Positions 1 to 64,000 of a stretch of 64,000 bases of DNA are shown here, piece after piece; position 1 is the first letter of the stretch; each line of letters begins with the position of its first letter. Below the pieces are notes generated by a model. It saw only the letters and a list, made by a program, of their open reading frames with translations, searched no databases and was not told where the DNA came from. The translations under genes were made by a program, and so were the position numbers. Source of the DNA: Flexithrix dorotheae DSM 6795 (GTDB lineage: Bacteria; Bacteroidota; Bacteroidia; Cytophagales; Flammeovirgaceae); assembly GCF_000379765.1 (NCBI RefSeq), contig NZ_KB903443.1, forward strand, positions 1 through 64,000, written 5' to 3'.

Positions 1-179
1 TTCTTATTCTTTTGATAAACACCATCTCCAAGACTTTCCTGAAAGACTTCCCGACCTAACTTTAACCACAATTCGGTAAAGCTTTTTTCATATTCATAGC
101 CACTGGTTTGGTCGGCTTGTGAAGCATACCAGCTGGCTAATTCTTCCTTAAATTTTTTGGCTAACTGTTCTTGATTCAT
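1..179 (-). CDS. N-terminus of a probable transposase (partial)
   Basis: The frame starts with ATG at 177-179 and runs off the left edge, giving 59 residues without a stop. The peptide is charged and helical (starts MNQEQLAKKF, later YEKSFTELW and LGREVFQESLGD). It resembles my memory of the N-termini of ISKra4-like transposases of Bacteroidota and cyanobacteria, but no catalytic residues lie inside the window. The adjoining TPR gene is cut in mid-repeat, which fits an insertion sequence whose end lies between the two frames. It could instead be an unrelated small protein; the identification is tentative. Confidence 0.4.
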   Translation of the reverse strand, partial: MNQEQLAKKFKEELASWYASQADQTSGYEYEKSFTELWLKLGREVFQESLGDGVYQKNK

Positions 180-252
180 GTTTTGGATAGTTTGGTTATT
201 GTACTTTTACAAGATAATACTTTTTATTTCCCAATGCCCAGTTTTTTTACCC
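180..252. mobile_element. Possible insertion-sequence end beside truncated TPR gene
   Basis: This spacer separates the putative transposase start from the abrupt end of the TPR gene. Homology of the TPR protein stops at about base 273 and its last residues (GVRRTS) do not fit the repeat, so the element's terminus would lie at about 255-275. The other end is outside the window, so neither the inverted repeat nor a target duplication can be confirmed. Confidence 0.3.
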
Positions 253-2019
253 TCAGGAAGTCCTTCGTACACCCCTGTAGTAAGCCACTCCTCTGAAATT
301 AAAAATATTGGCATGCTTTAAATCAAGCTCAATTGCCCTGTTATAGGAAATTATGGCAGTATCATATTTTTGCAGATCAGCAGCCACAATTGCCTTATAG
401 TAAAAATACTGAGGTTCCTTTTCATTCAACTTTTCCAATTTTTCGAAATCCTTAAAAGCTTCCTCCTTCATATCCAGGCTATAATAAGTATTTCCCCTGT
501 TGAAATAAGCTTTTTCAAAAGTGCTATCCTTTTCAATTGAGATGGTAAAATCTGGCAAAGCATTTTTAAAATCATTCAGGTAATACTTGGAAAGTCCTCT
601 TCGGTTGTAAGCATCTGCATAGCCCGGATTTAGCTCCACCGCTTTGTTAAAATCGCTTATGGCTCCATAAAAATCTCTTTTCCCATTTTTGGCTGCTCCA
701 CGGTTGTTGTAATAAACCGCCTCACCGGGATTTATATTAATTGCCTTATTGTATTCAATTATTGCATCTTCAAAATTGCCCGCTTTAAAATGGGCAATTC
801 CCAGTTCATTAAAATGTTCACTTTGCTTAAAGACATTATTTTCTTTAGCTTTCAAATTTTCAGGAATTTCAAATAGACTTTCCTTCACTTCTTCTAAAAA
901 TTTAATTTCATCAAAATTAAAATGATTCACCATATCAAGTGTCACCTGCTTGATTCGTGATGGGATTGGAATACCGTCCACATCCTTGATATCATACAAA
1001 TATTCCAACTCATTATTTTTATCCGTTCTGCACACAAAAAAGGAAACTTTATCCACAAATTTGGTAATCCTTGCCTCCTCTTTTTCAAAAACAATTCTAT
1101 AAGCAGGTATATCATCTACAAGTGCTTCATTATATAGCACCACTTCATAGCCCTCATCAATCAGGCTTTGTAAATGATTTTTCTTATAGACAGATTTTTC
1201 CTTAAATTCCTCTACATCAAAATCCTCTACGGAAAGCTCGTCCGTCATAGGGTTATAAGACCAGGATTTTACGCCATTGGCAGCCATTAAAAAACTAAGG
1301 TTTTGCATTTCCATTTTCATGTAAAACTTATCTGGGTAGGCAAAAACAGAATAAGCCGGCATCTCCATTTTATTAATGATTACTTTTCCTGAAAATTCCA
1401 GGTTTACTGATGCTCCATCAAAAGGAGGGTTCTGCTCCCCATGTTTCCTGACTAGTTCCTCAAAAGAAAGATCAGGTTTTCCTTCCAAAACCCTGGTCTC
1501 ACCAAATAACTTAATATTATTTTTAATTTTGTCCCCTATCTCAATCATCTCCTCTTTTGTTAAACCAGATTCCTTCTTGAGGTTATACCTGGCTTCCTTT
1601 TTTCCTTCCGGGTTCAACCAATACCCTGAAATGGTTTCAGTTTGTGTAATTGGAAATTTATATAATCCTCCAAACTTCATATCATAACCCTGTGTAAGTT
1701 CGTAATCACGGAGATAAAGTGTATCATTTTTTAATTCCCCTTCAAATTTGGATTTACTATTGAAATAATCCGGCCAGTACATAGTTCCGTAAACTTTACA
1801 TTTCTCTACTTTTTCCACAGCAACTACCATCATAAATGTGGTTGGGGAATAGTCAAGTTCCCATTGCCCAAACCATTTTCCAACAAGATGTTTTACCTCA
1901 CATTGGGAAGTTTTTTGTTTTGGCTTTTTTTGGCCAATCGCCTCTCCACTACCAAAAACCACCAACACCAATAGACAAAAACTGATTTCTCTTAAAACAG
2001 ACATTCGATTATTTTTCAT
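253..2019 (-). pseudogene. Secreted TPR protein, 3'-truncated
   Basis: The 588-residue product has a signal peptide (residues 1-29, ending EAIGQ) and should act in the periplasm or outer envelope. Residues 40-160 form a beta-rich domain starting with a WFGQW motif. Residues 190-395 look like an outer-membrane lipoprotein-sorting (LolA/LolB-like) fold. From about 400 there are five tetratricopeptide repeats of 33-35 residues (400-432, 433-467, 468-501, 502-536, 537-569). A sixth starts at 570 and breaks after the first helix, ending in the unrelated residues GVRRTS. The abrupt end beside a transposase-like start suggests disruption by an insertion, although most of the protein could still be made. 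Its partner is unknown; TPRs mediate protein contacts. Confidence 0.6.
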
Positions 2020-2040
2020 TAAAACTGGATGAATTTGTTT

Positions 2041-2056
2041 ACGGATTTAAATCCGT
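2041..2056. promoter_or_regulatory. 16-bp perfect palindrome upstream of TPR gene
   Basis: ACGGATTTAAATCCGT equals its own reverse complement. It sits 22 bp upstream of the leftward TPR gene start, where a dimeric regulator could act. With no loop it is a better DNA operator than an RNA hairpin. The cognate regulator is unknown. Confidence 0.35.
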
Positions 2057-2501
2057 TCTATTATTAAACTTTTTATTTATAAAATTATTTATAAATAGAT
2101 ATCAGGCTATCAATAAAAAAAGAGTGAATTTTGAAAATTTAACAAACATTCCCACTAATTGGGCTTAAGCTTAATAAGATTAGGATAAGGCACACCAAAT
2201 CAGCAGATATCCTTTTTTATTCTTTATACCAATCTATTTTTCGAATAGCAAACAACCTATTCAACCCTGTCAGAAATCCCACAAGTTTAATGTGAATGTA
2301 ACATAAAAGTAAATTTAGATTTCTCATAAAGTTTAAACTTCGTAATTATATTTGCCCACCTACCAAATTACAATAAGCAGTTGCTATAAAAACTATTATA
2401 ATACAAAATTATATTGAAATCATACAATTTCTCAATCCTTGTAATTGCATCTGAACTTTTTAAAAAAACTAATCGAATCATTTAAACTACGTCCATTTAA
2501 A
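2057..2501. other. Intergenic region between divergent genes
   Basis: This AT-rich stretch separates the leftward TPR gene from the rightward secreted nuclease. It contains two near copies of ATTTATAAA around 2077-2096 and the -7 box listed separately. I see no RNA gene and no further convincing reading frame. Confidence 0.5.
2347..2354 (+). promoter_or_regulatory. Bacteroidota -7 box TATATTTG
   Basis: Exact match to the TAnnTTTG consensus of the primary Bacteroidota sigma factor, about 150 bp upstream of the secreted nuclease ATG. A clear TTG at -33 is not visible, so the call rests on the -7 box alone. Confidence 0.45.
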
Positions 2502-5500
2502 ATGAAAGTAAAAAAATTACTATTTTTCAAGGCCAAAACAGTCCTTGTCTTTACGCTATTTTGGGTAATGGGATACCAGATATATGCCCAAACACCAGTT
2601 TTTATTAATGAAATCCACTATGACAATGCCAGTACTGATGTTGGTGAAAGCATAGAAATTGCCGGACCTGCAGATACTGATTTAACCGGATGGAGCATTG
2701 TGTTATATAATGGAAGCAATGGCAGTGTTTATAATACCTCTCCTTTATCTGGAACAATCAATGACCTTGGGAATGGTTATGGAGTTGTTACACAAACCTA
2801 TCCTTCAAATGGCATCCAAAATGGAGCTCCTGATGGAATTGCCTTGGTAAATGCCGGAGGATCTGTCATTCAATTCTTAAGTTATGAAGGAACTTTTGCA
2901 GCTGTAGAAGGTCCTGCGAATGGCCTTACAAGTACTGACATTGGAGTAGCTGAGACCTCCAGCACACCTGAAGGAGCATCCCTCCAACTTAATGGGACAG
3001 GAACTAATTATGAGGATTTTACCTGGTCTATACCAGCAACGTCCACTTTCAATGCATTTAACATTGAGCAAACTTTTGGGACTCCTGTAGTTAAAATTGT
3101 TATCAATGAAATTGATTCGGACAATCCTGGGACTGATGCTTTGGAGTTTATTGAACTTTACGATGGAGGAGTTGGAAATTCACCCCTGAATGGCTTGATA
3201 GTAGTACTGTATAATGGCAGTAACGATGAAAGTTATAATACCATAGATTTATCGGGAGAAGTAACCGATGCCAATGGCTATTTTGTAATTGGTAGTGCAA
3301 ATGTTACAAATGTAGATTTAGTGGCATTCACCACAAATGGTTTACAAAATGGTCAGGATGCTGTGGCGCTTTACATGACTGATCCAGCCTTATTCCCAAA
3401 CAATACCCCGGTTACTACTACTGATCTTATAGATGCAATAGTTTATGGAACAGGTGACCCCGATGACACTGAACTCAGTATTTTACTGAATGCAGGTCAG
3501 GCCCAACTGGATGAAAATATCAATGGAGATAAGGACAATCAATCTCTACAAAGAATTCCAAATGGAGAAGGTGGAGAAAGAAATACTTCCAGTTTCGCAG
3601 CCACCACTCCAACTCCGGGAGCTTCCAACGCTCTTAATGTACCAGTTGCTGATTTCGTAGTAATTAATGAAATTGATGCAGACCAAATCAGTACTGATGC
3701 CGGTGAATTTATCGAATTGTATGATGGCGGAATAGGAAATACAGCATTAGATGGCCTAAGTATTGTATTTTACAACGGATCTGACAATGCCAGTTATGCG
3801 GCTTATGATTTAGATGGATTTACGACCAGTAACGATGGCTATTTTGTTTTGGGAAATGCGGCTGTTGCGAATGTAGGGTTAGTTTTTCCAGATAATTCAT
3901 TCCAAAACGGGGCTGATGCCATTGCACTGTATAAAGGAGATGCAGCAAATTTCCCAAATGATACACCTTTAAGTCTTACTGATTTAATTGATGCGGTGGT
4001 TTACGATACTGATGATGCAGATAATCCAACCTTACTTACACTATTAAATAATTTAGAACCTCAGCTTAATGAAAATGAAAACGGAGCTAAAGACACTGAA
4101 TCCCTGCAAAGAATCCCTAATGGCGATGGGGGGCAAAGGAATACTTCTGCCTTTTCAGCTGCCACGCCCACTCCAGGTGAGGCCAATGATGACTATGTTA
4201 ATCCACCAACAGGTGATCCTATAAGCATAGCTGAAGCAAGAAGTAAAGCTATAGGAGAAACAGTTACCATTCAGGGGATATTGACGGTAGCTGATGAATT
4301 TGGAGGACCAGCCTATATTCAGGACACTACTGGAGGGATTCCGATTTTCGATAATTCTATTCATGGAAACGGTTTATTTCAAATTGGCCAGGAATTGAAA
4401 ATCACTGCGGAAAGAACTGAATTTCAGCAGCAAATTCAATTGGGAAATGTTTCTGCAGTTACTTTATTAGGCGCTGCTTCAGTACCTGCTCCGGTTGATA
4501 TTACTCTTGCTGAACTAGGTATTTACGAAGGCCAGTTGGTAAGAATTGCCAGTGCCACTTTCCCTAACCCCAATAATTTGTTTTATGGAAATAGTAATTA
4601 CATTATTTCGGATGCCTCGGGAAGTGGAGAATTGAGAATTGACGGTGATGCAAGTGGTTTATCTGGAAAAACCCAGCCTGAAAACTGTGAGGTAATTGGA
4701 GTGGTGGGAAGTTTTGCAGGAACTCCTCAATTACTCCCAAGATATGGATCAGATCTTCCTTGTGCAGAGGCCTTTACCCCTCCTCCTGGATCAGGTTCAT
4801 CAGAAACTGCCCTGGATATTGTTACCTGGAATATTGAATGGTTTGGAAATACAGGAAATGGACCTTCTCCTGAATCTGAGCAAAAAGACAGTGTAAAATC
4901 TGCTATCCTGCAAATGGATGCTGATATTTATGCCCTACAGGAAATTGCCGATGAAAACTTATTGGCACAATTGGTTAGTGAACTACCAGCATACGATATG
5001 GTAATTCAGACTGATTTTGTCTCATATCCTCCAAATGTTCCGGGAAATTCCCAAAAACTGGCCTTTGTTTACAAAACCGCTATTATTGCTCCGGTTTCCT
5101 CTAAAGGATTACTGGCTTCTATTCATCCCTATTATAACGGAGGAAATACCAGTCTGCTGCCGGGCTATCCCGATCCGGATGTATCCAGATTTTATGCAAG
5201 TGGAAGACTTCCATTTTTATTGGAAGCTGATGTAAACATAAATGGGACCACTGAAAGGGTTCATTTTGTAAACTTACATGCCAGAGCCAACAGCAGCAGT
5301 GATGCCCAGCTTAGATATGAAATGAGAAAATATGATGTAGAAGTATTGAAAGATAGCCTGGATGTACATTTCTCCGACAAAAATCTGGTTTTATTGGGTG
5401 ATTATAATGATGATGTGGATGAAACCGTAGCGGATATTTCCAGCACAATGGTCTCTTCTTATGAAGCATTCGTAAATGATCCTGATAATTATGCGGTTAA

Positions 5501-6371
5501 AACTATTTCCCTAAGCAATGCCGGTTTTCGCTCTTATGCCTTCAGAGAAAATATGATCGACCATATTACCCTCTCTAATGAATTATTTGATAATTTTAAT
5601 GAAGGATCAGAAATAGTGCATTTGGAATTTTTTAGCGGAAATTATACTAATACTACTTCCGATCATTTTCCTGTTTCATTAAGTCTTAATTTTGAAGAAG
5701 ATATCCCTGAATCTCCTGTTTCTGGCTTTACTATGGTTAATCCCAAAACAGGGAAAGATATCGGATCATTAAATGATGGGACTATTATTAATATTCAGGA
5801 TTATTCTGCTGAGCAAAGAACAAGTTTTATTGCAATCAAAGCGGAAACTGCTGAAAAAGAAGTAGAAAGTATTTATTTCAAACTTGAAGGAGATTACAAT
5901 TGGAGATGGGTGGATAATAAAGCTCCATACAGCCTATTTGGAGATTTCTGGAAATTCTATTTTGGAAGAAGGCTAAGAGCAGGGAAATATACCCTTTCAG
6001 CTACGCCATACAGTAAAAATTATGCAAAAGGGGAAGCAGGTATTCCATTATCCATTTCATTTGAGGTAATAGATGGAACCGCATCCAATTCCCGAATTGC
6101 AGCAGAAATAAATGATCTGGAACTTCCAGAGATAACTTTTGATGTTTACCCTAATCCCTCTTCAGGAGATGTAAATTTCTTTGTAAATCTTCAGGAATTT
6201 CCTTCAGCCAAATTATCGGTTTACAATGCCATGGGGCAATCTGTTTTCCAAAAACAATTATCCCAAACCGGGGTGGAAATTATGGACTTTAGTAAACTAG
6301 GAAAGGGCATTTACTTTACGAAGTTTATTTTAGGAGATCGTATTCAAACTAAAAGATTTGTAATCGAATAA
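2502..6371 (+). CDS. Secreted lamin-tail/endonuclease-exonuclease-phosphatase protein with T9SS sorting domain
   Basis: A 1289-residue multidomain exoprotein. ATG 2502 is preferred over a TTG at 2445 because it begins directly with a signal peptide (MKVKKLLFF to QIYAQ). Three lamin-tail domains follow (about 31-195, 197-376, 385-565), each opening with a V-INEI motif. Next come an OB-fold region like DUF5689 (573-755) and an endonuclease/exonuclease/phosphatase domain (768-1065) with DIVTWNIEWFG, ALQEI, LLGDYND and TSDHFPV, the metal and catalytic motifs of the DNase I fold. An Ig-like module (about 1070-1190) leads to a type A T9SS C-terminal signal (1212-1289, starting VYPNPSSG). The protein is probably exported to the cell surface or medium and hydrolyses extracellular nucleic acid or phosphodiesters; the exact substrate is unknown. 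Confidence 0.88.
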   Translation: MKVKKLLFFKAKTVLVFTLFWVMGYQIYAQTPVFINEIHYDNASTDVGESIEIAGPADTDLTGWSIVLYNGSNGSVYNTSPLSGTINDLGNGYGVVTQTYPSNGIQNGAPDGIALVNAGGSVIQFLSYEGTFAAVEGPANGLTSTDIGVAETSSTPEGASLQLNGTGTNYEDFTWSIPATSTFNAFNIEQTFGTPVVKIVINEIDSDNPGTDALEFIELYDGGVGNSPLNGLIVVLYNGSNDESYNTIDLSGEVTDANGYFVIGSANVTNVDLVAFTTNGLQNGQDAVALYMTDPALFPNNTPVTTTDLIDAIVYGTGDPDDTELSILLNAGQAQLDENINGDKDNQSLQRIPNGEGGERNTSSFAATTPTPGASNALNVPVADFVVINEIDADQISTDAGEFIELYDGGIGNTALDGLSIVFYNGSDNASYAAYDLDGFTTSNDGYFVLGNAAVANVGLVFPDNSFQNGADAIALYKGDAANFPNDTPLSLTDLIDAVVYDTDDADNPTLLTLLNNLEPQLNENENGAKDTESLQRIPNGDGGQRNTSAFSAATPTPGEANDDYVNPPTGDPISIAEARSKAIGETVTIQGILTVADEFGGPAYIQDTTGGIPIFDNSIHGNGLFQIGQELKITAERTEFQQQIQLGNVSAVTLLGAASVPAPVDITLAELGIYEGQLVRIASATFPNPNNLFYGNSNYIISDASGSGELRIDGDASGLSGKTQPENCEVIGVVGSFAGTPQLLPRYGSDLPCAEAFTPPPGSGSSETALDIVTWNIEWFGNTGNGPSPESEQKDSVKSAILQMDADIYALQEIADENLLAQLVSELPAYDMVIQTDFVSYPPNVPGNSQKLAFVYKTAIIAPVSSKGLLASIHPYYNGGNTSLLPGYPDPDVSRFYASGRLPFLLEADVNINGTTERVHFVNLHARANSSSDAQLRYEMRKYDVEVLKDSLDVHFSDKNLVLLGDYNDDVDETVADISSTMVSSYEAFVNDPDNYAVKTISLSNAGFRSYAFRENMIDHITLSNELFDNFNEGSEIVHLEFFSGNYTNTTSDHFPVSLSLNFEEDIPESPVSGFTMVNPKTGKDIGSLNDGTIINIQDYSAEQRTSFIAIKAETAEKEVESIYFKLEGDYNWRWVDNKAPYSLFGDFWKFYFGRRLRAGKYTLSATPYSKNYAKGEAGIPLSISFEVIDGTASNSRIAAEINDLELPEITFDVYPNPSSGDVNFFVNLQEFPSAKLSVYNAMGQSVFQKQLSQTGVEIMDFSKLGKGIYFTKFILGDRIQTKRFVIE

Positions 6372-6394
6372 GCTATAAACAAATTACATTACAG

Positions 6395-6427
6395 AAAATC
6401 CATTGTCTTTCGATAATGGATTTTTTG
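6395..6427. terminator. Bidirectional terminator between convergent genes
   Basis: AAAATCCATT (6395-6404) pairs perfectly with AATGGATTTT (6415-6424), and three more pairs (one G-T) close a TTTC loop. It is flanked by A and T runs on both sides, so it can end transcription from both convergent genes. Confidence 0.85.
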
Positions 6428-6431
6428 TTTT

Positions 6432-7427
6432 CTAAATCCGCTTACCGTATTTCAGCCTGAAATAAATCCGGTAGGGGCCGTTTGCGGGAAACCTCATCCT
6501 TCCTAAAAAAAGGATTATTCGGTCTGAAATTTTCAGCTTATCGGTTTGCTTCAATAATTTGAAAAATTTGATGACAAGAGGAAAGTTTTCGGTAAAAAGA
6601 GAAAGCTTCATATGATACCTGATAGATACTGCCAAAGCCTGATTTTCGGTCTTGGTTTTATTAAGGTCAAAAGCCTTATAACAAACTCTTAAAGTAGAAT
6701 GCAAATGCCGGTTGTTCTTTTTTTGATAAAAATGGGAAGTACTGGAATTTGAAATCACCCTTTTCTGCACAAGCACTTCATCGATGAAATGATATTTGTA
6801 ATTTCTGCCTGATCTCACCCAAAAATCATAGTCCTCATAACTTAGCGATTCGTCATACCCACCCAATTCGTCCAATACCTTTTTCCGCATCATCATGGTA
6901 GGACTACAAATTACCATTTTTCTAATTAATTGCCTGTAAATTTCCCCGGAAGGGACTTCAGCAATTAATTTTCCCTTATGATTCCTTTTATAAAAATTTC
7001 CAATTTTATCAGACTTTTCATCAATGAGTTCGGCATCGGAAAATACCACTCCAAATTCAGTTGAAATGGAATTAAAAGCTTGTATCTGAGTGGAAATAGT
7101 GTGAGGAAATAATTTATCATCTGCAGCCAGGTCAATAATATAAGCTCCTTTTGCCTCCCGAAAACCTGCATTAAATGCTGCACAATTTCCCCTGTTCCGA
7201 GAAAGTCTTTTAAATTTCACCTGAGGATAATCCTCAACAAACCTTTCAATAATTTCAGGGCTTTTATCCTTACTGCCATCGTCAACCACAATTAATTCAA
7301 TATTGGGATAGGATTGGGCCATTACGGAATGGAGACTTTCCAGCACAAACTTTTCGTGATTAAAACTAAGACAGATTACACTAACAAGTGGATTGGGATT
7401 GAGGGGAACTTCCAATGGCTTAATCAA
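6432..7427 (-). CDS. Family 2 glycosyltransferase
   Basis: This 331-residue protein has the GT-A fold of GT2 enzymes, which move a sugar from a nucleotide donor to a growing glycan at the inner face of the membrane. Visible motifs are the opening VSVICLSFNHE (about 15), the nucleotide-binding VVDDGSKDKS (about 48), NRGNCAAFNAG (about 78) and the DXD-like LAADD (about 98), then a YEDYDFWVR acceptor motif (about 200). No membrane segment is obvious. It stands alone rather than in a polysaccharide cluster, so the acceptor cannot be inferred. It shares its terminator with the convergent secreted nuclease gene. Confidence 0.85.
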   Translation of the reverse strand: MIKPLEVPLNPNPLVSVICLSFNHEKFVLESLHSVMAQSYPNIELIVVDDGSKDKSPEIIERFVEDYPQVKFKRLSRNRGNCAAFNAGFREAKGAYIIDLAADDKLFPHTISTQIQAFNSISTEFGVVFSDAELIDEKSDKIGNFYKRNHKGKLIAEVPSGEIYRQLIRKMVICSPTMMMRKKVLDELGGYDESLSYEDYDFWVRSGRNYKYHFIDEVLVQKRVISNSSTSHFYQKKNNRHLHSTLRVCYKAFDLNKTKTENQALAVSIRYHMKLSLFTENFPLVIKFFKLLKQTDKLKISDRIILFLGRMRFPANGPYRIYFRLKYGKRI

Positions 7428-7549
7428 ATTTTAGTGGATAAACATACAAACCCAAATCTGAACAATAGTTTTAAAAAAACAAAAACTTAACCCCAAACAC
7501 CAGCAACTTGTGTAGGATTAAGTTTTACTATAAAAAAATACTTCAGGTT

Positions 7550-7816
7550 TCAGATAGTTGCTCTGTTTCCCAAGTCCAATTCATTGGCAATTTTCAAAAT
7601 CTTATTTCTAACTTTTTTTACCAGTTTTCTATAATCATGTTTTGAAATCTCTCCGCTTCTGTTCTCTCCTTCCAAATGATAATATTCTCCGCTTACCTTC
7701 AGGACCTGATTATAATGAGAAATGTCATTGTCTTTAAGGTAAATTTCCAGCTCATCAATTGCAGGTTCAATATAATCAATAGCCAATAATTTTTGAATTT
7801 TTGCTGAGATCTTCAT
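7550..7816 (-). CDS. Small effector-associated-domain (EAD11-like) protein
   Basis: An 88-residue acidic/basic all-helical protein without signal peptide. The central stretch YNQVLKVSGEYYHLE (about 35-49), then SGEISKHDYRKLVKKVR (about 55-71) and a helical end, follow the pattern I know from effector-associated domain 11: a helix with 'NQ..LLSSRYN.LE', a 'G.IS..EY....NRI' turn and a final helix. EADs are small adaptor modules that link sensors to effectors (caspase-like peptidases, NACHT/STAND ATPases) in bacterial conflict and signalling systems. Here no effector is adjacent; neighbours are a glycosyltransferase and a TonB receptor. The assignment rests on pattern memory. Confidence 0.55.
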   Translation of the reverse strand: MKISAKIQKLLAIDYIEPAIDELEIYLKDNDISHYNQVLKVSGEYYHLEGENRSGEISKHDYRKLVKKVRNKILKIANELDLGNRATI

Positions 7817-8016
7817 AATGTTTGGGTATTTGGTACTATTAAAACAAAATCAATGGAAATTAATTCCTGGAAATTATAAAGTTTATACCTTAAAACCCTG
7901 CTAACTGATTATTGGTAATATTTAAATAGGTCCTGGCGGTTATTTCATTTTCCAAACCAATCTCCCCCTTTTAGCTTAAGTCATTTTCAAAAAAAGGCAG
8001 AAAATATATTCAATTT

Positions 8017-8048
8017 AAAATAAATTTAGACAAGTCTAAATTTATTTT
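8017..8048. promoter_or_regulatory. 32-bp near-gapless palindrome, candidate DtxR/MntR-type operator
   Basis: Two 15-bp arms match perfectly around a 2-bp centre (8032-8033); the core is TTTAGAC-AA-GTCTAAA (8025-8040). It lies 82 bp upstream of the TonB receptor start, in promoter position. The core resembles TTTAGnC..GnCTAAA boxes bound by DtxR/MntR-family metal repressors. The regulator gene is not in the window, so the metal (iron or manganese) is inference. Confidence 0.6.
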
Positions 8049-8129
8049 TTTGCATACCAAATTAAATTTAACTAGATTTGAAAATAAATTATACAACAAG
8101 ACTAAAAACATCATTCCATAAAACTAATT

Positions 8130-10427
8130 ATGAAACCTTTTCTACTCATTTTTTGCTGGATTTTTACTTTGTTATCAGTTCATAGTCAGGACAAGGGAAG
8201 TATTTCAGGTAAAATAATTTTTAATGATGAACCAGTTGAGTTTATTAATATTGGTCTATTAGGCACCAATCTTGGAAGCACATCAGATTCTTTGGGACAT
8301 TTCCACATTAAAAATATTCCGGTTGGAAGCTACCAAATAATTGCTTCGGGTATAGGCTATGAAACTTTTAAAGAAAATATTGAGATACAATCCAATTTGA
8401 CAACGCTTAACATCAACCTGAAAGAAGGAGAAACTACTTTAGCGGAGGTGGTTGTTTCAGGGACGATGAAGGAAGTTTCCAAACTGGAGTCTCCAGTACC
8501 CATTGAAGTGTATACACCACTTTATTTTCAGAAAAACCCCACTCCCGCCCTTTTCGAAGCCCTTCAGATTGTAAACGGTGTAAGACCGCAGGTAAACTGT
8601 TCGGTTTGTAATACAGGGGATATTCATATTAATGGGATGGAAGGGCCATATACCATGATTTTGATCGATGGGATGCCCATCGTAAGCGGACTTTCCACGG
8701 TTTATGGTTTAAATGGTATTCCCAATAGTATGGTAGAGAGAATTGAAGTGGTAAAAGGCCCTGCATCCACCTTGTATGGCTCGGAAGCAGTAGGAGGATT
8801 AATTAATGTGATTACCAAAGTACCATCGAAAGCACCAGTTTTTTCGGTGGACGTATTTGGTACAAGCTGGGCAGAAATTAATACTGACCTTGCTGAAAAG
8901 TTTAATGTAGGGAAAAGTACTTCCATGGTTGGGGTGAATTATTTTGATTACAGCAATCCCATAGATAATAATGGAGACGGATTCACCGACCTGACCAATA
9001 CCAAAAGGATATCAGTATTCAACAAATGGAGTTTTGGAAGGAAATCGAATAAACTGGCCACTTTAGCCGGAAGATATGTTTATGAGGACCGTTGGGGAGG
9101 GGAAATGGACTGGACTCCGGCATATCGTGGTGGTGATGAAATTTATGGAGAATCGATTTATACGGAAAGATTTGAATTAATTGGGAATTATCAACTTCCC
9201 ATTAATACTGAAAATGTAATGTTAAGTGTTTCACTCAATTCCCATTATCAAAATTCGGTATATGGGGATGTTCCTTATTTGGCTGATCAGAAAATAGCCT
9301 TTGGGCAATTAATCTGGGACAAAGAAATTGGAAATCACGATCTTCTTTTTGGAGCAGCAATGCGATATACTTATTACGATGATAATACGCCAGCTACCAG
9401 AATTGGAGAGGAAACTAATGGAACAAATAATCCGGAAAACACATATTTACCTGGGATTTTTGTTCAGGATGAAATTACCCTTAGTCCTGTAACAAAGCTC
9501 TTATTGGGAATGCGGTATGACCATAACTCTCAACATGGCAATATTTTCACTCCAAGATTTAACTTAAAATGGGCCCCAAACCGAAACAATATTTTCAGGT
9601 TCAGTGGTGGAACAGGCTACAGGGTAGTTAATCTGTTCACAGAAGATCATGCAGCTACTACTGGAACCAGGAATGTTATCATTGCTGAAAAACTTAGCCC
9701 GGAGCAATCCATTAATTTAAATCTCAACTATCAGAAATTTGTCCATATTGGGAGCAGTATTTTATCCCTGGATGCAAGCCTGTTCCACACCAGGTTTTTC
9801 AATAAAATTATTCCAGATTACGATAGCAACCCCTCCCAAATCAATTATTCCAACCTGGACGGCTATGCAATTTCCCAGGGATTTACCTTAAACACAGATT
9901 TGTCATTTAGTTTCCCCTTGGTGATTAATGCCGGTATCACTTTGCTTGATGTTTATGCCATGGAGGAAGATGAAGATACAGGAGACTTGACCAGAGAGGA
10001 GCAATATCTTACAGAAAAAGCTTCTGGTACATGGACTGTTTCCTATACTTTCGATAAATCCAAAATATCCCTGGACTATACCGGGAATGTTTATGGCCCA
10101 ATGAAGTTACCACTAATTTCTGAATGGGATGAAAGAGCACCTTATTCTCCTACTTATTCTATTCAGAATATCAAAATAAGCAAGGCTTTTAAAAATGGAT
10201 TGACTATATATGGAGGGGTGAAAAATTTACTCAACTTTACTCCTGCCAAAAATTCCATTGCACGCCCATGGGATCCGTTTGACAGACAAGTGGAGTATGA
10301 TGGTGAAGGAAATGTATTACGCACTCCGGATAATCCACAAGCCTTGTTTTTTGATCCGGCATATGTTTATACCTCCAATCAGGGAATCAGAGGGTTTATT
10401 GGCCTGAATTATATTTTTGGCCATTAA
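8130..10427 (+). CDS. TonB-dependent outer-membrane receptor
   Basis: A 765-residue gated channel for energy-dependent uptake across the outer membrane. A signal peptide (1-19, ending VHSQ) is followed by a carboxypeptidase-regulatory-like beta domain (about 22-100), typical of Bacteroidota receptors. The plug (about 115-235) carries ILIDGMPI, VERIEVVKGPAS and LYGSEAVGGLINVI. The beta barrel fills the rest and ends in GIRGFIGLNYIFGH, with an aromatic near the C-terminus. An unusual CSVC pair sits in the plug at about 158-161, just before the HINGMEGPY segment. The upstream palindrome and the following thioredoxin-like gene suggest a metal-regulated unit; the cargo is unknown. Confidence 0.88.
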   Translation: MKPFLLIFCWIFTLLSVHSQDKGSISGKIIFNDEPVEFINIGLLGTNLGSTSDSLGHFHIKNIPVGSYQIIASGIGYETFKENIEIQSNLTTLNINLKEGETTLAEVVVSGTMKEVSKLESPVPIEVYTPLYFQKNPTPALFEALQIVNGVRPQVNCSVCNTGDIHINGMEGPYTMILIDGMPIVSGLSTVYGLNGIPNSMVERIEVVKGPASTLYGSEAVGGLINVITKVPSKAPVFSVDVFGTSWAEINTDLAEKFNVGKSTSMVGVNYFDYSNPIDNNGDGFTDLTNTKRISVFNKWSFGRKSNKLATLAGRYVYEDRWGGEMDWTPAYRGGDEIYGESIYTERFELIGNYQLPINTENVMLSVSLNSHYQNSVYGDVPYLADQKIAFGQLIWDKEIGNHDLLFGAAMRYTYYDDNTPATRIGEETNGTNNPENTYLPGIFVQDEITLSPVTKLLLGMRYDHNSQHGNIFTPRFNLKWAPNRNNIFRFSGGTGYRVVNLFTEDHAATTGTRNVIIAEKLSPEQSINLNLNYQKFVHIGSSILSLDASLFHTRFFNKIIPDYDSNPSQINYSNLDGYAISQGFTLNTDLSFSFPLVINAGITLLDVYAMEEDEDTGDLTREEQYLTEKASGTWTVSYTFDKSKISLDYTGNVYGPMKLPLISEWDERAPYSPTYSIQNIKISKAFKNGLTIYGGVKNLLNFTPAKNSIARPWDPFDRQVEYDGEGNVLRTPDNPQALFFDPAYVYTSNQGIRGFIGLNYIFGH

Positions 10428-10452
10428 TCTTCACCCCGAAAAAAAATTTGCC

Positions 10453-10938
10453 ATGCGTCCTAATATTCACTTCTATATCATTGCACTAATTTTCACAGTC
10501 GGCCAGGGTTTCGGGCAATCCTCCGAAATTTCCTGGCTGAATTTTGACCAACTGGAAGATACTATGCGCTCCCATCCCCAAAAAGTGATTATTAAGATAG
10601 AAACTGACTGGTGTAAATACTGCAAACTGATGGATAAAACCACTTTTAAAGATCCTGAAATTGTAGCAGTTTTAAATGCAAATTATTATTTGGTGAAGCT
10701 GGATGCAGAGTCCAAATCAGACATTAAATTCCTTGGACGAAACTATACTTTTAAACCCAGTGGAAAAAACAACGGTATTCATGAATTGGCTGAAGTTTTG
10801 GGAAGATCCGGAGATGGTTTGGAATACCCTACAATAACCTTTTTAAGCGAAAGATTCCAACCCATAATTAATAAGAATGGTTACCTCAATAAAAAAGACT
10901 TTCTCCGGCTCATTACCACTGTAAAAGACAATTTTTAA
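10453..10938 (+). CDS. Periplasmic thioredoxin-like protein
   Basis: A 161-residue protein starting at ATG 10453, which opens directly with a signal peptide (MRPNIHFYII to GQGFGQ); an upstream TTG at 10417 would overlap the receptor gene and bury this signal. The thioredoxin fold shows the redox motif WCKYC (about 52-56), followed by the DUF255-like pattern of helix and LVKLDAES. A cis-proline-like EYPTITFLS lies near 128. It should reduce or rearrange disulfides in the periplasm. It begins 25 bp after the TonB receptor, so the two are probably co-transcribed; the CSVC pair in that receptor plug is a conceivable target. Confidence 0.8.
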   Translation: MRPNIHFYIIALIFTVGQGFGQSSEISWLNFDQLEDTMRSHPQKVIIKIETDWCKYCKLMDKTTFKDPEIVAVLNANYYLVKLDAESKSDIKFLGRNYTFKPSGKNNGIHELAEVLGRSGDGLEYPTITFLSERFQPIINKNGYLNKKDFLRLITTVKDNF

Positions 10939-11085
10939 ATAATCTCTTCTCCCTTCTCTGACTGTATTCATTCCATTTATCCAAATTTTACTTAAAAAAA
11001 ACTCCCATTTCAATAATTACTTAGAAGTATGATAGAATAAGCACGGATAATTCCTTTCCTGTTTTCTTTTTTTACCTCAAATCCC

Positions 11086-11093
11086 TAGCTTTG
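11086..11093 (+). promoter_or_regulatory. hppA: Bacteroidota -7 box TAGCTTTG
   Basis: Exact TAnnTTTG match 65 bp upstream of the pyrophosphatase ATG, at normal promoter distance. The -33 region (T-rich, no clear TTG) is weak. Confidence 0.5.
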
Positions 11094-11157
11094 CAGCCTT
11101 ACCATTGGGAACGTTTTAACTTATTACCAAAAACCATCAATTCATAAACAATAGAAA

Positions 11158-13692
11158 ATGGAAAACATACTTTATTTGCTTTCAATTCCAGCTTTTGGAC
11201 TAATAGCAATTCTTTACGTTGTGATCAAATCCGGATGGATTTCCAAACAAAGTGCAGGAGACGAGAAAATGCAAAAGCTCGCTGACCACATTGCAGAGGG
11301 AGCCATGGCATTTTTAAAGGCAGAATGGAAAGTTCTGGCTTATTTTGTAATTATAGCCGGTATTTTACTGGCCTATTCAGGAACATTGGTGGAAACATCC
11401 CACCCCTCTATTGCACTCTCATTTGTGTTAGGCGCTGTATTCTCCGCATTTGCCGGATATATTGGGATGAACATCGCCACCAAATCGAATGTCCGAACAG
11501 CTGAAGCTGCCAAATCAAGTTTACCCAATGCCTTAAAAATCTCTTTTGCCGGAGGTTCTGTAATGGGAATGGGAGTTGCAGGTCTGGCTGTAATTGGACT
11601 TGGTTCATTGTTTATTCTCCTTTACTACGTATTCGTAATACAGACCGGAGGAGATGTGAATGGTGTTGAAATGGAAAAAACACTGGAAGTATTAGCAGGT
11701 TTTTCACTTGGTGCTGAATCGATTGCCTTATTTGCCAGAGTTGGTGGAGGTATTTATACAAAAGCAGCCGATGTGGGAGCTGACCTGGTAGGAAAGGTAG
11801 AAGCCGGAATTCCTGAAGATGATCCCAGAAACCCGGCAACGATTGCAGATAATGTTGGGGACAATGTAGGAGATGTTGCAGGTATGGGAGCCGACCTATT
11901 CGGTTCTTATGTTGCCACTGTTTTGGCAACCATGGTATTAGGCCGTGAAATTGTTTCTGATGATAATTTCGGAGGAATCGCTCCAATCATTGTACCTATG
12001 GTTATTGCCGGAATCGGTATAGTTTTCTCCATGATAGGTACCTGGATGGTGAAAATCAAAGACAATAACGGAGATGTACAAAAAGCTTTAAATATTGGAA
12101 ACTGGTTTTCGATTATTGCTACTGCAATCGTTTCAGTATTCGTGGTAGACTGGTTTTTACCTGATAACATGGTGCTAAGAGGATATGAATTCACCAAAAA
12201 TGGTGTAATGATTTCAGTAATCATTGGATTGGTAGTTGGAGCATTGATGTCAATCATTACCGAATATTATACAGCCATGGGAAAAAGACCGGTAAATTCC
12301 ATCATCAAGCAATCATCTACTGGTCATGCCACAAATATTATTGGCGGGCTGGCTATAGGAATGGAATCTACTGTACTTCCAATATTTGTTCTTGGAGCCG
12401 GTATTGTGCTTTCCTATTCTTTTGCCGGATTATATGGCGTTTCTATCGCTGCTGCAGCCATGATGGCTACCACTGCCATGCAATTGGCAATTGATGCATT
12501 CGGTCCAATTGCTGATAATGCTGGTGGTATTGCCGAAATGAGTGGGCTGGACAAAGAAGTTAGGGAGAGAACAGATATTCTAGATGCGGTTGGAAATACT
12601 ACTGCAGCGATTGGTAAAGGATTCGCCATTGCCTCTGCTGCATTAACTGCTCTTGCACTTTTTGCAGCATTCGTGGGAATTGCCGGAATTGACAGCATTG
12701 ATATTTATAAAGCTCCAGTACTTGCAGGTTTGTTCCTTGGAGGGATGATTCCTTTTATTTTCTCTTCATTGGCAATTTCTGCAGTTGGTAGAGCAGCCAT
12801 GTCCATGGTGGAAGAGGTAAGAAGGCAATTCAAGGAAATTCCCGGTATTATGGAATATAAAGCCGAACCCGAATACGAAAAATGTGTGGATATTTCCACC
12901 AAGGCTTCTATTAAGGAAATGATGGCACCTGGATTAATTGCATTACTAGTGCCTCTATTGGTAGGATTTGGCTTTTACGGAGTTTTTGAAAAAACCCCTT
13001 CAGCCGAAATTCTTGGAGGAGTTTTAGCAGGCGTAACGGTTTCAGGTGTGTTGATGGCACTTTTCCAATCTAATGCGGGTGGGGCTTGGGATAATGCTAA
13101 AAAATCATTTGAGAAAGGTGTTGACATCAACGGAAAGATGGAATACAAAGGGTCTGATGCGCATAAATCTTCCGTTACGGGTGATACTGTTGGTGATCCC
13201 TTTAAAGATACTTCCGGACCATCTATGAACATTTTGATTAAATTAATGTCAATTGTTTCATTGGTGATTGCACCACATATTGCCGTTGATCATGCCGGGC
13301 ATGGCACTTCACAGCATGAGAAAATAAAGATTGAACAAAAGGTAAAAGTTACAAATACCGAAACAAGCCAAAATACAATTGTAGATTATGTTCCTGAAGG
13401 ACTGATAGACATTATTTTCACCGAAAAAACTGAAGGTTTAACCAAAGCACATGAAGACTGGCTGAAAGGGCTTGCTATCAAATTAGGCATGGATGAGTCT
13501 GTAAAAATTGTGCTTGAGGCTGAAACTAATGAAAAGCTTAAATTTGATCTAAAAGAAAGAGAGCAATTGATTAAAGACTTTTTTGCCAAAGAAGGAGTAA
13601 GTGAAGACCGAATAGCCCTGAATATGGAAATTCTTGAAGGCGGAAACCATAGCAATATCACGAGAGACGTTCAAATAAAAATCGTGCAATAA
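11158..13692 (+). CDS. hppA: Membrane-bound ion-translocating pyrophosphatase
   Basis: The 844-residue integral membrane enzyme hydrolyses pyrophosphate and pumps H+ or Na+ out of the cytoplasm. The catalytic signature is clear: [19 protein letters not shown] (about 202-220), [19 protein letters not shown] and the later [16 protein letters not shown]. Around 478 the motif [10 protein letters not shown] carries alanine where potassium-independent enzymes have lysine, so by family knowledge this is a potassium-dependent type. About 15 hydrophobic helices fill residues 1-715. Residues about 712-844 form a soluble, charged extension beyond the usual end. It is monocistronic, with its own -7 box and terminator. 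I cannot decide between H+ and Na+ transport by eye. Confidence 0.93.
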
Positions 13693-13710
13693 ACATCTTA
13701 TTTCTGAATT

Positions 13711-13750
13711 AAAGGGTTGAATGATAAAAGAAACATTCAGCCCTTTTTTT
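13711..13750. terminator. Bidirectional terminator after hppA
   Basis: AAAGGGTTGAATG (13711-13723) pairs with CATTCAGCCCTTT (13734-13746), one G-T pair, followed by a T run. It separates convergent hppA and the phosphatase gene, and the T run reaches the latter's stop codon. Confidence 0.85.
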
Positions 13751-14864
13751 ATTGCAGGTAAATTTTCCGCATGGCCACCATTTTGTCTTTCCCCATTTTT
13801 AACTCATTTTCAAAGTAGTTCTCCCAACCTTCATATTTTTCTTTTATAGCCAAAAATGAATTTTCCAAATAGCTTTTATCTACAAATAAAAAGGGTTCCA
13901 TAACATTCCTTTTTAAAAAGTACCCTCCTTTTTCCAGAATATATTCATTATCATAAGTCCGGTAAAAATTTGAAAGTAAATAATCTTTAAAAATAGTCTT
14001 TTCGGGTACACCCAGGGCTTTAAGGAAAATTGCAGCAGCAAAACCAGTTCTATCCTTGCCTGCTGTGCAATGAAAAACCAGAGGAAGATTTTTTTCATCA
14101 CTTAAAATCTCCATGATTTTGGTGAACTGTTCGCTGGCTTCAGTCACAAAATATTCGTAAATATCTTTCAAAATCTCTTTGCCATCCAACAAATCCCCTC
14201 GTCCGGAAAAAACCATTTTTTTAATAAATTTTTCATGATTTCCCTGGGCAATATTCAGGTGGATATGATGCTTCACTGAGGAGGGTAATCTATCGGGGCT
14301 GGATTTCATTTCAGTTTGACTTCTAAGATCGATTACCGTCTTAAAATTTAAATCGGATAATTTTTTAAGATCGGCTTTACTCAATTTTCCTAAATGATCA
14401 GCCCGAAAAACTTTACCCCATTTTATTTTTCGTCCCTCTCTGGTAAAATATCCACCCAAATCCCGAAAGTTGCAGGTGCCATCCAGCTGAATCAATCGCT
14501 GTTTTAATAGAATAGGTTTATTACGGTCTACAATCAGTTCAAAAAATGACTGGTCGCGAAATTGGTCTGAATTTAATTGTAAAATATTTTCATTCTTGGT
14601 GGAAGCTACATCTTCAAGACTAAATTTCCCTTGTTTGTATTTTAATTCTTTTAGACTAAAATCCCCTGTTTTTAGTATTTCAGGGAGATGAATTTCCAAG
14701 CCATTCTGCTCATTTTGATGTAACTCCGGTAGCACATTATCTCCTACCAGAAGTGAATAATCAGGCTTTATATCAAAATCATGTTTTTTGTTTAATCGCA
14801 AAAAACTTTTCAAACCGTTATCCAGGTAATACCAAATCAGCTTACTTACAAATGATATGTGCAT
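13749..14864 (-). CDS. Tyrosine/dual-specificity-type protein phosphatase
   Basis: A 371-residue protein whose C-terminal two thirds form a Y_phosphatase3-type domain. It opens with CNFRDLGGY (about 132), continues with VFRADHLGKLS and VIDLRSQTE, and has the P-loop HCTAGKDRTG (H near 264), matching HCxxGxxR with nucleophilic cysteine and arginine. The enzyme removes phosphate from phosphotyrosine or related substrates. Residues 1-125 are a beta-rich module that could bind ligand or substrate; single-domain relatives lack it. No signal peptide is convincing. The gene lies 32 bp downstream of the ArsN2-like gene in the same direction, probably co-transcribed. Confidence 0.82.
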   Translation of the reverse strand: MHISFVSKLIWYYLDNGLKSFLRLNKKHDFDIKPDYSLLVGDNVLPELHQNEQNGLEIHLPEILKTGDFSLKELKYKQGKFSLEDVASTKNENILQLNSDQFRDQSFFELIVDRNKPILLKQRLIQLDGTCNFRDLGGYFTREGRKIKWGKVFRADHLGKLSKADLKKLSDLNFKTVIDLRSQTEMKSSPDRLPSSVKHHIHLNIAQGNHEKFIKKMVFSGRGDLLDGKEILKDIYEYFVTEASEQFTKIMEILSDEKNLPLVFHCTAGKDRTGFAAAIFLKALGVPEKTIFKDYLLSNFYRTYDNEYILEKGGYFLKRNVMEPFLFVDKSYLENSFLAIKEKYEGWENYFENELKMGKDKMVAMRKIYLQ

Positions 14865-14896
14865 TAATTATTTTTTTATTATAAATCCTGTTGAAC

Positions 14897-15325
14897 TTAG
14901 GACAGTTCCATCATAAGGCAATCTGCCGAAGCCGGACAAACGGAAGCAAATTCAGTTGTATTGATAATTTCTTCAGGCACTTTACCCCGCTCTGTTTCAG
15001 TAAAACCCAAATCTATAAAAAAGGGTTTAGCAGTGGTGGTAAGTAAAAACACCTTTTTTACCTTCTTCCCTTGTAGATAATTTAAAGCATAGCTACATAA
15101 TTTCTTTCCCAATCCGGTTCCTTTTTTACCATCTGCCACTACTAATGAACGTAAAAGGGCAGTTTCGGGAAAAATCTCCAGACCTACCACCCCATTTAAT
15201 TGCTGTTGATTCTTTATTCCAAAAAATTCAACCTTACCTGAAATATCTTCCACAGGCAAATTATTTTCAGTTAATAGTGCTTTTATCTCTCCCAGGTCTA
15301 ACTTTGAAAGCGGTTCGATTCTCAT
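14897..15325 (-). CDS. arsN2: ArsN2-like GNAT N-acetyltransferase
   Basis: A 142-residue GNAT protein that should transfer an acetyl group from acetyl-CoA. The acetyl-CoA loop reads GKKGTGLGKKL (about 86-96), preceded by LLRSLVVAD. The C-terminal part shows the ArsN2 hallmark: LLTTTAKPFFIDLGF, then VPEEI, and EFASVCPASADCLMME at the end. ArsN2 proteins are tied to arsenic resistance, some acetylating organoarsenicals. No other ars gene is nearby, so the role in arsenic handling is inference from family resemblance. It lies just upstream of the phosphatase gene. Confidence 0.75.
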   Translation of the reverse strand: MRIEPLSKLDLGEIKALLTENNLPVEDISGKVEFFGIKNQQQLNGVVGLEIFPETALLRSLVVADGKKGTGLGKKLCSYALNYLQGKKVKKVFLLTTTAKPFFIDLGFTETERGKVPEEIINTTEFASVCPASADCLMMELS

Positions 15326-15493
15326 AACTATCTAAAAATAAAAATTTATACATAAAAAATGGCCAGATAAATTTACACCACTTTTTTACAAATCAATTTA
15401 TCGGAGATTGTAATCTTTACTGTTATTTTGCCCACTAACCGAAAAAACTAATAAATTACTAAAACCAGTTCTGTTTTTCAGATTTTAAAAATT

Positions 15494-17068
15494 ATGCTTA
15501 GTAAATCCAATATATTAAAACTAGCCTTATTTGCCACCGGACTTTCCGGAATTGTAGCCGAATATATACTTTCAACTCTAGCCACTTATTTTTTAGGAAA
15601 TTCTGTTTTGCAATGGACCATGATCCTGTCTATTATGCTTTTTTCCATGGGTTTGGGAAGCAGAATCAGCAAATATTTTGAAACACATTTACTGGAAAAA
15701 TTCATTCTGATAGAATTTATCCTTTCTCTATTGGTGTCCTTTTGTTCCGTTTTGGCCTATGCTGTATCCATTTATGCCAGTTTCAATGAAGACCTGTCCT
15801 ATTATACTTTCGAACTTGATGGGGTGGCCATCTATTTGATGAGTATCCTGATCGGGCTATTAATCGGAATGGAAATTCCATTGGTCACCAGACTAAACGA
15901 AGATTATGAAACACTTCGGGTAAATATTTCCAATGTAATGGAGAAAGATTATTATGGAAGTTTACTTGGAGGAGTATTTTTTGCCTTTATTGGCTTGCCC
16001 TACCTTGGCCTTACCTACACTCCTTTTATTTTGGGAATAGTTAATTTTCTGGTTGCTGTAGGACTTTATTTCCGCTTACAGGATTTGGTTGATGAAAAAT
16101 ATAATTTCTCTATCAAACTGGGAACCATCTGTATTTTTTTTGTGATAGGTACTGGGGTTGTTTTCGCCAAAAATGTGGTAGAATATGGCGAACAGAAAAG
16201 ATATAAAGATAAAGTAATTTTTCAGGACCAGTCCCCTTTTCAGAAAATTGTGGTTACGCAATGGAAGGATTATTATTGGTTATATCTCAACGGGAATCCT
16301 CAATTAAGCACTTTTGACGAATGGCTTTATCACGAGCCTTTGGTACATCCCGTAATGAAATTATCCCAAAACCCTAAAAATGTTTTAGTACTTGGTGGTG
16401 GTGATGGCTGTGCGGTAAGGGAAATATTAAAATACCAGTCTGTGGAGAGTGTCACTTTAATTGATCTGGACCCCAAGGTCACTCAATTATGCGCTACACA
16501 TCCCATTTTCACTGAACTTAATAAAAACGCACTCACCCATGAAAAAGTAACCGTAAAAAATGAGGATGCATTTACCTATTTACAACAAGGAACAGATTTT
16601 TATGACGTGATGATCATAGATTTCCCTGATCCCAAAACCATAGAATTAAGCCGCTTATTTAGCAAAGAATTTTACAGAATGTGTCACCAGCACCTGAGAC
16701 CGAATGGACTAATTGTAGTTCAGGCTGGCAGCCCATATTATGCCACAAAGGCCTTTAATTGTATTGAAAAAACCATTGATGAATCGGGATTTAGTGTAAT
16801 TCCTATTCATAACCAGGTACTTACCCTGGGAGAGTGGGGCTGGGTAATCGGCTCCAAATCAATTCCTGAAAATGAATTAAAACCAAGACTTCACAGTCTG
16901 GATTTTCAGGATATTGAAACCCGCTGGATAAATAATGAGGCCATGCAATTGATTACCTCTTTTGGAAAAAACCTTATTCAAATTGATTCCAGCCAAATAG
17001 AAAGCAATACTATTCATAATCCGGTTTTGCCAGTATATTACAGAAATGGAAACTGGGATTTGTATTAG
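15494..17068 (+). CDS. Membrane-anchored spermidine-synthase-like protein
   Basis: A 524-residue protein with two halves. Residues 1-235 hold about seven hydrophobic helices (for example ALFATGLSGIVAEYIL and FLVAVGLYF). Residues 240-500 form a class I methyltransferase-like SpeE domain with VLVLGGGDGCAVREIL (about 297), LIDLDPKV, and MIIDFPDPKT, the acidic substrate-binding region. Soluble SpeE transfers aminopropyl from decarboxylated SAM to putrescine; membrane-fused versions are common but their substrate is poorly known. The acidic and glycine-rich motifs are intact, so an active enzyme is likely. No speD or speA/C gene is adjacent. Confidence 0.78.
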   Translation: MLSKSNILKLALFATGLSGIVAEYILSTLATYFLGNSVLQWTMILSIMLFSMGLGSRISKYFETHLLEKFILIEFILSLLVSFCSVLAYAVSIYASFNEDLSYYTFELDGVAIYLMSILIGLLIGMEIPLVTRLNEDYETLRVNISNVMEKDYYGSLLGGVFFAFIGLPYLGLTYTPFILGIVNFLVAVGLYFRLQDLVDEKYNFSIKLGTICIFFVIGTGVVFAKNVVEYGEQKRYKDKVIFQDQSPFQKIVVTQWKDYYWLYLNGNPQLSTFDEWLYHEPLVHPVMKLSQNPKNVLVLGGGDGCAVREILKYQSVESVTLIDLDPKVTQLCATHPIFTELNKNALTHEKVTVKNEDAFTYLQQGTDFYDVMIIDFPDPKTIELSRLFSKEFYRMCHQHLRPNGLIVVQAGSPYYATKAFNCIEKTIDESGFSVIPIHNQVLTLGEWGWVIGSKSIPENELKPRLHSLDFQDIETRWINNEAMQLITSFGKNLIQIDSSQIESNTIHNPVLPVYYRNGNWDLY

Positions 17069-17168
17069 GTTTCACTGCTTAGTTTTAATCATGTTATCCA
17101 TTATTTAATTTGCTTATTTAAGGAAAGCTGTTTATGATTGACAACTTTTTGGATAATGCGTTACATAA

Positions 17169-17765
17169 ATGCCTGATAATAACCAGAATTTGCTAAACAC
17201 CTACCTTTCTGAACTCCTGCATACGGATAAGGAAAAGTTTATGGAATTACTTTTCAAAAGTTATTACAGCCAGTTGTGTAATTTTGTTTTTCAAATGGTG
17301 AAGGAAAGAGACACTGCAGAGGATATTGTTCAGGAAGTTTTTCTTAAAGTTTGGAAAAATAAGGAAAACCTTGACCCTGAAAAATCTATTAAAGGCTATC
17401 TGTATCGCTCGGCATCAAATGCTACCCTGAATTTTCTTGAGAAACATCAAAGAAATGTGCCAATGGAAGAATCCCATCTCCAGTCCTCTGAACTCACCAA
17501 AAATGAAACTGAGGAAACGCTGGGGGTAAAGGAAATTGAAGAAAAAATATCTCAGGCCATTGATACACTCCCACCCCAGGCAAAGACTTCCTTTATCATG
17601 AGCAGATATGAGGAAATGAGTTATGCAGAAATAGCTGAAGCCTTGGGTATTTCGGTAAAAACGGTGGAAAAGCACATGGGTAGAGCGTTGTCTCAATTAC
17701 GAAAATCTTTAAATGCCTACCTCAAACATCTGATTTCAATACTGATCTTTCTAGATTTGTTTTAG
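17169..17765 (+). CDS. ECF RNA polymerase sigma factor
   Basis: A 198-residue sigma-70 family factor. Region 2 (about 25-95) includes YSQLCNFVFQM and DTAEDIVQEVFLKVWKN, the core-binding and -10 recognition helices. Region 4 (about 130-185) has LPPQAKTSFIMSRYEEMSYAEIAE followed by the helix-turn-helix VKTVEKHMGRALSQLRK. The hydrophobic tail (ISILIFLDLF) is usual for Bacteroidota FecI-like factors. No FecR-type anti-sigma gene or SusC/D pair follows; the next gene, 20 bp on, is a MOSC protein in the same direction. The stimulus and regulon are unknown. Confidence 0.85.
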   Translation: MPDNNQNLLNTYLSELLHTDKEKFMELLFKSYYSQLCNFVFQMVKERDTAEDIVQEVFLKVWKNKENLDPEKSIKGYLYRSASNATLNFLEKHQRNVPMEESHLQSSELTKNETEETLGVKEIEEKISQAIDTLPPQAKTSFIMSRYEEMSYAEIAEALGISVKTVEKHMGRALSQLRKSLNAYLKHLISILIFLDLF

Positions 17766-17785
17766 CAGAAATAAATACCCTGACC

Positions 17786-18307
17786 ATGAATGATCAAAAA
17801 ATATCTCCAAAAGCAGATTTTAAAACGCTTCAAAATTCAATTCCACAGGTAGGCGAAGTAACGTGGATTGGAGTAAGGCCTGGCAGCAGGCAACCAGTAA
17901 AAGAATTAGAAAAGGTAATGGTATCAGAAGAATCCGGCCTGGATGGAGATCGATTTAAAGGAGGTAAAAGAAAAAACCGTCAGGTTACTTTAATTCAGGA
18001 AGAACACCTAGAGGTAGTTGCAAAAATATTAAACATAGACCAGGTACATCCTGCTTTATTAAGACGTAATATTGTAGTAAAAGGAATTAATTTATTGTCA
18101 TTAATGCACAAAAACGTACAAATAGGCAACGTGATTCTGAAAGTGACTGGAAATTGTCATCCTTGTTCGAGAATGGAAGAAAACCTGGGTGAAGGCGGAT
18201 ATAATGCCATGAGGGGCCATGGAGGAATAACTGCTGAGGTAATCCAGGGAGGTGAAATCCTTGTTGGAGAAAAAGTCAGTTTAAAAAGTACAAAAAAAAT
18301 AGAATAA
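17786..18307 (+). CDS. MOSC domain protein
   Basis: A 173-residue protein made almost entirely of one MOSC beta-barrel (molybdenum cofactor sulfurase C-terminal type). Visible family features are VTWIGVRPGSRQPV, GLDGDRFKGG (about 51), QVTLIQEEH, LRRNIVVKG, and the conserved cysteine in GNCHPCSRME (about 128), then GHGGITAEVIQGG near the end. MOSC proteins are thought to carry or deliver sulfur via this cysteine, or to reduce N-hydroxylated compounds when fused to other domains. This is the stand-alone type. Close spacing to the sigma factor gene suggests co-transcription. Confidence 0.82.
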   Translation: MNDQKISPKADFKTLQNSIPQVGEVTWIGVRPGSRQPVKELEKVMVSEESGLDGDRFKGGKRKNRQVTLIQEEHLEVVAKILNIDQVHPALLRRNIVVKGINLLSLMHKNVQIGNVILKVTGNCHPCSRMEENLGEGGYNAMRGHGGITAEVIQGGEILVGEKVSLKSTKKIE

Positions 18308-18336
18308 AAGGGTTATAAGCTCTTATTCTATTTTTA
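18301..18336 (+). terminator. Weak terminator overlapping MOSC stop
   Basis: AGAATAAAAG (18301-18310) can pair with CTCTTATTCT (18320-18329) with one mismatch, followed by a T-rich stretch. The left arm contains the stop codon. Confidence 0.4.
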
Positions 18337-18356
18337 TTTCGTCTTTTTCATAATTA

Positions 18357-18557
18357 CTATGCTACTCTTTCTTCAATAGATACCGAATCAATGTTTACAG
18401 AACCCGATTCTAATGATAAGTTTTTATTTTTAATGCTTTGGAACAAAATCTCTTCATCTGGATGAGGCTGTGCGGTATAAGCAAAATAAATATACAACAA
18501 GGTAGAAAAGGTGAATGCGCCTACTAAAAGACATACGATGAATAATAGTGAACTCAT
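18357..18557 (-). CDS. Small single-pass membrane protein, unknown
   Basis: A 66-residue frame with one N-terminal hydrophobic helix (residues 3-28, LLFIVCLLVGAF to YIYFAY) and a soluble polar tail likely in the cytoplasm or periplasm. The ATG at 18555-18557 follows a typical AT-rich leader. The hydrophobic-then-polar composition argues for a real gene. I do not recognise the family. It lies downstream of another small secreted protein in the same direction. Confidence 0.55.
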   Translation of the reverse strand: MSSLLFIVCLLVGAFTFSTLLYIYFAYTAQPHPDEEILFQSIKNKNLSLESGSVNIDSVSIEERVA

Positions 18558-18710
18558 AAGTTAATGTTTTATATGGTTAATGATATTAGTTTAGCTTTAA
18601 ACAAATATCTATATTGAGTTACACTTTTTCTTTCTTCAAATAAGGCAAACATTGCTAATGTAATTTTTCTTAAAAAAAACAACTTTTTTAAAGAAAACAG
18701 TTGAATCATT

Positions 18711-19079
18711 TTAACGCACCTTTTTTTTCCTGCCCCCTGCTTTTCCAATGTATTTGAAGGAATCAATTAAAAGTACTGTTCCTGTAATACCTACAGCCCC
18801 TCCGGTATAGAGTAGCGCCTGACCCAAATCATCATTATCTCTCCCAAGCATTTGCCCTCCGGCAATGGTAATGGCGTAACCAAGCGTGGCGGTAATTATT
18901 CCAATTTGTAACTTGGGCTGCGCTTTTGAAAGATTCAGCTTTATTTCATCTACATCAGATTGAAGCGCAAGAATTTCATTTTTTATGGAATCGGAGTAGA
19001 CTGCGGGGGTTTGGGCAAAAGAAAAGTTACTTAAAAAGGCAAATAGGATTCCCAACCCCACTATTTTGAAGTGTTTCAT
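18711..19079 (-). CDS. Small exported membrane protein, unknown
   Basis: A 122-residue protein. ATG 19079 is chosen because it starts with a signal peptide (MKHFKIVGLG to SNFSFAQ); the upstream in-frame extension is AT-rich and would bury it. After a short coiled-coil-like stretch (SDVDEIKLNLSKAQ, about 37-50) there are two glycine-rich hydrophobic segments (about 55-75 and 88-106) and a basic tail GGRKKKVR. I do not recognise the family. It begins 49 bp after the LytTR regulator gene and may be read from the same transcript. Confidence 0.6.
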   Translation of the reverse strand: MKHFKIVGLGILFAFLSNFSFAQTPAVYSDSIKNEILALQSDVDEIKLNLSKAQPKLQIGIITATLGYAITIAGGQMLGRDNDDLGQALLYTGGAVGITGTVLLIDSFKYIGKAGGRKKKVR

Positions 19080-19128
19080 ATAAATAAAGTTTAGTTTTAG
19101 TATGAAGATTAAATTAAGCCAAAAATAT

Positions 19129-19899
19129 TTATTGGTCCAACCAATCTTTAAAATCACCTACTCTGTCCCGACTGACGATTAAGTCATGCTCACATGGGGT
19201 ATGTAGAATTAATTTTAACCTGCTATTGTAATAGGGTTTTACATCGGAAATGGCATCAATACGCACAATAAATTTTCTGTTGATTCGGAAAAAATCAGAG
19301 GGGTTTAGTAATTGATTTTCCAATTCTTCAAGGGTATGATCAATGATATATTTTCGACCATTTTCATTGGAAATGATGTAAATAGTTTTACCATCTGCAG
19401 CTATATGACTTATATTTTCTACAGTTTTGAATTGTATCCTATTCCCAAATTTAACCAAAAATCTTTTTTTATAGCCGGTTGAGGCATCTTTTATTACTTC
19501 TTTTAATATCTGATAGTTTATGGGGGCAGGATTGTTTTTTTTCTGCCAGATCCTTTTGTACTTATCTATGGCATTTTTTAATTCCCCACTATTGATTGGT
19601 TTTAAGAGATAATCAATGCTGTTCACTTTGAAAGCATTCAGGGTAAACTGATCAAATGCAGTGGTGAATATTACCGGAGCATCCAGATTAATCTGATCAA
19701 AAATTTCGAAACTTTTTCCATCTGATAGCTGAATATCCAAAAAAAGCAAGTCTACTTCTTTCCCTTCTTTAAAAAAATTCACTGTATCTTCTACAGTATC
19801 CAATCGATCAACAATATTAATATTTTGATCACAGTCAGTAACAAGTTCAGAGAGGCGTTCACTGGCATGAAACTCATCCTCTACGATTAAAACATTCAT
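19129..19899 (-). CDS. LytTR-family response regulator
   Basis: A 256-residue transcription factor. The receiver domain (1-120) has the acidic pair ED (7-8), phosphoacceptor aspartate 55 in LLFLDIQL, the threonine of VIFTTAF and lysine in LLKPI. The LytTR DNA-binding domain (about 150-256) includes RFLVKFGNRIQF, the FFRINRKFIVRI segment and the ending SRDRVGDFKDWL. It should be phosphorylated by the sensor kinase encoded immediately upstream, whose stop overlaps this start by 4 bp. The target genes are not evident from the sequence. Confidence 0.9.
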   Translation of the reverse strand: MNVLIVEDEFHASERLSELVTDCDQNINIVDRLDTVEDTVNFFKEGKEVDLLFLDIQLSDGKSFEIFDQINLDAPVIFTTAFDQFTLNAFKVNSIDYLLKPINSGELKNAIDKYKRIWQKKNNPAPINYQILKEVIKDASTGYKKRFLVKFGNRIQFKTVENISHIAADGKTIYIISNENGRKYIIDHTLEELENQLLNPSDFFRINRKFIVRIDAISDVKPYYNSRLKLILHTPCEHDLIVSRDRVGDFKDWLDQ

Positions 19900-20927
19900 G
19901 AGTTCGGGATTTTAATTAATGGTACCTTTACTATAAATTTTTCTCCGTCTTTTCTTACATCTACTTCTTCATCACTAATAAACCTATATCTGTCCCGAAT
20001 GTTTTTTAATCCTACTGAGGTGGAAGCTTCTTTTACATTTTTTAATTGAAGGTTGTTTTCAATAATAATCACATCTTCTCCATTTGACTTAAAATTGATG
20101 GTCAAGGGTTGTTTTTTAGAAATTATATTGTGTTTTATGGCATTCTCTGTGAGTAACTGCAAAGTAGCCGGGGGAAGAAAATATTCTTTAAACTTTTCTT
20201 CTATATCACTTTTTATTAGAAGGTTATCTTTAAATCTGATTTTTAAAAGGAAAATATAAGAATTGATAAACTCTAATTCGTCCTTCAATTTTACCACCTT
20301 CTGGCTTTGGTAATACAATAAATATCTGTAAACTTTTGACAGCTCCTGAATAAAATCTGTGGCAAGTTGGGGTTCTTTCGTAACCAAATTCGATAACACG
20401 TTCAGGCTGTTGAAAAGGAAATGCGGATTTACCTGATTTCTGAGAGCCTGAAACTGCGCCTCTACATTTTCTTTTTGAAGTTTTTCTGTCCTGAGTTTTG
20501 CATCTGAAAGCTCATTCATAAAATAGACAATGGCATTCACGCAATTCAAAAACAAATTAACCCTAAATGAAAAACCAAGAGATAATTTAAAATTGATGAG
20601 TAAATTGGAAATAGGCTGTCCTAAAAGTATTAGAATTAACCCAACGGAGAGAAATGAAATTAAGGTAACATTCAATAAACTAAAAATAAATATCCGGATT
20701 AATGGATGAATTTTTTGAATAAGGGGAACAGATAATAATTTCAGGTTTTGCGCAATCAGTCTGTTTCCCTCCCAGATTAGCGTAACATTGATGAGGATAA
20801 TGGCAAACAAATATGCCCAGTTTAGGTCAAAAACAAAAAGTCTGTCTCCTTCAATCAATAATATATTAAAGAAGGAATATAAACTTAAAAGAAGAATATA
20901 AAGATATCGTCCTTTCGTTTTATACAT
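19896..20927 (-). CDS. LytS-type sensor histidine kinase
   Basis: A 343-residue membrane kinase of the His_kinase (PF06580) type. Four hydrophobic segments fill residues 5-150, without a periplasmic sensing domain of any size. The cytoplasmic part has the phosphoacceptor motif QVNPHFLFNSLNVL (H near 170) and an HATPase region with LLTENAIKHN (N box) and SVGLKNIRDRY (G box). It forms a two-component system with the overlapping LytTR regulator gene. The signal is unknown; with so little outside the membrane, it may sense the bilayer or partner proteins. Confidence 0.9.
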   Translation of the reverse strand: MYKTKGRYLYILLLSLYSFFNILLIEGDRLFVFDLNWAYLFAIILINVTLIWEGNRLIAQNLKLLSVPLIQKIHPLIRIFIFSLLNVTLISFLSVGLILILLGQPISNLLINFKLSLGFSFRVNLFLNCVNAIVYFMNELSDAKLRTEKLQKENVEAQFQALRNQVNPHFLFNSLNVLSNLVTKEPQLATDFIQELSKVYRYLLYYQSQKVVKLKDELEFINSYIFLLKIRFKDNLLIKSDIEEKFKEYFLPPATLQLLTENAIKHNIISKKQPLTINFKSNGEDVIIIENNLQLKNVKEASTSVGLKNIRDRYRFISDEEVDVRKDGEKFIVKVPLIKIPNS

Positions 20928-21082
20928 AATTATTTTTTTAGAAGTTAATCTCCCTATTTATCAAAACGCTAGAATTGAATGCTCAATCTTAGATAGCTTT
21001 AATGACATTGAGTTCAGCACTAACTCAATACCTACTCCATGAAGTTAAATAATTCTAAAATTAAAGGTAGTTTAAATAAAGA

Positions 21083-21112
21083 ACTCATGCTTAAAAAACA
21101 TGAGCTCTCCCA
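21083..21112 (-). terminator. Possible terminator downstream of fasciclin gene
   Basis: CTCATG and CATGAG (around 21088-21107) pair across a short A-rich loop, with two further pairs after one mismatch. On the minus strand the stem is followed by a moderately T-rich stretch. It lies about 85 bp after the fasciclin stop. Confidence 0.35.
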
Positions 21113-21190
21113 AAATTTCAATCATTTATAACCCATATCTGAAATTTTCACAGATATTTTTTAAAAGTCTTAGTTCACAGAACTGGATCC

Positions 21191-22960
21191 TTAGTTGGGT
21201 AATATTACTTTATCAATGATGTGGATAACTCCGTTCGTTCCCTGAATATCTGTGGCGGTAATAGTTGCATCAGGACTGTCGGTATTTCCATCAGTAATGG
21301 TTACATTTCCATTTACATTAATAGTAAATTTAGCATCGGCTAATTTTGTTTCTGCCTCCAATCCATTGGTTATTTGTGAGGAGAAAACTTTTCCATCTAA
21401 CACGTGATAGAGTAAGATATCGGTAACCTGCTCATCAGTTAAAGTGGAAGGATCGATTCCCAAATCTTCGAAAGCCTGATTTGTAGGAGCAAATACTGTA
21501 AAGGCATCTTCTGTTGATGACAGTGCTTCCTGAAGTCCTACTCTTGTAATCAGGCTTACCAGGGTGGTGAATTCAGGATCGGAACCTACTGCAATTTCCA
21601 CTACATTTTGAGAAGGAGGAAGTAATACCCCGTTTATTACATGAACCACACCGTTTGATGTTTCCAGGTCAAGTAAGTCTGCATTTAATCCGATCATATT
21701 ATCATTGGCATCAATCAGGTCAAGATTACCAGCATCGAATTTAATCGCTGCTCCATTTAGTGTGGTATAAAATGAGCCGTCTACCAAATCAGTTGAAAGA
21801 GCTGGAGCATCCAATCCAAGTACATGGTAAGTTAATATAGGAGTAAGTGCCTCTACCGGAACATCATCCAAACTACTAAACCCTAAAGCTTGTAATGCTG
21901 CAGCAAATGCATCATTAGTAGGCGCGAACACTGTAAGATTCTCAGCATTGTCAAGCGTTTCTACCAGTCCTGCTTTAGTGAGCGCTGCTACCAGAGAAGA
22001 GAAGTTCTCATTATACACTGCTACATCTACTACAGTTTGCTTGGGTAGTAATACATCATCAATGATATGAATTACACCATTCGTTGCAAAAACATTTGCA
22101 TTTGCAGGGCTTACTTCTTCAGTCCCATTCACCACAATTCCGTTACTCAAATCAACACTTAAAGGTCGTCTTGTATTCAATGTAGGATAATCCTGAGAAA
22201 CGAGATCGGAAGAAAATGCTCTGCCAGGAACTACGTGAAATTTCAAAATGTCTGCAATTTCAGCATCTGATTTGGTGGCAAGTGCATCACTGATTTTTTC
22301 AAATGCTTCATTTGTTGGTGCAAATACTGTGAATGGTCCGTCTCCACTTAAGGCATCAACTAAATCATATTGTTGCAATAGCGAAACGAGAGTACTGAAA
22401 TTTGAATTTCCAGCAGCGATTTCAGTTATTGACTGACTTGCCGGCTCAAGCACTGCATCAATAACATGGATTACACCATTTTCAGTAATTACATCGGCCT
22501 GAGTTACTGTTGAAATACCATTAATTGTTACTCCATTGTTTACATTAACATAAGCAGGACCACTCAATGTTGTCACTTCTCCATTAGATAAATCAGTCGA
22601 CCTGACATTTCCGCTCACTACGTGATACTGAAGAATTTTCTTCAGATCGGGACTATTCAAAAGCTCATCTGCAGTAATACCTTTGGCAGTTAAGTAAGCT
22701 TCGAAAGCAGCATTGGTTGGAGCGAAAACAGTGAAAGGTCCATCACCAGATAAAGTACTTACCAAACCTGCCTGATCCACAGCCGCCAGTAATGTGGTAA
22801 ATCGGTCATCTTCGGCAACCACTGTGGTAATTAAAGTTTTGGGAGGCTCTTCCATGGGATCATCATCGTCATCACAAGCGATTATTACGAGAGCCAAAAT
22901 GATAAATGGGATAAAATGCTTGAAAGTGTTAAGCATGTTAAATAGATTTTGCTTCTTCAT
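21191..22960 (-). CDS. Lipoprotein with four fasciclin (FAS1) domains
   Basis: A 589-residue lipoprotein. The N-terminal hydrophobic segment ends in a lipobox (LVIIAC, cysteine near 29) followed by an acidic run DDDDD, then four FAS1 domains (about 42-170, 173-305, 308-445, 450-588). Each has the two family blocks: FTVFAPTNAAFE-like and NGVIHVID-like. FAS1 domains mediate adhesion to surface glycans or proteins and act at the cell surface. Four repeats in tandem suggest a cohesive or matrix protein. Because the repeats are similar, misassembly or recombination between them is possible. It is monocistronic. Confidence 0.9.
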   Translation of the reverse strand: MKKQNLFNMLNTFKHFIPFIILALVIIACDDDDDPMEEPPKTLITTVVAEDDRFTTLLAAVDQAGLVSTLSGDGPFTVFAPTNAAFEAYLTAKGITADELLNSPDLKKILQYHVVSGNVRSTDLSNGEVTTLSGPAYVNVNNGVTINGISTVTQADVITENGVIHVIDAVLEPASQSITEIAAGNSNFSTLVSLLQQYDLVDALSGDGPFTVFAPTNEAFEKISDALATKSDAEIADILKFHVVPGRAFSSDLVSQDYPTLNTRRPLSVDLSNGIVVNGTEEVSPANANVFATNGVIHIIDDVLLPKQTVVDVAVYNENFSSLVAALTKAGLVETLDNAENLTVFAPTNDAFAAALQALGFSSLDDVPVEALTPILTYHVLGLDAPALSTDLVDGSFYTTLNGAAIKFDAGNLDLIDANDNMIGLNADLLDLETSNGVVHVINGVLLPPSQNVVEIAVGSDPEFTTLVSLITRVGLQEALSSTEDAFTVFAPTNQAFEDLGIDPSTLTDEQVTDILLYHVLDGKVFSSQITNGLEAETKLADAKFTINVNGNVTITDGNTDSPDATITATDIQGTNGVIHIIDKVILPN

Positions 22961-23132
22961 GATTATAATTTTTTCAGATTAAGATTTTGAAATTTGATAA
23001 CCTAACCTGTCTGAAGAAGCAATCAGGGAGTAAAAATGGAGTCATTTACCTTATTTACTACCTGAATTGTATAATTGGAGGAGTGAATTGCAATTAAAGT
23101 GTTTAACGAAAAATACAAATCATTAAACAAAA

Positions 23133-23669
23133 TTAGTTCTCACAAACTGATTTTAAAGCCAATAATCGTGATAAATAAACCTCTTCCATGTTTCCCTCAA
23201 AATCAAACAGCTTTGCATTTAATCTGGAAGAAAAATCTAAACCAAAATCACCAGTCTCAGTAAGCACCAACTTTATCTGGTCATTTTCCTGGATAAATTC
23301 AAAAGTTAATTCGGATTCCTGCCCACCTTTTATATTGAGAATTTTTGCTTTAATAAGCTCATAGGGCTCAGACTCAACAATTTCAATTCTAACAGTATTA
23401 TATTCATCAGTCCATTCAATAATTGCCCCTACTCCGTCTTCTGGTCCTTGTAAATACACTTCAGGGCGCTCCTCAGGTTTTTGATCCTCAAATGCCCATT
23501 TCCCCCAGTTTTTCATATAATCCACCTGATTAAACACATTTTTCTGAGTGGCACTAATTAAAACCTGTTGCTGAATTTTATAAGGAGAAGGAAGAAAAAA
23601 AAACACAATTCCTCCCATTATGAGTAGGGCAACAACAATTCCTATTGAAAATGATAAAAAGAATTTCAC
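23133..23669 (-). CDS. Membrane-anchored SRPBCC (polyketide cyclase-like) protein
   Basis: A 178-residue protein with one N-terminal membrane helix (6-28) and a START/SRPBCC-like helix-grip domain (about 33-178). The domain pattern is seen in QQQVLISATQKNVFNQV, the tryptophan-rich NWGKWAFED and IEWTDEY, typical of the polyketide cyclase/dehydrase family found in Bacteroidota. Such proteins bind hydrophobic ligands, but the ligand here is unknown. It stands alone between the fasciclin and ffh genes. Confidence 0.68.
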   Translation of the reverse strand: MKFFLSFSIGIVVALLIMGGIVFFFLPSPYKIQQQVLISATQKNVFNQVDYMKNWGKWAFEDQKPEERPEVYLQGPEDGVGAIIEWTDEYNTVRIEIVESEPYELIKAKILNIKGGQESELTFEFIQENDQIKLVLTETGDFGLDFSSRLNAKLFDFEGNMEEVYLSRLLALKSVCEN

Positions 23670-23805
23670 GGATAAAAATGAATTTTAGAATTGATAAATG
23701 GTCTGCAAAACTAAAGGACGGAGGTTTCCTGAAAAACTGTTCAGTTATTTTTCTTTTTGAAATTAGGATATGCCATATGCCGAATACATCTCGCCAAAAC
23801 TCAAA

Positions 23806-23836
23806 TTGTTTTTGTTACTATTAAGTAATAATTTTG
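23806..23836 (+). promoter_or_regulatory. ffh: Bacteroidota promoter of ffh
   Basis: A TTG at 23806-23808 and the exact -7 box TAATTTTG at 23829-23836 are separated by 20 bp, matching the Bacteroidota consensus spacing. The ATG at 23877 follows 40 bp later. Confidence 0.6.
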
Positions 23837-23876
23837 CTGCTTATATTTTTAATTGCTTCAAAACAACATTAAAAGC

Positions 23877-25202
23877 ATGTTCGAAAGTTTAAACACCAGG
23901 TTGGATTCAGCCTTAAAAACCTTAAAAGGCCAGGGAAGGATTTCAGAAATAAATGTAGCAAACACAGTTAAGGAAATCAGGAAAGCATTGCTTGAAGCTG
24001 ATGTTAACTACAATGTTGCCAAGCAAATTACCAATGAAATCAAAGAGGAGGCTATGGGAAGAAAGGTATTGACTGCCGTTTCCCCAGGTCAGCTTTTTGT
24101 GAAAGTGGTAAATGATAAGCTTGCCGAACTAATGGGAGGACAGGCTGCTGCATTTAATCCTAAGGGGAATCCAGGTGTGGTGCTTATTTCGGGTTTGCAG
24201 GGTTCTGGTAAAACCACATTTACAGCCAAACTGGCTAATATGCTTAAAAAACAAGGTAACCAGGTTTTGATGGCTGCCTGTGATATATACAGACCTGCTG
24301 CGATTGACCAGTTGAAATCTCTGGGAGAGCAAATTGATGTAGAAGTTTATGCAGAGCCAGAGAATAAAAATGCCGTAGAAATAGCCAATAATGCAATAAA
24401 ATCGGCAAAAGCTTCAGGTAAAAGTATTGTGATTGTGGATACCGCTGGTCGTTTGGCTGTGGATGAAGCAATGATGAAAGAGATTACTGAGGTGAAAAAA
24501 GCAATTAATCCTCAGGAAACGCTCTTTGTAGTGGATTCTATGACTGGTCAGGATGCTGTGAATACCGCCAAAACTTTTAATGAAAGGCTAAACTTTGATG
24601 GAGTTGTGCTAACCAAACTTGATGGTGATACCAGGGGTGGTGCAGCTTTATCCATTAGAACAGTAGTAGAGAAACCTATTAAATTTATCAGTACTGGAGA
24701 AAAACCAGATACTATCGATGTTTTTCACCCGGACAGGATGGCCCAAAGAATTTTGGGTATGGGTGATGTGGTTTCTTTGGTAGAAAAAGCCCAACAGGTA
24801 TTTGATGAAGAGGAAGCCAAAAGGTTAAATAAAAAATTAAGAAAAAATCAGTTCGATCTTAATGATCTACTTTCCCAAATTCAGCAAATTCAGAAAATGG
24901 GAAATATCAAAAGTTTGATGGAAATGATTCCCGGGATGGGGAAAATGATAAAAGGCGCGGATATAGATGATGATGCTTTCAAACCCATAGAGGCTATAAT
25001 TTTCTCTATGACTCCCCAGGAAAGAGAAAAACCAGAAATTATCAACTCTACCAGAAAAAAGAGAATTGCCAATGGTAGCGGGACTTCAGTTCAGCAAGTA
25101 AATGGTTTATTAAAACAATTTAATGAAATGAAGAAAGCCATGAAAAAAATGAACATGATGGGCATGGGCAAAAAAGGAAAAATGAGGGGCATGTTTGGTT
25201 GA
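23877..25202 (+). CDS. ffh: Signal recognition particle GTPase
   Basis: A 441-residue protein that binds signal sequences and 4.5S RNA and targets ribosomes to the membrane with FtsY. ATG 23877 gives the standard start MFESLNTRLDSALK; a TTG at 23853 would add eight atypical residues. The N domain is followed by the GTPase motifs GLQGSGKTT (about 107), DTAGR and TKLDGDTRGGA. The M domain contains QIQKMGNI and a methionine-rich tail (MKKMNMMGMGKKGKMRG) that contacts signal peptides and RNA. It has its own promoter and a strong terminator. Confidence 0.97.
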   Translation: MFESLNTRLDSALKTLKGQGRISEINVANTVKEIRKALLEADVNYNVAKQITNEIKEEAMGRKVLTAVSPGQLFVKVVNDKLAELMGGQAAAFNPKGNPGVVLISGLQGSGKTTFTAKLANMLKKQGNQVLMAACDIYRPAAIDQLKSLGEQIDVEVYAEPENKNAVEIANNAIKSAKASGKSIVIVDTAGRLAVDEAMMKEITEVKKAINPQETLFVVDSMTGQDAVNTAKTFNERLNFDGVVLTKLDGDTRGGAALSIRTVVEKPIKFISTGEKPDTIDVFHPDRMAQRILGMGDVVSLVEKAQQVFDEEEAKRLNKKLRKNQFDLNDLLSQIQQIQKMGNIKSLMEMIPGMGKMIKGADIDDDAFKPIEAIIFSMTPQEREKPEIINSTRKKRIANGSGTSVQQVNGLLKQFNEMKKAMKKMNMMGMGKKGKMRGMFG

Positions 25203-25224
25203 TACCCATTCATTTCAGTTGCAC

Positions 25225-25268
25225 AAAAAAACTCCTGCTTTATTTTAGAAAAGCAGGAGTTTTTTTTA
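25225..25268 (+). terminator. Terminator of ffh
   Basis: ACTCCTGCTTT (25231-25241) pairs perfectly with AAAGCAGGAGT (25250-25260), with A and T runs extending the stem and a T-run tail. It lies about 20 bp after the ffh stop. Confidence 0.9.
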
Positions 25269-25389
25269 TTTCCTCAAAAGCCTTTATTCTTAAATGAAAA
25301 GCCAATTAAGTGGATTAGGCTTTCGATACTTTTCCATTCGATGAAAAGTGTCCTAAAATTTCTTTTGAGCAAAAGGTCAATTTTTAAAC

Positions 25390-26709
25390 TTAATGACTTT
25401 CATAAACCGGCTCTACTTCTTCTACTTCCACTAATCCAGATTCATTAACTTTCACCAAATTCACTTCTTTGGTTTCATTAATCAGCATAGGATCATATTT
25501 GGCAGTGACTCTTACATAATTTTCGGTAAAACCATGCATCATTCCATTTTCCACATCATTTTCAAACAGCACTGTTGATTTTCTACCAATATTTTCTTCG
25601 TAGAAAGCTCTTTTCTTTTTGTGGGAAAGTCCTCTAAGCATTTTAGACCGCTGATTTCTAACTTTCATAGGCACCACTCCCTCCAACTCAATGGCCTCTG
25701 TATTTGGTCTTTCCGAATAGGTAAAAACATGGAGATAAGAAATATCCAGTTCATTCAGGAAATTATAAGTTTCCAGAAAATCCTCATCAGTTTCTCCGGG
25801 AAAGCCAATAATCACGTCCACTCCAATACAACAGTGGGGCATCACTTCTTTTATTTTTGCCACTCTGTTGACATATAAATCCCGCTCATATCGCCTCCTC
25901 ATCAACTTTAGTAATTTATCGGAACCCGACTGTAGGGGAATATGGAAATGAGGAACAAATCGATCGGAAACTGAAACGTATTCAATGATTTCGTTGGTAA
26001 GCAAATTTGGCTCAATGGAGGAAATTCGAATCCTGTCAATGCCTTCTACCTGATCGAGTTCTTTTACCAAATCAAAAAATTTCAATTGCCTTCTTCCATC
26101 AATTATTCCATAATCACCCAGATTAACTCCGGTCAATACTACTTCTTTCACTTCTGTGGCCGCAATTTCCCTGGCATTTTTAATCACATTTTCCATGGTA
26201 TCACTTCGGCTTTTCCCTCTGGCCAGCGGAATAGTACAAAAAGTACAATTGTAGTTGCATCCATCCTGCACTTTCAGGAATGTTCTTGTGCGATCGTTAA
26301 TAGAATAGCCACTCACAAAAGTATTTGCCTCTGATATTTCTGAAGCCAGTACTTTTACCTCCCGTTCTTTCACAAATCCATCCAACAATTCAATTAACCT
26401 AAATTTTTCAGCAGCCCCTAATACAGCATCTACACCCTGGATTTCAGAAATTTCTTTCGGTTTTAACTGGGCATAGCATCCTATAATAGTCACATAACTA
26501 TTAGGGGAAATCGCTTTGGCTTCTCTCACAATCTTTTTACACTTCTTATCCGCATTTTCAGTAACCGAGCAGGTATTGATAATGAAAATATCAGGTGTAT
26601 CAGAAAAATCCACTTTCTGGTATCCCTTTTCCTGAAACATACGGGAAATGGTGGAGGTTTCACTGTAATTTAACTTACAACCCAATGTGTAAAAAGCTAC
26701 CTTTTTCAT
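25390..26709 (-). CDS. mtaB: tRNA t6A37 methylthiotransferase
   Basis: A 439-residue radical-SAM enzyme that turns t6A37 into ms2t6A37 in ANN-decoding tRNAs. The N-terminal UPF0004 domain has its three cluster cysteines: LGCKLNYSET (11), NTCSV (about 47) and GCYAQ (about 82). The radical-SAM cluster motif is CNYNCTFC (about 150). The TRAM domain occupies the C-terminus (about 370-435). The MTAB rather than MiaB type is supported by LGCKLN and the overall length. A -7 box TACTTTTG lies about 100 bp upstream. Confidence 0.92.
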   Translation of the reverse strand: MKKVAFYTLGCKLNYSETSTISRMFQEKGYQKVDFSDTPDIFIINTCSVTENADKKCKKIVREAKAISPNSYVTIIGCYAQLKPKEISEIQGVDAVLGAAEKFRLIELLDGFVKEREVKVLASEISEANTFVSGYSINDRTRTFLKVQDGCNYNCTFCTIPLARGKSRSDTMENVIKNAREIAATEVKEVVLTGVNLGDYGIIDGRRQLKFFDLVKELDQVEGIDRIRISSIEPNLLTNEIIEYVSVSDRFVPHFHIPLQSGSDKLLKLMRRRYERDLYVNRVAKIKEVMPHCCIGVDVIIGFPGETDEDFLETYNFLNELDISYLHVFTYSERPNTEAIELEGVVPMKVRNQRSKMLRGLSHKKKRAFYEENIGRKSTVLFENDVENGMMHGFTENYVRVTAKYDPMLINETKEVNLVKVNESGLVEVEEVEPVYESH

Positions 26710-26806
26710 AATAATGACTACTTAGTTTTTTCTGAAAAACCTCTAAGAACAATTTCAATTAATCAGAAAAAACTTATCAATTTATTTGTGGACTGATTTC
26801 AGGCTG

Positions 26807-26814
26807 CAAAAGTA
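26807..26814 (-). promoter_or_regulatory. mtaB: Bacteroidota -7 box TACTTTTG (minus strand)
   Basis: Exact TAnnTTTG match on the minus strand, about 98 bp upstream of the mtaB start. TTTG copies lie upstream, but spacing to the -7 box is not ideal. Confidence 0.4.
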
Positions 26815-26834
26815 CGAAATTTTGACAAACAAAT

Positions 26835-26858
26835 AACCCCATGCTGGTGCATGGGGTT
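26835..26858 (-). terminator. Terminator downstream of adk
   Basis: AACCCCATG (26835-26843) pairs perfectly with CATGGGGTT (26850-26858) across a 6-nt loop. On the minus strand the tail is ATTTGTTTG, moderately T-rich; on the plus strand it is followed by TTTTTA. It separates adk from mtaB. Confidence 0.75.
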
Positions 26859-26896
26859 TTTATCCTCTCAAAATGAGTTGGTATTAACCTACAAAA

Positions 26897-27469
26897 TTAA
26901 AGCGCATCAATAGCTTTTGTAAGTTTGTTAAAGATATCTTCGATATCACCAATACCATTTACTGATTTAAATTTATCCTGCGATTTGTAGTAATTGGCAA
27001 CTACCGCAGTTTTTGATTCATATTCATGAATCCTGGTTTTAATCTTATCTACATTCTGATCATCTGGTCTGCCAGAAGTCTCTCCTCTTTTCAATAATCT
27101 TCCTGTAAGTTCTTCTTCACTCACTTCAAGGGCAATCATTCCGGAAATCGCAGTACTATTTTCCTCCATTAATTTATCCAGTGCTTCAGCCTGAGCCACA
27201 GTTCTTGGAAATCCATCAAAAATAAATCCGTTAGCATCAGGGTTTACCTTCAATTTGTGGTCAATCATCCCAATTACAACTTCATCAGGCACCAATTTTC
27301 CTTCATCCATTAATTTCTTTGCTGTTAATCCTAATTCGGTTCCATCAGCAATTTCGGATCGCAATAAGTCACCTGTTGACAAGTGAATTAATTGATATTT
27401 TTCCTTGATTTTGGCACTTTGTGTTCCCTTTCCAGCCCCCGGAGGTCCGAATAAAACAATGTTTAGCAT
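26897..27469 (-). CDS. adk: Adenylate kinase
   Basis: A 190-residue enzyme that interconverts ATP + AMP and 2 ADP. The start at 27469 gives MLNIVLFGPPGAGKGTQ, the usual N-terminus; a GTG 48 bp upstream would add atypical residues. Other motifs are HLSTGDLLRSEI (AMP site), FIFDGFPRTVAQA, and the arginine-rich RLLKRGETSGRPDD. The lid between about 123 and 150 is short, as in other Bacteroidota enzymes, without zinc cysteines. A matched promoter lies just upstream. Confidence 0.96.
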   Translation of the reverse strand: MLNIVLFGPPGAGKGTQSAKIKEKYQLIHLSTGDLLRSEIADGTELGLTAKKLMDEGKLVPDEVVIGMIDHKLKVNPDANGFIFDGFPRTVAQAEALDKLMEENSTAISGMIALEVSEEELTGRLLKRGETSGRPDDQNVDKIKTRIHEYESKTAVVANYYKSQDKFKSVNGIGDIEDIFNKLTKAIDAL

Positions 27470-27526
27470 TTTCAATAATTTTAATTTAAAATAACCCTCT
27501 CCTGTCCAAAAACCCACTTAAGATAT

Positions 27527-27557
27527 CAAAGATAGAAGATTGCCTTTCAAATTCAAA
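27527..27557 (-). promoter_or_regulatory. adk: Bacteroidota promoter of adk
   Basis: On the minus strand TTTG (27554-27557) and the exact -7 box TATCTTTG (27527-27534) are 19 bp apart, matching the Bacteroidota consensus. The proposed adk ATG lies about 58 bp downstream. Confidence 0.6.
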
Positions 27558-27834
27558 CCTTGATCATAATCCATTCATTCACCAGTATTTTTTTACTTGA
27601 GAATAATCCTGATTGAAAATTATGGCACAATAGTTTAGTAAAGCATTAAAAATAACCAATTCCATTTAACTTGTCATTTTTTCCAATTTGTAGTTGTAAA
27701 AAGCCTCACTTAGCTTAGGCTATGCTCCGTTTTTACGCCTAATTTTGAACAAAAATGGCTGCCTTTACTAAAGCGGTTTATTTCTAAATCTTTATTTAGA
27801 TTTCTGTTTAAAGATTTTTTTAACAATTAATACC
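27558..27834. other. Intergenic region with nested inverted repeat
   Basis: No gene is evident. GTAAAAA (27696-27702) plus GCCT (27703-27706) can pair with AGGC (27717-27720) and, after a 9-nt bulge, TTTTTAC (27730-27736). A second inverted repeat, AAATCT and AGATTT, lies at about 27785-27802, near the start of the next gene. These could be a structured RNA or a mobile-element remnant. Confidence 0.35.
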
Positions 27835-29835
27835 ATGAACAAAAGAAAAATTATTCTCCTGTTTTTTATCTCCTTATTTGTAATCCTTGGAGGATACCTC
27901 GCCTATTTATTTTTATTTCCAGCTGAAAGCCATTTCAAAGGGGTGAGCTTAATCCCAGAAAATGCAGTTTATATCATTTCTACAGATGAACCAGTGGAAA
28001 ACTGGGACCGGATCAAAAACAGTCCTACCTGGAAACATTTACAAAACAATGAATATTTCGCCCAACTTACCAAAGATGCTAACCAACTGGATAGTCTTAT
28101 CAGGGAAAATGAATCTGTCTTTCAATTTTTCGGTTCCAGACAGGTATTGATCTCCGCCCATACTTTTGGCCAAAAGGAATATGATTTTTTATATATTATT
28201 GATTTAAAGCAAGTTGCCAAGTTGGCTCCCTTAAAATCATTTATAAAAAACCTTACTGATGAGAATTATGAAGTTTCTATAAATGAATATAAAAATAAAG
28301 AAGTTATCTCTATCATAGAAAAAGGCTCTTCAAGTGCTCTAAATCTTTATTTCGCTGAAAACTTCCTTGTCTTATCATATACAAATTCCCTGGTTGAAGC
28401 CTCAATTGATCAAATTGAAAATCCCTTGATTAGTCTGGATGAACATTTTGTGGAAATAAATCAAAGAATTGGAAATAAGGGAATGTTTCAGTTTTTTCTG
28501 AATCACAAGGAAATTGACAATTATATGAATATTTACCTGGCAGAGCAGGATGATTATGTAGATGCAGCCAGCAAGCAGTTGCATTTCACAGGTTTGTATT
28601 TTTCGCTGGAGGAGGATGGCAGCATCGCCATGGAAGGCTATAGTAATGTGAATATGGAAGAAAATTCCTATATCCAGGCCTTGTTGAATTCGGGAAATGG
28701 AAGCATGGAAGCCCTTTCCATAGCTCCTCAGCGAACTGGTTTTTATGCAAGCCTTGGCTTTGAAAATTTTAATATTTTCATTGATAACCTGGAGGAAATC
28801 TACAAACAAGATGCTGAAACCTACGATCAGTATATGAGCAATATCGACAAAATGGAAGGATATCTGAAAATTGATATTCAACAGCATTTTTTTGACTGGA
28901 TCGCGGATGAGGTTGCTTTTCTTCAACTTAAGCCATCCGGATTAGGCAGGAATAATGAATTTGCTGTTGCCCTAAAATCAAAAAACAGGAATGATGCCGA
29001 GGAAAACCTGAATTATATAGCTCAGCAAATCAGGAAAAAAACCCCTGTTAAATTTAAATATGTGGATTATCAGGGTTATAAAATTAAATATTTATCGGTA
29101 AAGGGTTTCTTCAAACCATTCCTGGGGAAATTGTTCTCTCAACTGGAAAAACCTTACTATACTTTTATAGATGACTATGTCATTTTCAGCAATCATCCGC
29201 AAACGATTAAAAATATCATTGATGACTATGAATCTGGAAATACCCTGGTAAACACCGAAGGTTTTGATGAATTTACAGAAGATTTCCAAAAAGAAAATAG
29301 TGTTTTTCTTTACCTCCAAACCCCAGTCTTCATTGATAGAATGGAAGATTTTGTGAGTCCAGAAACATGGAAATCCATTCAAAAAAACAGAAACTTTATT
29401 GCCTGTTTCTCTGATATCGGTTTTCAGCTTCAGGCTCAGGATAAACTGTTTAAAGCAACTTTTAATGCCAGGTTTAAAGATTTAGAAAAAATAGCTAAAA
29501 GCCAAAAAGACTTATTGGCTCAATTAGAAACCTATGGTTTTTTGAATACTGATTCCATATTTCAGCTTACCACTTCTATTGAAAAAGATGATGTAATCGC
29601 CATTGATGAAATTGTGCTGGATGATTTAGATGCCAAAACCAAGGAAGAATTTTATGAGGATGGTTCGCTGAAAGCAGAAGTGAGTTTGAAAAATGGCCAA
29701 ATGCATGGCGCTTACCGATCATATTTCCCTAATGGAGATCTGAAAATTAAAGGGAAATATAAGAATGGTGAAAAAAGTGGGACATGGAAGTTCTATGATG
29801 AGGAGGGCAAAGTGGTGGAGAAAGTGGCTTATTGA
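27835..29835 (+). CDS. DUF3352-like protein with MORN-like C-terminus
   Basis: A 666-residue protein with an N-terminal membrane helix (6-28, followed by FPAESHF), so mostly periplasmic or surface-exposed. Residues 35-590 resemble DUF3352-type proteins of Bacteroidota, with the [13 protein letters not shown] opening typical of that family. The last about 55 residues hold MORN-like repeats ([37 protein letters not shown]), a pattern shared with YwqK-type proteins. I know no catalytic motif here. The terminator's left arm lies within the final codons. Function is unknown; the length is near normal for the DUF and the MORN tail is the variable part. Confidence 0.65.
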
Positions 29836-29858
29836 AAATATATTTCTCCACCTTTTTT
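29814..29858 (+). terminator. Terminator overlapping 3' end of DUF3352 gene
   Basis: GGTGGAGAAA (29814-29823), inside the last codons, pairs perfectly with TTTCTCCACC (29843-29852), followed by six T. The stop codon (29833-29835) lies in the 19-nt loop. Confidence 0.75.
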
Positions 29859-30003
29859 AACCAAGTCTAACGAGGAGATTGTATAGCTATCAAACCAGAA
29901 AAAAATTAACTTCATCTATGAATAATTATTCAATCAGGTTGTAATAAAATAAATACAAGCTGCGACTATCGAAGGAAAACATCTTTCTACTAAACCAGCA
30001 AAA

Positions 30004-30462
30004 ATGTCATATTTATTCTTGCATCTTCCTTTGTGCATTCCTCTTTATTTAGTCTACATGGCTCTCTATGAAATATATGAGGAAAGAGAATTTAAAAAAT
30101 TTGCCATCCAAACAGAAGGAGCAATTGTAGGAATTTTAAATGGTAAATATGAAGACCAAACTCATACTTATTATCTACATACAGTTCATATAAATGGCAA
30201 AGTTGTTAACGGACTCCTAATTGTAGAATTTGAAACAGATAAAGGAGATATCTATAGAGTCAGGACAAAAAAAACTTACCCTGAATATACCAATAATATT
30301 ATAACAGTAAGTTATAATCCTCTTGATCCAACTGATGTGATGATTGATAATTATTATAAAAGTGGAATTTCAAAATATTTAAGACTTGGGGGCGGAATAA
30401 TTTTTTCCGCAGCAATGTTCGTAGGAATTCAGGCAATGATTGAGGTAATGTCCAGGCAATAA
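30004..30462 (+). CDS. DUF3592-like membrane protein
   Basis: A 152-residue protein with a hydrophobic N-terminal segment (3-23, LFLHLPLCIPLYLV) and a second at the C-terminus (about 128-148, GGGIIFSAAMFVGIQ). Between them is a beta-rich domain with GAIVGILNG, a YxVxT-like stretch and ITVSYNPLDPTDVMID, which resembles DUF3592 (a VxYxPxNPxxAxI-type motif). DUF3592 proteins are integral membrane proteins of unknown function. No operon partner is nearby. Confidence 0.5.
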   Translation: MSYLFLHLPLCIPLYLVYMALYEIYEEREFKKFAIQTEGAIVGILNGKYEDQTHTYYLHTVHINGKVVNGLLIVEFETDKGDIYRVRTKKTYPEYTNNIITVSYNPLDPTDVMIDNYYKSGISKYLRLGGGIIFSAAMFVGIQAMIEVMSRQ

Positions 30463-30464
30463 TT

Positions 30465-31061
30465 CTATAAATGCATTAAGGTTATTAAAACCATTGTAAA
30501 GGAAACATTGCTTTTCAATGCGTCAAGGGCTTTTGAAATCAAGTTGTATACTGATTGATGGTTAATACCCATGACTTCAGAAATTTCATCGTATGAAAGA
30601 TTTCCATAAAATCTCAGGAAAACAGATTCTTTTTGGCGGGGAGGGAGTTTGTTTAATTCTTCTTCTAATTTCAGGCTTCTTCCAACCAAAGTTTCTGCCT
30701 CAATCAGTTTGATTTCCGGAGATAATTCTAATTCAAACTCCTGTGCCTCCAGAAAATCTTCATGATTAACTATTTTCTTTTTTTTGATCAGTTTCTTTGT
30801 AAGATTCCTACGAAAAGCTTTTAGAAGGTAACTTTTTATAAGTGGAGTATCACTGAGGTTTTTTTTGTTTTTCCAAAGGTCGATGAACATATCATGGATG
30901 GCATCTTTAATAAGATCCTGATCCTGGGAAAATCGAAAACCGTAGTTGGAAAGAATATCAATATGTTGTTGATAAATATATGCAAATGCCTGATTATCAC
31001 CCTTTTTAAAAGACTGCCAAACCTTTAAATCTGTACCATTTCCGATTTTTTTTACTTTCAT
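30465..31061 (-). CDS. ECF RNA polymerase sigma factor
   Basis: A 198-residue sigma-70 family protein. Region 2 contains QAFAYIYQQH and DLIKDAIHDMFIDLWKN (about 55-72); region 4 has LPPRQKESVFLRFYGNLSYDEI and the helix-turn-helix HQSVYNLISKALDALK near the end. The N-terminal lysine-rich run MKVKKIGNG is unusual for the class. No anti-sigma or SusC/D genes are adjacent. The convergent DUF3592-like gene ends 2 bp away. The stimulus is unknown. Confidence 0.82.
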   Translation of the reverse strand: MKVKKIGNGTDLKVWQSFKKGDNQAFAYIYQQHIDILSNYGFRFSQDQDLIKDAIHDMFIDLWKNKKNLSDTPLIKSYLLKAFRRNLTKKLIKKKKIVNHEDFLEAQEFELELSPEIKLIEAETLVGRSLKLEEELNKLPPRQKESVFLRFYGNLSYDEISEVMGINHQSVYNLISKALDALKSNVSFTMVLITLMHL

Positions 31062-31084
31062 AAAACCCTAACTCAGAGCATGTT

Positions 31085-31318
31085 TTAATTTCTCACCTGT
31101 TTCACTGTAAATGCCCACTAAAGCGTCTGGCCGCTTCTGAAACCTTGTTTCAAAATAAAATTTCTATGGGTCTGAAAATTCAGTTGTGCTACTTCTGGAG
31201 CATCAGCCCGATGAAAAATTTTATTGTCTCAAGAGGTCTCAAAACTGAACTTTTCCACTTGTGTTCTACATTTCGGAAAACCTAAATTTTTAACAAGCTC
31301 TCCCACTAATTCATTCAT
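31085..31318 (-). pseudogene. Decayed coding remnant with in-frame stops
   Basis: One minus-strand frame starts with ATG at 31316-31318 and reads 29 residues (starts MNELVGELVKNLGF, ends EKFSFETS), stops at TGA 31229-31231, continues 36 residues (DNKIFHRADAPEVAQLNF onward) to TAG 31118-31120, then WAFTVKQVRN to TAA at 31085-31087. The peptides look protein-like, with no frameshift needed. I read this as a broken gene, or possibly a dispersed element; the family is not recognised. It sits upstream of the ECF sigma gene on the same strand. Confidence 0.35.
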
Positions 31319-31347
31319 AATTAAATATTTTACCTTTCAAACACAAT

Positions 31348-31429
31348 GATTTATTTAAAATAAATCCGATTTTTGAAGTTTGTGAAAATTATGGATGAAA
31401 CCTGTTTCAGTAAACTATTCATTGAAACA
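31348..31429. promoter_or_regulatory. Palindromes upstream of 2-hydroxyacid dehydrogenase gene
   Basis: GATTTATTT-A-AAATAAATC (31348-31366) is a perfect 19-nt palindrome. Further down, TGAAAC-CT-GTTTCA (31396-31409) is a perfect 14-bp palindrome, and a third half-site TGAAACA follows at 31423-31429. Both lie 80-160 bp upstream of the dehydrogenase start, consistent with operators for a dimeric regulator. No regulator gene is adjacent. Confidence 0.45.
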
Positions 31430-31508
31430 TTTTTTAAATATAAAAAATTTAGTCTTGTAATGAATGCAGGACATAAACTAAAATAATACATACACCTTTG
31501 ATCGCAAA

Positions 31509-34436
31509 ATGAGAAGAAAGCTGGAATACCTGGAAGAAAAATTAGAAGGAGAACTTTATTATGATACCACCATGCGTACCTTGTATGCTACCGATGCCTC
31601 AGCCTATCGGGAAATGCCTCTGGCGGTGGCTATTCCAAAATCGGAAAAAGATATAAAAACCCTTGTTCATTTTGCAAGAAAAGAAAAAACTTCCCTCATA
31701 CCACGAACTGCAGGAACTTCTCTTGCCGGTCAGGTAGTTGGGGATGGAATTGTAGTGGATGTTTCCAGAACTTTCACCAAAATTCTGGAAGTAAATAAAG
31801 AGGAAAGCTGGGTAAGATTACAACCCGGAGTGGTAAGAGATGAATTAAATCATCATTTGAAAAGCTATGATTTATTTTTTGGACCGGAAACCTCTACCGC
31901 CAACCGGGCCATGGTGGGAGGAATGGTTGGTAACAATTCATGTGGATCAAATTCTGTGGTTTATGGCAGTACAAGAGATCATCTACTTGAAGTAAAAGCA
32001 ATTTTGAGTGATGGAAATGGAGTAACTTTCAAAAACCTGAGCAATGAGGAGTTTGAAGCCAAGTGCCGGGGAGAAAATGTGGTGAGTACACTTGAACAAA
32101 AAATTTATCAGGAGACAAAAGCTATTCTGGAAGTTGAAGAAAACCAGAAAGAAATCAGAGAGAAGTTTCCAAAATTCAGTATTCCCAGAAGGAACACAGG
32201 TTATGCCATTGACATGCTGCTGGAGACAGCACCTTTTACTAAAGGAAAAGAGGATTTTAATTTTTGTAAATTAATTGCCGGATCAGAAGGCACACTGGCC
32301 TTTATTACTGAAATTAAATTACATGTAAACCCGACTCCACCCAAATATAAAGCCCTTGTTTGTGCGCATTTTACTTCAGTTGATGAATCCCTAAGGGCAA
32401 ATCTGGTGGCTTTGCAACACAACCCTAGTGCCTGCGAATTAATGGACCATTACGTACTGGAATGTACAAAAACCAATATTGAGCAACGGGCTAACAGGTT
32501 TTTTGTAGAAGGAGATCCTCAAGCCATTTTGGTGGTAGAATTATCAAGAGATAGTGCTGAACAACTGGATAAAGATGCGCAGGCGCTTATTGATGATTTT
32601 AAGCAGAATAATTTTGGATACCACTATCCAATTGTTTCCGGAGGTGATGTAAAAAAAGTATGGACCCTGAGAAAAGCAGGGTTGGGTTTATTGTCCAACA
32701 TTCCGGGCGATGCCAAACCTGCTCCTGTAATTGAGGATACAGCTGTGGATGTAGCCGACCTTCCTGCCTACATTGCCGATTTCAATGAAGTATTGAAAAA
32801 ATACGATCTTTTCTGCGTGCATTATGCCCATGCCGGGTCGGGTGAATTGCATTTAAGGCCAATTCTTAACTTAAAAACAGAGGAGGGAAATCAGCTTTTT
32901 AGAACAATTGCCGAAGAAATTGCCAAACTGGTCAAAAAATATAAAGGCTCCCTGAGTGGGGAACATGGTGATGGGAGGCTAAGAGGAGAATTCATCCCAT
33001 TTATGGTAGGCGAGAAAAATAATAAACTCATTGAAAGAGTAAAACTGGCCTGGGATCCGGAAAATATTTTCAATCCCGGAAAAATTGTAAATACTCCTTC
33101 AATGAATTCTTCTTTAAGGTATACTCCGGGACAGGTTACTCCTGATTTTAATACAACCTACGATTTCTCAAAAAACCAGGGAATTATCAGGGCTGCGGAA
33201 CTTTGTAATGGAAGCGGAGATTGCCGAAAAACGGAAATTACTGGTGGGACCATGTGTCCAAGTTACATGGCTACCAGAAATGAAAAAGATACTACAAGAG
33301 CTAGGGCTAACATTTTGAGAGAATATTTAACACATTCTCCTAAGAAAAATAAATTTGATCATGAGGAAATAAAAGAAGTGATGGATTTATGCCTTTCATG
33401 TAAAGGTTGTAAATCTGAATGTCCTTCCAATGTAGATGTAGCAAAACTTAAGGGAGAGTTTTTGTCACAATACTACAAAGCCAATGGAATAGGTTTAAGA
33501 ACGAAACTGATAGGTCATTTCCCAACACTTACTGCTCTGGCAGCACTCACTCCAAGCCTTTATAATTTTATTTTTTCGAATAAGCTTACCGGTAATTTGG
33601 CTAAGAGCGTGGTGGGTTTTGCTTCGGAACGGCCTATGCCAAAATTGCATAAAACCACCCTCAATAAATGGTATAGGAAAAACAGAAAAGATAAAAAGAG
33701 CGATAAGAGAAAGGTTTATTTATTTAGTGATGAATTTACCAATTATAATGATACGGATATTGGCATTACCACTTTCCGGTTGCTGGAAGCCCTGGGTTAT
33801 GAAGTGACTATACCCAAGCATATAGAAAGTGGCCGGACTTTCCTTTCTAAAGGGATGCTCAAAGAAGCGAAAGAGATTGCCATTAGAAATGTTGATCTGT
33901 TAAAAGATATTGTAGATGAAGAAACGCCAATAATTGGTATTGAGCCTTCTGCTATTCTTACTTTAAGAGATGAGTACCTGGATTTGGTTCATCCTTCACA
34001 AAAGGAGGCTGCACAAAAAATTGCTAAAAACACATTCTTTATTGATGAATTCATTAGTAATGAGATTGATAAGGGAAATATCAAAAAAGAACAGTTTAAA
34101 AGCGACAAAAAACTGATAAAATTACATGGGCATTGTCATCAAAAAGCACTTTCCAGCTTAACCTTTACCAAGAAAATGTTGAGTTTGCCTGAAAATTATG
34201 AAGTGCATATGATTCCATCTGGATGTTGTGGAATGGCGGGTTCATTCGGATATGAAGAAGAACACTATGAAGTTTCTATGAAAATTGGAGAATTGGTTCT
34301 TTTTCCTACCGTAAGAGCTCAACCACAGGAAGTTATCATAGCGGCTCCGGGCACAAGTTGCAGGCATCAGATCCATGATGGCACAGGCAGGAAAGCTTAT
34401 CATACTGTAGAAGTACTGTTTAACGCCTTAAAGTAA
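31509..34436 (+). CDS. FAD-linked D-2-hydroxyacid dehydrogenase with Fe-S domain
   Basis: A 975-residue fusion protein that oxidises a D-2-hydroxyacid (D-lactate, glycolate or 2-hydroxyglutarate type) and passes electrons to the chain. The FAD-binding PCMH half (about 35-260) has RTAGTSLAGQ and GGMVGNNSCGSNS; the FAD C-terminal half includes SGEHGDGRLRG (about 480). The Fe-S half has CNGSGDC (about 565), CLSCKGCKSECP (about 627) and CCGMAGSFGYE (about 905), with HGHCHQKAL just before. It stands alone. Two operator-like palindromes precede it, fitting ligand- or redox-controlled expression. The exact substrate is unknown. Confidence 0.87.
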   Translation: MRRKLEYLEEKLEGELYYDTTMRTLYATDASAYREMPLAVAIPKSEKDIKTLVHFARKEKTSLIPRTAGTSLAGQVVGDGIVVDVSRTFTKILEVNKEESWVRLQPGVVRDELNHHLKSYDLFFGPETSTANRAMVGGMVGNNSCGSNSVVYGSTRDHLLEVKAILSDGNGVTFKNLSNEEFEAKCRGENVVSTLEQKIYQETKAILEVEENQKEIREKFPKFSIPRRNTGYAIDMLLETAPFTKGKEDFNFCKLIAGSEGTLAFITEIKLHVNPTPPKYKALVCAHFTSVDESLRANLVALQHNPSACELMDHYVLECTKTNIEQRANRFFVEGDPQAILVVELSRDSAEQLDKDAQALIDDFKQNNFGYHYPIVSGGDVKKVWTLRKAGLGLLSNIPGDAKPAPVIEDTAVDVADLPAYIADFNEVLKKYDLFCVHYAHAGSGELHLRPILNLKTEEGNQLFRTIAEEIAKLVKKYKGSLSGEHGDGRLRGEFIPFMVGEKNNKLIERVKLAWDPENIFNPGKIVNTPSMNSSLRYTPGQVTPDFNTTYDFSKNQGIIRAAELCNGSGDCRKTEITGGTMCPSYMATRNEKDTTRARANILREYLTHSPKKNKFDHEEIKEVMDLCLSCKGCKSECPSNVDVAKLKGEFLSQYYKANGIGLRTKLIGHFPTLTALAALTPSLYNFIFSNKLTGNLAKSVVGFASERPMPKLHKTTLNKWYRKNRKDKKSDKRKVYLFSDEFTNYNDTDIGITTFRLLEALGYEVTIPKHIESGRTFLSKGMLKEAKEIAIRNVDLLKDIVDEETPIIGIEPSAILTLRDEYLDLVHPSQKEAAQKIAKNTFFIDEFISNEIDKGNIKKEQFKSDKKLIKLHGHCHQKALSSLTFTKKMLSLPENYEVHMIPSGCCGMAGSFGYEEEHYEVSMKIGELVLFPTVRAQPQEVIIAAPGTSCRHQIHDGTGRKAYHTVEVLFNALK

Positions 34437-34453
34437 TTTGGATTAATAAAAAC

Positions 34454-34505
34454 AAAAAAAGCCTTTATCTTTCAATAAAATCGTTGAGCGATATAGGCTT
34501 TTTTT
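34454..34505 (+). terminator. Terminator after dehydrogenase
   Basis: AAAAAAAGCCTTTATC and GATATAGGCTTTTTTT pair with a single mismatch, forming a long stem ending in a T run, just after the dehydrogenase stop. Confidence 0.8.
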
Positions 34506-34695
34506 CCTTCAGAAAACGGACAGACCTTACATTATCCCCCTCAAAACAATTCTTTTACTTAAAATTATTTTTATCCTCAAGGGTTACATTTTTCTTACAT
34601 GGTGATTAAAATCTGATTTTTAACCATAAAAACAGAAAGCGAAGCCTGATGTTAATAGGTGTAAATACTACTAATTCCAGGATATTCTTTTAACC

Positions 34696-34884
34696 ATGAA
34701 AAACTTTTTTATAACCCTTGGAATAATTGTTTATATGTCATTCATGTTTGTGATGGCAGGTTCGGTTATTCTTTCAGACATTCAGAATCAGAATCAACCT
34801 CTAGAAGTAAAAGCGTCAATCGAGCTTCCAGAAAAAGTTGAAATCAGGAATAATATTAATGATCAAGTATCATTTAATAAGTAG
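34696..34884 (+). CDS. Small exported/membrane protein, unknown
   Basis: A 62-residue frame with an N-terminal hydrophobic helix (3-28, FFITLGIIVYMSF to GSVILSD) and a polar tail. It has a normal ATG and its own strong terminator 42 bp after the stop, so it is likely a real transcription unit. The family is not recognised; it may be a signal-anchored peptide. Confidence 0.5.
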   Translation: MKNFFITLGIIVYMSFMFVMAGSVILSDIQNQNQPLEVKASIELPEKVEIRNNINDQVSFNK

Positions 34885-34925
34885 ATGAAATTTTATCATT
34901 TGATCACAGGTTTAGGTGATTGACT

Positions 34926-34953
34926 AAAGGAGCTTAAAAAAGCTCCTTTTTTT
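34926..34953 (+). terminator. Terminator after small membrane protein
   Basis: AAGGAGCTT pairs with AAGCTCCTT across a short A loop, with a T run behind. It ends the small-protein unit before thrA. Confidence 0.85.
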
Positions 34954-35168
34954 ATGCACAGTCCCATTACATGCAGTTGATAACTAAAGTTTATCACATT
35001 TTTTCTTTTTTCTCCCTTTTTTGCAAAGTTTCCTCATAAATTTTGAGAAAACCCTAAGAGAATTCCCCACATGTTTGCAAATTTGCACCCTGAAATAGAA
35101 TGCTTTGTTTTTCGGTTTGCAGGATTGATCATTTTACATAATTATTCTGCTACTAAAATTTGTTTTTG

Positions 35169-37619
35169 ATGAGAGTTTTAAAGTTTGGAGGAACATCTGT
35201 AGGAACACCTGAAAGAATTTTGCAGGTAATTGAGATTGTAAAAGATGCATTACAAAAAGAAAAAGTAGCTGTGGTAGTCTCTGCCTTTGGTGGCATTACA
35301 GATCAATTGATAAAGGTAAGTGAGATGGCTTCCTCTGGAAATGAAGGCTATAAGGATTTACAGCGGGAGATTGAGACCAGGCACATTCAGGCTATTAAAA
35401 CACTTGTTCATGCCAGAAGGCAAAGTGGTGTAGTGGCAGAAATCAAATTCCTGCTCAACGAACTTGAAGATATTCTTCATGGAATTTATTTGGTAAAGGA
35501 GTTAAGCCCTAAAATGAAGGATTTTATCTTAAGTTTTGGAGAAAGGCTTTCTGCCTCAATCATTGCAGAAGCCTTCAAAGAAAAGGAGATAGATGCCCGA
35601 TTTACGGACTCGAGGAATCTCATCATCACCGACAAGAACTTTGGTAATGCCAATGTGAATTTCACAGAAACCAATGAAAGGATTCAGAAGCATTTTATTA
35701 ATGCACAGGGTGAATTGATGATTCTGCCCGGGTTCGTGGCCAGTACTAAAAATAACGAAACGACTACCTTAGGCCGTGGAGGTTCTGATTATACGGCATC
35801 TATTTTTGCCGGAGCCCTTCATGTGGAGGTTTTAGAGATATGGACAGACGTAAATGGAATGATGACTGCTGACCCTAGAAAGGTTAGGACAGCCTTCACC
35901 ATTCCTGAAATATCCTATGAAGAAGCCATGGAACTTTCATACTTTGGGGCAAAAGTGATTTATCCTCCAAGTATTCAGCCAGCTTATCAAAAGCAAATTC
36001 CTATTCTTGTAAAAAACACCTTTGATCCAAAAGGGAAAAATACGATTATTAGTGGTGATGCTCCTGATGATGAAAAGCCAATCAGAGGGATTTCATCAAT
36101 GAAAGATATTGCCCTGGTCACACTTACAGGAAGTGGCTTAGTAGGGGTTACTGGTTCGGCATCCAGGTTGTTTAATGCTCTTGCTAAAAGTCAAATTAAC
36201 GTTATTTTAATTTCCCAGGCTTCTTCAGAACATTCTATTACCACAGCAGTAGAAGAAAAGAATGCTGAATTGGCCAGTAAAGTCATTTACAAAGAATTTA
36301 AGGAGGAGTTTAAAGGACAAAAGTTGGATCAGGTGATTGTGGAGCAGGCACTTTCAATCGTGGCTGTTGTGGGTAAAAACATGAAGAAAACTCCCGGAGT
36401 TGCAGGGAAGTTATTCAGTTCACTTGGTAGAAATGGCGTAAATGTTTTGGCTATTGCTCAAGGCGCTTCTGAACTTAATATATCATTGGTTGTCAGGCAA
36501 ATAGATGAAAGAAAAGCAGTTAGCATTATTCATGAGGCATTTTTCCTTTCCGAAACCAAAGCGCTGCACCTTTTCATCGCGGGAAGTACCGGACTTATTG
36601 GAAAGACGCTACTTTCCCAGATAACCAAGCAATTTGGGTCACTTAAAGAAAATAGTGCTATAGATATTCGCCTTATTGGCTTAATGAATACCAGAAAAAT
36701 GGTAATTGAACCTCAGGGAATTAACCCCGGTTCAGCGAATGAAGTAATTGAAAATGCGGATAAAAAAAGTAGCCTAGATTCTTTCGTAGACGAAATGATC
36801 TCACAAAACTTAAGAAACACTGTTTTTGTGGATGCCACAGCCAGTCAGCTGATTTCGGATCAATATGAGAAAATCCTCAATGCAAATATTTCAATAGTAA
36901 CGCCAAATAAGCTGGCTTGCTCTGGGGATATTAATTATTATAAAAGGCTGAAAAAAATTGCCAGAAAAAGAGGGGCTAAATTTCTATTTGAGACCAATGT
37001 TGGAGCTGGTCTGCCGGTAATCAGTACTTTGAATGATCTAATCCAAAGTGGAGATAAAATCATTAAAATCGAGGCAATTCTTTCCGGGACTTTAAATTAC
37101 ATAACAAACAATGTAAGTAAGGACAAAAAGATTAGTGAGGTTGTTTTAGATGCCAAAGAAGCCGGATTAACTGAGCCAGACCCTAGAATTGACCTTAGCG
37201 GTTCGGATGTTGCCCGAAAAATTCTTATTTTAGCCAGAGAGCTGGGCTATGACTTGAATATGGAAGATGTTGAATCTGAACCATTTATTTCTAAAGAAAG
37301 CCTGGATGCCAGTGATATTTCAGATTTTTTTGAAAAGTTAAAAGCTTATGATGAAACCTTTGAAAAGGAAAGGTCTAAGCTTGATGCTAAGGATGAAAAA
37401 TACAGAATTATTGCTACCCTTGAGGATGGAAAACCAAAAGTAAAGGTAAAAACTTTTGACAAAACCCACCCTTTCTATATGGCAGAGGGTAGTGATAATA
37501 TTATCCTTTATACAACCAATAGGTACAACGAGTTGCCTTTAATGATAAAAGGCCCGGGAGCAGGAGCAGAAGTAACAGCAGCAGGTGTATTTGCAGACAT
37601 TATCCGGATTGTTGATTAG
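35169..37619 (+). CDS. thrA: Bifunctional aspartate kinase/homoserine dehydrogenase
   Basis: An 816-residue enzyme catalysing the first and third steps of threonine, methionine and lysine synthesis. ATG 35169 gives the family start MRVLKFGGTSVG; ATG 35160 adds three residues. The kinase shows TTLGRGGSDYTAS (near 203); ACT regulatory segments include LVTLTGSGLVGVTG and NVLAIAQGASE. The dehydrogenase starts at LFIAGSTGLIGKT (about 474) and ends in KGPGAGAEVTAAGV. thrB and thrC do not follow. An inverted TGATAA/TTATCA repeat lies about 180 bp upstream; its role is unknown. Confidence 0.95.
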   Translation: MRVLKFGGTSVGTPERILQVIEIVKDALQKEKVAVVVSAFGGITDQLIKVSEMASSGNEGYKDLQREIETRHIQAIKTLVHARRQSGVVAEIKFLLNELEDILHGIYLVKELSPKMKDFILSFGERLSASIIAEAFKEKEIDARFTDSRNLIITDKNFGNANVNFTETNERIQKHFINAQGELMILPGFVASTKNNETTTLGRGGSDYTASIFAGALHVEVLEIWTDVNGMMTADPRKVRTAFTIPEISYEEAMELSYFGAKVIYPPSIQPAYQKQIPILVKNTFDPKGKNTIISGDAPDDEKPIRGISSMKDIALVTLTGSGLVGVTGSASRLFNALAKSQINVILISQASSEHSITTAVEEKNAELASKVIYKEFKEEFKGQKLDQVIVEQALSIVAVVGKNMKKTPGVAGKLFSSLGRNGVNVLAIAQGASELNISLVVRQIDERKAVSIIHEAFFLSETKALHLFIAGSTGLIGKTLLSQITKQFGSLKENSAIDIRLIGLMNTRKMVIEPQGINPGSANEVIENADKKSSLDSFVDEMISQNLRNTVFVDATASQLISDQYEKILNANISIVTPNKLACSGDINYYKRLKKIARKRGAKFLFETNVGAGLPVISTLNDLIQSGDKIIKIEAILSGTLNYITNNVSKDKKISEVVLDAKEAGLTEPDPRIDLSGSDVARKILILARELGYDLNMEDVESEPFISKESLDASDISDFFEKLKAYDETFEKERSKLDAKDEKYRIIATLEDGKPKVKVKTFDKTHPFYMAEGSDNIILYTTNRYNELPLMIKGPGAGAEVTAAGVFADIIRIVD

Positions 37620-37700
37620 TGTCAAGTCAGCCTTAAGCTTTCGGAAATCCGAGGCTTAACATGACAATAGATTTAAAAAAATTTATATTATTATTAAACC

Positions 37701-37735
37701 AAATAGAGCAGCATTTTCCTGCTCTATTTTTATTT
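37701..37735 (+). terminator. Terminator after thrA, abutting next start
   Basis: AAATAGAGCAG (37701-37711) pairs perfectly with CTGCTCTATTT (37719-37729), followed by T-rich sequence ending four bases before the next gene's ATG (37739). It may double as a regulatory structure for that gene. Confidence 0.8.
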
Positions 37736-37738
37736 ACA

Positions 37739-38596
37739 ATGAAAATGAAAAATGCCATTTCAACTATTCTGCTTGCGCTAATCTTTCATCAGGCCTTTTC
37801 AGTGACCATTGAAGGAGGAAATTATGAAGGAAGACCTCAGTTCATTATCAAAACCAAAACTGCCACTTATTTTTATGATAAAGCTGGGGGAGGTTTTTCC
37901 AGAATGATTGATAAAGAAGGGAAAGACTGGATTAGTTTTAAAAAAGATCCCTTATCAGAATATCCGATTTCAGCTGGAGCGGGATTTAGAGGATTACCCA
38001 ACATGGTTTTTGGAAATGAAGATGGAGGAGCAGGCCACCCAGGCCATGATAAGTGTGTAAGTGAAATTTTGAATGAACACACCATTATTACCAAAAGCAA
38101 ATCTGGCAAATGGGAATGGATTTGGGAATTTGAGGAGAAATTTGCCCGACTTACAGTTAAAAAAACCGATCCAAACCATCCCTATTGGTTTCTTTATGAA
38201 GGCACCATAGGAGGAAAATTTAGTCCTACTTATCATTACTGGGGAACAGATAAAGGGGGACCAAACAATGAAATTTATGATTTTTACAAGGGGAAAAAGC
38301 TTTTTGAAAAGTGGAATTGGATTTATTTTGGAGATAAACAAATTGACAGAGTCCTGTTTTTACTTCACCAGACGCCTGATGACAAGGAGGATGTGTTGGG
38401 CTACCTGGGAAACTCAGACAAAGGAATTGATTCCGAAGATGGGATGGTAGTTTTTGGTTTTGGAAGGGCAAAGGGTTCCAAACCTCAAATGACAGCTGAA
38501 AACAATTCTTTTATAATAGGATTTCTGGAGAAAAGGATTGAGGATGGTCAAGGACACGATAAGGCAAAGAAAAAAATAGAAAAGTTGAAAAAATAA
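37739..38596 (+). CDS. Secreted protein, unknown family
   Basis: A 285-residue protein. ATG 37739 is chosen because it opens with a signal peptide (MKMKNAISTI to HQAFS); an ATG at 37661 would place the terminator hairpin inside the coding region. The mature part is tryptophan- and glycine-rich with EGGNYEGRPQF, GGGFSRMIDKEG, KWEWIWEFEEKF and YHYWGTDKGGPNNEIYDF, suggesting a beta-sandwich for a carbohydrate or other extracellular ligand. I do not recognise the family. The charged tail (AKKKIEKLKK) is unusual. The next small membrane gene follows 62 bp on. Confidence 0.6.
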   Translation: MKMKNAISTILLALIFHQAFSVTIEGGNYEGRPQFIIKTKTATYFYDKAGGGFSRMIDKEGKDWISFKKDPLSEYPISAGAGFRGLPNMVFGNEDGGAGHPGHDKCVSEILNEHTIITKSKSGKWEWIWEFEEKFARLTVKKTDPNHPYWFLYEGTIGGKFSPTYHYWGTDKGGPNNEIYDFYKGKKLFEKWNWIYFGDKQIDRVLFLLHQTPDDKEDVLGYLGNSDKGIDSEDGMVVFGFGRAKGSKPQMTAENNSFIIGFLEKRIEDGQGHDKAKKKIEKLKK

Positions 38597-38602
38597 ATGA
38601 AT

Positions 38603-38639
38603 TATTTCAATTATTTTCTTTCAAAATAGTTGAAATAGA
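38603..38639 (+). other. Hairpin in spacer between two genes
   Basis: TTTCAATTATTTT (38606-38618) pairs with AAAATAGTTGAAA (38624-38636), one G-T pair, extended a few bases. It lacks a following T run on the plus strand, so it may be a processing or stability element. Confidence 0.4.
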
Positions 38640-38658
38640 TGAACTAAACTTATCAAAT

Positions 38659-38946
38659 ATGCTTGAAATAATTGCCATTGTCACTCTGGGAAAACACATC
38701 AGTAAAATTGTAAGAGCAAAAGGATTAAAGCCTACAAAATATGTAATCATTATGGTAGTCCTTTGGATAGGGCTGGAAATTATAGGTTCTATTTGCGGTA
38801 CTTTATTAATTGGAGAAGGATTAGCAGCCTATCCATTTGCATTAGCTGGAGCTGCACTGGGAGGTTTTATAGCATACTCCATAGCAAAAAATGCCTCCGC
38901 TGCTACTAATCTGGAAAGTGATGAAATCTTAGACCTGAATGTCTAA
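38659..38946 (+). CDS. Small multi-pass membrane protein, unknown
   Basis: A 95-residue protein with three likely hydrophobic segments (about 3-12, 28-50, 55-75), the glycine-rich GAALGGFIAYSIAKNA near the end, and a polar tail. The pattern and ATG make it a credible gene, but I recognise no family. It follows the secreted unknown gene and ends at a terminator. Confidence 0.6.
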   Translation: MLEIIAIVTLGKHISKIVRAKGLKPTKYVIIMVVLWIGLEIIGSICGTLLIGEGLAAYPFALAGAALGGFIAYSIAKNASAATNLESDEILDLNV

Positions 38947-38965
38947 ATTCTATCTTCAGGAAAAA

Positions 38966-38999
38966 TGGGCTTGATTTTTCATAAAACAAGCCTTTTTTC
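38966..38999. terminator. Bidirectional terminator before aldo/keto reductase
   Basis: GGCTTG and CAAGCC pair, extended by TTTT/AAAA, with T runs on both strands. It serves both the upstream rightward gene and the convergent reductase. Confidence 0.7.
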
Positions 39000-39014
39000 T
39001 CCCTCAATTTTTAC

Positions 39015-39911
39015 TCACCTGTGTTGCTCATAGAAATTTACAGGTAGGACATTTTGTAATTGAGAATATTCATCTTCCTTCAGCCACGGGACCTCATATA
39101 CTTTTACTAAATCTAAAAGCTGTTCCTGGGTTCGGATACCAGAAACAGCAGAAGAAAGTGCAGGATGTTGCAATACAAATTGTAAAGCCAATTGAGCAGG
39201 AGATTTCTCTTTACCGATTAAATCTTTAATATAATACTGAATTTTTTCTACTTCTTTTTCAGTATAATTTAAATATGTCTTTGCCGGCTTATCTATAAGA
39301 AGCCCTTTTGCTACACCTCCTCTAGACAGAACACCAATATTATTTTCATAGAGTAAATCTAAACAAGATTCCTCTGGACGCCTATCCAGAATACTGTATT
39401 GCATCATTACACTGGTGATATTCGATTTTTTTACATATTCTCGAATCACATTCGGCCGAATGGAGGAAATTCCATAATATCTGATTTTACCTTCTGCTTT
39501 AAGCTTTTCAAAAGCTTCTATTGTTTCATCTATAGGATCCTCTATAGTTCCTCCATGCAGTTGGTATAAGTCAATATAATCTGTATTAAGCCTTTTCAGA
39601 CTTTTTTCTACTGCTTGTATAATATATTCTTTTGAAGGATTCCAGATCCATCCACTTCCATCAGGTTTTAACTGGTTCCCTACTTTTGTGGCAATAAGGA
39701 CCTTATCCCTAATTCCTTTAAATGCCTTGCCTAAGGATATTTCATTTTCCCCATTCTGATATAAATCTGCTGTATCAAAAAAGTTTATTCCATTATCGTA
39801 GGCACTATGTAATAGGGAAGAGTTTTTGGCATCATCATTCCCAAGGGACATACACCCAAAACTTACTTTACTTACATATAATTCCGAGTTTCCTAATTGT
39901 TGGTAAGTCAT
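39015..39911 (-). CDS. Aldo/keto reductase
   Basis: A 298-residue NAD(P)H-dependent oxidoreductase with the TIM-barrel fold. The catalytic elements are INFFDTADLYQNGE (aspartate and tyrosine near 47 and 52), the lysine of VLIATKVG, and the histidine of DLYQLHGG (about 118). NAD(P)-binding residues follow near the C-terminus (AVSGIRTQEQL). It reduces an aldehyde or ketone; the substrate is unknown. The FkbM gene, 54 bp upstream in the same direction, may be co-transcribed. Confidence 0.85.
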   Translation of the reverse strand: MTYQQLGNSELYVSKVSFGCMSLGNDDAKNSSLLHSAYDNGINFFDTADLYQNGENEISLGKAFKGIRDKVLIATKVGNQLKPDGSGWIWNPSKEYIIQAVEKSLKRLNTDYIDLYQLHGGTIEDPIDETIEAFEKLKAEGKIRYYGISSIRPNVIREYVKKSNITSVMMQYSILDRRPEESCLDLLYENNIGVLSRGGVAKGLLIDKPAKTYLNYTEKEVEKIQYYIKDLIGKEKSPAQLALQFVLQHPALSSAVSGIRTQEQLLDLVKVYEVPWLKEDEYSQLQNVLPVNFYEQHR

Positions 39912-39965
39912 AGAATTTTAGGATGATTTTTATTTCAAAATAAGAAAAATAGCGAATAAGTTCAT

Positions 39966-40931
39966 TTAATTGAATTTAAAAACACCCTTTATTTTTTTCA
40001 GGAATTCATCCTTCAGAATGTCAAAATCCCAAAAATTTGAAATGAGGCCTTTTTTTGAGGCCTGTATAATTTTTCTAAAGATAGGGTCATTAAAAGTGGT
40101 TTCACCTTTTTCTGCAAGAGAAATTGCACTCAAAAATTCATTATTAACCATACAAAAAACACATCCTAATAAATATTCTCTAATAGAATAGTTTTCATTT
40201 TTAAAAGAATTAATATAGGTTATTTCTGCCCATCTGGGAGATTTTTTCACAGTTACCTTTGCAAGTTTTTTATAAAAAGGATTTGAAAATAAACTATCGA
40301 AACCTTTTCTGGAAATTCTGGGCACTCCATTAACATTAATATCAGCCAACCAAAAATTTTTACCATCCATATACCTCATTACATCAAACAGTTTATCCTC
40401 ACCTTCATAGGATCCATGGATTCCAGGTTCAAACTCCAGTAATAATATGTCATCCTGAGTATCATTTAAAAGGTTCTGATAAAGCCTGAGGTCAATTCCT
40501 TGCGAATCAACCTTCATCCAATCAATCTTGTCAATGTTTAATTCAGACAAGGCCGCATTTAGGGAAATGTTATCTAATTTAACAACATCCTTAATTTTAT
40601 AAAAAGGAGCATAAATATATCCTTCTACTTTTTTTAAATCTGGCTTTAAACTGCTTGATGTATATGGATATTCAGTAAGATAAAAATCAATTTTCTTATC
40701 TTCTTTATCCGACACTATACAGTTGTATACAAATAACTTTTTGTAATCCTTAGATTCCTCTTCAGAAATATTAAACTCCCGTTCATCAGCATCGAAGGCA
40801 ATACAAATAGCATACTTTGCAAAAGTTTTCCATTTTGGGTGAATCTTCCCCGAAGCACCAACATCAATTAAAACAGGGGGTTGAGCTACTAATTCTGGCC
40901 GTTCAAAAATTTCCTTAATCAGACTTTTCAT
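39966..40931 (-). CDS. FkbM-family methyltransferase
   Basis: A 321-residue SAM-dependent methyltransferase. The SAM site is seen in VLIDVGASGKIHP (about 20) and CIAFDADEREF; the FkbM domain contains LDNISLN, DWMKVDSQGIDLRLYQ and LLLEFEPGIHG. Family members often methylate a hydroxyl of a sugar or polyketide. The C-terminal 90 residues are less typical. No polysaccharide or polyketide cluster surrounds it, so the acceptor is unknown. Confidence 0.8.
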   Translation of the reverse strand: MKSLIKEIFERPELVAQPPVLIDVGASGKIHPKWKTFAKYAICIAFDADEREFNISEEESKDYKKLFVYNCIVSDKEDKKIDFYLTEYPYTSSSLKPDLKKVEGYIYAPFYKIKDVVKLDNISLNAALSELNIDKIDWMKVDSQGIDLRLYQNLLNDTQDDILLLEFEPGIHGSYEGEDKLFDVMRYMDGKNFWLADINVNGVPRISRKGFDSLFSNPFYKKLAKVTVKKSPRWAEITYINSFKNENYSIREYLLGCVFCMVNNEFLSAISLAEKGETTFNDPIFRKIIQASKKGLISNFWDFDILKDEFLKKIKGVFKFN

Positions 40932-41117
40932 ATTTGATTTAATTTAATTCTCTATTACCGGACATCCATTTATTTTATTACTAAAAGGTAAATAGAGTTT
41001 ATCAAATTTGCTCAAATATCTAACTTTCTGAATCAATTTAAAATGTTAACCCAGATTATCCTAAAATTTCAAACATTTGATTCTGTCATTTTAACTAAAG
41101 GGTTTCGAAAAGCTTGA

Positions 41118-41158
41118 ATAAAAAAAAATACTCGAGATAATTAAATCCCGAGTATTTT
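41118..41158 (-). terminator. Terminator of gldJ
   Basis: On the minus strand AATACTCGGGAT pairs with ATCTCGAGTATT (one G-T pair) across a 5-nt loop, followed by a run of T. It lies about 20 bp after the gldJ stop. Confidence 0.88.
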
Positions 41159-41178
41159 ATATTTAGTTTTTTTAAAGC

Positions 41179-42405
41179 TTATCTTGGAGCATTACCATCT
41201 GCACTAATCATTGCACATCTAAACCCAATTGTTGCTGTTGCAGAATCCTCTTCTAAGTATCTTCTTGTTCCTGGAGCTAACCAATAAGCTACATCTTTCC
41301 AAGATCCACCTTTGTAAACTCTTACATGGTTATCAATAAAGGTTGTCCATTGCGGCTTGTCATAAATGTAATCCCAACTTTGGTCATCAAGGAATCCACT
41401 ATTTCGAACCGGGTTTAAATCTTCAAAATCCTGGTAGGAAAGAGGTCGATAAATATCTTCAACCCATTCATTTACATTACCAGCCATGTTATACAAACCA
41501 TAATCATTTGGAGGATTATCATAAATACCTGCAGTTATCATGGCTGCATCATTTAATTTACCTGCAATACCGGCATAGTCACCTCTACCTCTTTTAAAGT
41601 TTGCCATAAATGTACCCATTTCATCACCATAAGGATTTCTAGTGGAGTGTCCATCCCAAGGGTAAATTCTTCTATGGCTATGGTTTTCATCATATTCCTG
41701 AACACCAATCAAAGCTTGGGCTGCATATTCCCATTCAGCTTCAGTAGGTAATCTATAATTAGGAACAACAATACCTGATTCCAATGGAATTCTTTCTCCT
41801 CCCTCCACAGCTGAAACTTCCTCATCTGTACCATTTTTCATAGCAAGATTTCTATTTACCATAGTAGTCCTCCATGCACAGTAATTTTTGGCCTGTAACC
41901 AATTAATACCAACTACTGGATGAAATCTAAAACCTGGATATCTAAAATAATGGTCAACATAAGGATCATTAAAGGCTAATTCTTTTGACCAAACAGTAGT
42001 ATCAGGAAGAGCCTCTTCATAATATGTCTGACCAGAATCTCTTGCATAATGCAAATATTCTAACCAGTGGATATTTGCTACTTCCGCTTCATCCATGTAA
42101 AATGAATTAACAGTAACAGTCCTTTCAATGTTATCCATTGCCCCGAGCAAATCTTCTTCGTAAGACCCCAGGATTATTCTTCCTCCTTCAATATACCTTA
42201 GTCCAGGACCATAAGGTTGTCCACTGTATTTTCTAACACCAAAAGAATTTTCATCTTTCCCATTATAGGCCATTCCAGTAGTCGTACTAAATTTCCCTGG
42301 ATTGTCAGCAGTTGCAAAATCATTTTTTTTACCACAACTGGACAAAATGCTTATCCCTATAAAAAGCAAAGATGATAAATAAAAAAAGCTCCTTACTTTG
42401 TTCAT
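41179..42405 (-). CDS. gldJ: Gliding motility lipoprotein GldJ
   Basis: A 408-residue lipoprotein with a FGE-sulfatase-like (SUMF1) fold, matching GldJ. The lipobox is LSSCG (cysteine near 24). Family motifs include VNSFYMDEAEVANIHWLEYL (about 98), RLPTEAEWEYAAQA (about 215), GRGDYAGIAGKLND, NDYGLYNMAGNVNEWVEDI, and the ending TIGFRCAM. GldJ is an outer-membrane or periplasmic protein needed for gliding and for the GldK/L/M/N T9SS machinery. The other gld genes are not in the window. It is monocistronic with its own terminator. Confidence 0.85.
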   Translation of the reverse strand: MNKVRSFFYLSSLLFIGISILSSCGKKNDFATADNPGKFSTTTGMAYNGKDENSFGVRKYSGQPYGPGLRYIEGGRIILGSYEEDLLGAMDNIERTVTVNSFYMDEAEVANIHWLEYLHYARDSGQTYYEEALPDTTVWSKELAFNDPYVDHYFRYPGFRFHPVVGINWLQAKNYCAWRTTMVNRNLAMKNGTDEEVSAVEGGERIPLESGIVVPNYRLPTEAEWEYAAQALIGVQEYDENHSHRRIYPWDGHSTRNPYGDEMGTFMANFKRGRGDYAGIAGKLNDAAMITAGIYDNPPNDYGLYNMAGNVNEWVEDIYRPLSYQDFEDLNPVRNSGFLDDQSWDYIYDKPQWTTFIDNHVRVYKGGSWKDVAYWLAPGTRRYLEEDSATATIGFRCAMISADGNAPR

Positions 42406-42555
42406 GATTAATTTGTTTTTTAAAATATCGAGGTATTCCGACTTTAGCTAATCATCTAACTTTGGTAAATTAATATTATTGCTTGAAGAAGATGATTAAG
42501 TTTGGATAAAACTATTTACTAAATTCCTAATAATTCAATAACTGTACCTAAATGT

Positions 42556-45500
42556 TTAAGATTTTATTTCTTGTACACAATTTAATGCCTGATCAATACT
42601 AAAAACATCATTAACGATTAAGATCACTCTTTTTTTAGCATCTTTCATTTGACATTTTCTTGGGTTTTTATTTACAAACCTTAAAAACTTCCCAAAGGTT
42701 TCACCTTGGTAATAGGAAGTATTATTATGTTCCACTAAAGAAGCTTTAAAAACACCTCCCTTTAAAATCAATTTTTCAATCCCTAAACTTTCACAGATCC
42801 ATCTTAATTTAACGACTTCCAATAAATTAAATACTGGAGTAGGAATTGGTCCAAATCGATCCGATAATGAAGATCTAAACTTTTCAAGCTCCTCAGCATT
42901 TTTTATGGCATCCGCAGCAATGTATAAATTAAGTCTTTCGGAAATATTAGAAACATAGGATTCTGGGATAATTACCTCGAAATCTGTTTCAATATTACAA
43001 TCAACTTTTAATTCTTTTAAATCTAACTCATTTTTACCCACAAATAATTCTCTAAATTCAGTTTCCTTAAGCTCTGTAATCGCATCTTCAAGAATTTTAT
43101 TATACATATCAAATCCAAGGTCAGATATAAACCCACTTTGTTCTGCCCCGAGTAAATTTCCTGCCCCCCTGATATCTAAATCTCGCATGGCTACCTTAAA
43201 TCCATCTCCCAGATCAGAAAACTCCTCCAAAGTACTCAACCTCTTCCTTGCATCCGGAGTAATATGAATGAGACTTGGGGTAATTAAATAACAATAAGCT
43301 TTCCTATTCGACCTTCCCACTCTTCCTCTCATCTGGTGAAGATCAGAGAGTCCAAACATATGTGCCCTATTAATTATAATGGTATTGGCATTTGGTATAT
43401 CTAATCCGGATTCTATAATGTTGGTGGAAACCAAAACATCATATTCCCCATCAATAAATTTAACCATTAGTTTTTCCAACTTCTGCCCTTCCATCTGTCC
43501 ATGAGCATACACTACCCGGGCATCCGGCACTAAGCGAACTATATTATTTGCAATGCTTTCAATATCTCCAATCCTATTGTGTACAAAGAATACCTGTCCC
43601 CCTCTGTTAAGTTCTCTTCTTACTGCATCTCTGATTACTTCATCACTGAAAGTATGTAAATTTGTTTCTACTGGTTGCCTGTTTGGGGGTGGAGTAGAAA
43701 TAACTGACAAGTCCCTGGCCCCCATTAAGGAAAACTGTAAGGTTCTTGGGATAGGTGTAGCTGTTAATGTTAAAACATCTACATTCACCGTCATTTCCTT
43801 TAATCTTTCCTTGGTTTTCACTCCAAACTTTTGTTCTTCATCAATTACCATTAAACCCAAATCCTTAAACTCCACAGCTTTTCCGGTAATTTTATGAGTT
43901 CCAATCAGCACGTCTATTTTCCCTTCCTTTAATTCTTTCAAAATCCTTTTGACATCTGAAGGAGTTCTAAATCTATTCAGGTAATCTACTTTACAAGGTA
44001 AATTAGAAAACCTATCCTTAAAGGTTTTATAATGCTGCATAGCCAAAATTGTGGTTGGCACTAAAACAGCCACCTGCTTACTATCGCAGACTGCTTTAAA
44101 AGCAGAACGAATAGCGACTTCTGTTTTCCCAAAACCAACATCACCACAAACTAACCGATCCATTGGATGGGGCAATTCCATATCAGCTTTTACATCCTCT
44201 GTAGCCTTCGCCTGATCAGGAGTATCTTCATATATAAAAGATGATTCTAATTCTGCCTGAAGGTAACTATCTTTAGTAAATGCAAAGCCTGGAGAGGTTT
44301 TTCTCTTAGCATAAAGATTTATTAAATCTTTGGCGATGTCCTGAACTCTCTTTTTAACTTTTCGTTTTTTCTGCTCCCACTCCTGAGAGCCTAACTTACT
44401 AATTGGAGGCATTCTTCCCTCTTGGCCGGAATATTTTGATATTTTATGTAAACCATGAATTCCAACAAATAAAATATCATCATCTCTATATATTAACCTT
44501 ACCGCTTCTTGCTCTTTTTCATTGTTAACAACCTTTTCTAAGCCTCCAAATCGTCCGATTCCATGTTCAATATGTGTTACAAAATCTCCAATTTTCAATT
44601 CCCTCAGGTCTTTAAGCGTTAGTGCCTTTGTTTTGGAAAATTTCTTTTTGACATAATATTTATGGAATCTTTCAAATATTTGATGATCAGTATAACATAC
44701 TAATTTTAGATTGTCATCAATAAATCCGCCTTTTAGAGAAATATTGAGTTCGGAATAATTCAATCCAGGATCTATTTCAGCAAAAATGGTTTTAAGTCGC
44801 TCTAGCTGTTTGTGGGACTCTGCAACAAGTACATTTTGATAGCCATTTAATTCATTTTGGTCCAAATCTTCTACTAATAAATTAAAATCTTTATTAAAGG
44901 AAGGCTGGGATTTGGATTCAAAATTTACCACCAAACTTTTTTTATGATAAAATCGGTTTCCAAACTCAAGGCTTGAAAAATCCTGAAACGCCTTTTCAAA
45001 TGATTCCTGAGATTCAAACAAATCGCCCGGATCATTAATGATTTGTGTATCTCCTGAACTGGAAACAATTTGATCAAAGTTACTCTGGGCAGCAGAGAAA
45101 TTTTTGGAAATAGTGTCTAATGTTAACTCGTAATCCTTTACCCAGATTTTAGTTGATGAAGGAATAAAAGATAATATAGATTCCCTCACCTCCTGCATTA
45201 ATTTTGTCTGAACATTAGGAATTATAGCGATTTGGTCGAGTTTTGATATGGATAATTGTGTGAGTGGATCAAATGTTTTAATACTTTCAATTTCATCTCC
45301 AAATAACTCTAATCTAAATGGAAGTTCATTGGCATATGAAAAAATATCAATTATCCCTCCCCTTACAGCAAACTGACCTGCCTCATAAACAAAATCTTCT
45401 TTTTCAAATTCATATTCCGTAAGTAGTTCCGAAATAAATTCTGTGTTTACTTTTTCTCCTACCTTCGCTGAAAATGTATTCTCCAATAACGAGCGCTGGT

Positions 45501-45933
45501 TAATGACTTTTTCCGTTAATGCTTCCGGGTAGGAAACAATAATATCCCCACCTTCCTTTTTTCTGTTTATCTGACTTAAAACCTCAGCCCTTTGGAGCAC
45601 ATTAGCATTTTCTACCTCCTGAAACTGATAGGGTTTTTTGTATGAAGTCGGAAAAAAAAGGATATTCCTGCCAGGCAATAAATTTTTTAAATCATAAAAA
45701 AAATATGAAGCCTCTTCTTTATCATGTAGGACAAAAAAATGAGATTGTGGAATTAATTCTATTACTGAAGCAGAAATAATCGCATCAAGACTGCCCTTCA
45801 GCCCTTTAAGCTGCAATTTTGATTTTGCGTTTTTTTTTAAAGCTTCTAGAATAACCCTGGTTATTCCATCAGCCTGATAAAGATTTAGTAAACCTTCAAT
45901 TGTTAAAGCACTTTTTTCCTTATATTCTTCCAC
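42556..45933 (-). CDS. mfd: Transcription-repair coupling factor
   Basis: An 1125-residue ATPase that removes stalled RNA polymerase from damaged DNA and recruits UvrA. In order: UvrB-homology module (about 30-330), CarD-like RNA polymerase-interacting domain (DFVTHIEHGIGRFGG, about 450), RecG-like helicase with GDVGFGKTEVAI (about 594), DEEQKFG (about 690), TATPIPRTLQF, and the conserved QMRGRVGRSNRKAY, then the C-terminal TRCF domain. Length and order are normal. It lies downstream of lptC and the 54-residue protein, and is likely read from the same transcript. Confidence 0.97.
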   Translation of the reverse strand: MEEYKEKSALTIEGLLNLYQADGITRVILEALKKNAKSKLQLKGLKGSLDAIISASVIELIPQSHFFVLHDKEEASYFFYDLKNLLPGRNILFFPTSYKKPYQFQEVENANVLQRAEVLSQINRKKEGGDIIVSYPEALTEKVINQRSLLENTFSAKVGEKVNTEFISELLTEYEFEKEDFVYEAGQFAVRGGIIDIFSYANELPFRLELFGDEIESIKTFDPLTQLSISKLDQIAIIPNVQTKLMQEVRESILSFIPSSTKIWVKDYELTLDTISKNFSAAQSNFDQIVSSSGDTQIINDPGDLFESQESFEKAFQDFSSLEFGNRFYHKKSLVVNFESKSQPSFNKDFNLLVEDLDQNELNGYQNVLVAESHKQLERLKTIFAEIDPGLNYSELNISLKGGFIDDNLKLVCYTDHQIFERFHKYYVKKKFSKTKALTLKDLRELKIGDFVTHIEHGIGRFGGLEKVVNNEKEQEAVRLIYRDDDILFVGIHGLHKISKYSGQEGRMPPISKLGSQEWEQKKRKVKKRVQDIAKDLINLYAKRKTSPGFAFTKDSYLQAELESSFIYEDTPDQAKATEDVKADMELPHPMDRLVCGDVGFGKTEVAIRSAFKAVCDSKQVAVLVPTTILAMQHYKTFKDRFSNLPCKVDYLNRFRTPSDVKRILKELKEGKIDVLIGTHKITGKAVEFKDLGLMVIDEEQKFGVKTKERLKEMTVNVDVLTLTATPIPRTLQFSLMGARDLSVISTPPPNRQPVETNLHTFSDEVIRDAVRRELNRGGQVFFVHNRIGDIESIANNIVRLVPDARVVYAHGQMEGQKLEKLMVKFIDGEYDVLVSTNIIESGLDIPNANTIIINRAHMFGLSDLHQMRGRVGRSNRKAYCYLITPSLIHITPDARKRLSTLEEFSDLGDGFKVAMRDLDIRGAGNLLGAEQSGFISDLGFDMYNKILEDAITELKETEFRELFVGKNELDLKELKVDCNIETDFEVIIPESYVSNISERLNLYIAADAIKNAEELEKFRSSLSDRFGPIPTPVFNLLEVVKLRWICESLGIEKLILKGGVFKASLVEHNNTSYYQGETFGKFLRFVNKNPRKCQMKDAKKRVILIVNDVFSIDQALNCVQEIKS

Positions 45934-45981
45934 AACTAAATATCTAATTCAATCCATTAGAATAAAACAGAATTTGCTGAT

Positions 45982-46146
45982 CTAATTCTCCTTCTTTTTC
46001 TTCTGGTATTGGAAAATTAAAAAAAATATTCCGCTTAACATAAAAGCCCAATAGCTTTCCTTCAATCCGTAGAGAAAAGTTTGATGAACACCTATGATAA
46101 AAAAAACTGACGAAATGGAAAGCGTAATTACTTCTGCTAACTTCAT
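45982..46146 (-). CDS. 54-residue two-helix membrane protein
   Basis: A small frame from ATG at 46144-46146 to TAG at 45982-45984. The product begins MKLAEVITLSISSVFFIIG, then HQTFLYGLKESYWAFMLSGI and FFLIFQ, with a basic tail KKKKEN: two membrane helices around a short turn. It lies 33 bp after lptC and 48 bp before mfd, same direction. I recall similar small proteins in this position in Bacteroidota, which supports a real gene. Function is unknown; proximity to lptC suggests a possible envelope role. Confidence 0.65.
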   Translation of the reverse strand: MKLAEVITLSISSVFFIIGVHQTFLYGLKESYWAFMLSGIFFLIFQYQKKKKEN

Positions 46147-46179
46147 TAATAAAACATTAAAACCCTTAAGTTGGCGAAA

Positions 46180-46749
46180 TTATAATTCATCCTTAATAGT
46201 AAAAATTCCGGTGACTCCTCCTGTAATTTCAAATTCACTAAAGTCTTGTTTGGCAGTCATTCCGTTCCCCTCAATTATTTCCTCCTTAGTAGTAATTTTT
46301 ACAGGAGTAAGGGTATCTGTATAAATTTCCTTTTTTACCTGACTCCAATGCAAAATTTCAGTTTCTAATTTTTGATTTTCTTCCAGGTTTATTACCACTA
46401 CATTTCCCCTTACTCTATAAGAATCGTCTGAGGCTTCATGAAATCCACTATCAGCCTCCAGGGTGGTGGTTTTCCTTCCAAGTGAATCAAAAAATTCCAG
46501 AAAAACTCCTTCAGGATAGCTTTCATCATTGTTTTGATATTGATGTTGCAAAGGAGCCTTAACTTTTACCCTTACAGTTGAGCTCTGGCTAAAAGAAGCC
46601 GAAACTTCGGTAAACTCCATAATAGGGATATTTTCCCCTTCTTTTTTCTCCGTAATCTCTTCTTCTACTGCTTTTTCACTGCAACTCGCAAATAAGCCCA
46701 AAAAACTCAGTACTGAAATAATTATAAAATAACCCCCGACTTTATTCAT
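46180..46749 (-). CDS. lptC: LPS export periplasmic protein LptC
   Basis: A 189-residue lipoprotein (lipobox LFASC, cysteine near 23) of the LptC family, the membrane-anchored bridge that hands lipopolysaccharide from the inner-membrane LptBFG transporter to LptA. The beta-jellyroll domain shows the family pattern, with EFFDSLGRKTTTLEADSGF, VRGNVVVINLEENQKLETEILHW, TEEIIEGNGMTAKQDFSEF. It has its own leader after a terminator that separates it from the upstream TPR gene. Confidence 0.82.
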   Translation of the reverse strand: MNKVGGYFIIISVLSFLGLFASCSEKAVEEEITEKKEGENIPIMEFTEVSASFSQSSTVRVKVKAPLQHQYQNNDESYPEGVFLEFFDSLGRKTTTLEADSGFHEASDDSYRVRGNVVVINLEENQKLETEILHWSQVKKEIYTDTLTPVKITTKEEIIEGNGMTAKQDFSEFEITGGVTGIFTIKDEL

Positions 46750-46887
46750 CGATAAAAAAATTTAGGTTCAACAGATAAAAACCGGCCTCGATATTATCAG
46801 TTTCATTTACAAAGATGCTTTATTCTCAAGGTTTTATATATAAACCCTCCTAACAAATCCAGTATTTTTAGATTTTTTTAACCAAAA

Positions 46888-46925
46888 GCAAAAAAAAATG
46901 CGCCCGACTTAACCGTCAGACGCAT
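46888..46925 (-). terminator. Terminator between TPR gene and lptC
   Basis: On the minus strand ATGCGTCTGAC pairs with GTCGGGCGCAT (two G-T pairs) across a 6-nt loop and is followed by a T run. It ends the coaX/OMP/TPR transcript before lptC. Confidence 0.8.
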
Positions 46926-46947
46926 CCTTTTGTGTAGGTAAATAATT

Positions 46948-48303
46948 TTATTTCCCGTCACTTGGTCTTTTCCTAATTGTAGTAGATACACCTACCCAAC
47001 ATCCTACAGAAAGTGATTCACCTTCTTTTCTACCATAGGTAAAAATATCAGTCATAGAAGGGAATTGCTCTCTGGCTTTGGCCATCTTTGTTGAATTTCC
47101 AGCTTTCTGATACATATCGAAAGCGGCCAGATAAACAGCTCTTGATTTAATTGGATCGGCATCAGCGCAATCTTTTCCACTTGTATAATATAAATCACCA
47201 ATCAATTCATAAGCTTCTCCAGCTTTTGCAGGGTCTAACTCTATTACTTTATACGCTTCTGTTCTTGAACTTGATTTTTTCCCTTGAACACTGTAAATCT
47301 GAGCAATTTCAAAGGTAAGCTCAGCTTGTTTGGTTTTATCATCTCCAGCCAGCTCAATACCTTTTCTCTTCCACTCAATTGCCTTTTCGTAATCTTTTTC
47401 AATTTGGTATTTTTTGGAAATAGTACCTGCCAAACCAGCAGTAGGTTCTGCGTTATAAAGATTTTCAGCAGCAAGCAGGAATAAAGGATCGTCAGTACAC
47501 TTATCGTTCAACATGTACTTGATAGCTCTTTTGGAAGTTTTTACATCCTCAGGATTATTTTGGATTTTATCTGCCATTTTTTCCCTCACAAATGCACAGT
47601 CAATAGTAACAGCTTTGGACAATAAACCATCTATTTTATCCTGACAATCTTTCCAGGCATTTTGGCTCTCTCCTTTCGATTTGGCAATGTTTTTCTCAAT
47701 AGTTTCACTTATTTGATCATAGTAATCAAGAACCTCTTCTTCTGTAAGTTTCTTCTTTGCTTTCTGATTAACTACCGCCAACATTAAAAATGTTAAATTA
47801 CTTCTGGACGTTTCCACACCATTCAGCTCAAAGATGTGATAATATTCCTTCATCATGGTATCCCATCTTTCAGGATCATCCTTTCTATCTTTCATATAGA
47901 AATATAATAATTTACCCATTCTTGCTCTTACGTCAGCCTCTTCACCAAAATATTTAATCCTGGTTTCATATAAGTCTAACACCTTGTCCTGTAGAGCCAC
48001 CACTTTTGCTGGGTCATTTGCTCCCTTTTCCTCTTTCTCTAACAGTTCACTATAAAGAGAAACACCATGAATGTAGATAGACTTATTCAGATTAGGTGTA
48101 TTTTCAAGAAGCCAATCCAATGGTTCCTTTGCGGCATCATATGCCTTCATTTTAATATTATCAGATGCTAAAGCATACTTTTCTTTTGCTGTTCCCGGAT
48201 CTGCTCCCCAACACCATCCATTTTCACAATCATCACTTTGAGCAAAAGATACCTGGGCTACCAGGAAAAACAAAAGTGACATTATTAGTGGATACGTTTT
48301 CAT
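46948..48303 (-). CDS. Secreted TPR-repeat protein
   Basis: A 451-residue periplasmic protein starting at ATG 48303; the upstream TTG would add four residues before the signal peptide (MKTYPLIMSLL to VSFAQ). Residues 45-430 are helical repeats in TPR register, for instance AISKKYQIEKDYEKAIEWKRKG-like units near 310-340 and EAYKVIELDPAKAGEAYEL. It lies between coaX/OMP and lptC, an arrangement I recall from other Bacteroidota, and may act in outer-membrane assembly. The partners are not known. Confidence 0.7.
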   Translation of the reverse strand: MKTYPLIMSLLFFLVAQVSFAQSDDCENGWCWGADPGTAKEKYALASDNIKMKAYDAAKEPLDWLLENTPNLNKSIYIHGVSLYSELLEKEEKGANDPAKVVALQDKVLDLYETRIKYFGEEADVRARMGKLLYFYMKDRKDDPERWDTMMKEYYHIFELNGVETSRSNLTFLMLAVVNQKAKKKLTEEEVLDYYDQISETIEKNIAKSKGESQNAWKDCQDKIDGLLSKAVTIDCAFVREKMADKIQNNPEDVKTSKRAIKYMLNDKCTDDPLFLLAAENLYNAEPTAGLAGTISKKYQIEKDYEKAIEWKRKGIELAGDDKTKQAELTFEIAQIYSVQGKKSSSRTEAYKVIELDPAKAGEAYELIGDLYYTSGKDCADADPIKSRAVYLAAFDMYQKAGNSTKMAKAREQFPSMTDIFTYGRKEGESLSVGCWVGVSTTIRKRPSDGK

Positions 48304-48318
48304 AATTGTGCTCAATTT

Positions 48319-49587
48319 TTAATTAAATCTACGTCTTACAAACCATCGGTCATTTATTGTTACACCGAGGAAAAATCTTATATAACTTTCTTTTATAAAT
48401 TCTTCATTATTCAGCTGGGTCCTTCCATATTCAAAGGCCATATCGATGCTCGAAAGCCCTCTGTTCATTGGTAAAGACAAACCAAATCGGGCTGAAACGT
48501 CAAGCAACTGTTCATCATTCACCAAATATGGTAATTCTTTATATGCCAACCCTGCTCTATAAGTCATCCTTTTAAGATAACTTGAGATGGAAGTGTAATC
48601 AGGAACCCATTCCCCTCCTATTCTTACTGTTCTGGCATCCAATAACCCTTGTCTGCCCTCAAAGTCCTTATAGTCCGACCATCTTTGGAAGGCCACATCC
48701 ACACTTACTAAGTAATTAAATTCTTTCTCAAATGTCAACCCCAATTTTAAATCTGAAGGCAATGTTACGTTTCCTGCTGTATTAAATCTTAGGGTATCCA
48801 CACTTACTTTATCATCCGAACCCGGTATTAGCCTTTCCATGGTTTCCAGCTTTTTCACTCCGAACTCTTTGGTTCCCTGGTAGACCGCTCCGAACCTGAT
48901 AATTGATTTTTCTCCAATTTTTCCAGAATAATTTATACCAGGTACAAAAACAAATTCTGAAAAAGTAGTCCGATCATAAAAGTTAATCTGATAATTGGTT
49001 ACATCTGCATTATCTTCAATGGTCGACCTTGTTTGTTTATTGATTGACCCAAAGTTTAATGAAGCTTCGAGCCCAACTGAAAATCCTTTAAATAACCTTA
49101 CACCGTTTGACCAATAAACCTGGTTAATTCCCCCATCACCAAAATATTCATATTTGGCAAATTTCCCTGATCCATCTATTTCATCTATGGCAGAGACCTT
49201 CGAATTTACAGCACTAACAGGTCTAAGTCCAAATGCCATTCCCCAATTTTTGTTAATTGGGAAGCCAAAAGAAATATTATAGATGTTTCCGCCAACATCT
49301 GTTTGCCTTACATTTGTCGATTTTACCTCTCTATATTCTGTATAAAGGCTTAAATCGAAAAATGTATACTGGTTATAAGTCAGGTTAGCTGGATTAATTA
49401 TATTTCCGGAAAGTGGATGTGGTGAACTTACACCCACACCGCCCATTCCTACACTTCGGATGTTTCCCTTGTCTACCAATTCCCCTATTCCTAGAATAGA
49501 AAATGGAGAATTACCTCCCTGGCCGAAAGCGTTAGTCACAAATCCCATCACTAACACTAAAATTAACAATCTTAGTTTAGTTAACAT
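48319..49587 (-). CDS. Outer-membrane beta-barrel protein
   Basis: A 422-residue protein with signal peptide (MLTKLRLLILV to NAFGQ) and a beta barrel of about 16 strands, seen as alternating aromatic/hydrophobic stretches and ending in YIRFFLGVTINDRWFVRRRFN with an aromatic near the terminus. It resembles FadL/OmpP1-type or type IX-associated barrel proteins of Bacteroidota. Its start overlaps coaX by 11 bp, so the two are translated from the same transcript. The cargo or role is unknown. Confidence 0.72.
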   Translation of the reverse strand: MLTKLRLLILVLVMGFVTNAFGQGGNSPFSILGIGELVDKGNIRSVGMGGVGVSSPHPLSGNIINPANLTYNQYTFFDLSLYTEYREVKSTNVRQTDVGGNIYNISFGFPINKNWGMAFGLRPVSAVNSKVSAIDEIDGSGKFAKYEYFGDGGINQVYWSNGVRLFKGFSVGLEASLNFGSINKQTRSTIEDNADVTNYQINFYDRTTFSEFVFVPGINYSGKIGEKSIIRFGAVYQGTKEFGVKKLETMERLIPGSDDKVSVDTLRFNTAGNVTLPSDLKLGLTFEKEFNYLVSVDVAFQRWSDYKDFEGRQGLLDARTVRIGGEWVPDYTSISSYLKRMTYRAGLAYKELPYLVNDEQLLDVSARFGLSLPMNRGLSSIDMAFEYGRTQLNNEEFIKESYIRFFLGVTINDRWFVRRRFN

Positions 49588-50296
49588 TTTCCCTCAATAT
49601 TTTATTTAATCCCAATAAAATGAGATTATGATTCACAAAGATGGCAGGTTTTACTATACTTTCAAAAAATTTTGCGTCTCCACCACACAAAATCACATTA
49701 ATTTGTCCAAATTTTTCTTGAAATTCTCTGATAGTTCCTTCAATCTCGTGAACTATTCCTGATACTACTCCCGATCTTAAACTGGAGATTGTATCCACTC
49801 CAACTTCCATTTCGCCTTGCTGTGGTCTTTCCACCATGGGTAATTTTGCAGTATAATTATGCATTGCTTTCCATCTCAGTTGCATACCGGGTGATATTCT
49901 ACCACCAAGGTACTCTCCCTTTCTATTAATAAAATCATAAGTGATACAAGTTCCCAAATCTATAGATAAATTGGCAGAATCCGGAAAAATCACTCTAGTA
50001 CCTACTACAGCAGCCAGGCGATCCATTCCTAATGTTTCTGGTGTTTGATATTTATTGATTATTGGTATCCTGGTTTTCGGATTAAGGAAGATTAAATTCG
50101 ATTCACCCGCAATTTCATTAAAAATAATCTCTTTTCCATTACTAACATCACAAATTATTGCGAACTGGGGCTTTTTTCTTCTCAGATAGCTTTTTAGACT
50201 CAAAAAATCCAATTGGTTTTTTACTTCCAATAGTTCATCTCCATCAAAAAGCCCTACTTTTGTGAAAGTATTCCCGATGTCAATTGCTAAATTCAT
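49577..50296 (-). CDS. coaX: Type III pantothenate kinase
   Basis: A 239-residue enzyme phosphorylating pantothenate in coenzyme A synthesis. The actin-like ATPase motifs are clear: AIDIGNTFTKVGLFDGDEL (phosphate 1, residues 4-22), GMDRLAAVVGT (about 91) and SIDLGTCITYDF (about 112), with GGRISPGMQLR following. It is the first gene of the leftward unit coaX - OMP - TPR and lies 43 bp from divergent miaA, so the two share a very short promoter region. Confidence 0.95.
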   Translation of the reverse strand: MNLAIDIGNTFTKVGLFDGDELLEVKNQLDFLSLKSYLRRKKPQFAIICDVSNGKEIIFNEIAGESNLIFLNPKTRIPIINKYQTPETLGMDRLAAVVGTRVIFPDSANLSIDLGTCITYDFINRKGEYLGGRISPGMQLRWKAMHNYTAKLPMVERPQQGEMEVGVDTISSLRSGVVSGIVHEIEGTIREFQEKFGQINVILCGGDAKFFESIVKPAIFVNHNLILLGLNKILRENVN

Positions 50297-50339
50297 TTAC
50301 TCTTTTTTATAAGAAATTTCTAATATTTGATTAAGTACT

Positions 50340-51251
50340 ATGCCTGAAAAATTCCTTATTGTTATAGCAGGTCCAACCGCAATTGGAAAAACAAAGTTAA
50401 GCATAAAGTTAGCGAAACATCTCAACACAGCTATAATTAATGCAGATTCAAGACAGGTTTATAAGGAATTAAATATTGGCACTGCAAAACCTTCATTATC
50501 GGAATTATCAGAAGCCAAACATTTTTTGGTAGATTTCCTACCCTTAGATATTACTTATAATGCAGGCCAGTTTGAGAAGGATGCTTTACAGATTTTGGAT
50601 TTCCTTTTCAAAACTAAGAATATGGTAATTGTTAGTGGAGGTTCAGGGCTTTACATTAAAGCACTATGTGAAGGAATGGACGATATTCCTCAGGTTCCCG
50701 GGCATTTTCGAGAAGATCTAAACCGATTTTATGCGCAACATGGCATAACCCCTTTATTGAAAGAGTTGACAGAAAAAGACCCTGAGTATTTTGAATATGT
50801 GGATAAAAGCAACACAAACCGTGTGATTAGGGCATTAGAAATAATTAGAGGTACTGGAAAAAAATTCAGCTCTTTTAGAAATGATAAAAAAAAGACACGA
50901 GATTTTACGATAATAAAAATTGGGCTGGAAAGGAACAGGGAAGAACTATATGAGCTAATTAACCAGCGAATGGATTTAATGATTGCAAAAGGGCTCGTAA
51001 ACGAAGCATTTTCCCTGAAAGCATTCAAAAATTGTAATGCCTTGCAAACTGTAGGCTACAGAGAAATCTATGATTATTTTGAAGGTAGATATAACTGGGA
51101 AGAGGCAGTAAGACTGCTCAAAAGAAATAGTAGAAGGTATGCCAAAAGGCAAATGACCTGGTTTAAAGGAGATAAAGAATACCAATGGTTCAATCCTGAA
51201 AATTTTGAAGAGATATTAGATTTCATTCGAAGAAAAACAGGAAATAATTAA
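50340..51251 (+). CDS. miaA: tRNA dimethylallyltransferase
   Basis: A 303-residue enzyme adding dimethylallyl to A37 of tRNAs reading UNN codons. The P-loop is IAGPTAIGKTKLS (8-20), followed by INADSRQVYKELNIGTAKP (about 34), VSGGSGLYIKAL (about 100) and the RRYAKRQMTWF tail. Start ATG 50340 lies 43 bp from coaX. It is followed by hemC about 112 bp on, so read-through is possible. Confidence 0.95.
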   Translation: MPEKFLIVIAGPTAIGKTKLSIKLAKHLNTAIINADSRQVYKELNIGTAKPSLSELSEAKHFLVDFLPLDITYNAGQFEKDALQILDFLFKTKNMVIVSGGSGLYIKALCEGMDDIPQVPGHFREDLNRFYAQHGITPLLKELTEKDPEYFEYVDKSNTNRVIRALEIIRGTGKKFSSFRNDKKKTRDFTIIKIGLERNREELYELINQRMDLMIAKGLVNEAFSLKAFKNCNALQTVGYREIYDYFEGRYNWEEAVRLLKRNSRRYAKRQMTWFKGDKEYQWFNPENFEEILDFIRRKTGNN

Positions 51252-51363
51252 AATCACTTGGTAAATTTGATTTTTAAGTCGGGATATTTCCAATATCAGG
51301 GAATATTCGAATTACAAAGACTGGAATAAGTAAATAAATTTAAAGAACTGTATTTACATTGGT

Positions 51364-52281
51364 ATGGCAAAAATTAGGATTGGCACAAGGGGGAGTAAAT
51401 TAGCTTTATGGCAGGCTTATTATATTGAAAGTTTATTAAAGGAAAAGGGCCATGAGACTGAAATTGTTACCATAGAAACTAAAGGAGATAAGATTTTGGA
51501 CAGAGCTCTTTCCAAAGTGGGAGGCAAAGGGGTATTTACAGAGGAATTGGAAGAACAGCTAACGAACAAAAAGATAGACATTGCTGTTCATAGTGCCAAA
51601 GATCTTCAATCTGACCTTGGTCCTGATTTTAAAATAATTGCCTTTACGGAGAGAGAATTGGTGCATGATGTAATTGTAAGCTATGATAAAAATTGTTTAA
51701 AGAAAGAATCGCCTGTTTTAGGGACTTCTTCTGTAAGAAGGACAGCTATGGTGAAGCATTACCTGCCAAATTGCCAAACAGTAAACATGAGGGGGAATTT
51801 GCAAACCAGGTTAAAAAAATTAAAAGAAGGGCAATGCGATGCTTTGATTTTGGCTTATGCCGGAGTTCACAGAATGGAATATAACAACCTGATTGTTCAG
51901 GAATTAAATACGGAAGAATTCACACCTCCTGTAGGCCAGGGATCTGTTGCCATAGAAGTAAGCACCGGAATTGAGCCTGGATTGGAAGGCAAAATAAGAG
52001 AAGCAGTTAATCACAAGGCGTCTGAATACTGTCTTTTGGCTGAAAGAGCATTTTTAAAGAAACTTGAAGGAGGATGCAGCATCCCTGCTTTTGGAAATGC
52101 AGTGCTTTCTAATAATTCCATTACTCTGACAGGAGGAATTATAAGTCCGGATGGAACTCAATTAGTAAAAAAAGAAATTAAAGGAGACCTTACCAATGCT
52201 GAAACGTTAGGCACTTCCCTTGCGATAACTGTTTTGGAAAACGGAGGCCGGGAAATTCTGGAAGAATTAAAGGTGAATTAA
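51364..52281 (+). CDS. hemC: Hydroxymethylbilane synthase
   Basis: A 305-residue enzyme joining four porphobilinogens into hydroxymethylbilane. Motifs: IRIGTRGSKLALWQA (4-18), the active-site HSAKDLQ (K and D near 80), GTSSVRRTA (about 121), GNLQTRL, and the cofactor-binding GGCSIPAF with cysteine near 238. The other heme genes are not next to it. It is followed by the prenyltransferase gene about 100 bp on. Confidence 0.94.
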   Translation: MAKIRIGTRGSKLALWQAYYIESLLKEKGHETEIVTIETKGDKILDRALSKVGGKGVFTEELEEQLTNKKIDIAVHSAKDLQSDLGPDFKIIAFTERELVHDVIVSYDKNCLKKESPVLGTSSVRRTAMVKHYLPNCQTVNMRGNLQTRLKKLKEGQCDALILAYAGVHRMEYNNLIVQELNTEEFTPPVGQGSVAIEVSTGIEPGLEGKIREAVNHKASEYCLLAERAFLKKLEGGCSIPAFGNAVLSNNSITLTGGIISPDGTQLVKKEIKGDLTNAETLGTSLAITVLENGGREILEELKVN

Positions 52282-52384
52282 ACATTTGAAGTCTTGAGCC
52301 TGAATACTCAAACTTTAAACATATGCTTAGATTTTTTATCAATTAAAATTTAAAATAATTCAACTAAATATTAAATAAACAGGG

Positions 52385-53266
52385 ATGTCAAGCCTGACCC
52401 TCCAAAGCAATTTCGTCATTAGGTCAATTTCCGGTTTTCAAAAACTGGTCAGGCTCCCTAACCTGCTTATCATTGTAGCAACCCAGTATTTAGTCAGAAT
52501 ATTTTTGGTCGGCCCTGCCTCCGAATGGAAAACTTTTATTTTTGACTATCGTTTCTTTTTACTCTCTCTAGCCACTGTTTTTATAGCCGCTGCCGGGTAC
52601 ATCATCAATGATTATTATGACATAAAAATTGATACCATTAATAAACCTGACCGCGTTGTGGTGGGTAAATTAATGAAAAGAAGAGTAGCAATGGCCTCTC
52701 ATACCATATTGAGTATTATGGGAATTGGTATAGGTTTATTGCTTTCCAAAGAAATAGCGGTAATTAATTTCCTGGCTGTATTTTGGTTGTGGTTCTATTC
52801 CAACCGCCTCAAAAGGAAACCCTTTATAGGCAACCTGAGTATCGCAGTACTAACCACACTTTCCGTATTGGTTGTAGCAGTGTTTTTTCGGGCAAATAAT
52901 TATCTGGTTTACACCTTTGGGGTTTTTGCATTTTTCATTTCTCTTATCAGAGAAATAATTAAGGATATGGAAGACTTGAGAGGGGATATGCATTTTGGCT
53001 GTAAAACTCTGCCCATAGTTTGGGGAATTCGGAAAACCAAGGTGCTCATATTCTTAATATTTGGTTTTTTTATGGTCACCATCATGGGGCTTTCCTTTGT
53101 AATAAGCAGTGCAACCATGAAATGGTATTTCCTCCTCATGACCATTCCATCCATTTTCTTTGTATATAAGCTATACTGGGCTGATACTAAAAAAAACTAC
53201 CATTTTTTAAGCTCATTTTGCAAATGGGTGATGATCTCAGGCTTGGTAATGATGATTTTTATTTGA
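52385..53266 (+). CDS. UbiA-family prenyltransferase
   Basis: A 293-residue integral membrane enzyme with about eight helices that transfers a prenyl group to an acceptor. The two aspartate-rich motifs are INDYYDIKIDTINKPDR (about 74-90) and REIIKDMEDLRGDMHFGCKTL (about 189-209). It is similar to geranylgeranylglycerol-phosphate-type enzymes annotated in Bacteroidota; a role in quinone or heme modification is also possible. Following hemC, a heme link is conceivable, but its sequence is not the classic heme O synthase. Confidence 0.78.
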   Translation: MSSLTLQSNFVIRSISGFQKLVRLPNLLIIVATQYLVRIFLVGPASEWKTFIFDYRFFLLSLATVFIAAAGYIINDYYDIKIDTINKPDRVVVGKLMKRRVAMASHTILSIMGIGIGLLLSKEIAVINFLAVFWLWFYSNRLKRKPFIGNLSIAVLTTLSVLVVAVFFRANNYLVYTFGVFAFFISLIREIIKDMEDLRGDMHFGCKTLPIVWGIRKTKVLIFLIFGFFMVTIMGLSFVISSATMKWYFLLMTIPSIFFVYKLYWADTKKNYHFLSSFCKWVMISGLVMMIFI

Positions 53267-53417
53267 GTTCTGATTCATAAATCTATACCAGGAACCAATT
53301 CTTATGAAAATCCGGTAATTTTAATAACTTCAACATTCAAACCATTACTTTTGCCGGAAATCTCTTTTGATGTTAAAATAATGCATCCCTGATTTTAAAA
53401 ACTTAAACCATACAACC

Positions 53418-53996
53418 TTGTTCAAAAGAAAAATTCATATTGCCATTTTTGCTTCCGGAACCGGATCTAACGCAGTAAAAATTATAGATTTTTTTAAGGA
53501 AGAAAAAAACATTTCCTTTTCCGTGCTTTCTAATAAAAAAGATGCCCCCGTATTAGAGAAAGCTCAGAATCTTGGGGTGGAAACCTTTACCTTCAACAGG
53601 GATGAATTTTTTAAGCAGGAAGAAGTACTCAATTACCTAAAATCCAAACAAACTACTTTGGTTGTATTGGCTGGCTTTCTCTGGCTTGTACCATCAAATA
53701 TTATTAAAAACTTCACCAATCGCATTATCAATATTCATCCTGCACTTTTACCAAAATATGGTGGGAAAGGCATGTATGGAATGAAGGTTCATCAGGCAGT
53801 GGTTGAAAATAAAGAGAAAGAATCTGGCATCACTATCCATTATGTAGATGAACAATATGATCATGGTACGGTAATCCTTCAGGAAAAATGTATCGTAGAA
53901 GAAAAGGATACTCCTGAGGATGTAGCCCAAAAAATTCACCAGCTGGAGCATTACCATTACCCACGTGTAGTGGAAGCTATTCTCAATATGATGTAA
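53418..53996 (+). CDS. purN: Phosphoribosylglycinamide formyltransferase
   Basis: A 192-residue enzyme adding the formyl group in the third step of purine synthesis. The start codon is TTG 53418: the sequence then reads FKRKIHIAIFASGTGSN, the family start, and there is no ATG in frame nearby. The catalytic residues are present in IINIHPALLPKYGGKGMYG (N and H near 106-108) and DEQYDHGTVI (aspartate near 144). The gene stands alone. A TTG start is unusual for this gene and may keep expression low. Confidence 0.93.
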   Translation: MFKRKIHIAIFASGTGSNAVKIIDFFKEEKNISFSVLSNKKDAPVLEKAQNLGVETFTFNRDEFFKQEEVLNYLKSKQTTLVVLAGFLWLVPSNIIKNFTNRIINIHPALLPKYGGKGMYGMKVHQAVVENKEKESGITIHYVDEQYDHGTVILQEKCIVEEKDTPEDVAQKIHQLEHYHYPRVVEAILNMM

Positions 53997-54019
53997 GAAA
54001 GGAAAACCCGACTTTAAAA

Positions 54020-55300
54020 CTAATATAAATAATAAGGTTTGGACATGGCTTTAAATGTATCCACATCCTTTTCCCAATACCACTTTACTTTTTCATAATT
54101 AAAATCCTGGGTAAAAATTTCCCTTATCTTGTTACTTCCGCAAACTTTATCAAACATATCCAGTCTGGAAGGTTCGCACAATTCGAAAGGATTTTTCTCC
54201 GGATAAAGCTCATGATTAGCCTGCATAAAATAAAATTGAACTGCAGATAGGTTTACCTTTTCATGATCTGTAATATGTACCTGCACTCCATTGAGTTCTA
54301 TACCTTTCATAGAGCTGTAGTAAGGTTTAAAGGAAATGGGACGGAAAACTATGCCCTCCATTCCAAAGCCATTCATTTTTTCTGCAAAAGCAATTGGATC
54401 AATCCAATCAGCAGCAAAGGTCTGAAAAGGGAGCGTATACCCCACCCCGATTGAAACTGAATACAATTCACCTAAAATACCTGCCATAGGATAAAAAAAC
54501 GGAGAATCTTTATGGGGAATATGAGGAGAAGTTGGTACCCATTGCAAGCCAGTCTGCTCAAAAGTCATTTCCCGTGTCCAGCCATCCATTTCTATAATAG
54601 TCAATTTACACTTTTGTTGGTTGGAAAGCAGCCCTTCTTCATTTAATAGTCCTGCAAGTTCCCCACAAGTCAGGCCATATAAATAAGGAATTTTGAACTG
54701 ACTGACAAATGACAAATACCCCTCTTCCACCAAATTTCCCTCCACTCTGTTTCCTCCAATAGGATTTGGTCTATCCAACACCACAAACTCAATATTTTGC
54801 TCGGCAGCAGCTTCCATAGCAAGTCCCATGGTACTGATATAAGTATAAGAACGGCAACCAATATCCTGAATGTCGTAAACTAAAACATCAATTCCTTCCA
54901 GCATTTCCGGACTTGGCTTTTTGGATTTGCCATAAAGAGAATAAACAGGCAGATTGGTTTTGGGATCTTTATAGAAAGGAACCCACTCTCCTGCTGAATG
55001 ATCGCCCCTCACCCCATGCTCTGGACCCATTAAAACTTTCAGTTCCACATTGTTTGCTTCAAACAAAATATCTACTGTAGATTTTAAATTGCGGTCCACC
55101 CCGGTTGTGTTGGTAATCAGCCCTACTTTTTTTCCTGCCAACTCCTTAAAGTTTCTGTCTCTCAGAACTTCTATTCCGGTTTTTACAATTGTTTTTGACT
55201 TTTCCAGGTTAGTTGAATTTATTTCTGAGGCAGTGGTATTGGTACAAGATGAATAAATGTGCCCCAAAAAAAAGACAATAAGAGAGAACTTTATGCGCAT
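54020..55300 (-). CDS. NamZ-like (DUF1343) exo-beta-N-acetylmuramidase
   Basis: A 426-residue lipoprotein (lipobox YSSCT, cysteine near 19) of the DUF1343 family. Motifs seen: KKVGLITNTTGVD (about 57), MGPEHGVRGDHSAGE (about 90), VYDIQDIGCRSYTYISTM (about 142), VLDRPNPIGG (about 173) and YGLTCGELAGLLN (about 210). The characterised member NamZ cleaves terminal N-acetylmuramic acid from peptidoglycan fragments, which suggests cell-wall recycling in the periplasm. No murQ/nagZ gene is nearby. A terminator upstream separates it from the purF-like gene. Confidence 0.83.
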   Translation of the reverse strand: MRIKFSLIVFFLGHIYSSCTNTTASEINSTNLEKSKTIVKTGIEVLRDRNFKELAGKKVGLITNTTGVDRNLKSTVDILFEANNVELKVLMGPEHGVRGDHSAGEWVPFYKDPKTNLPVYSLYGKSKKPSPEMLEGIDVLVYDIQDIGCRSYTYISTMGLAMEAAAEQNIEFVVLDRPNPIGGNRVEGNLVEEGYLSFVSQFKIPYLYGLTCGELAGLLNEEGLLSNQQKCKLTIIEMDGWTREMTFEQTGLQWVPTSPHIPHKDSPFFYPMAGILGELYSVSIGVGYTLPFQTFAADWIDPIAFAEKMNGFGMEGIVFRPISFKPYYSSMKGIELNGVQVHITDHEKVNLSAVQFYFMQANHELYPEKNPFELCEPSRLDMFDKVCGSNKIREIFTQDFNYEKVKWYWEKDVDTFKAMSKPYYLY

Positions 55301-55356
55301 AAAGCAGGTAGGTTATTTATGTTTAGGTTATTAAAAAATCTTGGGAAATAGTTTTA

Positions 55357-55402
55357 ATAAATCAGCCCTTTCGAAAAATACTTCAAAAGGGCTGATTTTT
55401 AT
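55357..55402. terminator. Terminator after purF-like gene
   Basis: AATCAGCCCTTT (55360-55371) pairs with AAAGGGCTGATT (around 55385-55397) over a 13-nt loop. On the minus strand a T-rich tail follows. It lies between the purF-like stop and the namZ-like start. Confidence 0.78.
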
Positions 55403-55413
55403 AAAGACAAAAT

Positions 55414-57306
55414 TTAATAAGCTCTTTTCACTTTGCCATCCATAAAATACATAAATGATTTGTTTACCACTCTGTTTCCACCAGGAGTAGGATAATCTCC
55501 GGTAAAATACCAGTCTCCTTTATGATTCGGACAAGCTTTATGAAGATTTTCAACTTTTTGGAAAATCACGGAAATATCAGCTTTAATATGGTCTTGTTTA
55601 ATGATTGCAGCCACCTCATTCGAAATTTCTTCATCTGTAAATGGCGCATAAATTTCTTTCACATGGTTTTCTACATCTGAATTCCCATGTTTTAAGGAAG
55701 CTTTACATTTATCATATACTTCATCCAGAAGTTTTTCCCTACCCGTCTTTTTAATCAAACTCATAGCCGCCCTAAATGCCACAAAATCAGACATTCTGGA
55801 CATATCAATGCCATAGCAATCAGGGTAACGAATTTGAGGGGCAGAAGAAACCACAATAATTTTCTTGGGCTCAAGTCTGTCAAGCATATTGATAATGCTC
55901 TTTTCCAGGGTGGTTCCTCTTACTATTGAATCATCAATGACCACAATGGTATCTTTGTTCTTCTCAATTACTTCATATGTGGTATCATATACGTGAGTCA
56001 CCAAATCATTTCTTCCCTCATCATCAGTAATAAAAGTTCTAAGCTTCACGTCCTTTATCACCAGTTTTTCTATCCTTGGCCTAAAGGAAAGTACTTTCTC
56101 CAACTCCTTATCATTCAATCCCTTTTTTATAGCATTTAACCGCTCTTTCATGAGCTGATCGTCAATGCCCTTTGTCATTCCAAGGAAAGAGGTTTCAGCT
56201 GTATTCGGGATATAAGAAAAGACTGTGTTTTCAAAATTGTATTTCAATTCCTCCATAATTTGGGGAATTAATAATTCTCCAAGTTTTTTCCTTTCCTCAT
56301 AAATTTCCGGATCTGAACCTCTGGAAAAATAAATTCGCTCAAAACTACAGGACTTTTTCGGCAGCCTTTTCATATAAGCATGTTGCCCAAATTTCCCATC
56401 TTTTCCGATAATCAGGGCATTTCCAGGCTCAATTTCCTGAATCTGATTATACTCAATATTAAATGTAGTTTTTATGGCCGGCTTTTCAGAAGCTACTACT
56501 ACCACTTCGTCATCAGCATAATAATAGGCAGGTCTGATTCCGGCAGGATCTCTGGCTACAAAAGCAGCCCCAAATCCGGTAAGCCCGGCCATGGCATATC
56601 CTCCATCAAAATCTTTACAAGAGCGAATTAATATATTCTGGATATTGAGTTCATCAGAAATTTTTTCGGTAATGATGGTATTTGAAAAACCTAAATCCTT
56701 ATACTTTCTGAATAAAGTCTGGTTTTCTTCATCCAAAAAATGTCCTATTTTCTCCAGAACAGTAACTGTATCAATTTTCTCGATGGGATGTTGTCCTAGT
56801 TCTACCAGGTTATCAAATAACTCATCCACATTGGTCATATTGAAATTACCCGCCATGATTAAATTCCGGCTTTTCCAGTTATTTCGCCTGATCATTGGAT
56901 GGCAATATTCTTCCCCATTCTTACCATGAGTACCATACCTCAAATGGCCCAAATATAATTCCCCCATAAAAGGCAGATTATTTTTGAGCCATTTAGCACT
57001 CATATATTTTTCCGGGTGTTCATTTCTGGCTTTTTCAAGCTTTTTGTTCACCTTCCCAAAAATATCCATAATAGGTTGGGCAGCAGCGGAACGATATCGG
57101 GTAATAAACTTCTTCCCGGGCTTCTGATCAATTTTAATATTCACCGCTCCTGCACCGTCCTGACCCCGGTTATGCTGCTTTTGCATCAGCAAATACAACT
57201 TATTAATCGCCCAGGTTGGAGTCCCATATTTATCAATGTAGTATTGCATTGGTTTCCTTAGCCTGATTAAAGCTATACCACACTCGTGCTTAATTTTGTC
57301 GCTCAT
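55414..57306 (-). CDS. Amidophosphoribosyltransferase-like protein
   Basis: A 630-residue PurF-type enzyme: a class II glutamine amidotransferase domain (nucleophile cysteine 9 in HECGIALIRL, after an eight-residue propeptide) and a phosphoribosyltransferase domain with the PRPP loop VVIDDSIVRGTTLEKS (about 446). Motifs HLRYGTHG and AGNFNMTNVDELF fit the glutaminase. It is longer than E. coli PurF (about 505) and diverges in linkers. Bacteroidota often carry such a second PurF homologue besides canonical PurF; its in vivo role is uncertain. The leader is about 220 nt long with a hairpin. Confidence 0.85.
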   Translation of the reverse strand: MSDKIKHECGIALIRLRKPMQYYIDKYGTPTWAINKLYLLMQKQHNRGQDGAGAVNIKIDQKPGKKFITRYRSAAAQPIMDIFGKVNKKLEKARNEHPEKYMSAKWLKNNLPFMGELYLGHLRYGTHGKNGEEYCHPMIRRNNWKSRNLIMAGNFNMTNVDELFDNLVELGQHPIEKIDTVTVLEKIGHFLDEENQTLFRKYKDLGFSNTIITEKISDELNIQNILIRSCKDFDGGYAMAGLTGFGAAFVARDPAGIRPAYYYADDEVVVVASEKPAIKTTFNIEYNQIQEIEPGNALIIGKDGKFGQHAYMKRLPKKSCSFERIYFSRGSDPEIYEERKKLGELLIPQIMEELKYNFENTVFSYIPNTAETSFLGMTKGIDDQLMKERLNAIKKGLNDKELEKVLSFRPRIEKLVIKDVKLRTFITDDEGRNDLVTHVYDTTYEVIEKNKDTIVVIDDSIVRGTTLEKSIINMLDRLEPKKIIVVSSAPQIRYPDCYGIDMSRMSDFVAFRAAMSLIKKTGREKLLDEVYDKCKASLKHGNSDVENHVKEIYAPFTDEEISNEVAAIIKQDHIKADISVIFQKVENLHKACPNHKGDWYFTGDYPTPGGNRVVNKSFMYFMDGKVKRAY

Positions 57307-57430
57307 TTTTTAATACAGATATTTACCCCTCACCGGGAATTTTAGTTGTTGATTAAATAAAGCTAAGTACCAGTACCTTTATAATATTGAGCAACATCAT
57401 CCCAATACCAATCAGTTCCGGCAAATTATA

Positions 57431-57452
57431 TGGTGGTCAGTTTTGTCCACCA
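57431..57452 (-). other. Hairpin in purF-like 5' leader
   Basis: TGGTGG (57431-57436) and CCACCA (57447-57452) pair across a 10-nt loop within the long leader of the purF-like gene. It does not match any riboswitch I know; it may affect translation or transcript stability. Confidence 0.35.
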
Positions 57453-57530
57453 CTTACCTACCCTTGTTAACCAAATTTGACTAAACATTCAAATAGCAAA
57501 TATTGACTTAACGCTGGTGTATTATTCCTG

Positions 57531-57538
57531 CAAAAGTA
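57531..57538 (-). promoter_or_regulatory. Bacteroidota -7 box TACTTTTG (minus strand)
   Basis: Exact TAnnTTTG match on the minus strand, about 225 bp upstream of the purF-like start, implying a long leader. The -33 region is weak. Confidence 0.4.
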
Positions 57539-57700
57539 AATGAAGATATTTTAGAAACACTGGGAAAGAATTAATTTTTCGATGGGATAATCAATTTTCT
57601 CTTTGATTTCCCTTTTAAGCCTTTTCAGGTGAATTTTTAAGACTTCTTGTTAAATATTTATAAAACCAAAGGAAAATAGAGGTGGATTTTAAAATACCTT

Positions 57701-57708
57701 TAAATTTG
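57701..57708 (+). promoter_or_regulatory. Bacteroidota -7 box TAAATTTG
   Basis: Exact TAnnTTTG match 19 bp before the ATG of the DUF6452 gene; transcription would begin about 12 bp before the start codon. Supports ATG 57727 over the upstream GTG. Confidence 0.5.
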
Positions 57709-57726
57709 CCCCTAAATTTTTTGCAG

Positions 57727-58320
57727 ATGAGAATTATTTTGAAATTTGGTTGGGTTTATATTTTTCTACTTTTTGCTGGATGTAATGATTGTGAACCAGT
57801 AGCAGATCCTGGGAATACACTTATTGTATCTTTTTATGAAGTGAAAAATTATTTATGTGATGACAAACTCGTAAGACAAAAAGTCCCTTTCTTATCTATT
57901 AAAGAAAAAGACAACGACAATATCCTTTATCCTGCAGATACTCCTGAAAGTGATTCCTTGATAACGACCGACAATATTACCTATGCATTGCCAATGCCTT
58001 TTGATAAAGATAACTCCACTTATGAATTTGTTTACCCTAAGCCATTAATCAAAACCTATACTTTTGAAGGAGAAACAAGATCAGATACATTGGCTAATCT
58101 AAGTCCGGATTTTTTAGAGGTTTCCTTTCTAAGAAAAGTAATTTTTGAAAGTCCTGATTGTGGCCTCATTCAACAATTGAGTAACATAAAATTAAATTCT
58201 GAATATCCTTCAACCTCATGTGATAAAGAGGCTAAGAAACTGATTGGGTTTGAGGCTGGAGAGGTTTTTATCGATGCCTTACAATCAAATGACACCACAA
58301 ATATTAGAATATTCTTTTAG
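57727..58320 (+). CDS. DUF6452-like lipoprotein
   Basis: A 197-residue lipoprotein, start ATG 57727 (lipobox LFAGCNDCE, cysteine near 20); a GTG at 57682 would add 15 residues before the signal and precede the -7 box. The mature part is beta-rich with conserved cysteines (LCDD, ESPDCGLIQQL, STSCDKEA). It pairs with the following DUF6048 gene, an arrangement I recall from Bacteroidota. Location: outer envelope. Function unknown; the two may form one complex. Confidence 0.7.
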   Translation: MRIILKFGWVYIFLLFAGCNDCEPVADPGNTLIVSFYEVKNYLCDDKLVRQKVPFLSIKEKDNDNILYPADTPESDSLITTDNITYALPMPFDKDNSTYEFVYPKPLIKTYTFEGETRSDTLANLSPDFLEVSFLRKVIFESPDCGLIQQLSNIKLNSEYPSTSCDKEAKKLIGFEAGEVFIDALQSNDTTNIRIFF

Positions 58321-58322
58321 AC

Positions 58323-59237
58323 ATGACCTTAATACGACCACTATATAAAAAGAAACCTGTGATGAATTGGTGCTCTAAAAGCTATTCCCGGTTATACAAA
58401 CCCAATATAGTAATATCCCTCATTTTTATGCTACTATTGGTTTCCAGCATTTCCAAGGCGCAGAAACCTGAAATTGAGCAGGCAGAGAAGGACAAAAAGG
58501 TAAAAGAAGAAAAGCCCAGGAAAGAAAAAAAAGAGTGGGAAAATCTCCAGATTTATGGGGTAAGACTTGGGACGGATATTGTGCGGCTGTCAAGTTTAAT
58601 TTTTGATTCGAATGTAGACCATCAGGAATTCAATTCTGATTTGATTTTAAACAATAAATATTTTATTGCCTTCGACTTTGGAGCATCACAAATCAACCGA
58701 AACAACCAATTTAATGATTTTGATACCTACAAAAGCGAAGGTACTTATTTTAGAATTGGAGCGGATTACAACCTGATCAGGAAAGCTACAGATGATGACG
58801 GTGTCTCCCTTGGTCTTCGGTATGCCAGGTCATCGTTCAAACACACTTCTACCTATAGAATTGAAGATCCGTATTGGGGAACAACTGGAGAGGAAGGTAC
58901 CTCCAGCTATTATACAAATACAGTTGAGGAAAATAAATTAAGTGCTGACTGGATCGAATTTGTAGTAGGTCTTAAATTAATGGTTTTTAATAATTTTTAC
59001 CTTTCTCCCAATCTTAGATTTATGTTTAAATATTCTGTGGATGATCCTCAGGAAATTCTGGAAATTGCTGAAATTCCGGGGTATGGCAAGGCTAAAAACA
59101 ATACCAATGTGAATACGAGCCTTACCCTGAGTTACAGAATTCCTCTGGTGAAGAAATTGAGAAATCCAGGCAAAAAGAAAAAGGAAACAGCACCAATAGA
59201 AGGCACTGCCCCTACTGAGGAAAATCCGAACAATTAA
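58323..59237 (+). CDS. DUF6048-like outer-membrane protein
   Basis: A 304-residue protein starting 2 bp after the DUF6452 stop, so translationally linked. The N-terminal hydrophobic segment (about 28-46, SLIFMLLLVSSISKAQ) is a signal, with an unusually long basic lead; a start at an internal methionine (58362 or 58428) is possible. A lysine-rich stretch (KEEKPRKEKKEW) precedes strands of a small beta barrel (residues 80-280, alternating aromatics). Its stop overlaps the convergent transglycosylase stop. Probably an outer-membrane protein of unknown role. Confidence 0.66.
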   Translation: MTLIRPLYKKKPVMNWCSKSYSRLYKPNIVISLIFMLLLVSSISKAQKPEIEQAEKDKKVKEEKPRKEKKEWENLQIYGVRLGTDIVRLSSLIFDSNVDHQEFNSDLILNNKYFIAFDFGASQINRNNQFNDFDTYKSEGTYFRIGADYNLIRKATDDDGVSLGLRYARSSFKHTSTYRIEDPYWGTTGEEGTSSYYTNTVEENKLSADWIEFVVGLKLMVFNNFYLSPNLRFMFKYSVDDPQEILEIAEIPGYGKAKNNTNVNTSLTLSYRIPLVKKLRNPGKKKKETAPIEGTAPTEENPNN

Positions 59238-60220
59238 TGTCCAATCATTTCTTCTGAAATTGAATCTTCGATTTCAGAGGAAGTATTCAATTCTGATTGC
59301 AAATCAAATGAGGCAGGTACAATTACCGGAATTTTTAAAATCACGGGTTCATCCACGGTAAGTGTTTTTCCCTTTATCCAGGGGTTATGCCTCACCAACA
59401 GTTTGTAATTGATGCCCTGACCCAGTGCAAAATCCACCAGATTATCAATACTTTCAGTAATTTGAATTTCTTTGGTATCCTCAATTTTATACTTCTGGCT
59501 GTCTTTCAGGTTAAATTTGTATTTGTCAGGATTGGTGAAAATTTCTTTAAAAGCCATTGCTTTAAAGACATACCTGGCCGTTTCACTATTTAGATTTAAA
59601 TCGTAATAGGAATTTACTTTTTGGTCTCTCAGGCGCCTTTCTATGCCGGTAATGCCCAGATTGTAGGAAGCCGCAGCCAAAGTCCAGCTACCAAACTTTT
59701 TATAAGCCTGTTTAAAATATTTACAAGCCACATGGGTGGATTTGATGGGGTCATACCTTTCGTCTATTTCCTCATTGATCACAAGACCAAATTCTCTTCC
59801 GGTTGTTTCCATGATTTGCCAGAAACCTGTAGCTCCAACCGGAGAAACTGCGTTGGAGAAGGCACTTTCAATAATGACCAGGTATTTTAAATCTTCGGGC
59901 AAACCATAACTCTCAAAAACCTTTTCCATCTTGGGGAACCATCGATTGGCTCTTTTAAGCATCAGATTGGTATTGGCATAATGAAATACATTTTCATGGA
60001 TTTCCCTGTCAAATTTCTCACTGATATCTGGCTCTTTTAATGGCACTTTTTCCCCACAAAAAATAAACTCACTTGGGAGTTCTATATTAAAAATTTCAGA
60101 TTCATACCTCAGTTGAGAATTGATCTGGGTATTTTCTTTGCCCTTAATTTTATCAAAAATCGTATAGGCAAGAAGCCCCAGAAACAACAAAAGGATTACC
60201 GAATTTTGTAGCGCTTTCAA
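59234..60220 (-). CDS. Lytic transglycosylase
   Basis: A 328-residue enzyme with an N-terminal membrane anchor (about 5-25) and an SLT domain of GH23 type (about 85-240). It cuts peptidoglycan glycan chains by forming 1,6-anhydro ends. The catalytic glutamate is in VIIESAFSNAVSPVGATGFWQIM (about 115), followed by ERYDPIKS, and AAASYNLGITGI. The C-terminus has a weak LysM-like segment (LAVQ/NLVDFALGQGINYKL, PWIKGKTLTV). It resembles MltD-type enzymes with LysM. It is alone; the overlap of its stop with the DUF6048 gene leaves no room for a terminator. Confidence 0.85.
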   Translation of the reverse strand: MKALQNSVILLLFLGLLAYTIFDKIKGKENTQINSQLRYESEIFNIELPSEFIFCGEKVPLKEPDISEKFDREIHENVFHYANTNLMLKRANRWFPKMEKVFESYGLPEDLKYLVIIESAFSNAVSPVGATGFWQIMETTGREFGLVINEEIDERYDPIKSTHVACKYFKQAYKKFGSWTLAAASYNLGITGIERRLRDQKVNSYYDLNLNSETARYVFKAMAFKEIFTNPDKYKFNLKDSQKYKIEDTKEIQITESIDNLVDFALGQGINYKLLVRHNPWIKGKTLTVDEPVILKIPVIVPASFDLQSELNTSSEIEDSISEEMIGH

Positions 60221-60443
60221 AAGAATTAATTTTAAAGTTAGAGACCAATGCCAATAAAATATAGAACCAGTGCCACAGGAGCTTAATTAATACAATAAAT
60301 TATCCTCTGATAATCAATTGATTAACATCACTAAAGCACGTGCGTGTTTTGTGCTGGTCACACTAATATTTTATCAATATGCTGTTCCTATCATATTAGA
60401 TTGAAAATCAGCACAGGTCTGTACATAACGATAAAAAGCCTCT

Positions 60444-61154
60444 TTAGAAGTTTGGTGACAATAAATATTTCGAATAAAAATCATCAATCACCTTCACGGC
60501 CTCGGTTGGGGAATCTACAAGGTTAAATAATTCCTGATCCCCAGGACTGATAAACTGATATTTATCCAGTAAGACTTTATTTATCCAGTTGAGCAACCCC
60601 GACCAATAATCTTTTCCCACCAATACAATTGGGAACCTGCCAATTTTTTTAGTCTGAATTAGAGTAAGTGCTTCAAAAATTTCATCTAATGTTCCAAAAC
60701 CACCGGGCATTCCAATAAAACCCTGAGAGTATTTTACAAACATCACTTTTCGCACAAAAAAGTAATCGAAATTCATCAGTTTATCCGGATCGATATAAAC
60801 ATTAGCTCCCTGTTCGAAAGGTAATTCTATATTTAAACCTACCGATTTTCCATCCTCACTTTTTGCACCTTTATTACCGGCTTCCATTACACCGGGGCCA
60901 CCACCAGTGATCACCCCATATCCATGTCTTACCAGCTTCGCAGCGATTTCTTCAGACATTTTATAAATTTCGCTATCCCGCTTGGCTCTGGCTGTGCCAA
61001 ATATTGAAACACAGGGGCCTATTCTTTCCATTTTTTCAAAACCTTCCACAAATTCCGCCATCACCTTAAAAATCACCCAGGAATTTGCACTTTTTATTTC
61101 ACTCCAGTTCTTTCGCTCGAACGCTTTTCTAATCTTGTTTTCTTCTTCACTCAT
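60444..61154 (-). CDS. LOG family protein
   Basis: A 236-residue protein of the TIGR00730/LOG Rossmann family. Motifs VITGGGPGVMEAGNKGA (about 78-94) and MPGGFGTLDEIFEALTLIQT (about 150-169) are complete. Characterised LOG proteins cleave cytokinin or other nucleotide 5'-monophosphates to base and ribose 5-phosphate; in bacteria the natural substrate is often unclear. The size matches the longer type (about 230). It is monocistronic. Confidence 0.87.
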   Translation of the reverse strand: MSEEENKIRKAFERKNWSEIKSANSWVIFKVMAEFVEGFEKMERIGPCVSIFGTARAKRDSEIYKMSEEIAAKLVRHGYGVITGGGPGVMEAGNKGAKSEDGKSVGLNIELPFEQGANVYIDPDKLMNFDYFFVRKVMFVKYSQGFIGMPGGFGTLDEIFEALTLIQTKKIGRFPIVLVGKDYWSGLLNWINKVLLDKYQFISPGDQELFNLVDSPTEAVKVIDDFYSKYLLSPNF

Positions 61155-61560
61155 AAGATTCTTGTGGTTAATTTATGATATTTGATTAAGTAGTACACAA
61201 CTGATCAAAATGGCCAAATTAAAACCAATGTCATTATAAATCAGTTCAAACAGATTTTATATCCATTTTCCGAATACATCTATAATTTATTGGCTAAAAC
61301 CTGAATTTTTAACTGTAAGAAAATCGAAAAATGGCCTTCACAAAAAATTTGCTTTATTTACTCAAATAATGCTAAAAAAATTTGGACAACGGGATTTTTA
61401 ACGTAAAATATACTAATAAAGTTTTATAATCCATTAAATCGAATCAAAAGAAACCGTATCTTAAAACTATTGAATTATTAACGCAATTGATCAGTCGATT
61501 TGGGTAATTCAAATCCTATGAGTTTTTTTGTACTACATTACCATTACCTTTCTTTTGATA
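61155..61560. other. Intergenic region
   Basis: AT-rich spacer between divergent LOG and recG genes. I see no RNA gene, terminator or convincing short frame in it. A promoter for recG is expected, but no exact -7 box is visible. Confidence 0.5.
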
Positions 61561-63651
61561 TTGAACTACTTTGAAACCAAAATAGAATTCCTTAAAGGTG
61601 TAGGACCACAAAAAGCAGCCCTGCTTAAAAAAGAACTGAATATCCATACCTTTGAGGATTTACTTGCCCATTATCCCTTCCGGCATGAAGACAGGACCAG
61701 GTTTTATAAAATTGGAGAAGTAAATGATACCCTGCCCTACGTACAGATAAAAGGTGTAATTAAGTCCATAGAAACTGTAGGTGAGGGCAGAAGGCAAAGA
61801 CTGGTGGCCACTTTGCAGGATGAAACCGGATGGCTGGATTTGGTTTGGTTTCAGGGAATTAGATGGGTAAAACCAAAATTGAAAGTTGGAGTGTCTTATA
61901 TCGTTTTTGGTAAACCTGCCAGGTTTGGTAAAAATTATAATATTTCCCACCCTGAGTTTGAAGTACTTACCCTTGCCAATGAAGCCAAAGGAGGTTTAGA
62001 ACCAGTCTATTCTACTACTGAAACACTTAAAAACAAATTTTTAGATTCCAGGGGGATAGCCAAATTACAAAGGGTTTTATTACCACAAGCCTTTGATAAA
62101 ATCCCGGAGACCTTGCCTAATTACATCCTTGAGCGTTACAAATTTATTCCCAGAAATGTGGCCATCGCCAATGTGCATTTCCCTAAGGATACCAAAATTC
62201 TTGCTCAGGCAGTTTCCAGGCTTAAATTTGAAGAGCTATTTTATGTTCAGCTCAAAATGCTGAATCTCAAGCAACATCATCATGCAAAATTCAAAGGTCA
62301 GGTATTTGCCCACATCCCTACCGTTACAGAATTTTACAATAATCATTTGCCTTTCGATCTTACCAATGCCCAAAAAAGAGTAATACGGGAAATATACAAG
62401 GATATGAAAACCGGCCACCAAATGAACCGTTTGCTTCAGGGAGATGTGGGAAGTGGGAAAACCATTGTAGCTTTTATTTGTATGCTGATGGTACTTGACA
62501 ATGAAGCACAGGCATGTATGATGGCCCCAACGGAAATTCTTGCCGATCAACATTACCAGGGGCTAAAAGAATATGCTGATAAACTGGGAATCAGGATTGC
62601 CAAACTAACAGGTTCTACCAGAAAAAAAGAGAGAGCGGTAATTCATGAAGGACTATTGAATGGGGAAATTAAAATTATTGTAGGAACACATGCACTCATT
62701 GAAGATACAGTAGATTTCCAAAATCTTGGACTTTGCGTGATTGATGAACAACATCGTTTTGGAGTAGCTCAGCGGGCAAAGTTGTGGAATAAAAGAAGTG
62801 AAGCTTACCCGCATATTTTGGTGATGACAGCCACTCCCATCCCCAGAACACTAGCCATGACTTTATATGGTGACCTGGATGTTTCTGTAATTGATGAATT
62901 ACCTAAAGGCAGAAAACCTATTCAGACTGTTCATTATTTCGATTCTAACCGACTAAGAGTTTGGGGCTTCATAAAGTCTCAGGTGAAATTAGGCAGGCAG
63001 GTTTATATTGTTTATCCATTGATTGAAGAGTCTGAAAAAATGGATTATAAAAACCTGATGGATGGCTATGAAAGTGTTTGCAGGGCATTCCCTGATTATC
63101 AGATCAGCATTGTGCATGGGAAAATGAAAGCGAAGGACAAGGACTTTGAAATGCAGCGCTTCATTAAAAAAGAAACTCAGATTATGGTGGCTACCACTGT
63201 AATTGAAGTAGGGGTAAATGTGCCCAATGCCTCCGTAATGATCATAGAAAATGCCGAAAAATTTGGACTGGCACAACTCCACCAGCTTAGAGGAAGAGTA
63301 GGAAGAGGAGCCGATCAATCCTATTGTTTATTGATGACCAGCTTTAAATTGAGCAAGGAGGGCAAAATCAGAATAGACACTATGGTAAGAACCAACAATG
63401 GTTTTGAATTAGCCGATGTGGATTTAAAACTAAGAGGACCAGGAGATTTAAGTGGTACGCAACAAAGCGGTGTGCTGGATTTGAAATTTGCAGACTTGGG
63501 CAAGGATGGGAAAATTATTCAGGAAGCCAGGAATTTAGCCAAAAGGATTTTAGAAGCCGATGCGACACTGGACAAACCAGAAAATCAGATATTAAAAAAC
63601 AGATTGAGGAAACTAGAAAAAACCCAGACTAACTGGAGTAGGATTAGTTGA
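61561..63651 (+). CDS. recG: ATP-dependent DNA helicase RecG
   Basis: A 696-residue helicase that remodels stalled forks and Holliday junctions. The TTG at 61561 is preferred because it gives the family start NYFETKIEFLKGVGPQKA; a TTG at 61528 would add eleven hydrophobic residues. The wedge/OB domain (about 45-150) is followed by GDVGSGKTIVAF (about 293), DEQHRFG (about 394), MTATPIPRTLAMT and QLRGRVGRGADQS. The order matches RecG throughout. Downstream there is only a partial unknown gene in the opposite direction. Confidence 0.96.
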   Translation: MNYFETKIEFLKGVGPQKAALLKKELNIHTFEDLLAHYPFRHEDRTRFYKIGEVNDTLPYVQIKGVIKSIETVGEGRRQRLVATLQDETGWLDLVWFQGIRWVKPKLKVGVSYIVFGKPARFGKNYNISHPEFEVLTLANEAKGGLEPVYSTTETLKNKFLDSRGIAKLQRVLLPQAFDKIPETLPNYILERYKFIPRNVAIANVHFPKDTKILAQAVSRLKFEELFYVQLKMLNLKQHHHAKFKGQVFAHIPTVTEFYNNHLPFDLTNAQKRVIREIYKDMKTGHQMNRLLQGDVGSGKTIVAFICMLMVLDNEAQACMMAPTEILADQHYQGLKEYADKLGIRIAKLTGSTRKKERAVIHEGLLNGEIKIIVGTHALIEDTVDFQNLGLCVIDEQHRFGVAQRAKLWNKRSEAYPHILVMTATPIPRTLAMTLYGDLDVSVIDELPKGRKPIQTVHYFDSNRLRVWGFIKSQVKLGRQVYIVYPLIEESEKMDYKNLMDGYESVCRAFPDYQISIVHGKMKAKDKDFEMQRFIKKETQIMVATTVIEVGVNVPNASVMIIENAEKFGLAQLHQLRGRVGRGADQSYCLLMTSFKLSKEGKIRIDTMVRTNNGFELADVDLKLRGPGDLSGTQQSGVLDLKFADLGKDGKIIQEARNLAKRILEADATLDKPENQILKNRLRKLEKTQTNWSRIS

Positions 63652-63751
63652 ACCACCGAATGTAAGCTTTTTAGGTTATCACCTTCCTCCAAACTTTTTT
63701 AATTACAAGTCTTGATATCGCTAAGACTTATACCAGTTGGAGGTATATAAA

Positions 63752-64000
63752 TTATCTTACAGGTGGAATAAAAGGTACTTCTTTCCATCCTTCTTTTGGA
63801 GCTTTAATATACTCTGGTAATTTCTTTTTTAAATAAATTTTGTTAAAGCTAGGATTTTCCGTTGAAAATTTCACAATATACCTTCCTCCTTTTTCTTGAG
63901 CCTCCCATCCATATATATCACTCCCAATATAGTCTTCATCCAAATATCTAAATTTGAATCTAATATTTTGTCCTCCTCTAGATGTGCTATATTTTTCGAT
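63752..64000 (-). CDS. Partial protein of unknown family
   Basis: The C-terminal 82 residues of a frame that enters from the right edge without a start in the window. It is rich in aromatic, glycine and charged residues: SRGGQNIRFKFRYLDEDY, YGWEAQEKGGRYIVKF and the ending VPFIPPVR. The pattern suggests a small beta-rich domain. I recognise no family. It converges on recG; no terminator lies between them. Confidence 0.5.
   Translation of the reverse strand: MEKYSTSRGGQNIRFKFRYLDEDYIGSDIYGWEAQEKGGRYIVKFSTENPSFNKIYLKKKLPEYIKAPKEGWKEVPFIPPVR

Follow-up and report, generated by a model that had tools for sequence, protein, structure and literature searches.

The segment 8017-10938 of the window (the whole stretch of 64,000 nucleotides that was analysed) is probably a manganese-starvation operon controlled by MntR, which codes for a manganese receptor with a thiol pair in its plug and for a thioredoxin; we give this reading a probability of about 0.6. 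The sequence comparisons give good support to metalloregulation of the operon, with Mn as the likeliest metal, and redox gating of uptake is plausible. With ample Mn, the Mn-loaded MntR encoded on contig C36 would occupy the TTTAGACaaGTCTAAA operator, which adjoins the -33 element, and so block the promoter, and with scarce Mn it would release the operator. The receptor would then bring Mn2+ or a Mn chelate over the outer membrane, energised by TonB, and an ABC importer under a second operator would move Mn over the inner membrane. The plug cysteines, presumed to lie where the plug opens towards the substrate, may form a thiol/disulfide pair on which capturing or releasing the ligand depends. 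In the periplasm, the secreted thioredoxin-like protein may hold or restore this dithiol before the plug moves or while it is moving.

Table 1. Coordinates of the features of the proposed operon in the window.
Feature	Position	Strand	Remarks
Inverted repeat, proposed MntR operator	8017..8048	.	15-nt arms, AA centre
16-bp core TTTAGACAAGTCTAAA of the inverted repeat	8025-8040		Within the proposed MntR operator
Predicted Bacteroidota-type promoter	8050..8080	+	TTG (8050-8052), N20, TAGATTTG (8073-8080)
TonB-dependent receptor, 765 aa	8130..10427	+	CarboxypepD_reg + plug + barrel
Codons for C157-S-V-C160	8598..8609	+	Within Plug match 118-223
Secreted-looking thioredoxin-fold protein, 161 aa	10453..10938	+	25 bp after receptor
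Codons C-K-Y-C of motif ETDWCKYCK	10612..10623	+	Thioredoxin motif

The original prediction, of a palindrome ahead of a CSVC receptor and a thioredoxin-like gene, was borne out by the inverted repeat, the domain matches and the motif (Table 1). The repeat, AAAATAAATTTAGAC-AA-GTCTAAATTTATTTT, is perfect (arms 100% complementary), ends 81 bp upstream of the receptor ORF start and is the sole place in the window with an arm of at least 11 nucleotides and a loop of at most 4. When the window was dinucleotide-shuffled 60 times, no arm exceeded 12 nucleotides, versus the 15 observed. The nearest relative, L020/L216, whose receptor is 89% identical, retains the 16-bp core together with the right arm; because the left arm is not conserved there, the functional operator unit is probably about 16-18 bp long rather than 32. 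The proposed operator stops one base ahead of the -33 element of a promoter which we assign by what we take to be the Bacteroidota consensus, TTG/TAnnTTTG. L020 shows the same operator/promoter layout, and TAnnTTTG was found 10-45 nt 3′ of the site centre at 49 of 73 receptor loci, versus 2.6% of shuffles.

A further copy of the palindrome's core and a DtxR/MntR-type gene, both of which the original prediction had suggested looking for, were found in the genome, and they support the metalloregulation that it had proposed. The core TTTAGACNNGTCTAAA has exactly two copies in 9.54 Mb, the only other one lying upstream of a ZnuA/MntC-type metal ABC operon, and a free-standing DtxR/MntR gene is present on contig C36, at L019:7213-7929. 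The relaxed pattern TTTAGRYNNRYCTAAA occurs at four places, of which C69:66072 (within an ORF) and C1:343284 (upstream of a sensor-kinase-like gene), neither at an evident metal gene and both counting against the proposed regulon, were set aside as probable chance; places with two mismatches to the operator are many. The three Nramp loci of the genome have no site with at most one mismatch, which counts against the proposed regulon. Among relatives, the site TTAGRYNNRYCTAA was found upstream of the receptor with at most one mismatch in 73 of 80; among the controls, such a site was present in 1.25% of the 1600 shuffles and in 1.1% of the 717 other segments. At 14 distant loci of group A, the clade of the window's receptor, only one such site was present, and this counts against it; TTAGTC..GACTAA was found there in 4 and TTAGCC..GACTAA in 2. 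Of the permease loci of 17 relatives, 8 have an exact site ahead of the operon, of its permease or of its mntR, and a further 3 have a one-mismatch site; the absence of an operon-upstream site from 6 of the 17 again counts against it.

The operon behind the second exact core codes for a ZnuA-family SBP, an ABC ATPase and two permeases, in this order. ZnuA-family SBPs transport Mn, Zn or Fe; the best NCBIfam match of this one is the Zn model AztC, below cut-off. A permease-DtxR fusion in the same operon is a second candidate regulator. The free-standing regulator has the HTH and the metal-binding/dimerisation domains of the DtxR family, matching PF01325, PF02742 and FeoA over cut-off, its best NCBIfam match being an MntR model, below cut-off. 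Judged by alignment to BsMntR, its residues are mostly MntR-like: the Mn-site ligands His77, Glu99, Glu102 and His103 are kept, and Asp8 is replaced by Asn and Glu11 by Lys. Because of these two replacements, the regulator is a candidate rather than an assured Mn sensor. Among the ungapped regulator rows, position 99 is Glu in 45 of 46, and Glu102 and His103 are present in all 46. A DtxR/MntR gene lies within the receptor locus in 42 of 128 cases, and a divergent one within 500 nt of the receptor at 30 of 121 group-A loci. These counts include the window's own receptor (L102) and one duplicate (L112, the same gene as L039), and become 41/126 and 29/120 without these two. Of the receptor loci of the first 80 relatives, 10 have a ZIP cluster and 5 an Nramp cluster, the identity being confirmed for one member of either cluster, and at L073 the gene order is mntR-SBP-receptor-ATPase-permease-permease.

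Both PF07715 (plug) and PF00593 (barrel) are over cut-off in the receptor. By fold, Cir (Z 32.9, 535 residues, 3.0 Å) and Fiu are the top-ranked solved receptors. The NCBIfam receptor models (siderophore, heme, B12) all matched far below cut-off, so that no substrate name was adopted from them. Residues H372, H469, E505 and H507 are conserved in at least 98% of 122 aligned receptors.

The window receptor has cysteines at positions 9 (signal peptide), 157 and 160. Conservation of the plug pair in orthologues, to which the original prediction had tied its idea, was found in each set: both cysteines are present in open frame in 79 of 80 relatives, in all 122 aligned receptors and in 44 of 44 receptors of the genome survey. 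The first 80 loci were picked partly through the peptide DIHINGME beside the motif and are biased for this purpose; the survey is the less biased test. L038 and L106 are the same gene from a single genome; it is interrupted by an in-frame stop and its open frame lacks the motif, which tblastn nevertheless reveals in L106. In 93 of 121 receptors the two plug cysteines are the only ones beyond residue 20, and the commonest motif in relatives is CNVC, where the window receptor has CSVC. The CxxC stands in the plug directly before the I-x-I-N-G strand, in a segment that we take to be an outward-facing apical loop in FepA/BtuB-type receptors; with this assumed placement, a thiol pair at the ligand site would fit no less well than a gate. 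In an AlphaFold model built with 31 sequences, pLDDT is below 50 at residues 155-173, i.e. the CxxC loop, and no geometry was derived from it. CxxC is the usual redox-active spacing. Mn(II) is rarely coordinated by Cys, which counts against the Mn reading. Metal sites like those of ZnuD and OprC were weighed as models for the cysteines but set aside; the CxxxM of OprC is absent from the window plug, residues 161 and 164 being Asn and Asp, not Met.

The thioredoxin-like ORF matches Thioredox_DsbH, Thioredoxin_7 and Thioredoxin_2 over their cut-offs, and the solved structures closest to it, at a weak E of about 5e-4, are C-terminal domains of DsbD. Its N-terminal hydrophobic segment, judged by eye, resembles a signal peptide. 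The listed TTG start at 10417 overlaps the receptor, and the ATG at 10453 better matches the starts in relatives. A thioredoxin gene lies directly downstream of the receptor at 36 of 128 loci (35/126 without L102 and L112) and at 92 none does; 9 of the 36 matches are less than 30% identical. Because it is directly downstream at only these 36, the thioredoxin is not an obligatory operon partner of the receptor. In 4 of the 17 relatives a thioredoxin gene comes after the ABC operon. The Chitinophaga of L079 and of L084 are examples of relatives that have both receptor and thioredoxin.

To our knowledge, TonB-dependent Mn uptake is documented in few bacteria. MnoT-type receptors of Bradyrhizobium and Burkholderia are Mn-regulated TonB-dependent Mn receptors of the outer membrane; the window receptor can be likened to MnoT as a probably Mn-regulated outer-membrane receptor, and we know of no plug CxxC or thioredoxin partner in MnoT. 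In S. maltophilia Sm18, orf2357-orf2358 (2026) form an MntR-regulated TBDR-pTFP module with a CQNC plug, a locus active only without Mn and Fe, derepressed without mntR and described as restricted in distribution; the discussion of that report already holds the plug-reductase idea (PMC13217887). Common to both systems are a TonB receptor with a plug CxxC, a thioredoxin-fold gene just downstream, an upstream site or MntR-box, and a regulon, predicted in the case of the window, that takes in MntR and genes for Mn import. They differ in the plug motif (CSVC in the window and mostly CNVC in relatives, against CQNC), the importer (ABC, or ZIP/Nramp in some relatives, against MntH) and the host phylum, Bacteroidota for the window system alone. 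The thioredoxin motif of the window is CKYC; the signature of the pTFP family is CAPC. The window receptor falls outside the CQNC form, the CQNC/CQTC receptors of Bacteroidota being a separate group among the Bacteroidota sequences compared. The main text of PMC13217887 has no match for 'bacteroid', and no literature on a Bacteroidota MntR-TBDR system was found in open-licence PMC text. Judged from sequence, the window system is of the same kind as the S. maltophilia module, and its Bacteroidota CxVC form appears to be new. OprC and ZnuD are likewise TonB receptors, for metal ions and with plug ligands: a plug CxxxM and a barrel HxM in OprC (PMC8610252), Asp, His and Glu in ZnuD (PMC4557270), and the available passages on both mention no thioredoxin partner. 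The main text of a 2026 copper-TBDR paper contains no cysteine motif. PgMntR of P. gingivalis is a Mn regulator and, like the regulator considered here, a DtxR-family protein with FeoA in Bacteroidota; it has twin FeoA domains and Cys108, whereas the window genome's regulator has one FeoA and Glu at that place (PMC4805248).

The same operon and operator might instead serve iron, sensed by an IdeR/DtxR-like or joint Fe/Mn regulator and taken up by the receptor as a ferric or other chelate. We regard this as unlikely: P. gingivalis MntR does bind both Mn and Fe (PMC4805248), the S. maltophilia reporter is on only when both are limited (PMC13217887), and the fold ranking led by Cir and Fiu and the sub-threshold siderophore, heme and B12 matches lean the same way, but the place of DtxR Cys102 holds Glu, not Cys, in 45 of the 46 ungapped regulators, and the receptor's neighbours are MntR, Nramp/MntH, ZIP and ZnuA/MntC-type ABC genes. 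It is quite improbable that the operator belongs to the membrane-fused permease-DtxR protein, released by cleavage, rather than to the free-standing MntR. The fusion gene does sit behind the second exact operator, and a chlamydial counterpart (YtgC/YtgR) undergoes cleavage and has been shown to bind its own promoter (PMC5599777); across the phylum, however, the genes divergent from the receptor are free-standing DtxR/MntR genes with the site between, and the fused part has a weak MntR match and no Pfam DNA-binding-domain match. A mere chance neighbourhood of palindrome and genes has a negligible probability. AT-rich flanks lengthen the palindrome and the nearest relative lacks the left arm, but site, distance and neighbours recur phylum-wide far above the controls, and these comparative data are strongly against it.

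The cysteines may be a plain metal-ligand pair, in the manner of OprC and its Cys143, or may form a disulfide with a structural role, with the thioredoxin serving other clients (such as the SBP or general envelope repair) and with no redox gating; we consider this a real possibility, though not the expected outcome. The redox-typical spacing and the recurrence of the receptor-thioredoxin pairing, which is seen in lineages far apart and in each of the two receptor clades, argue against it. In its favour are the 92 of 128 receptors without an adjoining thioredoxin and the four relatives with a thioredoxin after the ABC operon, one of which (G227) has neither CxxC receptor. Plug metal ligands are, moreover, known from OprC (C143, M147) (PMC8610252) and, in the plug-apical loop, from ZnuD (D99, H100) (PMC4557270).

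The group-A clade was found in 44 of 198 Bacteroidota genomes and a mainly CQNC/CQTC clade, group B, in 19 of 198; L185-L188 (at most 28% identity, no CxxC) were regarded as other receptors and excluded from the group-A counts. No surveyed genome was seen with both clades (198 genomes; 5 candidates each, later up to 62), a result that could miss a both-clade genome at 5 candidates per genome and E cut-offs of 1e-60 and 1e-80 for A and B. A more daring reading, which we hold to be a long shot, would explain this separation: the plug dithiol would capture oxidised or chelated Mn (e.g. a Mn(III)-ligand) at the cell surface, turn into a disulfide as Mn is reduced and released, and be re-reduced by the dedicated thioredoxin from the periplasmic side in each cycle, so that TonB-dependent uptake would be a redox cycle, phylum-wide, with the CxVC and CQ[NT]C clades as alternative versions and therefore not seen together in one genome. 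If the receptor is a Mn receptor, as in the preferred reading of an MntR-controlled starvation operon, such uptake would be widespread in Bacteroidota and would offer a clean test system for disulfide control of the plug of an outer-membrane transporter; the site would supply a predicted operator motif for the MntR regulon of the phylum, and the S. maltophilia module would be linked to a larger set. A plasmid search with the whole receptor gave weak matches only among the 30 listed (best 31% identity), and with the plug alone it led to CQNC receptors.

Comparison with relatives supports well the reading that the window operon would bring a metal, most likely Mn, across the outer membrane under metalloregulation. 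The metalloregulation proposed in the original prediction gains comparative support from a shared operator, the neighbouring genes and the residues of the regulator.

Parts of the operon in the window
Feature	Position	Strand	Basis or remark
Perfect inverted repeat, 15-nt arms	8017-8048		inverted-repeat search of the window
TTG	8050	+	one base past the end of the inverted repeat
TAGATTTG	8073	+	TTG sits 20 nt upstream
TonB-dependent receptor	8130-10427	+	ORF and Pfam; CSVC at residues 157-160, inside the Plug match
Thioredoxin-like ORF	ATG 10453	+	25 nt past the receptor stop

No other place in the window, which is contig C14 of a 101-contig genome of 9.54 Mb, combines an arm of at least 11 nt with a loop of at most 4, and the longest arm in 60 dinucleotide shuffles of the window was 12. 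The layout of TTG and TAGATTTG matches the Bacteroidota promoter. The suggested check was to look for the palindrome elsewhere in the genome and for a DtxR/MntR-type gene; a second copy of the palindrome's core and such a gene were found. The exact core, TTTAGACNNGTCTAAA, occurs at two places, the window operon and C25:431508, where it precedes a metal ABC operon encoding, in this order, a ZnuA-family binding protein, an ATPase and two permeases, the first of which carries a DtxR domain at its C terminus, a layout like that of chlamydial ytgABCD. The relaxed TTTAGRYNNRYCTAAA added two places in the whole genome, neither at evident metal genes. A free-standing DtxR/MntR gene with HTH, metal and FeoA domains lies on C36. 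For the permease-DtxR fusion itself (L018:6379-7674, C25:433378-434673), whose fused part is a DtxR-type metal-binding domain, 38 genomes were searched and 20 of them, its own included, gave a match at E<=1e-40.

Within 250 nt before the receptor, TTAGRYNNRYCTAA was present without mismatch in 56/80 named loci and with at most one in 73/80, as against 0.06% and 1.25% in shuffles and 0.42% and 1.1% in other segments of the same loci. TAnnTTTG followed 10-45 nt 3′ of the site centre in 49/73 loci versus 2.6% of shuffles. Among 28 open-frame loci (L103-L131), which belong to the best-scoring loci of a phylum sample, the site was exact in 9 and within one mismatch in 21. Fourteen more distant loci (L171-L184) gave no exact site and one with at most one mismatch; their variants were TTAGTC..GACTAA (four loci) and TTAGCC..GACTAA (two). 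At the permease loci of 17 relatives, an exact site preceded the ABC operon, its permease or the preceding mntR in eight (L152-L155, L159, L161, L162, L165) and a one-mismatch site in three (L158, L160, L164); no site was found at the ABC operon in six (L156, L157, L163, L166-L168).

A DtxR/MntR gene was present in 42 of 128 receptor loci, a set in which L102 is the window, L112 equals L039 and L106 equals L038, with flanks of up to 5 kb for L020-L099 and about 1.5 kb for the others. In 30/121 loci of group A, the window receptor's CxVC clade, this gene diverges from the receptor within 500 nt. ZIP and Nramp clusters, one member of each identified, were found in 10/80 and 5/80 loci. An ABC ATPase follows the receptor in L073 and L094, the former reading mntR, binding protein, receptor, ATPase, permease-DtxR, permease. 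A thioredoxin gene lies within 700 nt downstream of the receptor in 36/128 loci, the window's own included (9 of these 36 matches are <30% identical), and follows the ABC operon in 4/17 relatives (L161, L162, L164, L165). The solved structures closest to the thioredoxin-like protein are DsbD C-terminal domains, a weak match.

The regulator residues favour Mn, Fe being still compatible. Mn is favoured because position 99 (B. subtilis MntR numbering) is Glu in 45 of 46 ungapped rows, which count the own regulator twice; according to PMC4805248, Glu here is the Mn-type choice, versus Cys in DtxR. Glu102 and His103 are kept in 46/46 rows, and at position 8 Asn was counted 37 times, Asp 9 times and Lys once.

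The prediction also implied cysteines conserved in orthologues, and C157 and C160 are indeed kept in 122/122 aligned group-A receptors; 93/121 have no other cysteine beyond residue 20. An open-frame CxxC occurs in 122/128 receptor loci. The six others are L038 and L106, one gene with an in-frame stop (motif visible by tblastn in L106), and L185-L188, four receptors at most 28% identical. D279, D283, D287, H372, D464, H469, E505 and H507 are among the further residues of metal-ligand type that vary little or not at all. The AlphaFold model has a mean pLDDT of 77.4 and a pTM of 0.75. Because pLDDT is below 50 at residues 155-173, the CxxC is placed only by alignment with Cir and by analogy with the apical loops of such receptors, and would lie in an apical loop of the plug. 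The solved receptors closest by fold include Cir, Fiu, FyuA and BtuB, a ranking that names no substrate. Early in the barrel, a conserved DxNxDxFxD (residues 279-287, 8964-8990), also seen in relatives, resembles a calcium-binding loop.

PMC13217887 (May 2026) describes an MntR-regulated module of S. maltophilia, a TonB receptor with plug CQNC and a periplasmic thioredoxin-fold protein (pTFP). The window operon is built alike, its receptor lies outside the CQNC type, and its thioredoxin is a candidate counterpart of pTFP; redox gating of the receptor is a testable idea already in print there for this relative. Plug searches also yielded Prevotella and Parabacteroides receptors with NCQNC, the motif that this paper gives for S. 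maltophilia. The CQNC/CQTC plug receptors (L155:162-2495 and L193-L215) form a second Bacteroidota clade, group B, some adjoining MntR and thioredoxin genes. CxxC was present in 21/21 group-B loci (CNNC in two), with a DtxR gene nearby in 7/21, thioredoxin in 5/21 and the site within one mismatch in only 4/21. In G201, two exact sites lie between a CQTC receptor and a divergent ABC operon.

Group A was found in 44/198 genomes (47 matches at E<=1e-60 minus G064, G158 and G180, at most 31% identical and lacking CxxC) and group B in 19/198 (E<=1e-80); with only five candidates scored per genome and at these differing cut-offs, none of the 198 was seen to have both (Fisher p 0.009, uncorrected for kinship). 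Of the 17 relatives picked by their ABC permease, six had A, eight had B (one of them partial, plug not seen) and three had neither. Within the literature searched, this apparent mutual exclusion appears to be new, as do the CxVC clade with its Bacteroidota spread and operator, and the link of CxVC receptors to ABC/ZIP/Nramp importers.

Just upstream of the operon, an 88-aa ORF (7550-7816, minus strand) stands alone with a Pfam match to effector-associated domain 11 (EAD11). A membrane H+-pyrophosphatase is encoded at 11158-13692 (plus strand); the protein has 844 residues, its Pfam match ends at 704, and the C-terminal extension beyond that, some 140 residues long, matches no Pfam family.
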